Assembly: GCA_019400425.1 (NCBI GenBank)
Contig: JAFREE010000097.1
Location: forward strand, 27,884-91,883
Direction: 5' to 3'
Source of the DNA: Hymenochaete sp. R1
Taxonomy: Eukaryota > Basidiomycota > Agaricomycetes > Hymenochaetales > Hymenochaetaceae
DNA length: 64,000 nucleotides
Shown: piece after piece, positions 1 through 64,000 of the stretch
Numbering within the stretch: position 1 is the first letter of the stretch
How the letters are laid out: every line of letters begins with the position of its first letter
Notes under the pieces: model-generated
Seen by the model: the letters and a program-made list of their open reading frames with translations, nothing else
Database searches by the model: none
Told to the model about the DNA's origin: nothing
Translations under genes and position numbers: made by a program

Positions 1-717
1 AATCAATCGAGAATGACTGGCTGGAGAGAAAAAAAAGGTATGACACTGCTAGGCAAATCCAGTCCTCAAACTCGGCCATGGATACGAAAGCTGGCAAGAT
101 CCGTACGAGGGCGGATAAGTAATAGGGAGCTAAGAACATGAGAATTAGGTTATAATTTTTTTTTCCTTTCCCCTGATCTTCTTTGCTTTAGCGATCGGCC
201 GTTAGATTAAAGTGAAAGAAATGTTAATTTAGTCATTCTTTACAAGCGTAAGCTTAGCCTTTGCTGGGAATGCTTTGAAGTCTTTTGACTGAGACAGACT
301 CTTTGAGGCGAAAATAGCCTGAGTGTATGGGTCTGTTGGAGGATGCCTTTCCTCTTGCCATCTTACGAACGCAAGGCTCGCGCCAGAATATACGTACAGC
401 GAGAATACTCGTGCTTGCACTTGCTTGCTGATCGAGTCTACCATCTCAGTTCGGCAAAGTTTGAAGAAAGGCCAGCTAAGAAATATGCAAGATCCCAACC
501 CTTGGCGGGACTTTTGAGGAGTGAAAAAGGGACTGTAAATGATAAATTAAGGAATGGTACGGGATAAAGTATAGAATGATGAATCGAGTAATGAAGAGGT
601 TGAAAATAAATGCAATATAAATGTTCGATGAGAATTGCGGAAGCAGAATAGAAGTATCGATCCAGCAGTGAAGAGTAAAAAATGAAGGGGAACTTAGTTT
701 TCAAGTATTTCCTGGAT
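1..717. other. Left-edge non-coding stretch
   Basis: No reading frame here shows a recognisable domain or a chain of spliceable exons. It probably holds the 3' UTR and downstream flank of the PNUTS-like gene, whose stop codon is at 718-720 on the minus strand. Confidence 0.4.
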
Positions 718-3700
718 TCACTCGTAAAACCCTTGCGACTGACCCGGCGGTCCCTCGTGACTGAAATGACATCCATCTCCAAATTTACAACTTGAATCAA
801 AAATAAAGAAATCTTCCGTTAGCCAACCAGGAATATTTTATAACACAATCAATGACAAGAAAGGAACACTCACCCGCCCCGTTGGTAATAGTCACAGCGC
901 TTCCTCCCTTTTGAATCAAAATTTCCCCTCCCACGGCCTCTTCCTCTCCCTCTTCCCCGTCCACGCTCCCCTCTTTCTCTTTCTCTTTCCCTATCCCAAT
1001 CACGGTCTCCACCGCCACTGCCTCGTCCACCTCCCCATCCTTGATCCTGCTCCTGCTCGTGCTGGGGATACCCACCGCCGTTCGCATCCGCATAAGCACC
1101 GTACGAAGGCGTTTGCTGCGCGGAGGGCGGGGCTGCATACCCCCATCCCTGCTGCTGCTGCCCTTGAACTGAAGGGTCATAAGCTGCAGCGTATGGATCC
1201 GATGGAGCAAGCGCTGGCGGAGCAGGAGCAGCAGCAACACCTCCATATTGTGTGTCGAACGTACCCAGCCCTAAGGATGCCGCTAAGCTCTGCAACGTCT
1301 TCGCATCAATCTTGCCCAAGTCGAATCCCGCCACGCCCGTGCCTAACCCAGGTACCACGGTCTGCGCCTGTCCTCCCTGTCCGTCAGCAGTCATGTGCAT
1401 CGAATGGGGCAAAAGTGAAGTGGGAGCAGGTGCCGAAAGTTGGTCAACGAGCTGGGCGACACTCGTTGCGTTCCCGAAGAACGACTGGACTTCGGCGCCT
1501 GGGACCATCTGGTGGGCTGATTTGTCCGATTCTTCTGCTGAGAGCTGGGAGAGGGGTTCAGACGGGGAAAACGGAATGTCATTTGGAGAGAAGTAAATGG
1601 CGCCGAGGGTATTTTTCTCGCGTTCTTCTTGGGTAGAACGTTCAGAGCTTAGGCTGCCGACCGGGGTGATGACGAAATCGGTTGGGAAGGAAATTGCTGA
1701 TGAGGTATGCGTTTAAAGGCAGTTTGATAGTGTAGAACGGAGAACGGTTACGTACGGCAGGGCTCATACCAATCAATGACCTCTTCAAACAGGTGTATAT
1801 GCATCGCTGCACCTTCTGCTCGTTCCAAGTCCCGAATACTATGTGCCGTATGTTCACCCTTAAAATCCATGAAATCAACGATTTTTCGATATTTTCATAG
1901 GTGTTACGAGTATTTACCTCAGGCCCCTCATCCTCATACACAGCTGGCTCAATAATCTGTATCTTCTCCAACTCTCCCTCAGGAGCCCACGTCACTCGTC
2001 TTTTCTTCTTCGGTCTCGCCCCAGATCCAGATGCAGCCGCTGAGGTACCCAAAGGCGGCGGGGTCGCCGTTCCCGTTCTCGACTCAGACTTCACACCTGT
2101 AAGCATCGCTCCCGGCCCAGAAGCGGCCCCAGACCCAGAGGGTGGCCTCCCCGTCGCTGCCGACGACGAACCAGCTGTAGCTCTTCTGTTCATCTCCTTG
2201 AGCGCCTGCTCGAATGGGTTCTCATCATTCGGCTGAGCGGCTTCGCCACCGTTCCTAGTGCCGCCGCCAGTCGACCCCGCCGCCGTCGATCCCTGCGCAG
2301 AAGTGTTGACGTTACCTGTCAACGAAGAACCCTTCTTGAAACTCGGAAGCGCTTTCTTTATCTTCGGCGTCGAGAAAAACGATGAATCTGTTTTAGCGTC
2401 CTTCACTTCGACTTTCTTGACTGCCTTCGCTCCGTGACCAGATGTAGAAGCTGTAGGTACGACGGTCACTTTGGTTCCACCCGAGCCGCTGCCAGAGCCT
2501 GCTTTCGACGTCGAGGACGAACTCATCTCGGAGAGCTTTCGTTTTCGCGTCTTGTCTGTACGTTTGGTTATTCGTTTCCGTTGCATGATCCCCAGTGATT
2601 TCGATGGGTATTAGTGTGCCGATTCGATTTGGATTGAATTGCATTGAAATGACGCCGCACAGCCATTCGTTATTGGTTTTTTTGCGCGTGCGTGCATGCG
2701 CGTGATTGGTCGATTTAAGGTTTTTTTTCACATACGGTTTTTTTCCATTTCGAAGTGTGATTCAAATTTTGCCATTTCGAACGCATATGGGAAAGCCAGA
2801 GCAAAAAAGTCATTTTCGTCAGATGCCGAACTCAGCCGAGAGTAAACAGGCACAATTAAGGGAAGGAAATGAATGACAAAATGGACCCACAAAAAGCACT
2901 CACCTTCGATTTCAACGCGCGGCTTCGCTCCGCTTCCGTTAGTCCCGGCATCCTTCCCACCCTCGAGTAGGTTCCGCCACTTCGTTTCGACGTTCTGCGC
3001 CATATCTTTGACCGCTGTTCAAATCAAACAGAGATAAATTGCATCAGAGTTCATACCATTTCATTGACGAGTTTGGGTTGAAGGGGATCAATTTAAGAAG
3101 AAAATAAAGACAGAAAAGGAGGAAAGGGGACGAAGAATAAGACGAGATAGGGGCATGTCGGGATCAATGACGTAATTTGGCCGAATTTGGCCAAAAAAGT
3201 TCCCTGGGAGATCAAAATTATTTCCGCGCAGTGCACATCAAGATGCCAGCCAGCGCCAAACACGTAACGCAACGTCCCATTCCTGGAATGCACAAGTTTC
3301 GTTTCGAGATGCGTAGAAGGGCGATTTTTGTCATTGCATTTTCAGTAGCAAGGCAGGCGGATCGAGTGAACAGAATACCACCCCTCCCTATTTCCTCCTT
3401 CCGTTTGTGTGCCGAAGCCGGAACTGAGAATAGATTTGGACATGCGTGCCGCCTGTATCCTCATCCGCGGTCGTCACGATTCTGGAGATCGACGGAGGCA
3501 TGCAGTCATTCCGAGATGGGATCAATTCTCCAATCGTTCGGCGCTTTTTCGGATTTTTGTTTCTTTGCTTCTCGCTTTCAAAAACGAGAATTCTCTCTCA
3601 CTCCTGTGCATAGATAATTTGTTTTCGTAGTTGTTTTCGGATCTCGAGCGTCCGTTTCAAAAAGAAATATACCATTTCTTTTTCTTCTTTCGTCTTGTCG

Positions 3701-5508
3701 TTCTTTTTAAAAGAAAAAGTAGGGGGAAGGCGTGAAAGAAAAAATAGATAAAAAAGGAGGAGGAAAGAGTATGAAAATAGACGAAGAAGATGATGGGTCT
3801 GATTTGGGTCGAGAAGGAAAGATGCTCACCAGGTGCGGTACTATCAGATTTTAAAATTACCCTCGTCAGCTTGCCGGGCCGGTACTCTTTCAATTCCTCC
3901 AATCCAAGGGGCAATCGATCCAACACCTAAAATGATTCCACAGCCCTCAGGTCAACCATCGATTTCATTTACAATCATTTATAACACTTAAATATCACTC
4001 ACGTGCAAAATGGGCATCACACATCCTGCTTCTCCACCATCCTCACCCTTCACACCTGCCTTTAGCCAGCTCAAAAGCAGCCCCATCGCACCAACATCAC
4101 GCGCCCAAGCAGCAAAGAATGCATTGCTTGCCCCATCTCGAATCTTCGCAAACACTTCTGTCCGCACGTTTGGGTCTGTCACACGTGCAGCACCACCATG
4201 TGCTGAGATAAGACTCATGAGCAGACGAACGGTAGACGGATTGCTGAGTGCGGTTGGAGTGAGAAGTTTTGGAAGGCTTGCGCGAAGATCTGTTGGGAAG
4301 GTAACCTGGACAGCTCTTGAAGAAGTCGACGGGACGTCGGTGGCAGAGGATGCTTCAGGCGTTGAGGTGGCGGAGTTGGAGCTGGAAGGCTTATTTTGGT
4401 CAGGACGGCCCGCAATGCTATACATGTACTGCAAGGGACTGATAGTTAGTTGTTGCGGGTTGACATTCATTGTACGTTCAGGAGGGATATTGAGCTGGTT
4501 AGAGGCATGAGGTTGTTGGGCTTGGTGTTGCGTGTTCACAAACATCGATGGTGAGAATGATGATTGTTGGTGATTTTGGAAACTGTACACCATTGCAGAG
4601 TCGTTATGGGTCAACGTCGTAGGCGGGCTTCGATGGTCGACGAGCATGGGTGCCGTTGAAGACGATGGGGGTTCAGAGAAAGATGTATTGACCTGTGGGG
4701 ACGTTAGAGAAGGGCTGTCGTGCACGTGAAAGTAGTACATCGGTCAGAACCTAAACAACCCCAATCTGAAGTCACAAACGCACTCAATTATCGTATTATC
4801 ATTTGTCTGGTTCTGTTGAGACGGCATCGGATCCAGTGTCGACGGTGTAACTTGAGCTTGCTGTGTCCGTTGTTGGCTGTGACCATTTGGCATTGTGTTT
4901 CCCGTTGCGCCAAAAAGAGACGAGTACGAGGACAATGGGACGGACAAAGGTGCTTGTGCTGGCCAAGTCGAAGCAGAGCCGGCTTGAAAGGGGGTCATCA
5001 TATTGAAAGATGAGTAGAAGCCCGGATACATATTCTGCATGGGCAACGATGAGCCTGGACGCGCGTATTTACAGCAGTCAGGTCATATTTGAGTCGTCAT
5101 CGCAATCGTTGGGCCGCGACGATTCGATTCATATTCGAAACACCGCGTCGGTAGGAAACGAATTATGGAAGGAGAAAAGTAATCATAGTAATCGTCTCAG
5201 TATTTCTTCGTTCATCGCTAAAGATCTTGTATTGAGAGAAAATGCTCACCCTGGGCGAGATCCGCAAGTCCGAGTTCAGCGGCGAGGTTGGTGGCCCAAT
5301 CGTCCGAGCCATTGGGTTGGGAAGACGCCCCCGAACTGTGCGCATTCGCGTCTGCAGAAGGAGGCGCAATGGATGTTTGGGTTCCCTGAATGGGGCGGTC
5401 GACAGCTGCGGTGGTTGTGGAGGATGAAGGATGATGTTGATGCTGATCATTCAGCCAAGAGTTGTGGGAATATGTAAAGGGGTCCATTCGGAGACGATAC
5501 GATGACAC
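718..5508 (-). CDS. PNUTS/Ppn1-like PP1 regulatory subunit (TFIIS-N, RVxF, CCCH finger)
   Basis: Multi-exon gene. Visible exons: 5508-5250, 5054 to about 4778, about 4693 to 4006, about 3926-3830, about 3010-2905, about 2570-1918, about 1860-1760, about 1670-870 and about 793-718. A Q/P/S-rich N-terminus is followed by a TFIIS N-terminal (LW) domain split over three exons (LDRLPLGLEELKEYRPGKL, then QNVETKWRNLLE). Next come a basic, disordered stretch and KKRRVTWAPEGE, a textbook RVxF docking motif for protein phosphatase 1. The gene ends with an RG-repeat tract and a C-terminal CCCH finger (C-x7-C-x5-C-x3-H). The finger is completed across the last intron (CDYYQRGG then CKFGDGCHFSH). Domain order matches animal PNUTS and S. 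pombe Ppn1, which bring PP1 to the 3'-end processing and transcription-termination machinery in the nucleus. An alternative start is Met at 5487. Domain calls are firm; orthology is inference. Confidence 0.82.
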
Positions 5509-6130
5509 CGTATGTACGAGCGACTGTTTGAGCTCGTCACTTTTCCAGCTCTCTTTTTTCTCCTCAATAAAATTACTCTTTAGAAGAACGGAGAGAAGCT
5601 GCTACTTCAGGAGGATAATATGGAGGAACAAGACACGGGTACGAAACGCTCTTGTGCCGGGGCTCTTAGGCACTGACTTGTCCCTGCTGTTCGTCTTCTC
5701 TCCCGCCAAAAAGAGCGATGAGTTACGATGCGAAAGACGACGAGCAGCAAGTCTGATAGCCTCTGACGGTGAGAGCAGTCGCTCAAGGAGGAGCGTTCAG
5801 CGGGAAGGGGCGTGTTGGTCGCCGTTGGACGAAAAGAGACTGTGAAAGGACCCCCCACTGGGCGGACGAAGACACCCGCAAAAGGTTCTTCTTGAGGCAA
5901 TGATCGACGGTAAGTAATTAAAGCGGAGTTTGAAGTATTTTCTTTCATTACATTATGTAATATAATAAAATGGATGATAAATAGCCGCGTCTATCAATTT
6001 CTCTGTTCGTTCCTTTTTTTTCTTGCCCACCGAACCCCCTTCTTCTTTCTATTGCCCGCGGTCACTCCTTTACTTACCTTACGACACTACAACGCGTCGC
6101 GCCCGCGTCCATCACCCTTCCTCATCGGTC
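5509..6130. promoter_or_regulatory. Shared divergent promoter region, PNUTS-like / HMG-box genes
   Basis: About 620 bp separate the start of the minus-strand PNUTS-like gene from the first supported codon of the plus-strand HMG gene, so both promoters and 5' UTRs must lie here. The right part (about 5990-6130) is pyrimidine-rich on the plus strand, as is common just upstream of basidiomycete start codons. No discrete transcription-factor site can be named. Confidence 0.45.
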
Positions 6131-7285
6131 ATGCAGCAGGACCCATTGGAGGTGCAGCGATCTCAGGTCAGTAGTGATAATATTGGCTACTAGAAACGCG
6201 TATATAACGGTGTGATTGATCCTTGTCCTCTTTCGTTTCTGGTTTTGGTTTTGTATTGGTGACCTATGCAGGTCGTCACGCACACAGTTAGCATCATCGA
6301 ACATCTCCGGAGCACCGCAGATTACCTCGAGGCCCAACTCCCGTCTCTAGCACCACCAGGTGCTGCTCCTTCGCACGTCAACGTCAATGGCCTGTCGATG
6401 TTCCAGGTCTACCCAACCGGCATCCCCGTGCCTCACCAGCAACCACAGCAACAACCTCATATGCAGCCCCAGCAAGCTCATCAACATGTTATAGCCGCTC
6501 CAGGAAGCTCTAGGAAGCGCAGCTCGCATGATATACTGCCCGAAGACGGCGCACCTCCCAAGAGAAGGCGTCGTAGGAAAGCCACCGCTGACGGGACCTT
6601 GGAGAACGGTGCAGGCGGTAGTGGTCGTCGGAGGGGGAAGCTGCCCGACGACCCCAATCGCCCCAAAAGGCCCGCTTCTGCCTACCTCGTCTTCCAAAAC
6701 GAAATTCGACGCGAGATGCAAGCTGCTAACCCCGGCAAACCATATCACGAAGTCCTCGGCAAGATCTCTGAACGCTGGACGAAGCTGTCTGAGGCCGAGC
6801 GGAAACATTATATCGATTTCACGAACGGACAGAAGGCGGAGTATGCGAAGAATAAGGCGAGGTATGATGCGGAGCAGGCGGCAAAGGGAAATGGGCCACA
6901 GGGTGGTCCCCCTGTGAGGATGAACGGTGGTGGGGCGCCATCGGTACCGATACCTGTCGGACAGATGCTCGTACAAGGGCAAAATAGCATGCCCTCGGTC
7001 GGTCATGGTTTACCTGCACCTCTCCCGCCTCCTGCGCCTGCTCATTTGCCGGGTACTGTTGCGGGGACACACGTGTTCCCGATCACCGCGACCTCAACCC
7101 CTGCAGTAACAGAAGAGGCAGAGGAAGAAGTGGATGATGATGACGAGATTGGTATAGAAGGTGAGGAGGATGAAGAGGTGGGAGAAGTCGAGGGGGATGT
7201 TGATGCCGGTGAGGAGATTGACGTACCACAAGGTTCAGGTGACGAGGAGGACGAGGACGAGGCGAGCGAAGTTGATGAAGAGTGA
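6131..7285 (+). CDS. HMG-box DNA-binding protein with acidic tail
   Basis: Two exons (6131-6166 and 6272-7285, phase 0 junction) give 349 residues. The short first exon (MQQDPLEVQRSQ) joins in frame to VVTHTVSIIEHLRSTADYLE, a likely short helix. A Q/H-rich segment and a basic cluster (PPKRRRRRK) follow. One HMG box lies at about residues 141-212 (PNRPKRPASAYLVFQNEIR ... EVLGKISERWTKLSEAERK ... YAKNKARYDAE). The C-terminus, about residues 291-349, is almost entirely Asp/Glu. The box resembles NHP6/HMGB non-sequence-specific architectural proteins; acidic tails of HMGB proteins modulate DNA and histone binding. The gene is longer than NHP6 and may be a lineage-specific HMGB factor. An in-frame Met at 6266 is a less likely start because it sits on the intron's acceptor. 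Confidence 0.88.
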
Positions 7286-7439
7286 AAAACGTGGGCACTC
7301 CGACCCCGCGAGAAAAACAACTTCTTCATCAAAACCAGAGAAGAATAAAGTGGTCCTCGTTTTTTCCTTTTTTTTCGTGTTCCTTGTGGTATGTGATTTA
7401 CGCTTGGACCTTCGTGTGGATAAGATTAACTATTATTTA

Positions 7440-7503
7440 CTTATCGTATCGTATCGTATCGTATCGTATCATATCGTATCGCATCGTATTGCATCGCATC
7501 GAT
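7440..7503. repeat. TATCG pentanucleotide microsatellite
   Basis: About a dozen tandem copies of TATCG/CATCG/TATTG run just downstream of the HMG gene, probably inside or next to its 3' UTR. The left end is uniform (TATCG) and the right end diverges to CATCG, typical of a slippage-expanded microsatellite. Confidence 0.9.
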
Positions 7504-9257
7504 ATCATGAACTTTTCCCTTCCTTCTTCCTTTCGTTCGTCACCTTTATTTCCTTTACTTGTCTTGTTCTGTTTCGCATTGCACGTCATGGACAGCGACT
7601 GCATTCCCATACTCATTTTTATTTATTTCTGATACTCTTACTCTTTCCTCATCCTCGCTCTTCCGACATTCGACCTTCTCTCTTATACATTCGACTTGTC
7701 TCCACCACCCAAAAAAAAAGTCCTTTCCTCACCCTTCGCATTTTCTCGTTGATGTATCCATCCGAGTTCGGTTTCTTTCTCCAGTTCGCTTTTCTTTGGG
7801 CTCTACGACTCTCGATAGCAGGCTCGATACCTTTTACTTCTTTCCCTTTCTCTAGTGCAATAATCCCGCTTGCTTGTATGCTCACCTTACCGGAGCCGCG
7901 ATACCTAAAACTCAGACTCTCCCCTTCCCCCCGCGGGTCCAAACAGCACCTCTCATTTCTATTCGAGCTTCTTACATCCGGGCATTTCCCTCCTATCTCA
8001 AACTACTTCTACGCGTAGCTTTTTTGCAATAAGACGTGTTCATATGTTCTTGGTCTGCGTATCTTTGCTTGAGAGTGCGATTGAGAACCTTTGGGCGAGG
8101 GCCGTACACTTAGTACTAGTGAGTCAGTGACAACGAACACACTCGGCAACTGACCACTCCTCAACGACACAGGCCACGAACTGCTAGAAGGACCTGCTCT
8201 TTTTGACAGATTGTCATCATCCTCGGAAGGATAAGGTTATGCTCATGAATATCGATTAAAGTAAAGCTTATGTTACTAATTGTCTATAATGTCATGACCA
8301 CCGCTGTCTGCTACAAAATCTGCTTCGGGGTAGTAAGAGGAAGGGATTCCAACTTGAAGCTGGTAAAAGAAAGAATGCTGCCAGCTTGCGTGTTGAGCAC
8401 AGTTCCCCAGGCTGGCTAGAATTATTTTACTCCTCTTCTTTTTTCTTAGACTTGCGATGATAAACTTTATGGTATCACCGGCCCGGGCTTTCGAGCCTGC
8501 AATAGATTCAGAAGGCTCACTGGCAGATACCTCATGAGCGTCCAATCTCTACAGCTGTAATTCTTTCTTGGACGGCTCTTCTACCAAGCGACGTCAAGCT
8601 GGCAGGGCTTTGTTCTCGTGTCGTAGCACGGTCGTCGTTTCTGTGGGCTAACAGTTTATTTTATTGATACTAGATTATGGGTGGCACGGTGGTCATGAAA
8701 GGTTCTGGTGGTGGTTGGAAGATAGAAAGTAGGATAGACCGGCTCGGTGAGGCTCTGAGGCTCAGTCTTGGTGGCCAATTCCTAAATCAACACCATTTTT
8801 CTCCGCTCGGTCAGTTTCAAACCACCGCGAACCGACACCACCAACCCAGAACATATTCGACCTTTGAACAATGAACAGAAATCTTCTGACGAATACAGTT
8901 TAAAAAATTGGAGTGACTACAACGTCGAAAAACCTTTTCCTTTTGGATACCCAGCCTGACAACTGACGTTTTTGAAAAAGTGCAATCGATGGTACTGGTG
9001 ACAGTCCGAGCCTGAGATGGGGTTTTTCTTCTCATTTCGTTTCGGAAACTCCGAATGCCGTTCCCGTGCTGGCCTCCCCTGTAACTAACTTGGCCTGTTT
9101 AAAGCTCCTTGTATTTACCTTTTCTCTTACAAGTATTGATTTAATAAAAGTTATATAAAAATACTACGCCCCATCAGCCACAAATCCGCCAAGGAGAATC
9201 TAGGTGCAGACGGATAATTCGTTAAATAGACTGCTCTGATCTGATGACATGAGGATC
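7504..9257. other. Intergenic stretch without supported genes
   Basis: The first 500 bp are T/C-rich (3' flank of the HMG gene). Further right there are only short frames without domain signature or coherent splice structure. I see no tRNA, transposon or repeat in it. Confidence 0.4.
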
Positions 9258-10369
9258 CTATCTCTTCCTTGCTGGGTTATGTCCGTGAGTGGTACGAGCT
9301 GCCTTTCTGCAATGCTCTTCCCATTCAGAATCCATGCGTCTGCGCGACATGAGAATATCTCTAGTAGCACCCTGGCTGCGGTGGAGCTGGTAATGAGCCT
9401 CAGCGGTTTGTTTCAGGTATCCCAGCAGGCTGTCCTCCGCACTTTGACGATCGTATGGGTGATACGCGTGAAGAGGCTGCCTAAAGAACTTATAGGCCAC
9501 TCCGCAGTGCGGAACAGAGCATTTGAGCCTTGCATCCATGGCTTATTTTAATTTTGAAATGGAAAAAAAGATGGATGGACGGGGTAGAAAATCGACGAAC
9601 TGGCGTTAGCAAGTAGACCTCATACTCCCATTTTATTGGAAGACTCACGAAGTACGAGGTGAAAACCTTTGGTACAAGTCATGTTGAAATCCTTAACGAG
9701 TTCTTGCACAAGCGCCGGAACAGCTGGAGGATGCTGAGAGCTTGCTTGGTTAACGGTAGCTTCTTTTTTACCCATCTCGCGCTGAAGCAGCTCAGCGCGG
9801 GTTCCGCTCCCCTCAAACCTGCCTACATTCTCTGTCAACTCTTTACGCACCGCACCCCAATTAACCCTCTCTTCACGGAAATCGTCGAGGACCTTCGTCA
9901 TGCGACGCATGCATTCATCTCGCTCGGCTTTAAAGTGTTGGATCTGGGCCTCCAAGACTTCCGTCATCGCGTTGCTTATGGCAAACCAGGCTTCTCCATA
10001 GAAGCCGGTATGGGAGGAAGTTATTGGGATTTTGGCACGTTCGTCTGTGTCCAGAATACATTCACCAGGCGAGGCACACTTGAGGTAGAAAACTAAAGGA
10101 AATTTCAGAGCTCTCAGCTTACGGAATGGGGAGAGGAAAGACGGAAAGAAGCTCACAGTTTTCGGGTACAGGTGCGTACCAACGGTTCGCGCCCACAGCC
10201 AGTATCTTCTTGAAATCCTCGATGATCTTCTCTCCGACTACAAAAACAATGATGCGATGAACAATTTGGCCTAAGAATACTACACGAGATGATGCGGGAA
10301 ACGTTTGCAGATAGACTTACAGAACTCCAGCTCGGAGCCAATACTATTATCTGGTGAGAAGTAGTTCAT
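9258..10369 (-). CDS. Unrecognised protein, coiled coil plus Cys/His cluster
   Basis: Four exons can be joined in frame: about 10369-10319, about 10239-10158, about 10081-9653 and about 9541-9258. All junctions have good GTRAGY donors and compatible phase; the result is about 285 residues. It starts MNYFSPDNSIGSELE and contains a long amphipathic helical stretch (EAQIQHFKAERDECMRRMTK and onward) likely to form a coiled coil. Near the C-terminus is a Cys/His cluster, CSVPHCGVAYKFFRQPLHAY, spaced C-x4-C-x11-H-x2-H like a degenerate C2H2 finger. I do not recognise the family. The last exon could instead be a separate small gene with its own Met at 9539. Confidence 0.45.
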
Positions 10370-11141
10370 CGATGCGCTGAAGAAGTTGAGAGGAGTGCAA
10401 AAAATACGTGTGATGAGGGAAACGGGAAGAGATTTGAACACCCGGGTCCCCATTCCATATAGCATGCCTGCAAGATCCTATCATTGCAAAAGCATAGTAG
10501 TCCTTCTCGGCCAATTATAAACAAGAGCATTGCGCTTGGTCACAAGGGAACTGTATTTGTAGTCTGAAAGGGGTCGTGTGCAAAGTAAGTAGAACTTCAG
10601 AGTGGCGTTTCGTTAACTAGTAGAAGAATCCCCAAGTAAGCGCGCAAATGTACTCTAAGCGTGAACAAGTTAGCGAAGAAATGCGGGCCAAGCGTAAGAT
10701 TTGAATTAGCAATGCCCAGCAGCATTAGCTCGAGTCTTCATAAGACTTTTCTACTCAACTCAATGGTGAGATGAGCCGAGCGGGTGATAAAAACTCGTAG
10801 GAGGTAGGTATGATGGTCAATCCAAGCATAGGAGGGTCCGTTTTTGAACCCATCGAAGGATGTTGCGTCAATACAGGCAGCAGTCACTAAAAATTTAAGC
10901 CTTGCAAATCTCGACAAACTCCTCCATCTCATTTACAGTCCAAATCGGCCTCCTAACGCAGGAGATTGCACCGTTCATTTCGGACTTCGTCATGCCTGAG
11001 CATCGTCAGTATCAACGAAAATTTCGTTCGCCATGTTCTTTGCTGTGTTTCCAGGCTGGATTTCAGGATCGACGGCGATGTAACTGGTTAACTAGGATGG
11101 TGGGAGTGGGCTGCGAGACGAGCCCCAGCCTCGCACGGTGC
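10370..11141. other. Intergenic stretch without supported genes
   Basis: This spans the upstream flank of the 9.3-10.4 kb gene and the downstream flank of IMP3. Only short unrelated frames are present; I see no RNA gene or repeat. Confidence 0.4.
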
Positions 11142-11831
11142 TCATAGAAGGTCAAAGTCATCGAGCTAGAGAAAAGGTAAGTTGAAGCGTTAGCGAGGCG
11201 CAAAAGAAAAAGAGCCAATCTAACACCCCAGTCAAACGTCAACGTACCTCGTCATTATAACTCATCACCGTCCTCTTTAGCTTCGACGTGTCCACCCACG
11301 TCACAAAGTCCTCCATATGCCTCGTCACCAAAAACGCAGGATCCGTAATCGTGTCCGGACCCACCCTCACATGTCCCTGCTCCACAAACTTCGCCGCAGC
11401 GCTCACGCTTTCCGCCATACGCACGCGACACATCACCACCGCCAGCCGTCTCCGACAAAACGCGCTCACGCTCACTTTATTTTGGACGTCGGAGAGTTTT
11501 GCGGCGGTAGGGAGGATCCCGAGGTCGTAGAGTTTGTTGAGGAGGGTTGCTTCTGAGCGCGGGCGGAAGGGGTCTTGGGCTGGGAGGAGGGAGAGACGGG
11601 AGGCGTAGGACTTGAGGGAACCGCAGAGTTTGTTGTATTTGTGGTAGTCGTCACGGCTTTGGATGTGGTAGCGGCGCATGACTCTGATCTCGCGCAGGTT
11701 GGCGTCTTGCTTCCACTACGATAAAATGAGTTTGAATGGAAAGAATATGTGGATGCTTGAGGGGCGCTTACGTTGAGAAAGTCGACTTTCTTGAGCAGCT
11801 TCTGCTCGTGATGCTTGAATTGTCGGACCAT
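11142..11831 (-). CDS. IMP3: U3 snoRNP protein IMP3 (S4 domain)
   Basis: Three exons (11831-11772, 11715-11248, 11165-11142), all phase 0, give 183 residues, the same length as yeast Imp3. The N-terminus MVRQFKHHEQKLLKKVDFLN, the block REIRVMRRYHIQSRDDY and the S4 RNA-binding fold (LAVVMCRVRMAESVSAAAKF, VEQGHVRVGPDTITDPAFLV) are diagnostic. The 24-nt final exon supplies the conserved acidic end (NDELDDFDLL). Imp3 sits in the nucleolar small-subunit processome, where with Imp4 and Mpp10 it helps the U3 snoRNA pair with pre-rRNA for 18S maturation. The model is very secure. Confidence 0.96.
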
Positions 11832-12289
11832 GGTATGCGCGGAGAGATACCAAAACGGATTGTTCAGTGTACTTTGATGAATTCAGAATTGGAGTTTGAG
11901 CAAGTTCGAGAAGCTGAGATTACTGCTGGATTGGCGCGCATAAATCATAAAAAAATGAAAGAGGATGAAGAGACGGAAAGTTCCGAATTCTTTGCTTATG
12001 TCATTACTATCTAAGCAATATCTAAATTTAAAGTCTACCCCTCCTTGATCGTCCTTTCTCTCTTACTCTCACTCGCCACACCTGCACATTTCACGCCGAC
12101 CAATAGTCTTACAAACGGACCATCTATACGTGTCTCGGAAGATAGTGTGCCTTTGTCAATCCTGCTCTGCGCTTGTGCACGCGCCTCGATACTCGTTCTC
12201 GCTCAATTAAACGGATTTACACGGCTCCATATATGAAGGAATGTTTTGAAGGTTTGTCTTATTCTCGTATAGAGAGAAAAGGACAAGCC

Positions 12290-12900
12290 TAGATGTTGGA
12301 AAGTCTTCACCAGAAGAGCTCTGGACATACAAGACATACGCCACCTGTCACATCAACTATTGGGCGTACCGGTACCCTTCATCCTCACCCTTCCAATACA
12401 CAATACGCCTCGTATCCGACAGCTTGTACCCGTAAAGCTCATAGATCGCACCAGATCCGCCCTGCCTTAGCACATAATCGTCCGCATAAGAGGTAGAGCT
12501 GGCTCTTTTTTTGGTAGTGTCGCAGGGTTGTTCTATCCCCTCCTTGTCGCCGACTTCTGTTAATTGCGCAAGTACGTGTTTAAAGTACCGTCTCCGGAGC
12601 TTCTGAAGTTGTGTGAGCGTCTATTTTCCATTTTTTTTTGTCTTTTGGTGAGTCTCTGACATTGTACGACTTGGTTCGACGTGGTGCGCCCTATCTCAAG
12701 GCGAGTGCGCTCGGCAAGCTCGACGTCGGGGCTCGTTGGCTTGTTGGAAGGCTTGTTCACTTTGGACTCGTTGGGAAAGGCGAGGCAGGCTCCGGTGAGA
12801 ATGAAACAGCGCTCTCTTAAAGAAGAGTCGTGCGAAAGTAAGCGTATGGAAGAGCTACTTACACAGTCCTGAGTATCAGCCACGCTCTTGTTTGAGGGGC
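12290..12900 (-). pseudogene. Decayed copy of the adjacent 13.4-14.1 kb gene
   Basis: Several blocks match the intact gene to the right in the same order and orientation. 12388-12410 (CTTCCAATACACAATACGC) equals 13376-13394. 12560-12620 (GCAAGTAC...CTCCGGAGCT) corresponds to 13637-13700. 12850-12895 corresponds to the exon-1/donor region at 14000-14045. The conserved C-terminal motif RIVYWK survives, but frames are shifted between blocks and the exon-1 equivalent has an in-frame TGA. It is therefore a tandem duplicate that has lost coding capacity. Confidence 0.7.
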
Positions 12901-13354
12901 CTTGCGTTTATGGGCAGGGCTACCGAATCTTTCTTTCTTGTGTTGGTGAAGCGGATGAGAACGGGGACGTAACACGCAAGGAGGAACCCAAGAAGACTTA
13001 AAGAATGAAGGGGGAGGATTGGAAAAGGATGAAGCATGAGCTTTGTATGGGATGAAAACTCAAAGGTTCTCCAAATAATGGGAGGATGAAATTGAACGAG
13101 GACATCAGCTTTATGAGGAGCAAGTCCAAGACACTATGAAGCAGATGTAAAGTATGCTAGTGTACGCTCATAGATGTCGCGTATTACAATTTTTTTATTG
13201 GATGCATTCCAGATACATGTCTATATTCCCGCATGATACAACGCAGTACTGAACACATCATGATCAATTCAAAATGGACTGCTAGATTCCAAAGGATGCC
13301 ACACAAGCAAAGGATGTGCAACTCGATTTTTTTTCTATCCTATGCCGCCTACTA

Positions 13355-14059
13355 TCAATATGTTTCATCACCAGCCTTCCAATACACAATACGCTCCATC
13401 TCCTCTGACAGATCGTATTTGTTCAACCTATGAATGGCGGCCAGCTCGTCTAGCCATAGGGCATAGTCGTTTGAGCATTCACCGATTTTTACGAATATTG
13501 TCCCGTGCTGTGCCTCGACGAGCCCCACGAGCTCGTCGAAACGCGTCTTCAAATCTGTCGGCGGCGGCAGAGATGGGGTCGACTTGAGCTTGGTCTTCAA
13601 GCTTTTCTTCTTTCCGCTTTCACCGTCCTTCACTGGCTGTGCAAGTACATGAGCGAAATATCGCCTCCGGAGCTCGCGTAGCTGTGTGAATGCCTGTCTG
13701 CGTTTCTTCATCTTCTGAAGCGCCTCGTCCGATTTTTCTCGTTGCAGCTTGTCTTCGTTCGTCCCGTCGAGTTCTTTCTCCAGGCGGCTGAGTGCAGCGA
13801 TCTCTGTGTCGAGTTTCGTTAGCGTGTCGGAGAGCTTCAGTGCTTTGTTCCTGTCGGAAGGGAGGATGTGGGCGTCGGAAAAGGGGGAGGCGTACAAGGC
13901 AACGCTATCCTGGAAACTTACTGTGTAAATCATTCATTCAGCCCGTGCGTCCACTGTCTCTGTAATTATAAAGAATGAAAGGTACGTGGCGAGGGACTGC
14001 TTACAATGTGCTGGGTAACCGCCTGCTCGTTTGAGAGGCTTTGTCTCGTCGACTGCATG
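13355..14059 (-). CDS. Lineage-specific coiled-coil protein, function unknown
   Basis: Two exons (14059-14005 and 13920-13355, phase 1) give 206 residues starting MQSTRQKPLKRAGGYPAH. Residues about 40-110 are a strongly charged heptad-like helix (DTLTKLDTEIAALSRLEKEL, then QKMKKRRQAFTQLRELRRR). A Lys-rich linker follows, then a C-terminal part rich in aromatic residues ending near RIVYWKAGDETY. No known domain is recognisable. The gene lies beside its own degenerate tandem copy. Its ILPSDRNKA...KLD pattern loosely recalls the coiled-coil protein at 35-37 kb (ILPEDSGRA...ELD), but that relation is only a suggestion. Confidence 0.6.
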
Positions 14060-15555
14060 AGGGTTGCGTGATGTTGACATTTCAGTATTGATAGTAAAAA
14101 GCTAGAGCAGAGCAGATAAGAAGGGGGAAATACTAGCTGGTAAACAAGCTGGCCCATCAAGGTATGTGGCGAGCTCTGAGAGGAGATATGTACTTTGATA
14201 AGTAAGGGGAAGATGGAAGGGGAAATAGGAAAAGCCCCAAAGGCGAAGTGAAGAAAGTAGATACAGAGTACTGTTCGCAAAACTATGTGCAGAGAACGCA
14301 TCTTTCATTTTTTCAAAGAATTGAGATGATTGTATGCGCTGAGTGGCTTGTGAGGGGATCACGTACCCAGGTTCTCACGCCCCTCCCAGAATCGGATGGA
14401 TGCGATGTCGAGCGTCTGGGTGGGTGAGTCGAAGATAAACGTTAGGGAAATCCAAGCGCCGCCCTCTTCTCATTCTTCTTCTCTTCCTTCTTCCCTCGTC
14501 ATCGTCGTCGTCGTCGTCGTCACCAGCTGACGACCACACCAATCAATTGTCGACGAACAACATCAAGCGATCGCAGGCGGTGTCTTCTGATCCCATCTTT
14601 AGACTATTCTACTCTGGCACTTCAACTGAAGCCCACGGAATCCATTACCCGCGACAGCGACCAGACCCTCCACCTCTCCAAATTTTACCACTTTCTACCT
14701 TTGTCTTCGTCCGCGAGCAGTCGTCGGCGCTGGTTTTGAGGTCGACGAAGAAATAGAGAAGAATCGGGAACGACGACGAGCGGATAGGACGACCCGCGTC
14801 GAAACACGTTTCTCTCTCCGCGCCTTCCCTTCCCTTCCTCCCCTCGTCTCCTCCCTTTTGGTCCCGCGACGACACAACACAACACAACCACCCCCCGACA
14901 CGACCCTCCTCTCCCCCCATCCCATCACCGTTGCTCACCGTCATCTCTCGCTCAGCAACGAGTCATTTTACGTTCAGCCGTGCAGGAAGGAACGCATTTC
15001 GGGAATCTAGTTAATAGTGTTATTTCAATATAGGTCAGTTCGGTCACGTTTCATCCTTACGCTTCTTCTGGAGAAAGTTTGGTCCCCCCTTCTCTTTCCC
15101 TTCAACCGTCACTAATCTCTTATTTCTCGTCGTGCATTCCTCGTGGTTCGTGTTGGGATCAAATGTCTGGGCTCTAGGACTGGGACTTGGGGAATTCATT
15201 CACCATCATCGGAATCGAAGACATCCCTCACGCTCACGCGCACGCTATCTTTCGTCAGCAGCGTCGCACTTCCTCGTAAAGAGGAACGACGTAACACCAC
15301 CATCCCTCTTCTGAGCCGTGCTTCTTGCGTCGGTGGCTAGCCACCATTCATACATACACTCACATTCCGTCACTCACGCGGACACGAGGAGAAGGTCACC
15401 AACTACAACGTTAACCACAACCAAACCCGACACGTCTCTTTCTTCATCCTTTACCCCTTCTCAACCACATACCCTCCGACATTTTCCGCTCCTTCTTCTT
15501 TTAAAACTTTTATTATCCTCCCTTCTTCATTTCCCGACTCGATAATCCGAACAAA
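14060..15555. promoter_or_regulatory. Long upstream/5' UTR region of the LDB-like gene
   Basis: About 1.5 kb separate the small coiled-coil gene from the ATG of the LDB-like gene. It includes a short GTC/CGT trinucleotide run at about 14500-14522 and long C/T-rich stretches (14450-14480, 15040-15540) typical of basidiomycete promoters and leaders. The short frames here have no domain signature. A 5' UTR intron is possible (GT-rich 15030-15150) but cannot be fixed by reading. Confidence 0.4.
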
Positions 15556-17368
15556 ATGATGAACAACGCACACGCGCGGCCCGCGTCGTTACTCGGTGGA
15601 TTCAACGGACAACCCGTCCCGGGCGGCGGCGCAGGAGGGCCAGGTCCAAGCCAGGGCCCTTCGAACATGTCTCTGGGAGGGCTGAACCTCAGCGGCGGCC
15701 TTGGCGGTGTAGCAGGGATGGGAAATATAGGCGGCGGCGGCGGCGCGGGTGGACCGATGAACGGGATGGGGTCGTTAGGGAATATGGGCAGTATGGGCTC
15801 CGTCGGAGGGCTAGGAAGCATGGCAGCAGGACCAAGTGGGCAGCACCAACATCAACATCCGCAACAACAACAACAGCAGATGTCGCAACATGGGCATGGG
15901 CACGGTCCTGGACCTGGGCCAGGGCAGCAACATGGTGGAGGACCCATGGGTCTCATTCCCAATCACGCTCATGGACATAATCCGCAAGGACAGCAGGGAC
16001 AGCCCCAGCAATCACATAATCCACCTCCGATGGGTGGGTTGGCACCGTCGCAGGCAGGGAATCCGGCAGCGAACCAACAAAATCTACAGTTCCTGAACCA
16101 GCAACAGCAAAGAGTCATGCAGATGCGTCAGCAGCACCAACATCAGCAGCAGCTACAGCATCAACAACAGCAAGGCCAGCCTCAACATGGAATGGGTGGG
16201 TTTCCTGGCTCGGGTACGTTTTTTTCTCTCCTAGTTACTCGTTTTCGAACGGGTCATACCCCGACGAAAGTGATAATTTATTCTAATTCAATTGGGTTTT
16301 ACGGTATTCCGTAGGGTCAACTAATGGCCTGGGAGCGATGCAGGGTCTCGGCGGCATGGTCGGCGGCGGTTTCCCGAGCTCAGGTCCCATGTCACAACTT
16401 CAATTGCAACAAGCTATGGGCATGGGTCGAGGTCAACCTGCGGCTGGAGGTGGTCCTGGAGGTCCTGGCCACCCTCCTCAATCTCAAACACAGCAGCAAC
16501 CACAGCAACACGCGCAGCAGCAGGTTGGCGGAGGGATGGGGCCGATGGGGAGTTTAGGTGGGATGAATCTGGGAGGTGGTGGAGCGGGTGGGATCGGCGC
16601 GAGTGGGATAAACATAATGGGAATGGGGACGCCTTCGGCGCTTATGCGACAACAACAGCAAGGAGGTGTTGGCCAACAGGGATCAGGGCCGGGTGCGCCG
16701 GGGCAACAACATCAACGGGTACCGTCGGCATCGTTCCCTGGGGGGTCCGTACCAGGAGGCCCGCAACAACCTCAGCCTCCTGGACCGCCTGGGACACAGC
16801 AGCAGCAACAGCAAGCACAGAGAGGTGCAGGGAATGTGAATGGTGTACCGAGGGAGTTTGCGGCGGCGATGAACCAGCAAGATCCCTCGCAGCAACAACA
16901 GCTGCTGTTGCAACAAAGGCAAAGGGAACACCAGATGCATGCCGGTCAGCAGCAACATACACAGCAACCACAGCCGCATCCTATGGTCGGATCATCAAGC
17001 GCCGGACCTCAACCGCATCCCATGGTAGGCGCCGGTGGGCCAGGGGGTGGTCCCCCGCAGCAACATCATCAACAGCAGCAGCAGCAGCCAGGACCAAGCC
17101 AGCCGCAACCACCGCAAATGGGAGCTCGAGGGGGAGTTGCTAATGGTGCTGGGACTCCTTCGCCTTTTCCACCGATGTCAGGAGCGGGTGCGCATAGCGT
17201 GAGTCCGATGGGTATGCCTGGATCGGCGGCGGCGGTGCAGCGTGCGCCGTCCGCGCAGTCGATGGGAGGGGGCGGCGGGCCTCAGCATCATGCAATGGCG
17301 CATCAGCAGGCTCTTCAGCATCAGCACGTCCACCAACAACAACATCCTCATCAAGGAGGACCTAATCC

Positions 17369-17412
<44 letters not shown>

Positions 17413-20400
17413 CTCCTCTCAACCTCAATCCCCACACTCAGTCACACCCCGTCCCAAATCAAAATGTTGGTCAAAACCTAAACGGCACTCCGAACTCGAA
17501 TCTCAATGCGAACCAAAGCCAGAACGCGTTACCGTTCCAAAATCCACTGAGCCAACATCCGATGGGTCCCGGTCCTGGGCCAGGGAATGCGGCGAACAGC
17601 CAAGGTCAGGGACACCCACTCCCACAACCAACACACCAAACGCCGGGGATGGCGAACGCACAGATACAGTCGACACCAGGTGTCGGTGGGCTACATCCAC
17701 AACATCCACAACATCAGCACCAGGCGGGAGTTATGGGCGGGTTACCGATGTCAGGGTTGGGTGGACCTGGGCCTCCCGGGCCTCCTGGACAGCAACAACA
17801 ACAGCATGCGGTAGGCTCGAGTGCGGGATCGCCTCAGAGGAACGGACATGCGCCAGTGGCGGGGGCGAGGCCGCAGTCTGTTGCGGGAGGGAGGGTCGGC
17901 GTTGGTGTTGGTGTGGGAGGGATGGTAGAGCAGCCCCCGATGCATGGGTTCGTACCTGGGCCTGGACATGGGCCTGGTGGCGGGATGGGCATTGGCGTTG
18001 GTGTCGGGATTGGAGGAGGAGGGAGCCCGTTCCAGATGCGAGCTGCTACCGGGCCGCCAGGAGGACCGAACCCGAACCAGGGCCAACCGCAGCCTCAACC
18101 TCAAGCGTCTCAACAGCAGCAGCAGCAAGCACAACAGGGCGGTGGACACAGTTCTCCATTCGGCGCACAGGGAATGGGGATGGGCGGAGGCAATGGTGGT
18201 ATGAACGCGCATGGTAACATGGGAGGTATGGGTATGGGAGTCGGTGGTGTAGGTGGTGCTGGAGGACGAGTGACGCCCGTATCTGTTGCGCAGAGCCCGA
18301 TGGCGGGGCTTGGGAGTTCGCCTGGTGGACCAGGTGTACCGGGACGGTTGGAGAACGCGGGTATGGGGCATGGTGGACACAGTGGACATGGCGGACATGG
18401 TATGAATACCGGGATGGGAGGCATGTCAGGCTTTGGCGGCGTCGGCGTTCATGGACACGCACCCTCACATGCGCCTGGGATGGTCCCCGTACCGATCCCT
18501 GCATCCTCACCCGGGGCCGGCCGATTTCAGACTCCTGCTCAGGAGCTTGCACAACAGCATCAACAGCAGCAGCAGCAACAAAGGGTGAATAGGCAGGGGA
18601 GTATCGGTGCCGTTGGACCCGGACCAGGGTTCGGAGGAGCGGGAGTAGGACCGCTTGTGGGTGGTGGTGCTCCGCCGAACAGCCACGGACACAGTCAGAA
18701 CCACGGAGTCAGCCATAATCAGCATCAGCATCAGCTCCAGCATGGTATGGGTGTCGGCGTAGGGATGGGTGGAGGACCTGGGTCGGGGCCGTTAGGGACG
18801 CCTCAGAGACCACCGAGTCGCACACCGAGTATTCCGCACCCGCCTTCGGGGGGCATGGCTCCGCCGTTTGGGAACAGCCCCAGACATGTGCAGACGCCTC
18901 AGCAAGGACAAGGGCAGCAGCAAGGACATCCAAGTGCGAATGGAGTGGTTGAGGGGTCGCCGGGTGTGAATCGTCAGGCTTCGCGGACGCCTCAGCAAGG
19001 ACAGGGACAAGTGCAACAAGTGCAAGGACCGATGGGTGCGATTGGGGCTGGGACGCCGATGCTTGCGCAGAAAATGTCGCCCCAGCAACAACACCAACAC
19101 CAGCAAGCGCTTCAGCATCAACAGCACCAACAACAGCTGCTTCACCAACAGCAGCAGCAGCAACAGCACTTTCAACTCCAACAGCAACAGGGGCAGATGC
19201 AGAACAGACCGCCTTCACAAGCCCAGGTGCATCAGCGGCAGCAGATGCGTCCGCCTTCGGGCCAGGCTCAGCATCAGCCAAGTGTCAGTGCTGGTATCAA
19301 TGGACATGGGACACCTGCATTGGGGCACGCGAGACCGCCTTCAGCTTTGGCGCAATCGCATGTGCCAGACCAGACAGGTCCTGGGCAAGGGCAGGCTCAA
19401 GGAGGGCAAGGACAACAACAACAACCGAATGCGCAACAGCGGCAGCAGACTCCGGTGCAGCAGACCCCGAAAACAAGGGAAACGCAGTTACCGCCGACGC
19501 CTAGTAGTGCGAGTGCGGGAAGCATGAATTCGGGTCAGATGGCGCCGTCGATGGGGAAAGTAAGACATGGCCTGGGGATTCAGCAGCAGATGCCAAATGG
19601 GCAGCATCAGCCACAGCAACAAGGGCCGCCTCAGCCTCAGCAGCCACAGGTGCAGACGCAGCATGGACAACCTGCGGCCGGTATGAATGCGAATGCTGCT
19701 CAGGCTCAGCAGCAACAGCAGTCGCAAGGCCCTCCTGGTCCTTCTGCACAAGCGCAGGGTTTGCAACAGAGGACTGGGATACAGGATGGAGGGAATGCCC
19801 CGCCGCCTGGGCCACAGATGGGGATGGCTTTCCCTCGTGCGCAGCTGCCGTTTCCTCCCATGTACGCTATCAGCCGCCTATTGTCTTTGAGCGATGCTAT
19901 GGCGCAGCCCAAAGAACCCGTAAGTTTTACGCGCTATCGTTATCAAGCAAGCATTGATTGAGCTTATCATAATCATTTGTCAGCTGTCTCGCGATTACTG
20001 GAATGCCATTGTGCATGACTTCTTTTCCCCCAAAGCCGCTCTTCAATTCACAGTATGGAAGGACAACCCACAACAAGAAGCAAAACCTTTCGGTGCGTGG
20101 AGTAGGTCAATCTCCCCATGATTTTTGGTGTTGACTAACCTCCTCCACTTTTTCTCTTGCCCCGATAAAAAAATCTATTCACAGATGTCAGCATGCCCAT
20201 CCTCTCCCGTTTCTTTCTCGTGACTTGCGAATCCGGCGTGAGCTCGATGTCGCTCAGTCTATCAGGCGCGACAGAGAAACAGATGGCGGGCGTCCCTCAT
20301 GCATTCTTTGTTGAGTGCCTCAACGCATCATGGACGTTCAACTACACGAATGGATACATCGTCACGCTCCGCGGCCCGCTTACCGCCCTCATCTCCATGC

Positions 20401-21612
20401 ACATCGTCCCCTCGCCCATGCCCACCAACGCGAACATGAGCGGAAATCACGTAGTCTTTAAGATCGAAAACATGACCTTCCTCTCGCGCTCGTTCACGCG
20501 CGCGCTTAATGTGGAGTATATACGTGGTGGGAGGAGCGAGCAGGTACATAGGACGCCGAGGATGATGGCGATGAAATCGGAGCCGGCGCTGGGGATGGGC
20601 CCGTCCTCATCTTCGACGGCGACGACAATGAAGGGCAGTCCGGAGTCGGTATCGGGGGCGGGGATGAGGGCGTTGGCGGGGAGCAGTACGAGTAGTTCGG
20701 CGAGCTCGCCGGGTGAAGGAGAGGACAAGACTGGTGGTACAAGTACGGGATCGGGAGCTGGGGAGTTGTGGGTGAATTTGACGGATGCGAGTATACCGAG
20801 CGAGCCTGTGAATGCGTTTGGGATCCCACAAGCCACGATGCGGTGTCTTGAGGTACGGGATCTCTCGCTGTGCAATTTTTCCGGGTTGATGCTGACTTCT
20901 CGTGTATTTGTAGCTGGCTGAGAGTGTTGGACACATGTCGGAACTGATCGAGTTCTCGATCAGCCACCACTTAGGCCCGCGAGGTACGTCGTATTGGGCT
21001 TGAATTCTTAAGAAACGTTCGACTGATTTATTTCTGCAAGACTCACTCAAAAACTTCGCGCTCATGCTTCGGGAAAATGGAGCCCAGCTCCAGCATCTCC
21101 AACAACCGCACCCTTCTCATGGATCCGACTCGCATGGTCTGAACGGCGTCACCGCTCCCAGTCCATCCGTAAGTTCTTATTTTTAAATCGTTGATACAAA
21201 TTGCCATGTCCAGTGCTAATCATCTCATCTGTTGTCCTTCCAGGCTCAAGGGCCACAACCCACGAACGGCCCTCAGCCAGACAGCAAAGACGCCCTCTCC
21301 GCCAACGCCAACGCCTCCCCTGCCATCGCCTCTGCCTCCACGCCTGCCTCCGTCCAACAAGCCCCAACACCAAATAACGTGCCCATGTCCGCCGGTCTCG
21401 GCTCCGGCCCTGCACCCAATTCCACGTCGGGAGGAGGAATGGGACCGGGGCAGACGTCGACGAGCTCGACGCCTAGGGTGAGCCATGCGAATTTGAAGAG
21501 GAAGGCGGGTGACACGAGTTCGCCGACGACGGAGCATCATCCAGCGCCCCCCACGAAGAGGACACAGCGGAAGAGGAGTTTGAAGAATCAGAATCAGAAT
21601 CAGCAGAGCTAG
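15556..21612 (+). CDS. LIM-domain-binding (LDB/Adn1/PtaB-type) transcriptional co-regulator
   Basis: Seven exons (15556-16213, 16315-19919, 19984-20092, 20185-20852, 20914-20983, 21041-21168, 21244-21612) join in phase to 1868 residues. The first about 1400 residues are low-complexity G/Q/P/H/M-rich sequence with a polyglutamine run. The LIM_bind domain begins at about residue 1422 with LSRDYWNAIVHDFF and continues through WKDNPQQEAKPF, MPILSRFFLVTCESGV, FNYTNGYIVTLRGPL, the FKIENMTF region and LELAESVGHMSELIEFS. The tail ends in a basic motif (PTKRTQRKRSLKNQ). Fungal relatives (S. pombe Adn1, Candida Mfg1, Aspergillus PtaB) act with LisH-type partners such as Flo8/SomA to control adhesion, filamentation and development. 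Family assignment is secure from the domain. The very long N-terminal extension exceeds the lengths I know for this family. Confidence 0.92.
17371..17411 (+). repeat. CAG microsatellite encoding polyglutamine
   Basis: An almost pure run of more than ten CAG codons lies in exon 2 of the LDB-like gene, between NP and PPLNLNPH, encoding an uninterrupted glutamine tract of about 15. It sits among many shorter CAG/CAA tracts. Confidence 0.95.
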
Positions 21613-22921
21613 TCTTTGCTGTTGAGCCTGATTTCCTTCTACTTCTTTTTTACGTGCTTTCGCTCTTTTGTGTGTATCCTCGCGCTGTATGACTCATGAC
21701 TGCTCCCCCCTTCTATTTCGATTCGACTGATTCGATCCATGTAACTCCCGGCTCCCATTCTCACCCAAAAACCCTGCCTACCCACGTTTTCGCTCTTCAT
21801 GTTGCATCTCCTTTCCTTCCCCCCATCCCACAGATTGCTTTCGGTCGCCTTTCACTCACCTCTATCCAGCGCAAAAAGGATCCCCTTCTCGCCCTTTCCA
21901 TTTCTCCCTCGTATTTCGTATCGTACCCTATAGATTGTATGCATACCGCTGAAGGTCCCATCGACACCTAACCTATTCTTCATTCCTCTTCACAACTCCA
22001 TCCTTCCGGCACCATTTCGTTCATGCCCTTTCGATTTATTTTATGGCTTTGCGTTGTGTTTTCTCATTCCACGGTCCCCCCCCCCCTTTTTTTTCCCCTT
22101 ACAAACACAAAAGCCCCTCTCGTCGTTTCGGTTCTTCGGCTGTCCCTTTTTTTCATTCGAAAATTTCTCTCGATTTCTTCACGACCAGCAGAATTCTTTC
22201 GTGTCCCAGTAGTTCCGTCCATTCTTCTTTTTTCTTGCAACAACCCCTCTCGCCTTCTTCTTTATTAAGTTTTAAGGAACGCATCGCTATTTTCTTGTTT
22301 TGTCTTTTTCTCGTCTTTCAGTTTCGTTATCGTCTTTTTCTTTCTCTTTCTTTTTTCTCCTCGTTTCATCTCGTGTCATGCATCTCATGTAACTTTACTT
22401 TATATTCCGCTTGTCTAGTGCACCTCCCGTCGGCATGAGGGAAAACCAAAAGAATATATACCGCGACCGCTACCGGAACTGAAACTGAAACTGATATCGA
22501 TTGATGTATGATGCTTGACGCATGAGGACGACTTGGTTGGGTCGTGAGCTTCATGCTATGTCATGCGATTTATGGCGAGTAATGAGATACCGAGCAACCG
22601 AAACCCGAGGTAGACCCTAGAATCCTGTCCTCAAGAAAGAAAGACGAACTCGGTTTTGAACTGAGCTATAAATAGTTCCCGCAGGGTTCGACCCTGCGCT
22701 TCCCAACATCACCCAGCGGCAGGTTTCAGAAAGAGAATCGTTAGCGAGGCGAGCAGAAGGAGTAGCCGCTAAATTCAATCACATGGAAATGGGCAGAGCA
22801 AGTTCCGGGAAATCCGTCCCGCGTCCAACAAACAAACTAGGAGTCTCCGAATCAACATTTTCCTCCTCAACCACGACCATCGTAATTCTCTACTCACGCT
22901 CTCCACGAAATATTTGATACT
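21613..22921. other. 3' flank of LDB-like gene and promoter of the acyl-CoA dehydrogenase gene
   Basis: The left 850 bp are extremely C/T-rich on the plus strand with no coding signature. Near 22690 is a short stem with a TTCGA loop (GCAGGGTTCGACCCTGC) that mimics a tRNA T-arm, but no complete cloverleaf forms around it. The last about 200 bp should hold the acyl-CoA dehydrogenase promoter. Confidence 0.4.
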
Positions 22922-24730
22922 ATGCTTCGCAGAGCTTCAAGGTTGAATGGTCTGGCTAGAACTGCTGCCAGCAGCCATCGGAATGTAGCGTATGTCTTGC
23001 GTCTCGTTGACCGTCGTGAATACATAGAGTAGCATACTCACTGGTAATTCGTCCATTTTAGAGCACGAACCTTTAACCTTGCTTACGCGTATAAAGCACG
23101 GGCATTCTCTTCTTCGAGGTCTGCTAGGTCAGAGTCGTCTGTGCTGAATTCTTTGGATACGTTCACGGAGGAAGAACTTATGTTACAAGAGTCCGGTACG
23201 TGTCTTTGTTGGATGTGATTCGTTGAATAGGCCACTTATATGTCGCTATATGGTATTGAACACGTAGTGAGAAGGTTTGCAGAGGATGTGGTTGCCCCGA
23301 AGGTGCGAGAAATGGATGAGAAAGAGATGATGGACCCGGAAATCATCAAGGGGTTGTACGAGCAAGGGGTACGTTCCCCGACTTTCCTCTAAAGCACCCT
23401 ATGCAGCCAAACTAACTATTCCGTCTTGTTTCTTCATGCAATAGCTCATGGGAATCGAGACGCCAGAAGAATACGGCGGTGCGAACTGTTCATTCACTTC
23501 TGCCATCATTGCAATCGAGGAGCTCGCCAAAGTGGATCCGTCCGTGTCCGTGTTATGTGATGTGCACAATACGCTCGTAAACACGATATTCCGCACACAC
23601 GGAACGCCTGAGCAAAAGGAGAAATACCTGAATATGCTAAGTAGCGGGAGTGTGAGTCCTTGGGAAGTGGTCGTGGGGCCGTATGCTAAAATGAGAAACA
23701 GGTTGGATCCTTCTGCTTGTCGGAGCCTGCTTCAGGGTCAGATGCGTTTGCCCTCCAGACACGAGCGAAGAAAGTTGGAGATAAATGGATCATCAACGGG
23801 TCAAAAATGTGGATCACCAACTCATACGAAGCTGACGTTTTCCTAATATTTGCTAACGTGCGTGTTTATTTTTCAACTTCGCTTCTTTACACTTAATTTT
23901 GTAATCAGGCGGACCCGAGTAAAGGCTATAAAGGTATCACTTGCTTCGCAGCTACGAAGGATATGGGAATCCAGATCGCGAAGAAAGAGCAGAAATTGGG
24001 GATCCGTGCATCGTCGACCTGTACACTTAACTTTGATGACCTTGAAATCCCAGAAGGGAATGTCATAGGTGGAGTCGGGAAAGGATACAAAGTAAGCACA
24101 CTCTAGTTCATCTACGTGATCTTCACGTTTACCCGAATGCGAGATTGCAATCGAATGCTTAAACGAAGGTACATATGCACCTCTCATTTAAATACAGGAT
24201 AGTTTGGAGAAACTGACGCAAAAAATCCCACCCCACAGGTCGTATCGGTATCGCCGCCCAAATGATCGGCCTCGCCCAAGGCGCTTTCAACAAAGCCGTC
24301 CCGTACACTTACCAACGCACCCAGTTCGGCCAGCCCATCGGCACCTTCCAAGGGCTCTCCTTCCAAATCGCCGACGCCGCGACAGAGATCGCCGCCGCGC
24401 GTCTATTGACGTACAACGCTGCGAGGCGGAGGGAGGAAGGGCGGGAGTTCGTGAAGGAGGCGGCGATGGCGAAGCTGTATGCGAGTCGGGTTGCGCAGAG
24501 CGTTAGTGGTGGGGCGGTGGAGTGGTGTGGGGGCGTTGGGTTCACGAGAGAGACGGGGATTGAAAAGTATTGGAGGGATTCGAAGATTGTGAGTTGTTTT
24601 TTCTCCTTTATTGCTTTTCTTTGAGGATGGCGTACTGATAGGTATTTATGACTAGGGCGCCATTTACGAAGGGACGTCGAATATCCAACTACAGACCATC
24701 GCGAGGCTCATCCAGAAGGAATACTCATAA
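22922..24730 (+). CDS. Mitochondrial acyl-CoA dehydrogenase (short/branched-chain type)
   Basis: About eight exons. The N-terminus [18 protein letters not shown] is basic, hydroxylated and free of acids, as expected of a mitochondrial presequence. It continues with [30 protein letters not shown] and [12 protein letters not shown]. The FAD/substrate motif [18 protein letters not shown] is restored after removing an intron at about 23652-23700. [30 protein letters not shown] and the C-terminal bundle ([20 protein letters not shown]) follow. The end [20 protein letters not shown] carries the catalytic-base glutamate (YEG). The enzyme oxidises acyl-CoA to enoyl-CoA and passes electrons to ETF. 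Sequence is closest to SBCAD-like enzymes of branched-chain amino-acid or short-chain breakdown. Exact chain specificity cannot be read. Confidence 0.92.
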
Positions 24731-24984
24731 ACGCATACATCCACCACTTTCATTTGTACAATACTTGTATACAGTCACTGCATCGCAAATCGGAACACAT
24801 TTTCCTTTTTATCGTCTCTGAGGAAGTCTGTTTCGCACACAGCATAAAGCCGTTCCAAAATCCGGAGAACGGAGAAAGTGTCACGGTGAGAGCTGGGGAT
24901 GCATTCGGAAGCAAGTCGCGCTATAATCTTTATTCTACATTACGCATAAGCACCCAAAAAAGAAGTTGCCCGTATCATTAGATA

Positions 24985-26570
24985 TTACGAAGACGAAGTC
25001 CGTGCCTCCTGCTCCTGTTGCCTCTTATTATTATGCAACACCATAAGTAAGCCCTCGTAGACCGCCCAGCCGATGACGGAGCTCAGGACTTTGCGCGACA
25101 CGCGGAGACCGACGCCGTCGAAGAAACCTGCGAGGCCGCGGTGCTGCGTTACAGACAACCAATGAAGTTAATGTTTAGCTTGGGAAACGAGAAAAAAAGG
25201 GGGCGAAAAGGGGTAACTTACAGCCCAAATGGTTTGGACCGTTCGTGTGAGCCCATGATACCTGTCTTCTTGGCGGACTTGAACTTTTGTCTGGATGTAG
25301 AGATGGGGGAGTCAGTATGCCAGAAGATGATGAAGAGAGAACGGGTCTTACTTTGATGACGTCGAACGGGTGGGTGGCTAGTGTTGCGATGGCCCCTGCG
25401 CCTGCTGCTGATGCTGTATGCACGGCGGTGGATGAGAGGAGGCTCGTGGATCCCGTTACGTTCGCTAAACATATTAAGGATCAGGATCAGCCACACCTTT
25501 CTTTTCATCTCAGAAAGACAGAAAAGGTGAATGGACTATTGCCTATGAGTACGCACATGTAGACCTCTTGATCCCTTCGTAGAACGCTACGAAAAGACCG
25601 GCATACGGGGCGTCACGCATCGCGGAGGGGAGGAAACCTTTGAAGAGTTCTTGTGGGCCGGCGCGAACGATGGATGCTAACGCAGTCGGAAAGCTGTTGT
25701 ATTGGGAATTGTATATGTTGCTCTGGCAGAGGGTGAAAGGTAATTAGTTCATTGGAACAAACGAAAAGCGAGATTTAGATTATTTGGTGGGTGAACAACT
25801 TACCTCGAACCGAGCTTTCAATACCGAGAATGGGTTCAACATGAACCCGACGGAAACGCGTGTTAGAGCTCCCGCGAGCAGGTTTCCTTGAGTGGTCAGC
25901 TTAGGCAAGACAGACTGCGAGTGTTTCGCCTCCCCCACCCCCGCTTCGTTCGGATTCACGTTTGTCATTAGTAATGTAGGGGGAGGACTGTTCACGAAAT
26001 ACGCGGAGCGGGCCATGATGGTGCGGACTTGTGTTAAAGAAGTCATATAGAGCGCGACGCCTGGGACGTTCCTGTGTTCATACGGAGAACAACGACCATG
26101 CAATTAGCTTCAGCTTTATCTTAGATGAATATTAACTCTGCCTCGAGCGTAGACTTGCCTGAAGAGCGAAGGGACCGTCCCGCGCCATAAGCCTGTTACG
26201 CCCTCTCCCGAAACAACATCCCGAGCGACTTTGAGTGTACTTGCTCTCTGTCTTTAGAAAAAGAAGGTCGAGTTTAACGCGTTTGAGCTGGATACGAGGA
26301 CAGTGATTACATACTTTGAGTCCGTCAAGCCGTCTCTCTGCTGTACGCGAGTTTTCAAGAGGTCGACTAAGAATAGAAAGTGAGCTCAAAGCTGCAGGGA
26401 GGCTAGTGTGTGCAGAAGGCTGCAACGTTAACATACACGGCTGCAGGAAAACGGTCGAAGCGAGCCCCGAGAGACCACCTTCAGTAACGGTATCAACGCT
26501 GTCTTCCCATTGATGATATGAAGATTTAAAGGACGTTACCTGACAACAGATGTTGCCCGACATCGTTCAT
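24985..26570 (-). CDS. HEM25: Mitochondrial glycine carrier Hem25/SLC25A38
   Basis: Multi-exon member of the SLC25 family, convergent with the acyl-CoA dehydrogenase gene. Choosing ATG 26570 (MNDVGQHLLSG) rather than 26563 gives the conserved family start once a short intron is removed. GGLSGLASTVFLQP continues across an intron into the first signature PFDLLKTRVQQ. The second repeat signature is NPFSVLKARFE and the third HPFDVIKTKVQVRQ. Other anchors are GVTGLWRGTVPSLFRNVPG, LFKGFLPSAMRDAPYAGLF and GLAGFFDGVGLRVSRKVLSS. Hem25 imports glycine into mitochondria for 5-aminolevulinate synthesis, the first step of haem formation. Three mitochondrial-carrier repeats and six membrane helices are all present, and the reading frame looks intact. 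Confidence 0.93.
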
Positions 26571-26769
26571 AGATAGTGGTGAGAAAGTGAGAGTTGAAGT
26601 CAGAGAAGCCGCAGCCGCGAACTGCTTCCTCCTCTCCTCTTCTGTCACTGACCACCACCACCATCCAGTCATCCGCAGGCAATCATCTCTTCCTTCACCT
26701 ACTCAATCTCAAAAGATCCTTGCCTCAACCCCATATAGTCCAGAAAGAATAAATAAACATTTAAACAAA
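26571..26769. promoter_or_regulatory. 199-bp bidirectional promoter, HEM25 / SPT4
   Basis: Only 199 bp lie between the two divergent start codons, so both transcripts must start here. It contains C/T- and CCA-rich stretches but no motif I can name with confidence. Confidence 0.6.
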
Positions 26770-27199
26770 ATGGCCGAAGCACCCGCAACGGCCCCCATCC
26801 CCTCCAACGCCCGCGCCCGCCAGCTGCGCGCTTGTCTCCTCTGCTCCATCGTCCAAGCCCCCGGTGACTTCAAGCGCAACGGGTGTCCAAATTGCGAGGA
26901 GATCATGCAGATGAAGGGTAGCCAGGACCGCGTGGCGAGCTGCACGACGACGCATTTCGAGGGGGTGATCGCGCTGGTGGATAACGAGAGCTGGGTGGGG
27001 AGGTGGCAGAGGACTGGTATGTTGTTCTCGTTTTTGAGGTTGTTGGTTGATAGAAATATGCTTATGATGGGGTAAAGCGAAGTACGTTAGAGGGATGTAC
27101 GCTGTACGCGTCAAGGGACGCATCCCGGACGACGTCGAACAAGAGCTCTCTGAACGAGGCATTAGGTATCGACCACGAGATGGAACGGACATGGACTAA
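26770..27199 (+). CDS. SPT4: Transcription elongation factor Spt4
   Basis: Two exons (26770-27016 and 27078-27199) give 122 residues. The four-cysteine zinc finger is visible as RACLLCSIVQ ... NGCPNCEE (C-x2-C ... C-x2-C). It is followed by the conserved FEGVIALVDNESWVGRWQR and, after the intron, AKYVRGMYAVRVKGRIPDDV. Spt4 pairs with the NGN domain of Spt5 (DSIF) on RNA polymerase II and I to keep elongation processive. Length and motifs match the family. The model is complete, from ATG directly after an A-rich Kozak context (AAACAAAATGG) to TAA. Confidence 0.97.
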
Positions 27200-27487
27200 A
27201 ACTACGCATGCCTTCATGTCGTGTCTTTTCAATCCACTTGCGACGACCTTCCTTCTCATGGTCTCATCGCTTTATAACTCATACTCGATCCTTACTCACT
27301 ATGTACGACTATCTCTGATTTCCATTCACGCATTACAGCTTATGAATAGGTATACACAATGCGCGAGATTAGACTGCTGTGAAGTCATTACCTATCTATA
27401 CAAAGCAATCCTTAACAAAGGGGTATCACGAACGAGCCGATATGCGTACACAGATGAAGATTGTACTATCTATTGCTGTTCATAAGG

Positions 27488-30084
27488 CTACAGAAGCTCG
27501 TGCAAGACACGGTCGTATTGGTGGGGAAGGTGCGAGCTTATGAAGCAGCGGTCATCAGTTTCAATTGTTGGGGTAGAGACGGAAGGCGCACCTCAACATA
27601 TCCCTCGCAAAGATCATCTGCCCAAACATCTTCTCGACGTCTTGCACCTCGAACAGTCTGACCTTGTTCCCACCAGAGCAAGAGTTCGAAGGAGAGGAAG
27701 AGGAAGTTTGATGAGACGGATGCAGATCACCATCTCTGACGGCCCAGAGGACTCGGCCAGGCGGAAAAAGATCAGCCATGACCATATTGGCTTCGAGCGT
27801 CTTACGAACAGAAAGGAACTATTTCAAAGCAGCGATTAGTTTTAGGAAAATCAAAGGGGAAGCAAGAGCAGCAAAACACGAACCCAATCAGGATCCTCCG
27901 CACTCCCATATCCCGCTCGCCACTTCATCGCTCTCTTCGTCACCGCCGCGTACCCTTCAGATCTACTCCCGCCTTGACCTTTGTTCGCCTCGCATAACCA
28001 AGCCGCAACGCGGTTCATGTCGCGCACGGATCCGAGTGAAAGGCGCGAGACGACGTCATGGCCATATGTGAAGGACGTTATAAGTTTGCGGGAGAGGACG
28101 GAAAGGGAGGGGGACACCAGGCAGCTATACAGAGCGTGAAAAGTAAGCGAAGGGAACAAGAATGGGTGGGGATAGTGCTTACGGGGGTGCGAAGATGTAC
28201 GCGGAAACGCGTCGACCGACTGGCAGCCCACTTGACGGCACCGTTAGGCAAGTCTCCGGATTTGCCCAGATCTGCAATAAATCCGCGAGCGTCAATATTC
28301 TATAACCCATTGGATAAGTCTCCGTTACTTACTAAAGCTAAAAGCGCTGCGACGCCTGCCCCGAGACTATGCCCAGTCAAAACGAGCTCGTACCCTCTAT
28401 TCCTATACAAGGCCTGCTGAACCGCAAGATGCACGGGCTTGCCCTTCTCGCCCATCACGCGAGCCATACGGAGCATCCCACTATGGACGGAGTAGATCTC
28501 CCTACCGTCATCCGTGAAGGACGTCGTTGAGGCCATTCTAGGGAGCCGCCGGCTCGCGCGTGGGGAGGGTGGTGGTATCGGTTTCGAAGGGAAAGGTAGT
28601 GAGCCAGGCATGGGCACCGAGTTTACTTCTTCCCTGTTCTCATCTAGTTGAGCTTGAGGTTCAGCCCAGACTTCTTCTAATGGATCTTCGGAAGTCGCAG
28701 GTAGGAACGGCGCTGGGTCACAGGTCAAGTCCACAGCCAGCTCATTCAGCGACATCGTCCCTCGGAATACCAACACAACCTGCCTCCGCCCATGGTCCGT
28801 CAGGACCCAATACCGTGGCATACAGCGTTCCGCACCAATTATGGCTGTCATAGGCTTATCTTCGCTCACGGAGATATTCCTTCGCCGTTTCTTCTTATGT
28901 TTTGACTCACGAACTGTAGCAGGAGTAAAAGCGTAGCCCTCGAAAATTTCTTGGTCGTGTCTGCCGAGGAGTACATTCCACCAAGAATATTTGGGCGCGG
29001 ACGGGTCTGAGCCATTTGGGGGAGGGGGAGCTGGATTGGAAGCCGTGGAGTAAGCTTCGCGCTCGGATGCATCGACGGCATCTGCGAGGGCGTTTTCCTC
29101 TGGTGTTTGGGTGTTGTCGTGTAAGGGGTTGGGTATCGTTGGTAATGGTGAAGGAGGAGGCGGGGTGAAAGATACACCGAAGAAAATGAGTCCTGCACCT
29201 CCGTATCCAGCAAGGACCATCTTGGATAGGCGTCGAAGGTTAGACTTCAGTCTTGACTGGGACATATGGTCCATGGTCCGTGTCCGAAGCTGAGCCGTCG
29301 CCGGGCGCAGCGTCGCACTTGGAGATGGGACATCCTCGATTTCAGCGGTTATTATTTGACCAACATCGATAGGGTTCAAATCGCTCGTGATTCGTATGCG
29401 AGATTCTCTTCGTTCCCTTATATCTGACAAGTCGTCCTCAATATCATCCACGTCCAGCTCTTTCAATACCTTGAACCAGCATCGCTCCTTCCATTCATGC
29501 GTCACGCCCTGCAAAGCACCCCACGCGACCAAAGCTTTCGCGACCTCTGAGATGCTATATCTTTCCTGGGGAAGCTGTTCCCATAGCGCAGGCTCGTTCC
29601 ATTCGCGCTTGACAAGCGCGGCGAACGACGCGAGCGAAAACGAGGCTTCATCACTCCCCGGGAAGATGGCACTAAGGACATCAATTGAGGATTCGGCTGC
29701 CACAAGTGAGGTCGAAGTAATCGTTTCGCCAATAAGAATAGGAGCTAAGGTAGCTTGCTCTGCGAGACTAAAGACAATAGATACTGCATTGAATGAGCAA
29801 TAAGCAGAACACGTTGAATAGTGGTACTCTCACCAGCTCCCCCAAGGAACGGTCCGACCCCGAATGGATAACCCGCAATTCCAACTACAGTACTCGTCAA
29901 CCCTCTGGCAATACCGAACTTTTCCGATCAAAGATGATACAAAGTCAGCGACCAGGGAGAAGGTTACGTTGAGAAGACTCACGCCAAACTTCGTCCCGAA
30001 TTTTGCGGCCGAGAAGCCTGCAGAGGTGACCGTAGAGGCAACATTTATTCCCGTGCGCGAGTAGCTCTCCCATTTAGACATCAT
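27488..30084 (-). CDS. Class-3 (sn-1 diacylglycerol-type) lipase
   Basis: Multi-exon gene, convergent with SPT4. The N-terminal third (SKWESYSRTGINVASTVTSA..., then GLTSTVVGIAGYPFGVGPF) is hydrophobic and glycine-rich and may associate with membranes. The Lipase_3 domain follows. VVLVFRGTMSLNELAVDLTC provides the oxyanion region, YSVHSGMLRMA the FHxG-like segment, and YELVLTGHSLGAGVAALLAL the nucleophile elbow with catalytic serine (GHSLG). After two short introns come YIFAPPCLVSPSLS and FTYGHDVVSRLSLGSVRDMN, where D in YGHDVV is the likely catalytic aspartate. The final short exon gives SHLPHQYDRVLHELL, supplying the likely catalytic histidine. Such fungal enzymes resemble animal DAGL and hydrolyse glycerolipids. 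The physiological substrate is unknown. Confidence 0.86.
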
Positions 30085-30346
30085 TGATATATGTTTATGG
30101 TCAAAGTGCCCATGAGGAGCGCCTCATGCACACTCTAGCCTCTATGAAAGTGTAACGAGGGTATATGTATGCGCTAATGTATGGTGGTGGAACGAAGTAA
30201 AGAAGCCTTCCCCGGACGCGTTGAGCTTGAGCTCGGCTCGACTGCTTTCATGTGATTTCATAATCATAGACATTAAGCATTACATAACACGGACACTCTC
30301 AATTCGTGTACGCTTCATCTCTTCCAATGACTACGCAAAAACCGTC
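30085..30346. promoter_or_regulatory. 262-bp bidirectional promoter, lipase / SWC2
   Basis: The divergent lipase and SWC2 start codons are only 262 bp apart, so both promoters share this interval. No defined element is recognised. Confidence 0.5.
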
Positions 30347-31716
30347 ATGCTGGACGCAGAAAATGATTCGATGGTGCAACGGCGCTCGCGCAGAAGCACA
30401 GCCGGGAACCGAATGGCAGCAGCGTTAGCTGAGATGGCGGCGTTGAACCCTGAGCCAGAACCAGAGGAAGAAGACAGAGATTTCGAAAATCTTGTAGGTC
30501 AGTTGGTGTGTCTATTGAGTCTCATGCCACCCCGCCATCCTCCCCTAACGTTGATGGACTTGCCATGTAGACGAAGAGGAGATTTTTGACTCAGATTTTG
30601 CGAGTACGGACGAAGAGGAGGAGGAGCGAAGAGCGGAAGATGCTGGGGAACAGGCAGTGTTGGCTGAAGAGAAGGAGCAGGCTACCCGGGCACGAAGAGT
30701 ACGTTCCAGCAGGATGCATATCTTTGACTCTTAATTCTTAAACTAAAGGCTTTGCCCAAGCTTAGATGGCAAGTAGACAGGCAAAAGTCGCTTCGACTAC
30801 TGCTGCGAATGGACACGCGCGTAAAGCTTCTACCTCTGGCACGAAGCCCAAACGTCCTCGCGTTTCTGTTACATTCGCAGAAGGCTTTGAAACAACAACG
30901 GCCAACTCGCCTGGTGCAGCTGGTCCCAATTCTGCACCTCTTCGGAGCAACAGGCGCCAAAGCACCATTCTCTCTTCTCAATCCCTCCAATCGCGTCTCC
31001 AACTCGCTGAACAACGTCGACTCTCCCTTCCAAAAAGGGAGAAGGAGCAGGAGGTCGTCTATACACAAGCAGAAATGCTAGCGCGGGCACTAGATACGGA
31101 GGAAGGGAATGTAGCTAGTCACCGAGACTACCTGGTTTTGGAGGCGGAAAAGAGGAGGCGGGCGAAAGTTGTAAGGAAGACGGTTGGAGGGCCGGTGCTC
31201 AGATGGATTAGCAGGGCAGAGGAGGAAGAGAACCCGTTATTACCACACGTCGGTCACACTGCTTCATCGCCTCCATCGCCCGCGGGAACAAAAGCCAAAG
31301 TGAACAAGAATTACCTTGTGCATGAGTTGGGTCAGGATAAAGACTCACCGAGGCCTGAATGGAAGAAGACGATGGGTGCAGTGTTTGGAACGCATGTCAA
31401 ATGGGAAGACGTGAAAGTTTTTGGTGGGAGAAATAGACCTCTTTGTAAGCCTAGTTTCGCCTTGTCCCTTTTTATATCTCCTTACTCGTTCGCTGGAGCT
31501 CGGCCTATTCCACGATGCCCTCTTACGGGTCGGCCTGCGCGGTACCGGGATCCACGGACGGGCGTGCCATTCGCGAACGTAGAAGCATATGGTTTACTTG
31601 GACAAGTCCTCAGAAACGAATACTGGTGGAACGAAGAGTTGAGATGTTTTACGAGTAGTGAGGCCCAGCTGGAAAACGAAGATGCGCCGGGATCAGATGG
31701 CGAAGTAATCCGTTAA
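30347..31716 (+). CDS. SWC2: SWR1 complex H2A.Z chaperone Swc2/YL1 (Vps72)
   Basis: About four exons. The N-terminus reads SMVQRRSRRSTAGNRMAAAL, the signature start of YL1 proteins. After the first intron an acidic H2A.Z-binding stretch follows (DEEEIFDSDFASTDEEEEER). The middle has KPKRPRVSVTFAEGFETT, then coiled RRLSLPKREKEQEVVYTQAEMLARAL. The C-terminal YL1_C domain is RPIPRCPLTGRPARYRDPRT and GVPFANVEAYGLLGQVL. Swc2 binds the H2A.Z-H2B dimer and delivers it to the SWR1 remodeller, which deposits it at promoters. The intron at about 31444-31497 links NRPL to ARPIPRC. Start 30347 is chosen because it precedes the conserved block; the Met at 30371 is possible. Confidence 0.93.
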
Positions 31717-32768
31717 GTGAATCTAATTGGCGTTCAAATATGTACAATTGGCTCATCTATGTGGATTTATACCATGTATTAAATATGTCATGCTGTCTAC
31801 ACATCATGGATGCATCATCTGCATCAACCTTGACGGTGTATAATTAGCAGCACCATTGTGAGTCACATTTACCTCGCGCTTGACTTGAAAAGCAATGTGG
31901 ATCTACGATATGGACTGGACAAGTTATATCAAAGGAACGGATAAAACCTAGGCGGGATCAATAAGCAGCTTTCGCCGTCATATACGCTGACACGGAGATT
32001 AATTACTCTGCAGCAAAGTCAGCATTTTGCCGGAGGACTCAGGCGAAGCCGATATCATCATTGATAAATTTACTGACATGATGAGGAGGTCAAATAACTC
32101 AAACAATAGACACGCGACTTGAATAAGAAGGAAGCGTTGGAGGATAAGGTTGCACCGACAAAGGCGAAAATCGTCGAAGAAAAGAGAAGATAAAGAGGCA
32201 GTTCGCCCTCAATCGGAATCCGCGAAGGAAATGCTGCTAGAGTACGTACGAGAGGGCAACATTGGAAGAGTGTCGATCGAGATTCTCCGAAATTATCTAG
32301 GAAATTCAAACAAATAACTGCTCTGCTCGAATGCACTGATGACGATGAATTCAACAAGAATTTAACTCTAGGAAGAGCTCTCTGGTCTTAAGAAGAAGGC
32401 TGAGGTGAAGCTTTAGGCTGGTTTTGTGGTTCCCAAGGATCTTCACATTTATACCTATGATTTCGAGTCGGATTGGGAATGAAATGCTTGATGGGTGTTA
32501 TCATAGTTCGGTCCTGTTCAACGACTTTAATAAGCCCAGATTTCCAGATACTGATAAGAGACCAATTGTGCAATCTTGAAACAAAGGAGCAGAACATCAA
32601 TGGCACTGGATCGAGCCAGATAAAGGAAGAACGGTATTATTTGAAAATAAACTTGCGAATACTAAATTAAATAGGTATATATACAACAAAGATGCAGCAG
32701 TCGTCGAAAGCAAGGCGGAGAGCAAGAAGAGATCAGAGCTAAGCAAGCATACAGTAGATTCCCAATCC
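31717..32768. other. AT-richer gap between SWC2 and the BTB gene
   Basis: About 1 kb of relatively AT-rich DNA. A minus-strand frame at 32388-32590 (IWKSGLIKVVEQDRTMITPI...) and another at 32070-32357 have no start or splice support and no recognisable domain. They could be remnants of a decayed insertion, but I cannot place them. Confidence 0.35.
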
Positions 32769-34066
32769 TCAAGAAACCGGCTTCTCCTCTACTTCGAGAG
32801 GCCTTCCGCTAAAGTCTTCCATCCCAAACCAAGTAGGCACCGCCAACCAAATTCTCTCCCTAGCAGCCCTCACGGAGCCCTCAAAGTCCTTCCGACACGC
32901 CGCACAAACCTTCAGCCCGCACATTGTCGTCCCATCGCTGAAATCCGTCCGTCCCATCATTTCTGCGGCCTGCGTAAGTGAGAACAAAGGATCGCAGTCC
33001 CGCCCCGAGGCAAGCCCCGATACTGCCCGAAGCAGGTTGAGCATGATATAGTAGAAGGATTCGCGGCACACGCGTCCGTTCTCGCCGAGAGGGGATGTCA
33101 AGTTGTGACAGTCTGTAGCTGGTTCGCGATTAGAGAGTTCTTCGTCGATGAATGTGGAGACGATACGCTGAGCGCGTTCTCGGCCAATGAGAACCGCTCG
33201 TAGATCAAAGAGGGAGAGGTGTATAGAGGCTGCTTCAGAGTCACGGTATTTAGGGTCGACGAATGATGTCCTGATGGGACTGTCGGCTCCTGATTTGAGT
33301 ACTCCAGAAACAATCTTGGATGGTCCGTAGCGACAAAGATCATAGAACGCAGAAGGCAGGAGGTTTAGAAGATTCATTTCGCGAGCATAGTTGATCACAA
33401 GGATAGGGTGAGCAAAACGTGCTCGTGGGTTGTACCGACCAACGCTGTCAGTCGCTTCAAGTTCCCGAGAGTCCCAAGAGCCAATAGTAGTGGGCCAGTC
33501 TATTGAAAGCCGACTCAGACAGCGTTCACGGAGGTGATCGACGAAGTATTTGGCAGAGAGGCGATGAATAGCAGCAAGGCCCGCAAAGTCGGACGCTGCC
33601 AGTTGCTTGAAGTATCTAGAATCGTTTAAAGAATGTCAGCGGCGGTTTTTTCTTACTAATCGGTTACTCACAACCCATCGTACATTGCTTTCAGCAAAAA
33701 CCAAATGTCCTCCGGTGAATCGTGCAAGTGTATTACAGGGCACCCTTCCAGCGTCCTGTCGTCCATCGGTGGCGGAAGAGACATCAAGTCTGAGAAGACA
33801 ACAGAATGTCTCGCAAGTATGCCCCTATGTATTTTGAACAGGAAGTTTCGCGCCATGAGCACAACGTTGCCATCTTCGAACCAGAAGTCCGACTGCGTCG
33901 TCGCTTCCAAAGTGTCGACCGTGTTGGAAAGCGGATGGAACGAGGTGACAGGGCTGCCAGTGCCAGTTTTAGGCGAGGACAAAGACTCCGAACCGCATCC
34001 ATAGAGAGTTGGAGTCGGACTGGCGAGGTTTTGAGGGGAATAAGAGGGCTCGTAGTCTTGAAGCAT
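32769..34066 (-). CDS. BTB/POZ domain protein
   Basis: Two exons (34066 to about 33671 and about 33616 to 32769, TT/A phase) give about 410 residues. After a Ser/Pro-rich leader, the BTB fold is clear at about residues 58-135: SDFWFEDGNVVLMARNFLFK, IHRGILARHSVVFSDLMSLP, then a conserved HLHDSPEDIWFLLKAMYDGL. It continues into AIHRLSAKYFVDHLRERCLS, the typical BACK-like helical follow-on. The C-terminal half includes a Cys pair (MCGLKVCAACRKDFEG). Agaricomycete genomes carry large families of such single-BTB proteins. Many are presumed Cullin-3 adaptors or regulators, but no specific partner can be named. Confidence 0.88.
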
Positions 34067-35171
34067 GATGAATCCCGGAGAACGAAAAGCAGCCTAAGAA
34101 CAGAAATGGAGAGCAGAAGCGAAAGCAGATGAAAGCAAGAGAGATAGCTGGCAAGAACGTCTGTCGATGACCTTGGCTGGGATTTATATATTGATCGAGT
34201 GATCCCCAGCCCATCGTTAACGTTGGCGGGCAGGCACTGAGTCAAGGTCAAGACGGTAACTGCGGAGACCGGACTTTGAGGCTGGCAAATATGCATGTGA
34301 GCCAATCATATGAGTTTAATGGAATCACCAGCCTCCTGTCCGTCCGTTTACATCTCATCCCAGAGTATTGAAAATCGAGCCGCTAGACTGATCTTAGTGT
34401 AAAGTCACTAGTACTGCAAATCTTCAAGTCGTAGTCACTAAACGAAGAGACTGGAAGTATACAAAGTGAGTGCCGATGCCTATTTAAGTAGGCAATTCTC
34501 ACACAGTACGCGCGAAGCCCATATTTGTCTGCTTCTAAACTCTCAACTTTTTCTCAAATTGTTTCACTTTTCTTCTCTGCTCATAGATTGGGATGCAAAA
34601 GCCATCAATATTGGATATAGAATGACTTCAGCAGAAAGTTTGTATAGTTTGCGCGTGGCTTTAAAACATCAGGGTCAGTCGAGTCGGAGCTAGCCATTCA
34701 GACAGCTATCGTTCTTGGTACTTACCACCGTTCACTGGCAGTTTCAATTTGTCATTTGCTTAATTGCATGACTGACGCTGACTCATATGTCACCTCACGA
34801 TGAAAGACAAAGGTCTACGCTGTATCGGTGCAATTATCGGTAACACCGTAACATCCTTAATGGCTTCTGTCTTAAGTCTAAGTTGTTTCCAACAGGGTAA
34901 TCATGCTACCAGGGTCACTCTCCCTTCGAAATCCAAGTAAGTTGCATCTGATTCCAGACGAACCAATTTTAAATTCGGTTATCGGAATAATGTTGAGATT
35001 GATCGAGTTAGTATGGTCTCTTGTGAGTCATGTTTTTCTCGTTCTTTAGCATATACCAAAGTCATTAATATTGGTGCGTGAAGACATCGAAGACGTTGAC
35101 CGCGAATACCGATAAAACTGACATCGCGCGGAGCTACGAGATTATATTGACCATCAAGTACTTGAAGTACT
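34067..35171. other. Intergenic stretch without supported genes
   Basis: Between the BTB gene and the two-unit coiled-coil gene I find only short frames lacking domains or convincing exon chains. No repeat or RNA gene is visible. Confidence 0.4.
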
Positions 35172-37054
35172 TTACTCCCAATCTGACTCGGAATCGTAAA
35201 GGTCGAGATCGATCGGAGTCTCAAAGTCTGCCAAATTCCAACCTCTCTCTGTGGCTTCCTCGTGAAGTCCAGAGAGCTCATCCCGCAGCTGGAGCAACTG
35301 CATCGTTGTATCCACCGTCATGAGTGCCTTCGACTGATTGATCGTTTTGATGTCTTCGACGACCTCATGGAATCTGATCTTGCCCCTCAGCTCATTATGA
35401 TCCATCTTGTGGAATAGTTTGCGGAGCTTCCGATTTTCGTAAAGTTGATCGTCGAGTTTGTCTCTCTTTCGACGAAACTCCGCCTTCTTCTCCGAAATCA
35501 GACTGTCGTTTGCTTTCTGTTGTTTCAGGTCACGGATCTCTTGTTTGATTTGGTCAACCTTCGCATCGAGCTTCTTGACCGCAGCTATGATTTCGTCGGC
35601 TTTCGCATAGTGCTCCGGCAGAATGTCAACTTTGTGGAATAATAGATTCCGGCGAGCTTGAAACACTGTCGATGCATCTATGTATTCATCCAACGTCATT
35701 TGAAATGTCCACCGATTAATTAAAGAGGATCCTCGTACCTGTAACATAACGAGCACTTGAGATCTTATTCTTGCGCAGTTGGGCCAACTTATTGCTGATC
35801 TCCGAGCGCCGTTTCATCTTTATATTCTTTATATCCTCCATTTCCGAAACATCAACGCCTTTACGCCTCCTGAGCTTCCCGAGCTCCGCCTGGAAACCCT
35901 TGATTTCAATGTCGAGACGTTCATGTTCAACATACAGGCGCTCCGCTTCGGGGCGGTTGTGACGCAAATACCTTGACATGCGGTCTGGATCATTCCAATG
36001 GTCGTCCGCTCGGGTCTTCTTGCCGCCTGCCTGCGCTGCGACGACTGTCTCTGAGTCACCACTAGCCTGCAACGCGCTACTAGTATCTTCCAGCGATTCT
36101 GCTGGCAATGCGACATCTGCCTGCAAGGCACCACTTACATTCTCATTAGAATCTGATTCGGGATCATAGATGTTAAGATCCTCTGGAAGCTGGAATGCTG
36201 TCAGATCCCAACCGTTCTCTTTGGCTTTCTCTTGAATGTAAACAAGCTCCTCTCGCAGCTGATGCAGACGGCCCATTGACAGCAGCGTCATCACCTCCTT
36301 AGAGCCGTTGATAGCCCGCAAATCCTCAATAACCTTGGAGAATCGTGATTTATTCGTTTCTTCGTTTCTATCAAGGTTGTAGAACTTTTGACGCATATAC
36401 ATACCACGTTGGAGCTCCTCGCGAAGTTCATTTTCATGCTCGTGAAGACTCTTTCTCCTCTCTGAAATCGAAATGGCGTTTCCTCCCTGAAGCTTCAAAA
36501 CTTGTTTGAGCGGCTCAATCACAGCATCAAGTTCCTTGACTTTGGCTATGACCGCATCGGCTCTTCCGGAGTCCTCTGGCAAAATATTGACTTTGCGGAA
36601 TAGCAGATCCCGCACTACCGCAGAATGTTGCAGCGAACCTTCAATGCCATGCATTGTCACTAACGCCTCTTACTAAAAGACAACATTGAAGATACGTACC
36701 TTCAATCCTTTTCTTTTCAGATCTGCCTTCATTGCGACGCAGTCGACGAAGTGTAGAATTGATATTTGCAATACGATCCTTCTTTGTTGCCCTCTCTGCC
36801 TCTGTATTCGCAACCTCCTCGAGGTCCGGATTTTTCCGGTTTTTCACCCTTTTAATATTAGTCGAGAGCTTGAAAACATCAGCTTCCAAGTTCTCGAGTT
36901 CCGCATACAGGTCCGTGGCAAGAGCTTGGTCCAGAGGGCGATATAGAGACAAGCGATCTGGATCATCCTTATGCCGGATCTTCTTTGCGTCGGCCTGCGA
37001 GTCGCTACCTGCTGCTGCTGCTCTCTTTTTTCCACTACTCCCTGGCTCAGCCAT
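35172..37054 (-). CDS. Coiled-coil protein built of two tandem homologous units
   Basis: Three exons (37054-36700, 36638-35739, 35665-35172), both junctions phase 1, give 582 residues. Unit 1 runs DPDRLSLYRPLDQALATDLY ... DLLFRKVNILPEDSGRADAV ... SRFSKVIEDLRAINGSK ... ENGWDLTAFQ ... LNIYDPESDS. Unit 2 repeats the order: DPDRMSRYLRHNRPEAERLY ... NLLFHKVDILPEHYAKADEI ... IRFHEVVEDIKTINQSK ... ERGWNLADFE ... LDLYDSESDW. Each unit holds two long charged coiled coils. The intron in each unit falls at the equivalent place with the same phase. The linker between units is Ala/Ser/Glu-rich. I know no named family. The start (MAEPGSSGKKRAAAA) is preferred to the upstream Met at 37120 because the extension is hydrophobic and not repeated. 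Confidence 0.85.
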
Positions 37055-37840
37055 AATTGAAGTGAAGTAGAAAGAATGTGTATACGGGAGGAAGAATGAA
37101 GATGGGGATCCGACAAGCAAGCGAGATCGACAAGATACTAGGACAGTAACGAGGAGCAGGGCGCGTGAGCGGTGACGCTGAAATGGCGAGGGCGATGGTG
37201 TGGCGATGAGGCGATCAAAAGGGCGACTTCGTCACTGCAGGATGTTGGCATGAAACAGTGAGGCTAAGAAAATTCAGAGCAGGTGAGCGAGCTTGGATAC
37301 AAGAGGAGGTCTGTTCCAGAGACTGACCCGTATCAAGAGAAGAGTATTGAAGGAAGAGGAGTCCGAGTAGTCGACGGGTTTTTATACCAGCTAGTATGCT
37401 TCACGGGTCGAAAATTCAATGTTGCTTGCATAATCAGCAATGGCAGATAGCGAAGCTGCATACTAGCTCCAGCATTTTTTTGAGTGCAAAGGCCAGATTC
37501 ATTTGTACTTGGAGCGGGTGCTGGCCATGCTTGGGATGGACAATGATAAGTTAATTACCTCCCACAGAGTCACCAACGCCTGGAATGTTGCGGTCGGTGC
37601 ACTCCAATGTGGATTCAGACTGAGACTAGGAAAGCTCACTGGTTTGGATGTTGGAACTGATAGGAGGGAAGTCGCGAAGCAAAGTCAAAGTCGAGAGCAA
37701 GCGCCTTTGGGGTGATGAGGTCAGCAAGAAGCGTGGTAAATGTTTCACGTGATCTTTGGCGTCCATAAATGTAAGTAATCTCGATCGACTAAGTCTTTTT
37801 CCTCGACTTTGACCGTGACGCTGGCCGTTCAGAATCCTGT
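37055..37840. promoter_or_regulatory. Divergent promoter region, two-unit coiled-coil gene / ICP55
   Basis: The 786-bp gap between divergent starts holds both promoters. Small frames inside it are unsupported, and no motif can be named. Confidence 0.4.
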
Positions 37841-40111
37841 ATGTTGCGTGCATGCTCTGCCCTATCGCGAGCTTCAAAAGCTAGGTTATTGTTCAGGTCG
37901 ATAGGGCCAAAGCTCAAAACTAGAGGTTATGCAGTCGAGATAGACGCTTCCAATTTCAGAAAACCATCACCATTTGGACAGCCTCTCTTTCTGTCGCATC
38001 CGAATCTTGGTCAGAGTTCATTCATGTTTTCGAACGGAAATATTCGCTTATGCGAAAGTTAGACAGTCAAGGAAGATGAACTTTGTCCTGGATTTACCCT
38101 TAATGAATTCAGGTCAAGGAGAGAGCGACTTTTGGCGAGCTTGCCAGAGTCCAGTATGATTGTGTCGTTGGCTGCACCAGTCAAGTACATGAGTGGAGGT
38201 GAGCTCTTTGATCCGATTTCTTATTGTTTGCAATGCTCAATATACAATAGAGATATTGTTGGTCTTCCATTTCAAATACATGGTTCCAGCGCTCATCCTT
38301 TTCTTAGTTACAAGTATCGGCAAGGCTCCGATTTCTGGTACTTAACAGGCTTCCAAGAACCAGAATCAGCCGTCATATTGGGTGAGTTCATTGTATAAAC
38401 CTTTCATCTCATCGCTTTTGCCTTATACAAGTACAGAAAATACATCATCTGGTCCCAGAACGACACTCTTTTGCCGCGGCAAAGACCCTGCACGCGAGCA
38501 ATGGGAGGGTTCGCACACTTCCTTCGAAACAGCCAGCTCCATTTTCGGTGCCGATGACGTCCGTCCCATCGAAAGCCTCCCAGAGGCCCTTAAATCCCTC
38601 GCGAAACAATATGACCACGTGTACACTGACTTGGGTCAGAACAACAGCAGTCGGAAACGGAAATCCATTTTGAAGATGCTAAACGGCTCTGCAGGTCGGA
38701 ATGGGTCTGGAAGCGAGGCAGATGTTTTGTTGGATGGTGTACCAGCATCAAAAAGAAGGGCTTTGGCTCCAGAAGTAGGGAAGCTGAGAGTAGTGAAGAG
38801 CGAGGCGGAGCAGAGGGTGATGCAACAAGCAGCGACGATTAGCGGGAGGGCGCATGCTAAGGTCCGTATCTTTCAGAAATGCGTTTAAAGTGTTCGCTCT
38901 ATGGTTTACATGTCGTAGACGATGCGATTCACTGAACCTGGGATGCCTGAATATTCTCTCGCTGCTCACTTCGAGTACATCTGTTCACTTAATGGCGCAC
39001 AAAGACCCGCCTATGTCCCTGTCGTTGCTTCTGGGTGAGTGAAGACATTTAAAATCCCATAAAAGCTGGCTTCTGACTTACATACAGAGCAAACGCGCTC
39101 ATCATCCACTACGTAGCAAACGATCAAATAGTCCGAGATGGGGAATTGGTCCTCATTGACGCTGGTTGTGAATATAAGTGAGTCCAATATCCCATTGGTT
39201 TTATCCTTTATGTAATGTCTGACTATCAACGATTTGTGGCTACTTTTTATTCAAGTGGCTACGCCTCCGACATTAGTTAGTCGCAGAGCTTCCCTGTATC
39301 GTTCCAAACTTCCTCATAACATTTCGCGATATTTACAGCCCGCACGTATCCCGCCTCAGGCACCTTCACAGCTCCCCAACGCGACCTCTACGCTGCAGTC
39401 CTCTCCGCCCAAAAGCAACTCATCACCCTCTGCAAAACCACTTCGGGCCTCTCCCTCGACGCCCTGCACAGACAAAGCTGCAGTCTCCTACGGACGGAGC
39501 TCAATCAATTGGGATTTGCGTTGGTGGTAGGAGATTTGGAGAGGATACTTTATCCGCATTATTTGAGTCATCCGATTGGGATTGATCTGCACGAGTCAAG
39601 GTTTCATGAGAGGGGTAGTGTGTGCGTTGTTTTCTTTCTTTTCTCGATATATTCTTTGTTGCTTACCAGGTACTTGTACTTTGAATAGACTCGAACCGGG
39701 AATGGTCGTGACGATTGAGCCAGGTGAGATCTCTTCTGTATCATATGCTTGAAGAAGAATGTCTAATTAATGGGTTTCATGTCGTTCCAGGAATCTACGT
39801 CCCTCCCATGGACATCTTCCCGCATCATTTTCATAACATAGGTGTTCGGATCGAGGTGCGTTTATTTCACTGTTTTTTTTGGAACCCCCCTCCCCTTTTT
39901 TTATATATTGACAGCATCTCTTTCACTCCCTGCGCAGGACGAAGTTCTCGTCCAGGAGGACCATGCCGTAGTACTGAGCGCTGCCGCGCCGAAGGAGGTT
40001 CGTGTATCTTTACCCTCGGGTCTTCTTATTCACGAATGGACGTTCATACATTTGCAGATCGTTGACGTAGAAGGAGCTTGTCAAGGAACCATCGGATTGG
40101 AGCCATACTAA
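37841..40111 (+). CDS. ICP55: Mitochondrial intermediate-cleaving aminopeptidase Icp55 (M24B)
   Basis: At least ten exons. The N-terminus MLRACSALSRASKARLLFRS is a classic mitochondrial presequence. The AMP_N domain reads CPGFTLNEFRSRRERLLASL, MIVSLAAPVKYMSG, and YRQGSDFWYLTGFQEPESAV. A 7-nt microexon at 38251-38257 is needed to read MSGEIFYKYRQ. The M24 catalytic domain has its five metal ligands in conserved contexts: Asp in LVLIDAGCEYN, Asp in YASDITRTYPASG, His in YLSHPIGIDLHE, Glu in MVVTIEPGIYVP, and Glu in IGVRIEDEVLV. Icp55/XPNPEP3 removes single N-terminal residues from proteins after presequence cleavage by MPP, stabilising them under the N-end rule. The gene looks intact and complete. 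Confidence 0.94.
38251..38257 (+). other. 7-nt microexon of ICP55
   Basis: The preceding exon ends at 38198 (ATG AGT GGA G, then GTGAGC) and the next starts at 38308 after TTTTCTTAG. Only insertion of AGATATT (after CAATAG, before GTTGGT) keeps the frame and produces the family-conserved string SGEIFYKYRQGSDFWY. Confidence 0.8.
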
Positions 40112-40283
40112 TGGACATAGCTAAACAACAATCTATTTCTACGGCCGAAATTCTTAGACACTAGAATTCAAGGAAATTTACGGATGCTTGCATAGGCAAA
40201 ATTACATCCACTTTCAGAATATTTACTTCAGCACGTCAGCGAAGTATCTTACGAAACTCGCGTGTCATATCCCTGACACAACA

Positions 40284-42771
40284 CTACTCTTCGTGAACCA
40301 GAGCAGAGTTACCATCAGCCGTCTGCAACGCTTGGATGATCTTTTCGCGGGGAAGCCAGTTCTCTTCCGGTACAACGATGAAGCTGACGACACCGAATAA
40401 AGTGGCAGCGCCGAATATGACACACGCCTTCCCAACAATTCATCAGCCGAAGCTTTCAGATTAAAAGAATCAACGGCTTGACACTTACGAAGTTAAAGGA
40501 CTCTGCCTCCACGGGGAAGTAGAACGGCGAGATCATAACCGCAAATACAAGCCCATTAAACAACGCCGCGGCGAGATAACACAACTTCCTATACTTCCCC
40601 AAATAATAATACGAAGCCTTGAAGTGGTTCGGAGTCATTGTCAGCCTCAGCAACGAAATCAATCCGTAAGCAGCGATCGTCGGGATACCGCCTGCTGAGA
40701 TGAGCGACGTGAAGGCGACTTGGCTAGGGAGGATCGTGCAGAGTAGTGCAGCGCCGAAGACGAACATGACGGTGACGGCGTGTCGAGGTTGGCCATCTGA
40801 GGTGACTTGCCCGATCCAGCTCGAAAAGGGGAGAACTCCATCACGCGCAACAGCAAAGATGAGGCGGGAGGCGGCGACGATGGCGATGCTTGTGTTCTTT
40901 TAACATGGACGTTAGCAATGAGATTATTGTGATGAGTGCGGGGTGCCGTACCATGATAAGCCCAATAACTGCAACGATGGTCATGAATACCGCTCCTCCT
41001 TTACCAAGTGCAAGCGCATATATTTGAACGAATGGTTGAGGCGCTTCCAAGGCGAATAGGGTGTCGAGATCTGGAATGCAGAACAAGAAGAGGATGGTCG
41101 TGACGAATCCACAGACACCTGTTGCTACTGCGCTGGTGAATATTCCACGGGAAGCGACAACTCTAGCGTTGACGGTTCGTAAGATAAGACAAGGAGAGTA
41201 GGATACTGGTGATTCACTTTGCATTTTTGGTCTCTTCAGCAATATGGCCCGAAGCATCGAATCCGGTGAGGGTTCCAGCCGTAAATAAGCTAAATGAAAA
41301 ATAAGGCTTCAACGGAGAAAGGAAAGATGTAGTGACTTACAAAGACAGGATCCAATTCCATCCCGCGGGAGCTCCAGTCCCGTTGTCTTGATGGATAAAT
41401 TGCTTAGCATTGCGGCAAACATGGGGAATGAAAGGACAATACTCACAGGTCGAGGTGAAGACGTAGCTAGCGGATCTGAATCCATACGTCTTCGAGACGC
41501 CAATAGGAAGCCAAATCAGACACAGCAAGAAGTCCGCCATCATTATGAACATGGCAAGCTTAAACGCAGTGGAATACAGCTTTGGAGGAAGATAGTTGAT
41601 AGCGATGGATATAACAAGGAGCGCTTCCGACACGGCCCAGATGAAGGCTCTCCATTTGATGTTGTCATTAAATGTCCCGCCAGGAAAGTCGACCTCGAAG
41701 ACGGCGAGAAGCGATACAATGTAGTTGGCAACCGTCTGGCGCGGAGCAAGAAAGCTGAGTTAGTGGACGTAGCACATGATAGATGGATGGGCCGAAAGGT
41801 TCAACCTGGCAATTTCCTGCTGCAAACGTCATCCAAGCCGTGCACGACCACCAAGCGACAATGAAGCCAAAGAACCTCGCATATTTCGGCCCAGCGCTCT
41901 CCGCAGCCCATATGTAGATCGACCCGCTCAATGGCAAAGCTGAGCATATCTCAGCGAGTACAGCTGCGGTGATCCACATAAAGACGAGCGTGATCAAGTA
42001 CGAGGACCAAATGGCAGCGGGTCCGCCCGCGAGAAGTCCGAGAAAGAAGGCTGAGCTATTTTTGCAGGTCAGAACGTGTATAGATAGGCTATTTAGACGA
42101 AGAAAAGTGGAGGCACCGAACACCGCCGATGAAGTTGAGCGCACAGAAGCTAGCTGCAAAGCTCTCCACGAGGTGCCATGTACGATGCAATTGCTACATG
42201 GAACTGGTGTTAAGCCTACTTGACCTTTCAGAGTAAAAAGAGCTCACCTGTTTGTAACCAAGCTTTTGCTAAGACAAAAAAATCAAAGAGCGTCAGTCGA
42301 TCTGTAGGGGCCCCCTGAGAGGGGGCTGAAGGAATAGGTCAGCGACACTGGGGCTTCCCTACGCAGGTCTGAGCGCTGATCAGGTTCTAGCGGTATAATC
42401 TCAACCCGGGTCCGCCGTCGACGCCTCCCACGCCCAATGCTCAGAGCCAGCCATCCCGCACCTCACGCGGGAAATGGCAGCAATGGCAAATGGACGCTTC
42501 AGCGCCGAACGAGCTGGAAGCCCGGATACCCGCAGCCTTAATCCAGTGTAGCCACTAGAAATCGGACGTTACCAGTTCGATTGGATTTCAGACTTTATCT
42601 TTGGTTTTATGAATTAAAAACGCTTCAGCTCGCCCATTCCTGCATCCAGTCCGCCGGCACAGTGCGCGTCCCACTCTTTACGAGTCGAATTACCAGCTGG
42701 AGTTCATCCTGATCAATGGACGACGCATTTTCTGCATCAGATTTTGAGATCTGAGACTGAGTGTCTGCCAT
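40284..42771 (-). CDS. APC-superfamily permease, probable thiamine transporter (Thi9-like)
   Basis: Multi-exon. Exon 1 (42771-42694) encodes 26 residues (MADTQSQISK...DELQL). A roughly 420-nt intron with a TPP riboswitch follows, then a micro-exon QKLGYKQ (about 42272-42252), then HLVESFAASFCALNFIGGV. Membrane segments include FFLGLLAGGPAAIWSSYLIT, AEICSALPLSGSIYIWAAES, FTAGTLTGFDASGHIAEETK (APC signature with the conserved GFDASGH), TGVCGFVTTILFLFCI, FMTIVAVIGLIM, SIAIVAASRLIFAVARDGVL, and late helices near ISAGGIPTIAAYGLISLL. The gene ends VVPEENWLPREKIIQALQ...HEE. This subfamily includes Uga4 (GABA), Hnm1 (choline) and S. pombe Thi9 (thiamine). Sequence alone cannot separate these. The intronic TPP aptamer makes thiamine or a precursor the likely cargo. 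It begins only 192 bp downstream of eIF5B on the same strand. Confidence 0.88.
42309..42327 (-). other. GC-rich hairpin between aptamer and 3' splice site
   Basis: On the transcript strand GCCCCC-TCTCA-GGGGGC forms a perfect six-pair GC stem, about 40 nt before the intron's acceptor (TTTTTTTGTCTTAG). Candidate branch sites CTGAC lie on both sides. It may belong to the splicing switch (expression platform) or compact the intron end. Confidence 0.6.
42351..42470 (-). promoter_or_regulatory. Eukaryotic TPP (thiamine pyrophosphate) riboswitch in intron 1 of the permease
   Basis: On the minus strand the aptamer core reads GAGGTGC (42465-42459), a long P3 arm, TTGAGATTATACC (42404-42392), GAACCTGATCAG (42387-42376), and CTGCGTAGGGAAG (42366-42354). 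These match the conserved TPP elements (GGGGUGC, CUGAGAUUAUACC, ACCUGAUC, GCGUAGGGAA) in order and spacing. P2 can form as GGU/ACC, P4 as CCU/AGG and P5 as CAG/CUG. P3 is extended, as in many fungal examples. P1 could not be assigned by eye. It lies wholly inside the intron between codon 26 and LGYKQ. The block is markedly more GC-rich than the rest of the intron. Fungal TPP riboswitches act by changing splice-site choice. Confidence 0.88.
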
Positions 42772-42963
42772 GGGTAGTAGACGTAGAGGAAATAGAGGAC
42801 GATGAGAAAGGGGGACCGAGTCAGGAAAAGAGCGGAGAGAGCACGTAAATTTTTAAATACAACATGCGTGAGAAACATTATACAATTGCGTGATCACAGC
42901 TTCAAAAGTACAGTCAGCTCGTATCGTATCCATTCCCATTCATTCGTCCATATGCTACACCTT

Positions 42964-45900
42964 TCACGGTATACCGAGTTTCTGTATGCCCCTGTCAGAG
43001 AATATTCAATGTAATAGAGCCCAATTCGTCAACTCACAGGTTTAAGTGCCTTGATAAGAAGCCACTCTTCGGTACTAACATCTGTTTTGAAAGTGGACTG
43101 ATTGCGCAAGTCAGAAACAATTCGAGGTCTAACTGTTGTTGCAAATTTACAGACCTTCAAGATGTCGATACTTTCGCGAGTGACGTGGCTGATGATATCA
43201 TCTTTTGTGTCAAAATGCCGTCCGAACATCTTCGCTGACTGATACACTGCATGTTCAATCTTCACAGCTACACCTCCACCAGCTTGAGACTTTTTGACAA
43301 TCTATGGAGACATTTTAGTATGATTGAAAACGGAAGATATGTGAGGGAATCTTACATCCATTGACTTGTGATTGATCTCTAGCGATGTGCTGCAGTTCAA
43401 TCGTTAGTGAGGATGTCAAGCAAAGTAACTTTGACACAAACATCTTTCCCAAATCAATAATCTCTTTCTTCTGCGTCTCCGGATCGATCTTCACGACACA
43501 CAATGGCGTCCCTACACGTAGTGTACCATCTAAGATATCAACGCCGAGGATAATGGGATCACGCTTCGCAAAGCAGGCGATGGTCTTTAAGCGACATGGC
43601 CATACAGCCTGTGGAGCTGCATCCTTCCGTTTCGCCTCCAGGATCTCAGCGTTGTACGCCGTGAAGGCGTCGAAGAGGTGGTAGATGATATCGGCTAGAA
43701 GGAGAACATATTGTGAGATCAAGTCGTAAATCATCCTGAAATACAAGCCTTTGAACAACTTGATCCCAAGTTCATCCGCCATCCTTTCCGCATCTCTATC
43801 GACAGGAACATCAAAACAGAGGATACACGCTAATTCCTTCGCTTTTTCCAACACAGTCGCACACCGCATGACATCCTTCTTGTGCACCGGGCCAATGTTG
43901 ATACCAGATACGGGAATTTTACTAGACTTCAAAAAGTCCAGTAAAGCCTCAAGCGAACCCAACGTACTGGCTTGCACGCATACTCCCCGTCCGGTTTTGT
44001 CGATGGAGTTGAGAAGACTCGTAAGATCACCCATGACTTCATCTCGCAGGTCATCTTCGTCGTCATCAGGACCGACAACTAGTAATCGGGAGCCAGCAAT
44101 GGCCTTTTCAAGATCGGGAGCAGAAATCTTGATACCCAGAGCCGCCTTGACTTCTTTATGATGCACGTATTGGGACTGTGGAACGTGAGTGAGACATATA
44201 CATAGAGACGAAAACAAACCGAAATAATTATACCTTTATCCTGAGTTCACGCAAGGGCTGAGGCGTGAGGAGTGCTCGGACCTGTGTGACGATTGGCCCA
44301 TTGAGTCCACACACCACTATCCTATCACCCTCTCGCAAAATACCATTTGACAGAACGACATCGATAGTTGTCCCCAGACCTTCAATCACCTTTACTTCGA
44401 GCACTGTACACTCCAGCTCTGATAAATACATAAGTCGGTCGCTCATCCGTTTCTGCGTAAGGTCAACAAGCAACATGATCATATCTGGAACACCCTCCCC
44501 GGTATGCGCTGATGTAGGGACCAATGAGACGTTTCGAGCAAAGTTTTTGTTGTCGTAGTATAAGCAGGCATTAAGACCTTGTTCGGCGAACTCAACTATC
44601 GTCTTTTGTACACGGTCCTCAAATTCACGTTGGACAGACGGTTTTTGCTTTGCGAGCGACTCTCGGAAGGCACCGTCTGGCGTTGCTTCCCAGCCGTACA
44701 ACCTATCAACCTAAGCGAAGTTCAATGTCGAAGTCTTCAGGTTCTGGGACGGAATGTTTATTTACCTTGTTTAACGCGACGATGAATGGTGTTTTCCTAT
44801 CCCTCAGAAGGCGAAGCGACTCCAGCGTTTGTGGCTCCAGACCGTGCTGATTCTAAAGTTAGTATTGACTTGTCATGATGTGATGAGGTTCGGACCCACC
44901 ATTAAATCGACAACGAGAATAGCAATATTACACAGAGAACTACCACGAGACCGTAAGTTCGTGAACGATTCATGTCCCGGAGTATCAATGATAAGTAAGC
45001 CAGGAATCTTGTAGTCATATGAACCGTCTTTATTCAAAACCGCCGTTTTTGTTTTGATCGCCTCGACAGGGAAGTACGTTGCACCGATCTGTTGTGTAAT
45101 ACCACCGGCTTCACCTTCTTGGACGTTTGTTTGACGGATCTACAGAATGTCTTTCAACATCAAGAAAGCGCAAAAAAACACGATTTCTCTCGTACCTTGT
45201 CTAACAGTGAGGTTTTTCCGGTGTCGACATGTCCAAGAATACAACAAATCGGACTACGCAGATCATCCTTATTCCGTGCGGCCAGTGCAGCCTCATGGGC
45301 CTTCGCTCTCCTCTCGGCCGCCTCCTGCTTTTTCTGCATCGCCAACTTTTGAGCATGCGTCATCTTCTCTTCTTCTGAGTCCGAGTCCGTCTCGTCGGAG
45401 TCATCGTCTGAATCTGAGTCTTCTGAGTCCTCTTCCGAATCAGATTCATCCTCCTCCTCTGATTCCGACTCTGCTTCTGCCTTCTTCGCTGCTGCAGGAG
45501 GAGCTTTGGCTGAAGGAGTAGCCTTTGCAATAGCTTTCGTGTTCGTCTCGGCAGATTCTGTAGGCGTAGCTTTGGGAATCAGTTTCGTGTTGTGAGTTTT
45601 CACTGAGGGCAGCGCCTCTGAAAGTTTTTTGGCTAAAGGAAGTATCAATAAACGTATCGGCACAGCGGTAGCGTGCAGATACCTTCCACTTCCTGTGTCT
45701 TTGCATCCTCGTCTCCGGAGCTTGCATCCCAGTCACTCTTCACGTCGGCTTCCTTCTCTGGTTCCGCCAATTTCTCATGGTCGCTCTCTGCGTCCCACTC
45801 ATCCTTTATATCTTGTGCTGGTGACACAGCGGACTGAGGTGTCGAAGGAGCTTCCGAAACTGGAAGATCTTGCGTTCTGACAGCAGGAGATTGAGTATCA

Positions 45901-47435
45901 GGTGTCGAGACTTGAGTTGAGGAAGCATCGTCAAAGTCCTTCTGAATACCCGATTTCTTCTTCTTGTTGCCATAGTTGACTTTCTTTGGTTTTTCTGCCG
46001 CCGGCTGGCGCAAACCCGCGATCATGCCCGACTGTTCCAGTAGCTGCCGCCGTAACTCGGCTTGTTTGGCTTCGGCCTTTTGCTTGGGTGTGAGAAGCTT
46101 GCCCTGTTTCTTCAGTTCTTCCTTCTTTTTCTGTACAAGAGAGTAAGTAATGACAACACGCTAAGAGGGTACAAATTATACCTTCTCTTTTTCTTTCTTC
46201 CTCAGTCGCTCTTCTTCTTTTCTTCTTTTCTCCTCCTCTTCCTTTGCCAGTTCGGCCGCGGCTAGCCGTTCCTCTTCCTCCCTCACTCTTTTTTCCTCTT
46301 CCTCTATCCGGTTCCTCTCTTCGATAGCTTTCCGTAGCTTTGCGCCGATACCACCTGTCTTCTTCGGCGCTTCTTCCTCCTTCTTAACTGGCTTCTTTTT
46401 CTTCTTTTTCTTTTTTCCGGCGGGTCCACCATCCTCGTCGTCGTCTTCCTCGTCTTCCTTCTCGTTCACGGGAACTGATGATTGTGCTGGTTCGTCTCCG
46501 ATTGTTTCAGGCGCAGGTGCGCTATCAACAGCCGCAACTTTTTTCGCAGCGGCTAGGGCCTTCTTCTTTGCCTGACGGCGTCTCAAAATGCATGCTGAGT
46601 CTAGGACGGGGTAGGTGAGCGGCTTACTTTCTCTTTCTCTTTCTTGGCTTTCTCCTTGTCCTTCTTCGACATAACTTTCGGCCCTTCATTCAGATCTTCA
46701 TCACCGACATCTTCGGCCTTCTGAGATTCCCCGGCAGCTGAGTGGACAAAGTTCTATAATACTGCAAACATTTCATGCAGCTGACATACACACCTTCGTC
46801 GATTTCGGTTTCTGTCTCTTTGGCTTTCTTCCCCTTCTTCTTTTTGCCACCCTTCTCCTTCACAGGCCCCCATTCTTCATCTGCAAGGTCATCGGCTGTC
46901 ACAGAGATACCCTGTGATGGTGCAGTAATATCTCCCTTGGCGGCGGCAGCTTCTCCGTCTGAACCTTCTCCGGGACCGGGACCATCTGCGAAAGAGACAG
47001 ACGCGGGGTCATCACCATCTGCAAGCGCCCCCAAGCCCGATTTTTTGGCCTTCTTCTTGTCTTTTTTGCCTTTAGTTGACGATTTGTTGATAGCAGCCTA
47101 ATTATCATAGTCAAGTCGCGCCTACAAATGCATCAATAATGGTGCTCACCATTAATCCACCGAAGTCATTTTCATCCTCCAGTCCTTCCTTGTCAACATC
47201 TATCCCCATATCTCTGAGATCATCAAACTTTGATTTTTGAGCTTTTGAGCTGGCATCCTCATCATCACCATCAAATGTCAGGTTCTGCACACCAACAGAC
47301 TCGCCCGCATTTGCCCTACATTTGCGTTTCATCAGGCCTTAGCCAATCGTGTGCCAAAGCAGTCGACGAAGCTCACCAATATTCGTCATCATCTTGCGGT
47401 TTCTTCCCTTTCTTCCCCTTGTTTTTAGGTGCCAT
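42964..47435 (-). CDS. FUN12: Translation initiation factor eIF5B
   Basis: Many exons. The start [20 protein letters not shown] leads into a long Lys/Glu-rich N-terminal region, as in all eukaryotic eIF5B. The G domain shows [19 protein letters not shown] (G1), [13 protein letters not shown] (G2), [20 protein letters not shown] (G3) and [14 protein letters not shown] (G4). Domain II ([40 protein letters not shown]), domain III ([40 protein letters not shown]) and domain IV ([40 protein letters not shown]) follow. An 18-nt terminal exon (42981-42964) yields the conserved end LKPKLGIP. Without it the frame would end LKPVS. eIF5B is the GTPase that joins the 60S subunit to the initiation complex and works with eIF1A. 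Identification is certain. Confidence 0.96.
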
Positions 47436-47912
47436 TGCGGTTGGCGAGAGGAGGGTTAGACGGGCCTTGTCGTGGCGTGTGGGCAAGAGGTGATTACACT
47501 AGTACTCAAATTCTTGAAACTCGAGCAATGCACCGTTCACGATCGACATACTTCCCTTACATGGCCTTCGCTCAGTTTCGGCAAGTGCTTGCGTCGACCG
47601 TCACTTTCCTCCTTCCGACCGCTACGTCTCATTACGCAAGATAGGTGAAGGTCTTATAGCAAATAGTACGTCGACAGCCTTTCTGCGTTCGCATCATGTT
47701 CCCATCAGTATGGTATGATCCAACCAATTAATGAAGAGAAGGATAGTGGCCCAGGTTATAAAGCTCGAAACATGTAAGTGCTTTGCGTTTCTAGGTTCTA
47801 ATGCATGAATCCTAATTACATTGCGAGATTCCAGATATAAATAAGAGAATAATGATAATAATGAAGAATCAGAGCTCGAAAATTCATACATGCAGTGAAT
47901 CTCAAATATTAA
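47436..47912. promoter_or_regulatory. eIF5B promoter and 3' flank of the disordered-protein gene
   Basis: 477 bp on the minus-strand side upstream of eIF5B's ATG. No frame with domain character and no repeat is visible; it should contain the eIF5B promoter. Confidence 0.4.
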
Positions 47913-49877
47913 CTACCGTTGCTCAGGTTTGTCAGGTTTCCAGAACCTTTTCAAGTTACAACACAGAATGCCAGTGCTCCCAGGAACCTCAGAGTACGAG
48001 AAGGAGCTGAGAGTCTTGTAGTCTTTCCTTCCAGCGCGCCGAGCAGCTTTCTTTTCTTCGAATGCGGACGTCGACCCGTTTGTGGACGCCTTTTCTTCCA
48101 CCTTGACCACCTTCTCCGCCTTTTCCCTACGAGGAGACAAAGACTCGTCGATCTCGTGCAATGGAGTGAGTGAGAATGGGGTGTAGTGGGGAAGAGTACT
48201 CGGAGTACTTCGTGTAGTTCCAGTCATGTTACTGTCCCGGAAGACACGCTCAGCCTCAGCGAGCGGGGTTGAGCTATGTTTCATTTTGACTTCGTCGTTT
48301 TCTACCAGCAGTTGCGAAACGAAGGCGCGTTCGAAGGGCGACTCTGGGCGAGCCCTACCCGATGCGAGGGCACTCAGTCGCACCTCAGAAGCTCGTTTCT
48401 GCGAGGCGACCCACGCACGGTACTGAGCCGACTCCCGGCGAGCTTTCATGAAGGCGCGAGGATCTGATGAAGCTTCGTCGGCGATTCTGTTCTCCAACTT
48501 GGCCATCGCGAGGCGCACACCACGAGCCCAATCCATCTCGGAAAGACGCGGTTCAGCTTTCTTGTCGTCATTGTCAGGTGCAGTTGGTCTAGGTGGCGAC
48601 TTCTGCTTGCCCCTTTCCTTCAAAGAAATACCCTGAATGGGTGGCAATGTATACCGCTTTTTCTCGTCTGGGATATCGTTGGTGTCTCCAGAAGATGACG
48701 CCCCACTCCGTTCGTTGGCAAATCGGTATGCTCTGGCAATATCGTCCTTCAACGCAGGTCCCCAGACTCGCGAGTGGAAATATTCACGGTTTCGGTCGCG
48801 GATGCTACGGCGTTCGTTCTCTAGACGCGATAGGATCTGAGCGTTATCTTTCCCTTGGCCGCCTGAGCTTGGTTCTTTGACTACTTCGCTTTTAACCTCT
48901 TTCGTCTTTGCCTGTGGCAAAACAGGTTCGAAAACGGGATCGTTTCGGGAAGGTTTTAATCGGGAGGTTTGGTCGACGCGCAATTCGGGTGATACCACGG
49001 GTCCAGGCTCCTGCCTTTTCAGCATAGGAGGTGGTGGAGTTGGTATAGGCTTTGGAGGAAGTTGCTTGTTCGTGGCAGAGGAAAACGCGGCAGAGATATC
49101 GTTCACGATTTCAATATTCGAGTCGACGCTGATGTCGAAGACCCTCGATACGGCTTCTGAGTTTCTCGACTTCGGCTGGGGCTCAGGATGCGCAGGGGTG
49201 TTCCGTCGTGATGCTACTATCGTTCCGGACGATGTGACGGAAGGTGGCGCTTGTTTTTCTCGAGTCTCCGAATTACGCTTCAGTAAAATGCTCTTTGGCG
49301 CGGGTTGCTGCTCTCGCTTGATCAACGGAACGGGCGGCGGGGAATCCACTCCCTTCTTCAATAGACTTTGGAACTTCTTCAATGACTCGTTTCTCATCAA
49401 GGTTGCTCTCGATGTCTTTGGTTGTGGGATTGGCTTCGTGAGAGGGTTGACGTCCTGGGACGACACAGGTGATGGCCGGTACTGCGCGCTTCGTAGATTA
49501 CCCGAGCTCCTCGTCTGCCTCAGGATATCGCTGAACCGTGGCAGAGATTTCTTCCGCTTCGCCGAAGGTTTTGGTGGAACTGCAGGCGGAGTGGGGGCGT
49601 AATGGCGAGTGGCACCCGTCGGAGCGAAACTCGCAGCACTAGCAATAGACGACACGGACGGCGAACGCGACCCGCCGCGGTCCAGCAGGTCAGGCATAAC
49701 GAGTGCGAGCGGTCTGCCGCCAGCGCCTCGAGAGCGAGATCGAGAGCGAGGGCGTGGAATTACCTGAGACTGGTTGCGAGCAGGACTGCGTAATGGCGGC
49801 GTTGGCGGGCGAATGGGTCCCCGTTGGCGGCCGCGCGTGTCCACTTCGATGGCGGGAGGCTGGCCTCTAGTGGCCAT
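47913..49877 (-). CDS. Intrinsically disordered basic protein, unknown function
   Basis: A single uninterrupted frame of 654 codons, unusual in this intron-rich neighbourhood. It starts MATRGQPPAIEVDTRGRQRG. The first 400 residues are Pro/Ser/Arg-rich and disordered, with RSRSRSRGAGG near residue 50 and PPVPPKPSAKRKK-type proline motifs. Residues about 330-500 contain two charged helical stretches (ILSRLENERRSIRDRNREYF and MDWARGVRLAMAKLENRIAD, then RAWVASQKRASEVRLSALAS). The C-terminus is aromatic and basic (TGILCCNLKRFWKPDKPEQR), with a Cys pair that could be lipid-modified; that is speculation. I do not recognise a family. Codon use and length favour a real gene. Confidence 0.75.
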   Translation of the reverse strand: MATRGQPPAIEVDTRGRQRGPIRPPTPPLRSPARNQSQVIPRPRSRSRSRGAGGRPLALVMPDLLDRGGSRSPSVSSIASAASFAPTGATRHYAPTPPAVPPKPSAKRKKSLPRFSDILRQTRSSGNLRSAQYRPSPVSSQDVNPLTKPIPQPKTSRATLMRNESLKKFQSLLKKGVDSPPPVPLIKREQQPAPKSILLKRNSETREKQAPPSVTSSGTIVASRRNTPAHPEPQPKSRNSEAVSRVFDISVDSNIEIVNDISAAFSSATNKQLPPKPIPTPPPPMLKRQEPGPVVSPELRVDQTSRLKPSRNDPVFEPVLPQAKTKEVKSEVVKEPSSGGQGKDNAQILSRLENERRSIRDRNREYFHSRVWGPALKDDIARAYRFANERSGASSSGDTNDIPDEKKRYTLPPIQGISLKERGKQKSPPRPTAPDNDDKKAEPRLSEMDWARGVRLAMAKLENRIADEASSDPRAFMKARRESAQYRAWVASQKRASEVRLSALASGRARPESPFERAFVSQLLVENDEVKMKHSSTPLAEAERVFRDSNMTGTTRSTPSTLPHYTPFSLTPLHEIDESLSPRREKAEKVVKVEEKASTNGSTSAFEEKKAARRAGRKDYKTLSSFSYSEVPGSTGILCCNLKRFWKPDKPEQR

Positions 49878-51007
49878 TTGCCCTGGTCACGGTCGTGGTC
49901 GTCAGCGGAAAAGACGGGGAACTTGAATGTGTGGCGTATCATGCGCGTACTTGTAGCTGCTTTGCCTTTATGCACGGGAGGCACGGATACTGCGGCGTGA
50001 ATGTCATACTTGTACGAAGGGTCACTTTGCCAATCTTAGTCTTTCTAGTAGGAGGATATCCCCAATAAGTAAGGCGGCCGTTTCCCAGTGGGATATATAG
50101 AGCCCCGATGGTAGCTAACCACTCTTTTTTAGCCCCTTCATCCCCTTACATAGCTCGACTAGTCGTCAAGCAGTCGCCACATTCTGTGGCGACACACATG
50201 TATCGATGTCTGCTTTGGGAGAAAGTGCGACTCACCTCCACCAACCTACCTCGAAGGTTCTCATTCGTATCAAGCATTAATCACAAATCAAGCCAATCAA
50301 GATGGAAATAAGACTCTTCCTTGAGAATATTACGGAGAAACATTGTATATGTGTCCTTGATCTGAGTTGAGGCGTGCGACTTCATTACCTCTTCGAGCGA
50401 GCTCTCAAAACGGTTTGTTGGGACCGCCATCCTGTCTGTCGCTTCACGTCATCTAACACTAGTACTGAATCTATCTCTCTGGGCGTAAAATAACACTTCT
50501 GCATCTATGAACATATAGAGCTACGCGAACATTGAAAGGGATCAGTAATACTCGAGACTTCGACATACATACACACATACAATCTCAAGTAGGCTCCTCG
50601 AACTGGATCAAGATTTCCGGTTTTCGTTTTCTCAGATACCTGATCCATGTATCCTTTCTCTCGTCACTATGGCAAGAGAGCTCTGTGCACTTGTCCCGCA
50701 ATACTCATATGATGTCAACACTGTCAACGTCATATCCCAGCAAGCTGAGAGGTTACCTACTTAGTGCTCCGATTCGAGGATTACCAGCACCAGCATGGAC
50801 ACTGTCTTTTCTCCGCCTGGAGTGAGCAGCGCCTAAACTCAATTGCAATAATCATGCCTTCTTGAATGAAATGAAAGGGGCCGAGTATGCGGATGATTCC
50901 ATCAATCATCGTTGTTTCCTCATTGCAACCACAAGGCATACTAAAAGAAAGTTCGTTCGTTCACTCATTCCCCTCCTTCTCCTCAACGCACTCTTTCTCA
51001 TACCACC
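49878..51007. other. Intergenic, divergent promoter region of the disordered-protein and NACHT-WD40 genes
   Basis: 1.1 kb without supported coding sequence; frames here are short and domain-free. The two flanking genes diverge, so both promoters lie here. Confidence 0.4.
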
Positions 51008-54000
51008 ATGAGTACCATTGGAGGCGACCCCGATTCGCATTCTCGGTGAGCCCTGAACACATTCACTGTGATCCAGATATCTGACCTCCTGAAGATTTGT
51101 CCAAGTCAAGAAAATAACCATCGAAGATCTTCATCGACCAACCAAATTTCGCGTCATCCTTCGACATCAAACAGGCGTCGAGGAGATCTTCGAGAGTACT
51201 ACCGAGTCCAACAAAGCAACTCTTGACCTGAATACGTGTGTTCATTTTCTAATCCTGTGTCACTTACTACCAACTAATGTCATTCTTAGGCTTGTGGATC
51301 TGCACTCGCCCCCTACTATCCAGATCTTCCGCCATGACAACTGGTGGTCTCGTTTTTTCGGCATGAGGTGGAAGACGGCCCCAATGACTCTCCAAATCAC
51401 GAGTGATGACACTGAACGCTACGAATTGAAAGATATGGATGGTGAGAACCAGTTCAGCGCTTTTGAGTATCGGTCATGACAGTGCCTGACAGAGTACCAT
51501 ATGCGCATGAAGCTGGAACTTGGCGAAAGGAAATCGGTAAGTGTAGAATCTGTTCGTTATGCAACCATTATTGACTCTTTATTTCGAATAAAATAAGGCT
51601 GCCACCGTGGCAGGCAATCGCCTCAAGCAAGCAATGGAAGCTCTCAATTCCAAAGAGAGCATGATGGATAAAATCAAGACGGGAACGGATAACTTGAGCT
51701 TGTTGATGGAGATTGGATCAGAGCTATCGGAAGTGAGAAAGAAAAATCGGTTACACATATTTATTTCTTGCTGACCCTTTGCGTCTTTCGTGAAGCTGAA
51801 TGACGAAGCCAAGATTGTCGTTTCTATCATACGTTTGGTTTTTGAGGTATGGTGATCTCCTTTACCTGCCACTTCCTACCCCGTCTTATGCATTGTCAGC
51901 ACGTCGAAAACATCCCGGTGGAATACGGACGGTTGCGCGAACTCACTTTGGACCTTGCAAACGAGCTTGAGAAAAGCATCAAAGCTGGAAAGATCTTCAA
52001 GTCTAAGGATGTTCGAAACGCTCTGAACAAACTGATCGAACTGGTTATCAAAGCTGCTCACGAAATCGCAACCTACTTCTCCAGATCCAAGAAGCGTGGG
52101 TAACATATTCACCTATTTCTTCTCGGATCTAACCTTTTCTTTTAAGGACTCGCTTTCAGGATGTTCCTTTCCCCACGAACGACTGAGATGGATGATCTCG
52201 AAAACGACCTTAAGAAGCAAAAGGAAGCGATACGAGATGCTTTCTTCGTTGACATTCGGGATGGTGTCAATGAGCTCCAACGTAATGACGTTGAAATTAT
52301 GGGGCGCGTGAGCAATATGGATGCACGCCAGAATGCCAAGGAGGACCGGGAGCTTCTCCACTCTATCCGCCCGCCAGATGCAAGCCTGTATTCTGGAAAG
52401 CAGGAGTGTTTGGATGGTACGCGACAGAAGGTGCTATCCGAGATCAATAACTGGGCGAAGAATGATAGCTCGAGAACGACGGAACTTTTCTGGCTCTTCG
52501 GCGTTGCGGGTTGCGGGAAAAGCACGATAGCTGCTTCCGTATCACATGCATTTGGGAATGATCTAGCAGGCTCGTACTTTTGCAAACGAGACCAAGAAGA
52601 AAGGAGGAACCCTGTTCGCCTGATTTGGTCCATAGCCTTTCACCTCGCCAAGAAAGTCCCTGTATTCAAGGTAGCTCTCTTGAAAGCACTCGACGAGCCT
52701 GATATTTTCGTCAACAAGGACCTGCACACTCAGTTCGATCGTCTCTTGCGAAAGCCTTTACAGGCCGTGGATCATTCGACCGTAACCTCTTCGGTTATAT
52801 TCGTAGTCGATGCCTTGGACGAATGCGATGATGCCACAGGAGTAGCGAAGCTTTTGGTGGAGCTTATCGATCTTGCACCTTGGCTTTTAATCTTCCTTAC
52901 CAGCCGCAATCTCCAAGATATTCGTCATCCGTTAGAGAAGCTCGGACAGCAAATGATGGAACGAGACCTATTTGAAGACAATGCCATAGACGACATCCGA
53001 GTTTATCTCAATCACCAACTCTCAGACGATGGGCGCCTAGCTGATATCCGACCTTTCGTCGAGAAGGAGAAGATCGAGAGGCTCGTTATCAAATCTCAAG
53101 GCCTCTTCATCTGGATGTATACGGTTATCGAGTTCATTATCAAAGTTGAGCTTGGAAAACTCGTGATGTTGGACGCGGTCCTTGATTCCAAAAACACGGA
53201 CATGGCAGAAGAAGCATTGGATGATATTTACCGCACTGTTCTCACGAATGCAGCTGGAAACACGGATCTTGGACGACAAATCGTTCAATTCATCATTGGA
53301 TTTGTACTCATCACATCGAGCAATGCTCCGCTTACAGTGAAAGCTCTCTTTGCATTCCTTCCTCCTATTTTAAATCTTCTTGAAACAGAATTCCTTACAG
53401 TGTTCAACAAGCTACTTCCAGTACTCACCATGGACAAAGATGGCCTCGCCCGCGTCTACCATATATCCTTCCTTGATTTCTCGTCAAACAAAAATCGCTG
53501 CAAGGATTTCTTCATGGACCTGCTCGAGCTGCATACGGTCATGGCCTTTGGATGCTTCGAAATCATGCAGAATGGAACCCGTAATGCGAAACGTCAGAAG
53601 GTTGTCCCTTCTGGTCTCAAATTCAACATTTGCAAACTCGAGTCGTCGGATGTTCCGAACGGCGAGGTAAAGGACCTCGACAAACGGATTGCAAAACATA
53701 TTTCGCCGGAGCTTCATTATAGCTCACTTTATTGGATAGACCATCTAGAATCAGCGTTTCAGGAAAGTAACGAACCGCTAATGCTGAAAGACCTCCACCA
53801 AATTTTATCCACCACTCGCGCGCTGTTCTGGCTCGAAGTTGTTGCTCTCCTCGGATTCCTCCAATCTACGCGGAGTGGTCTCGTGCGGTTGGCCTCAAAT
53901 CCAAAGGTATGCTGCCTTACTTCATATTGGACCCCGACTGATCATTGGAAAAAGGTATTTGAGGGTGATGCGACTATTTTGGAACTGATTTCCGAACTGA

Positions 54001-56207
54001 GAGTATTCCTGGATCGGTACTCGTTTCCTATTTCCATCAGTACCCCGCATCTGTATAATTCAGCTTTGGCATGGCTACCCGAAAGTTCGAAACTGTGGGA
54101 CGGATGGAGAGACGAATTTCTTCAATCAAAGATTCTTTCTCGATCCATTGACGGTTCGTCACCCTTTCTCCTCGAGATTCGCCCTTCAAATTACGTAAGC
54201 GCTTTTGCCATCTCTCCCGATGGGAAGCATGTTGCTTCTGGATCATATGATGGTGTCATTCGATTCTGGGATTTGCAGACGGGTGCACAAACGGGCGGAG
54301 AGATGAAGACTCTTGAATACAGTGTCAATGCTCTCGCATTCTCGCCTGATGACAGTATTGTTGCGTCGGGTTCTGGGTACGAGCGTATCATTCGTTTATG
54401 GGATGTCAAGACACACCTTCCTCACGGTGATCCCTTGGTAGGTCATACAGAAAATATCTTCGATGTCGCATTTGCTTCTCATGGCCGTCTTTTGGCTTCT
54501 GCATCCGAAGACAACACCATCAGACTCTGGGATATGACGACACGCACCTGCAGTAGGGTGCTCAGAGGTCACTCAGACTGGGTGCAGTCGGTGTCATTTT
54601 CTCCTGACAATAAATGTATTGCATCTGCCTCCGGTGACAAGACGATCCGAATCTGGGATGTTGAGACTGGTGAACAAGTAGGAGAACCCCTCAACGGACA
54701 TGAAGATAGTGTTTTTGCCGTCACATACTCTCCGGATGGTTCTCGCATTGCCTCTGGATCATCAGATGAGACAGTTCGAGTTTGGAACACAGAATCAGGC
54801 CAGCAAGTTGGCGAACCTTTTATCGTCGGCTCTTTTGTCTATTCCGTAGCATTCTCACCAGATGGAAAATACCTCGCATCGGGAAGCGGTGATTCTGTCT
54901 GTCTATGGGACAGTTCGTCGTTCTCATTGGTAGCATGTCACGATTCACACGCAGAACAAATAGCATTCTCTCCCGATGGTACCAGACTCATCACCAGGGA
55001 TAGATTCTCTATCAAAGTGATAGACATTCGTCAAGAGTCGTCTATTCGGCAAGTACACCCTGGACACTCAGAGCCAGTTCGGTGCGTATGGATTTCACCT
55101 GATGATTCCCACATCATGTCCATTTGCGAGGGTGGAATTCTCCAGACATGGGATGCTCGAACTGGTGCACACGTGCAGAAGTTTGAGCTGACCCATCCAA
55201 GCTTAGTCGGTGCTGCTTCTATTTCTCCTGATAGTAAGCGTGTCGCAACTGGAGATCGAATTGGCCATCTACATATTTGGGATGGGGAAACAGGTGGACT
55301 CTTGTTTGGTCCGCTGGAGGGTCATAGTAACGGGATCACCTGTTGTGCTTTCTCAAAGGACGGGGCAAAGTTGGCTACTGGATCGTACGACAAGACGGTG
55401 AGGACTTGGAATACGACGACTGGTATCTGTACAAGCAATCCACTGCAAGGACACACAAGTGGAGTCATCTCAGTCGATTTCTCTCCCAATGGGTCACTCA
55501 TCGCATCTGGATCGGACGATAGTACAATACGATTATGGGATGTCGAAACAGGCAGTGCTATAGGAGATCCTCTAGTCGGGCACAATGATTGGGTTCCCAG
55601 CGTCACCTTTTCTCTAGATGGAAAACTCCTTGTGTCTGGAAGTGATGATGGAACTGTGCAAGTATGGGATGTGCAGACTGGCAAGCCTTCCTTCAAGCCT
55701 CTCAGTGGGCAGAAGGACGCCGTGTTCTCTGTTTCGTTTTCACCTGATGGCAATTCCATTTTCACGGGATCACTTGACGGAACCATTCGGGCTTGGAATC
55801 CTCACGTGGGTGTCTCGATTGGACAGCCGTTGCGTGGTCATACTCGCTGGGTCACTCGCCTGACAGTAGCTCACGATGGATCCCGAATCGTTTCTGGCGG
55901 TCGGGATGGGACCGTCCGCATATGGGATTCTCAGTCATTCTCATGGCAGCCAGAGATGAATTCGTGCGGATGTGAAGTCCTTGGACGCGAACAGATCCCT
56001 GCAAATATTTCTGAAGACGGGTGGGTCAAATCGAAGGAAGGCTCACTGTTGCTATGGGTGCCTGCGCAGTATCGAGAGTTGATGGGGCGCCGAAACTTGC
56101 TTTGTATCTCAACAAAAGGCGAAAACCACCCCATTCGAATCAAGTGGAATTTGCTCTGTCATGGGACAAACTGGACCAGAATTTGGACGCCAACTGGACC
56201 ATCTTGA
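51008..56207 (+). CDS. NACHT-WD40 STAND receptor (HET-E/NWD-like NLR)
   Basis: Eight exons (51008-51045, 51095-51235, 51290-51441, 51493-51536, 51598-51732, 51796-51846, 51900-52099, 52160-56207) join in phase to 1602 residues. Residues about 13-110 look like a C2-type beta domain (FVQVKKITIEDLHRPTKFRV, HSPPTIQIFRHDNWWSRFFG). A helical region (about 125-250) follows. The NACHT NTPase has Walker A GVAGCGKSTIAAS near residue 367 and Walker B SVIFVVDALDECDD near 465. From about residue 930 there are 14 WD40 units, enough for two seven-blade propellers; each ends in RLWD-type signatures. Such proteins are intracellular sensors linked to heterokaryon incompatibility, immunity or cell death in fungi. 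The specific ligand and effector mode are unknown. The last intron could alternatively end at 52146, adding a few residues. Confidence 0.9.
54180..55945 (+). repeat. Fourteen WD40 repeat units within the STAND receptor
   Basis: Blocks of about 126-129 nt repeat the pattern V..VAFSPDG..IASGS.D.TIRLWD.ETG. The best-conserved units are 3-5 and 9-12. Units 6-8 are more diverged (CLWDSSS, KVIDIRQ, QTWDART). No frameshift interrupts the array. Confidence 0.9.
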
Positions 56208-57660
56208 TTGTTTGGTATTGTCTCTTAGATTCATATTTCAATGACTTTTTTACATTACATTTTTCACTTCTTTGAAGTAGCTCCTTTACGGACTGGCTAC
56301 GTTTGAACATTCTTTGACTTTGCAATCGACACTTGTAGATAAATCACGCCATTATTTTGCTGTAGCGCTTTTGAATGCCCCCGCCTATAAATGTATTTTG
56401 GTATTGGTGTTCGAAGAATTGACCCGACATCCAAGATTATATAGTCAACTATCTTGTACGCTACATGATTGCGAACTTCATCCGCCCAACCTTTTCTCAA
56501 ATCAACCAGCCGTCCTCAGAGTCATTGAACAAAGTCAGCCAAAACAATGCAATTCGACTCAATCCTAGTCGATTTCGAGCGACTCTTGGGTGTCATGAGG
56601 ATGGATATAGACGTCACATCGTTACGTCCAGTTCGTTGTTTATGTAGAGAGTGGTCGAAGCTGAGGCGGCGAACGTGTAAGAGTCAAAGTCAGAGTACTC
56701 CTTATCAGTCCAACGAGGAAGGTGGTGGATACAAATTCTATGCCGAGCGACGTATCAGGTGCCAGCTTGGCAAGGATTGCGGGAAGGGGAAAAGCACGAC
56801 AACAAGCGTACCAAAGGATAGTTTAATTTGAATGGAAGGTGAAGGTGCGATCATGTCTAGAAAAAGCTGATTGGACAGAAAGCATGGACAGAAGATTGAG
56901 ATAGCTAGTGACCTCGGCTGTTTCACTGGATTACAATGGTGACAGCAGCAATAGGGAACGCAGGCCATATTCAATGACCGCTTGCGTGATTGAGGGCGTC
57001 TGCACAGTTGAACCAGCTGCCATGATCAACACTAACGAAAAGAAGTGGTGTGAGATGCGACTGCGCGAGAGATAGTATCGAAGATGGCGTCTTACCTTGT
57101 CCTATATTCCAGATCGTGCATCGCGTGACCAAGCCGTTGGTCGCGGAGAGAGGGTGGTTGGCGAGACTATGATGTTTGAAACGAAAAGAATGAAATGGAG
57201 AAGGGCGGGTTCGGGTACTGTTTGCGGCGGTACCATCCATTCTAGCTTGTCCCTGTCACTACCGGAGTTCACTATCGGCAGCTGATGACAGCTTTTGTAG
57301 AGCAACAGTATCCACATACCTGACGAGGGTTTCAAACATGAGCACCGCTCGCCCGAATGGTTGACGTGCTTGCCAGTCGTATCACTTACCTGTGTCAAGG
57401 GTGAGCTCGTCGCCGGCATGCGCAACAGCGCCAGGGTGAGCCACCTCTCGTTTCCGCGTTCGTTGAAGAGCAAGTATGTGAGTTACAAAGTTTGAGGTAG
57501 AGCTGGTTGTGGACACATATGGGTCTGGCTGGCGCTGTCTGGGAACATATACATATAGTTAGAAAGCGTTGACGTTGTTGATGAAATGGAGGTGAGCGCC
57601 GGACCGAAGTGAGCCGGATGATCGACATTTGAGATCCGCCAAAAGTAAGTCAAAGAGTCT
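56208..57660. other. Gene-poor accessory DNA right of the NACHT gene
   Basis: Short frames only. On the minus strand about 57100-57480 a stretch with intron-like punctuation (AVLMFETLVR, YVDTVALQKLSSAADSELR) hints at a decayed gene, but no continuous model can be made. No domain is recognisable. Confidence 0.35.
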
Positions 57661-57772
57661 TACAGCTGTTTCAGAAATCCTTGTCATGACGCGCGTTTGC
57701 GCACTCTTTTTTTCGACCAAAATTACTATATATGGAAGGTCTTGAGTAAGCTTGCCAAAACCGCGGTCGTCG
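57661..57772 (+). repeat. Left terminal inverted repeat (112 bp)
   Basis: Pairs with 58230-58341. Differences are only T/C near position 57724 and A/G near 57748. It contains a run of seven T's and a TATATA core conserved in both arms. Confidence 0.9.
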
Positions 57773-58229
57773 AGCGGTCGTCGAGTGGTCGTCGTTGTTG
57801 TTGTCGTCGCTGGCATCGCTCGCAGCACTCGCAGCAAATACCACTCTTCCTCCTCCACTCACTACGCCCTACCACCATATCAGTGCAAACTTGAAATGCT
57901 GAGGGTCGGTGAAAGTGATGCTTGTTAGTGTAGGTTTCCGTGCGACTCATATTTCAGGTTGAATCAAGACTTCACGTGATTGGTTTGTTTTGTACACGTG
58001 GCGGAAAGAATGAACGTAATCACGTGCTTTTTCCCACAGCGATGTTGTCGTCGTCGCCTGTCGTGGAATATATGGGACCATTATTTCAGTATGCCTGACA
58101 AACTCAGTTCTAGACTCTTTTTTGTGTATCTAATACATTTGTGCAGATGAATTGATGAAAGCTAAGGACTGTTGGCGAGCATGAAGGGTCAAACGACGAC
58201 AGTGGACGACGAGCGACGAGCGACTATGA

Positions 58230-58341
58230 CGACGACCGCGGTTTTGGCAAGCTCACTCAAGACCTTCCATATATAGTAGTTTTGGTCGAAAAAAAGAGTG
58301 CGCAAACGCGCGTCATGACAAGGATTTCTGAAACAGCTGTA
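58230..58341 (-). repeat. Right terminal inverted repeat (112 bp)
   Basis: Reverse complement of 57661-57772 with two substitutions and no indel. It ends outward in CAGCTGTA. Confidence 0.9.
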
Positions 58342-60860
58342 AAGTGAAAGAGCTTTTCTTTTCAATCCCGAGTCTTTCTTTCACAAGTTTCAGGCTTCGA
58401 CGTCCTTCGCCCAAACCTAAAGCTTTGAGTAACCCACTGTATATAGCTCCATTCATCCGACTCACCTGGTTTCTTTCTCAGCATAACAGATCCTGCCTCA
58501 GCTACGCTTCCTGACGCTCCTTGCAAGTGTATACATGTAATATTTACCCACTTTCTTAAAGCACGGAAACACATTCGGCGGTCTCAATTCAAGTTCATCT
58601 TTGACGGGTACTTCTACGCTTATGGAAGCGAGGACACCACTGTGCGAGTGCTGCTAGTCTATTCAATAAGACGCCTCCATCATGTAATTGTTGTTGCGCT
58701 CGTCTGAAGACAAACTCGTTCTTACGGGAACGTGAGATGGAATTCATTCGAAAACGACTTCCGTAGTTCCAAAATAGGATGACCATTGGCCAACGCAGGA
58801 CCACATCTACCGAAGATATTGCCCGTCAGCTTTGCGCGTTGAGTTTTGTGATGTCTTTGCGCTTCTGCCCGGATATGGGATGCACAACACAGAACGGTTG
58901 GTTTCCTATGGACCGAAATTGTGTTTGGATGAGTGCAACACCCTCAGACTGCATGGAATCGGGCAGATGTCCCTCAATGATGGATGTCGGCTTTGGTCGG
59001 GGAAAAGAGGGAAAGGACAAAACACTTGTGAGTTTAAAGCACAATGTCGAAAGGCATTAATGGTCGTCCATGGTTCAATGTGGGAATTTATCTGGTCACT
59101 GTGGGCACATGTTTGTCTTTAGCCATGATTAGTAGACGCATATGGAATTTATAAAACGATCTCGTTGCTTATGACAGGAATACCCATTTATTTCATTTCA
59201 GTGAGCCGTCATTAGTGATTGTACACTATTTGAGCGACAAACTCCTCTGTTCAAGGATACCGAGCAACAATACTTTCGACTACAGCGCGCTAGTAAGAAA
59301 CGCGCCAGCCTCCCCTCTAATCCTCATCATTTCGCTCTTTTGAACTCGACCTGAAGACACCAAACCTATTCCTCCGCGTTGACTTCCCAACTTCAGCCTC
59401 ATTGCGCACCAACAGGCGACAAAATGCACCCTATCGGCACCCAATTTGCAACTTCCCTGTGCATTAGCGCTGTGAATACCTCCAAAATCGGTGTGGACTG
59501 CATGACTCATCCTTCTAACTCAGTGTTTAGCATTGTAGATGGCTCAGGCTATGTTGGACGTGTGCTTTATGACGGTTGAGCGAGCGGGTCCGGTTTGAGA
59601 TGCAGACACGAGAATGAAACTGATGCGTCGGAAGTGGATTGAGTCAGAACGCGTTAAGATTTCTGACGGATGAAAATGTTCTACTTTGCGTGAAAGGGCA
59701 ACCAAAAGAGCTGACGCAAGTACCATGCGAGTACCAAAAGTAACGCGCACCTTCTTGCCCATTAGGTAGAATAGCGAGAACGTGAGCGTCAGACGTTGCA
59801 CTGAAGATGGAGGAAGAGCTGTATAGATAGAAGCCTGCGTATGAAAAAGGAACAGAAAATGGCGAGAAGAGTAAGGCAGACATACCATTCCATTCACGAA
59901 GGTCTCATCAATAGCTAAATAGTAAGCTTGTAGCACCTTGTTGCAACGTCCATCTCTCATCTCGTTCCTCGCTTGTACATTTTGTTGTTGCTGTCCTTCC
60001 CAAGTCGCCCCCATCAAGTACTATCACGTTGAAAACGACGGGAACCGCCCGAGTGTATCCCACTAAAGGCTGCTTCTGTTCCCAAAGAATGTAAAGAAAT
60101 ACTGAGTCGTCAGTTTGCGGTGAAGAGATCATGTTGCTGAGTTCAAAGAGAAGGGTGATGTGGATGGAGAAAGGAAAAGAGATCTAGAGAGAGGCGCCGT
60201 GCCACAATGGCGGGAAGTTTGACGCGCGTGAATACAGCTAGCTCCGAGTTTATCGGGAATCATCTTCTTTGACTTCAACCATCATCGTCCACTCGGACTC
60301 CTTACTAAGTTACTTACTGAGTTACTCAACTGAGCGACTCCTCACGCTTCATATTTCTCGAATTAACATTGAATTCTGGGAGCACAGCACAGCATCCGGA
60401 TCACCATCCGTTCCAGCTTCTACTTGGACTTGGGAGGTGCTCATCGCATGAAACGAATGAAAGCAAATGCCACGGTTTTTGCCCAATGCCCGTGCAGACA
60501 CACACGTCCAATCTCAATCAATCATGCACCGCATACACCAGGAAGGATAATTCCTTCCCATTACAATGATCCATGAGTATGGGCTCGTCGTGCTCGGCTC
60601 ATATCACTGCTGTCAAGGCTCACCGCGCTCGTCCGCATTACTTCCTCTATCGTCACCCAAGGAAACTCTCTGCACCCACCCTCTTCGAATCTTATACTCC
60701 TTCCTTGATTCTCAGGCCCCATAGTTAAAACATTTGGTGGGAGTGAAACCAATTGGTGGATTGACCCAGAGTTGAAGCAGCGCTCACGTCTTTTCTCTGC
60801 TTCAACGCTTACGGCGCCTACATCTAAGTTCAACATCACATCAACTTGAGGGCCGTCATT
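58342..60860. other. Accessory intergenic DNA
   Basis: No gene is convincing. On the minus strand 59544-60132 two overlapping frames (one beginning MISSPQTDDSVFLYILWEQK, one containing VLQAYYLAIDETFVNGM) have usable GTATGT...CAG splice signals and might be a small gene or a decayed one, but no family is recognised. The element carrying the transposase to the right may begin near the right end of this stretch. Confidence 0.35.
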
Positions 60861-60867
60861 GCTAAAG

Positions 60868-61140
60868 TGTATCATACTTTTGTGGGTTAACCCAGCCGAT
60901 ATGTATCATGTACTCGGGGGTGATCGTCAGAATCATCGACGCGTCGCGTCACATGACTCAAGTCTCCAAGCATCTATATCACAACTCCATGGGTCAACTG
61001 AAAATTAAAGAAACATTGAAGGCAAAGTAGATACTTAGAGTACTCTAAGGTGTATCAGTGATACCCACAATCTAAGATACAGGACACAAATCTTAGGCAG
61101 ATGTGATACATTATTGAATTTACTATAAATTATTTGTGGG
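60868..61140. repeat. Sparse GTATCA/TGATAC zone flanking the tandem array
   Basis: Contains GTATCA at 60868 and 60903, a 12-bp palindrome TGGGTTAACCCA at about 60882-60893, and a near-perfect palindrome GTATCAGTGATAC at 61052-61064. Left of that palindrome the hexamer reads GTATCA, to the right TGATAC. The zone looks like a subterminal region of a DNA transposon. Confidence 0.55.
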
Positions 61141-61144
61141 TCAG

Positions 61145-62505
61145 TTGATACAGATATCAGCCATAATTGATACTTTGGAATGGGTGGGTTGATACTTTTT
61201 GATTACGGACTGGCTCAAATGATACGGGTGTCTGCCATAATTGATACTTTGGAGTGGATGGATTGATACTTTTTGATTACAGACTGGCTCGGATGATACG
61301 GGTGTCTGCCGTAATTGATACTTCGGAGTGGGTGGTTTGATAATTTTTGATTACAGACTGGCTCGAATGATACGGATGTCAGCCATAGTTGATACTTTGG
61401 AGTGGGTGGATTGATACTTTTTGATTACGGACTGGCTCAAATGATACGGATGACTCTCGTAATTGATACTTCGGAGTGGATGGATTGATACATTATGATA
61501 CCAGGCTGGCTCAAATGATACGGGTGTCTGCCGTAATTGATACTTCGGAATGGGTGGGTTGATACTTTTTGATTACAGACTGGCTTGAATGATACAAGAG
61601 TCATATGTAATTGATACTTCGGAGTGGGTGGATTGATAACTTTTGATTACGGTCTGGCTCAAATGATACGGATGACTCTCGTAATTGATACTTCGGAGTG
61701 GATGGATTGATACATTATGATACCAGGCTGGCTCAAATGATACGGGTGTCTGCCGTAATTGATACTTCGGAGTGGGTGGGTTGACACATTTTGATTACGG
61801 ACTGGCTCGGATGATACGGATGACTCTCATAATTGATACTTCGGAGTGGATGGAATGATAATTTTTGATTATGGTCTGGCTTGAATGATACAGATGTCAG
61901 ATATAATTGATACTTTGGAGTGGATGGAATGATACTTCTTGATACTGGACTGGCTCGAATGATACAAGAGTCATATGTAATTGATACTTCGGAGTGGGTG
62001 GATTGATAACTTTTGATTACGGACTGGCTCGAATGATACGGATGTCAGCCATAGTTGATACTTCGGAGTGGATGGATTGATACTTTTTGATTACGGACTG
62101 GCTCGAATGATACGGATGACTCTCGTAATTGATACTTCGGAGTGGATGGATTGATACATTATGATACCAGGCTGGCTCAGTTGATACGGGTGTCAGCCGT
62201 AATTGATACTTCGGAGTGGATGGATTGATACTTTTTGATTACGGACTGGCTCGGATGATACGGATGACTCTCGTAATTGATACTTTGGAATGGGTGGGTT
62301 GATACTTTTTGATTACAGACTGGCTCGGATGATACAAGAGTCATATGTAATTGATACTTCAGAGTGGGTGGATTGATACATTATGATACCAGGCTGGCTC
62401 AAATGATACGGGTGTCTGCCGTAGTTGATACTTCAGAGTGGATGGAATGATACATTTTGATTATGGACTGGCTTGGGTGATACAGATGTCTGCCATAATT
62501 GATTT
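61145..62505. repeat. Tandem array, 74-bp unit, about 18 copies
   Basis: Each unit contains TTGATACTTCGGAGTGGGTG, then TTGATACTTTTTGATTACGG, then ACTGGCTCAAATGATACGGG; TGATAC occurs three times per unit at spacings 22, 28 and 24. The marker GATGACTCTC recurs at 61449, 61671, 61819, 62115 and 62263, always a multiple of 74 apart, so units keep exact length over more than 800 bp. Variant classes (GACTCTCGT, GTCTGCCGT, AGAGTCATATGT; TTATGATACCAGG versus TTTTGATTACGG) are ordered. The trimer 61449-61671 (222 bp) is a higher-order repeat. No open frame spans the array. Confidence 0.95.
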
Positions 62506-62603
62506 TATTTTATTTTATAATTTTAGAAGTGCAGTTGAATCATTTGTTATTTGTTTGGTTAATGTATGCCATAAGTTGGTCAGGATATCATTTTAAGGGT
62601 TCT

Positions 62604-64000
62604 CTATTCATTACATGCCAATGTAGGTAGGGATAGGCTTTGTACTACAACATTCCATTCTTTAAGATAAAGGTCTGAGAGAGTGTGACGGATATGTGCC
62701 TGGCGGCGAGCATGTGCTGAGAGTCCTGATTGTAATAGCGGGTCCTCGACACTTCGAATATTCACTTTCCTCTCCCAACTTTGTCCTTGCCATCGAAGGA
62801 AAGAAACTGTTCGGCGCATTTCCTCGAGGAGTAATTGTATTTCTTCATTCCATCTGTCTCGTCGTGCCTTCATACGAACCCAATCATGTCGGAGTGCATC
62901 ATTATCTTCAGCATCTCTACTGTCAGTAGCGGTGGTCCAGATCCAACTTGGTTTGAATGAACCTTCGCTCGGGCGTACATCATCTGTCTGTTCAGGTTGC
63001 GGACCTTTGATATCGTTCTTTGTTAGGGATTTGAGGTTTTGAACGTGATTAGAGTCCGGTTGCAAGACCAGTAAGGCAGTTCGGGCTACACGATAGTTAT
63101 CGGCGGCACGCTCAATTCGTTTAGTAACGGATTCCTGTGCTGAACGAGCCCGAGTCACCACTGCATTACCAGAGCCATAGGCATGTTGCTTCTTGAAGAT
63201 AGTGACCTGCTGACGATGACGCAGGAGACGACGTAGTTCAAACAAGGCGTCGTCTACTTGAGCCAGACGAAGTTTGATTTCTATTTCAATAAGTTCTCTC
63301 CGGGCGTTGTCTACACAAGCAGATGGTAGACGGAGTGCGATTAATTCTACCTCAATGTCATTTGCTGAGGTTATGTCGTCATCATCGTCAAAGGCAGGTA
63401 AATGCTGTTGTTGGCATTTGCGCCAGGCGAGAAATTGACGAAAAAAGTTGGCGCGCATTGAGTCGAGGTCGGATTTGGACAAACGCTTCTCCGCCACTGC
63501 AAAAGATATTGCCCGCCTTTTTTTGTCAGACAAAAAGACGGTCAAACACGTCTGACATTTGAACTCACTGGATTTTCTCAAGCTTCAATCCATCCGAGAC
63601 AAAAGTCCTAGCCGAAACACTGTCATGAGCGAGCGTGCCGCTTTGTAGATCTGCCAGGTCATTAGTTGCAAATTCTTGCAGTATTTGCCGTTCGGTGATA
63701 CCTAGGAAGGAAGATTCAGCTATAGTCACAGTTAACTCGAAGAACCCACTTTGCTCTGGTACCTCATACGGATCTTTCGATGATAAACCATCATCCCAAG
63801 AAGAAACCATGTGGGCCCAAGTAGAAATGTCTTCGTCAGAAAGCGAATCCTCGAACTCGTCCAAGACCTTCTGTTGTTCCTCCGCCATTCGTACTGCTTC
63901 TTTCAATTTTGATGGGAAGAACGAAAAGAAGGACAATATCTTGGCCCAGTTCCAAGACCCGAAATGAGCATCCAGAGTTTCATGACGGAACGCGGGTGTC
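62604..64000 (-). CDS. KDZ-type transposase, C-terminal part (5' end outside window)
   Basis: The gene enters from beyond 64000 and ends at 62604. The visible part has two exons joined at an intron of about 45 nt near 63520-63563 (LEKIQ to RAISFAVAEKR). The upstream exon has TLDAHFGSWNWAKIL, characteristic of the catalytic region's end in Kyakuja-Dileera-Zisupton transposases. The C-terminal helical part follows: FFRQFLAWRKCQQQHLPAF, DALFELRRLLRHRQQVTIFK, TALLVLQPD, ALRHDWVRMKARRDRWNEEI, QLLLEEMRRTVSFLRWQGQS and GLSAHARRQAHIRHTLSDLY. KDZ elements are expanded in Agaricomycetes, where they have been linked to TET/JBP genes. About 430 codons are visible without a stop or frameshift, so the copy may be intact. 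Confidence 0.88.

Follow-up and report, generated by a model that had tools for sequence, protein, structure and literature searches.

A predicted TPP riboswitch with a long P3 helix in the first intron of an APC-type permease gene of Hymenochaete sp. R1

The first intron of an APC-type permease gene of Hymenochaete sp. R1 holds an element that, by its sequence and structure, is a TPP riboswitch and is predicted to bind TPP. It occupies positions 42352 to 42537 of the minus strand in the 64,000-nucleotide stretch of contig JAFREE010000097.1 that was analysed as a whole (hereafter, the window); all features described below lie on that strand. With a probability of about 0.86, we propose that this riboswitch governs the splicing of intron 1 in a permease that takes up thiamine or a thiamine precursor. 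A first inspection of the letters (hereafter, the sequence-only reading) had already assigned the element in intron 1 to the TPP aptamer class, an assignment that the sequence, the fold, gene models of relatives and published examples now support.

The permease gene comprises 10 exons (42771-40284) and encodes a product of 531 amino acids; its exons were set by hand, and the proposed model has homology and splice consensus as its basis. Exon 1 (42694 to 42771) holds 26 codons and ends in DELQL, exon 2 (42248 to 42268) has 21 nt encoding QKLGYKQ, and exons 3-10 span 40284 to 42193. Intron 1 (42269 to 42693), with donor GTAATTCG at 42693 and acceptor TTTTTTTGTCTTAG ending at 42269, is 425 nt long, six times the next longest, the other eight introns measuring 51-70 nt. 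It interrupts the conserved N-terminal motif DELQL/QKLGYKQ, between codon 26 and LGYKQ as anticipated. The product matches AA_permease_2 (PF13520) with an E value of 1.1e-46 and 160 bits against a Pfam cut-off of 27, in agreement with the APC-type permease proposed at the outset; among the matches listed, Pyrrhoderma noxium, whose genus belongs to Hymenochaetales, has the nearest public protein (86% identity), followed by Coniferiporia (82%) and Sanghuangporus (82%). When donor 42693 is left unused, an in-frame TGA is met at 42625 to 42627, so that the earlier expectation of a 48-residue product, with VIRLVKSGTRTVPADWMQEWAS followed by a stop upon intron retention, was correct. The first donor itself (GTAATTCG, 42693-42686) is weak. 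Two Suillus models (P0170 and P0185) read through it to give LQLVIRSS, where the window would give LQLVIRLV, which at the sequence level is consistent with a conserved weak donor; LVIN or LVIL is found at the same read-through in P0175, P0177 and P0191.

The aptamer was detected with the Rfam TPP model, RF00059, which matched 42441-42338 with 34.9 bits and E = 3.9e-5. The check proposed by the sequence-only reading thus gave a mixed outcome: the match has an E value of 4.3e-4 over the 27.8 Mb genome and is the sole one at E <= 0.001 (49 of 1035 first-look candidates scored), but it stays below the gathering score of 54.3, and at that threshold no match was obtained anywhere in the window. The core motifs of RF00059, namely UGAGA, CCUGAUC and GCGUAGGGA, are present in the correct order, and the conserved ligand-binding core (42356 to 42403), placed by the RF00059 alignment and motif location, consists of UGAGAU, the 3' strand of P2, GAACCUGAUC, P5 and GCGUAGGGA. 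Moreover, the motif pairs TGAGAT..GAACCTGATC and CCTGAT..GCGTAGGGA each occur exactly once in the genome, and the reversed-pattern control of each gave 0. The hallmark strings TTGAGATTATACC, GAACCTGATCAG and CTGCGTAGGGAAG were rightly recognized, in order and on the minus strand, but GAGGTGC, listed with them, is not the P2 box. A second TPP aptamer was not found in the genome, either with RF00059 (the same 49 of 1035 candidates) or with motif searches that allowed no mismatches, and four thiamine-pathway loci (L011-L014) gave no TPP aptamer match at E <= 1 with RF00059, a model that is weak on long P3 helices. Other sites with TGAGATTATACC, either exact (L002, L003) or with one mismatch (L005-L009, out of 69), lack aptamer context. 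In addition, viral contigs yielded neither a motif match nor a permease relative (9 pattern matches, 0 confirmed), and no sequence match was obtained among solved structures.

The 5' half of the aptamer was located by eye upstream of the core, as GGCUGCGGGUAUCCGGG starting from 42537. This half (GGCUGCGGGUAUCC / GGCTGCGGGTATCC, 42524 to 42537) supplies GGCU for P1 (42537-42534), GCGG for P2 (42533-42530), a G, a U and the AUCC that begins P3. GGCU pairs with AGCC (42355-42352), located immediately 3' of GUAGGGA, in a P1 of four pairs only; GCGG pairs with CCGC (42393-42390), with an additional U-A pair; and AUCCGGG pairs with CCCGGGU (42410-42404), immediately 5' of UGAGAU. The resulting P3 (42404 to 42527) is 124 nt long, carries GAGGTGC (42464-42458) at its apex, and is the same in the unconstrained minimum-energy fold. 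The closing order of P1, P2 and P3 is the canonical one, and the helices of the three-way junction are present in the long-P3 model. Together, the three helices reach a pairing score of 16 out of 16, and the maximum was 14 when the upstream intron was dinucleotide-shuffled 3000 times (0/3000 equal), in a test devised after the element at 42537 had already been noticed; P1 and P2 without P3 score 9, a value equalled by 11 of the 3000 shuffles. As 42537-42524 closes P1, P2 and the 124-nt P3, the aptamer extends from 42537 to 42352, with RF00059 covering its 3' part. The originally proposed interval, 42351 to 42470, hence leaves out the true 5' half, and GAGGTGC, then taken for the 5' (P2) box, was rejected as such because it sits in the apical hairpin of P3 and because no upstream strand was seen that would give it a P1 closure like that of the 42537 element.

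We also considered 42537-42524 as a separate regulatory element. Its pairing with the aptamer was equalled in 894 of 2000 shuffles and its pairing with the first-donor region in 68 of 2000, and the stretch makes more sense as the 5' half of the aptamer itself. The genome holds two exact copies of it, and 12 at one mismatch or fewer as compared to five for the reversed control. In the data set of PMC11683625, fungal P3 helices have a mean length of about 150 nt, and the same work reports that RF00059 often misses the full sequence once P3 exceeds about 60 nt. The corrected boundaries are new, and they carry a caution, namely that, in fungal aptamers with a long P3, the Rfam model can put the 5' half in the wrong place. 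Within P3, CAUUGGGC (42439-42432) can pair with GCCC(C)AGUG (42354-42346) at the 3' end of the aptamer, and this pairing might compete with P1 when no ligand is bound.

The aptamer core, its pairing and the stop codon can be read from the DNA; we infer TPP binding, the direction of the switch and the choice of donor. When TPP is scarce, donor 42693 would be joined to acceptor 42269, the entire intron would be removed and the 531-residue permease produced. When TPP is bound, the aptamer would close through the 124-nt P3 together with P1 and P2, and use of the first donor would drop; the intron would then be either retained or spliced from a later donor, the best candidate being GTAACGTC (42565 to 42572), a consensus match situated downstream of the stop codon and upstream of the aptamer. 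In both cases, the TGA at 42627-42625 would remain in the message and translation would stop after 48 residues. The splicing control with a truncated product put forward by the sequence-only reading is accordingly backed by sequence, fold, gene models and published cases, but the intron retention it envisaged is one of two plausible off outcomes. No helix that would link the aptamer to the donor region for switching was demonstrated, as complements of at least 8 nt were obtained in 49 of 200 shuffles; the candidate pairing of exon 1 TGATCAGG with aptamer CCTGATCA, 8 nt in length, is equalled or beaten by these and is not significant, and the best duplex energy was borderline (9 of 200 shuffles).

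The strongest rival to two-donor switching, to which we give somewhat less than even odds, is that TPP acts by plain intron retention, nonsense-mediated decay (NMD), or masking of a branch site or acceptor downstream of P1. CTGAC motifs, branch-like by consensus, lie within TCGCTGACC (42345-42337), just 3' of the P1 3' strand, and within CTGACGCTC (42296-42288). Moreover, the best candidate among the GT dinucleotides between the TGA and the aptamer, that at 42572 (GTAACG), is a poor donor, which favours retention or masking. Related sequences point in the same direction: among the 34 listed relatives with only jgi, lgn or ena sources (counted by hand), P0032, P0036, P0039 and P0056, whose sources are jgi or lgn, run through the border of intron 1 and exon 2 and otherwise encode the permease, while P0008, P0030 and P0042 contain the junction of exons 1 and 2, and nearly all of the rest begin further inside and are uninformative on intron 1. 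Judging by their short contigs, these sequences would be cDNA, and the presence of junction and read-through forms fits two message forms, or another first exon. Against retention or masking, the position of the stop codon between the first donor and the candidate second donor suits an alternative-donor design and resembles the published Type III layout; this arrangement is new here. Furthermore, the Neurospora cases studied experimentally use alternative donors, according to PMC5882874.

Regarding the transported substrate, matches were obtained in the genome for THI4 (E 1.1e-89), TMP synthase and HMP-P kinase, and two stretches matched thiamine pyrophosphokinase, one of them with two internal TGA codons that are probably within introns. 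The pyrimidine synthase NMT1/THI5, on the other hand, returned 0 candidates in the draft genome, in a search whose control was positive in 12 of 14 prokaryote genomes; this non-detection is new here, and since genes may be missing from a draft assembly and the control was prokaryotic, a pyrimidine requirement is put forward as a prediction. In S. pombe, thiamine is imported by Thi9, which is related to amino acid transporters, and TPP riboswitches have been reported for Thi9 orthologs (PMC5997356). Based on the riboswitch, on that literature and on the non-detection of NMT1/THI5, we infer that the permease carries thiamine or a precursor. A genuine TPP sensor controlling a permease with a different cargo, for example an amino acid, is unlikely on the latter two grounds, even though the Pfam and NCBIfam matches are to amino acid permease families and similar ones only (TIGR00907 reaches 226 bits, under its cut-off of 598) and the public homologs bear names of amino acid or GABA transporters. 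Overall, the aptamer and the non-detection of NMT1/THI5 suggest that this fungus must import thiamine or its pyrimidine half, for which the permease would be a regulated entry route.

Two further alternatives concern the aptamer itself. In the first, which we regard as quite improbable, the short-P3 form present in the RF00059 alignment (42441-42338) would be the correct fold, with CAUUGGGC and GCCC(C)AGUG forming eight pairs with one bulge, and the element at 42537 would be unrelated to it. The long-P3 model has a fold energy of -89.1 kcal/mol and the Rfam 5' placement -70.3 kcal/mol, which makes the short-P3 fold 18.8 kcal/mol worse, and, according to PMC11683625, the model often fails when P3 is long. 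The 42537 element also recurs in other fungi, and the Rfam 5' end at 42441 was ruled out by this recurrence and by the energies. The free minimum, at -93.5 kcal/mol, recovers P2 and P3, and lacks P1 and P4 because the 5' side of P1 there pairs with the P4 strand; the total fold energy is mildly low (z -1.70, with 10 of 200 shuffles equally good).

The recurrence was observed as pieces of aptamer mistranslated within public gene models of other Agaricomycetes, among relatives of the permease (120 listed of 818 over threshold, among 7999 candidates scored). The 3' half precedes the permease part in six of the 120 listed relatives, as EIIPLEP in P0040, P0047 and P0102, two of which also have LRREA, and as LR(S/L)YR..NL..TCVGK in P0035, P0036 and P0085. 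The 5' half, translated in different reading frames, was found in 9 of 201 proteins examined: as MAAGI in P0035, P0085 and P0185, as NGCGYP in P0128, P0129 and P0188 (all Armillaria), as WLRVS in P0036 and P0120, and as GLRVS in P0191, the last read from the printed sequence. All these peptides fit one DNA, TGGCTGCGGGTATCC, P0191 alone needing one extra base, and both halves occur in order in P0035, P0036 and P0085. P0127 and P0173, where EIIP lies inside eIF5B, and P0100, which has GCGY without the rest, were not counted. A targeted search for translated aptamers gave five candidates and found only two proteins, both already in the set. The translated TPP aptamer near the N-terminus of six public proteins is an annotation error that could be used to find more such riboswitches. 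The named genera with aptamer pieces are Mycena, Lentinula, Armillaria, Suillus, Pisolithus, Lactarius, Cyclocybe, Gymnopilus and Termitomyces. That the element could be what remains of a decayed TPP riboswitch that no longer works, as its low Rfam score and the difference between the aptamer fold and the minimum-energy fold might indicate, is as improbable as the short-P3 fold, given that the core motifs are intact and that pieces of both halves recur in these nine other genera.

The gene for eIF5B (43029 to 47338, with an approximate N-terminal limit; open reading frames and Pfam) lies directly upstream of the permease gene on the same strand, its stop codon (43031-43029) being located 257 nt ahead of the permease ATG; IF-2 and GTP_EFTU domains were found in two of three eIF5B fragments tested. 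An IF-2 domain is fused to the permease domain in 73 of 81 long permease-domain proteins (P0121-P0192 and P0201, from the best 7999 candidates scored), or in 69 of 81 by a stricter motif count; the eight without IF-2 are from Fusarium (seven) and Mycena (one). TPP aptamers, reported as unusual, were described in PMC5882874 in an eIF5B intron of Gloeophyllum trabeum and, for Postia placenta, in the 3' UTR of two copies of eIF5B, and the fused models include one from Neolentinus lepideus, which belongs to the same family as G. trabeum. As eIF5B adjoins the permease and is often fused to it in annotation, our analysis suggests that these published aptamers are probably the permease aptamer in fused or misassigned gene models. 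The neighbourhood is thus probably shared, but here the aptamer belongs to intron 1 of the permease and not to eIF5B. This would offer a simple account of the published TPP riboswitch in a translation factor gene, for which no printed correction was found among the papers searched, where PMC5882874 alone connected TPP riboswitches with translation initiation factor 5B. The last eIF5B codons (CCT GTG AGT TGA, 43043-43029) contain a good donor, GTGAGT, which immediately precedes the stop, and this donor (CCT/GTGAGT, 43037) is in phase with permease exon 2, whose acceptor ends at 42269. In at least 19 of the 73 fused models, eIF5B ...LK(P) is joined straight to that exon; such junctions are more simply explained by automatic gene prediction, and a real composite locus, in which TPP shifts splicing between a separate permease and a chimeric eIF5B-permease message, is highly improbable.

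Riboswitches of this kind are already known, since aptamers have been published for amino-acid-transporter and Thi9-type genes of Basidiomycota. According to Mukherjee et al. 2018 (PMC5882874), amino-acid-transporter genes with TPP aptamers are widespread across Basidiomycota, and TPPsw-AA is the most prevalent group in the Basidiomycota examined in PMC11683625, on medically relevant species; in both, as here, a TPP aptamer accompanies a permease of APC or amino acid type. The resemblance to Thi9-type transporters, in S. pombe and in the riboswitch-bearing basidiomycete orthologs for which PMC5997356 cites Moldovan et al., likewise lies in an amino acid permease relative with a TPP riboswitch, a likeness that comes by attribution in that literature. 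With the aptamer boundaries, the candidate donors and the premature stop in hand, one can move straight to the design of splicing tests on a group of riboswitches that the papers cited here report as a prediction only. The layout is like Type III of PMC5882874, in which an internal intron 200-400 nt long holds the aptamer, with two donors and a stop between them, and in which TPP would favour the second donor, a type presented there without experimental observation; here, too, the stop lies upstream of the aptamer and of a second donor candidate, but the intron measures 425 nt and that donor is a consensus candidate. Finally, the riboswitches of Neurospora crassa NMT1 and NCU01977 share with the present one an aptamer within an intron and the control of splicing, but they reside in other genes and were tested in the laboratory, where they use alternative donors, whereas in Hymenochaete sp. 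R1 splicing control is predicted.
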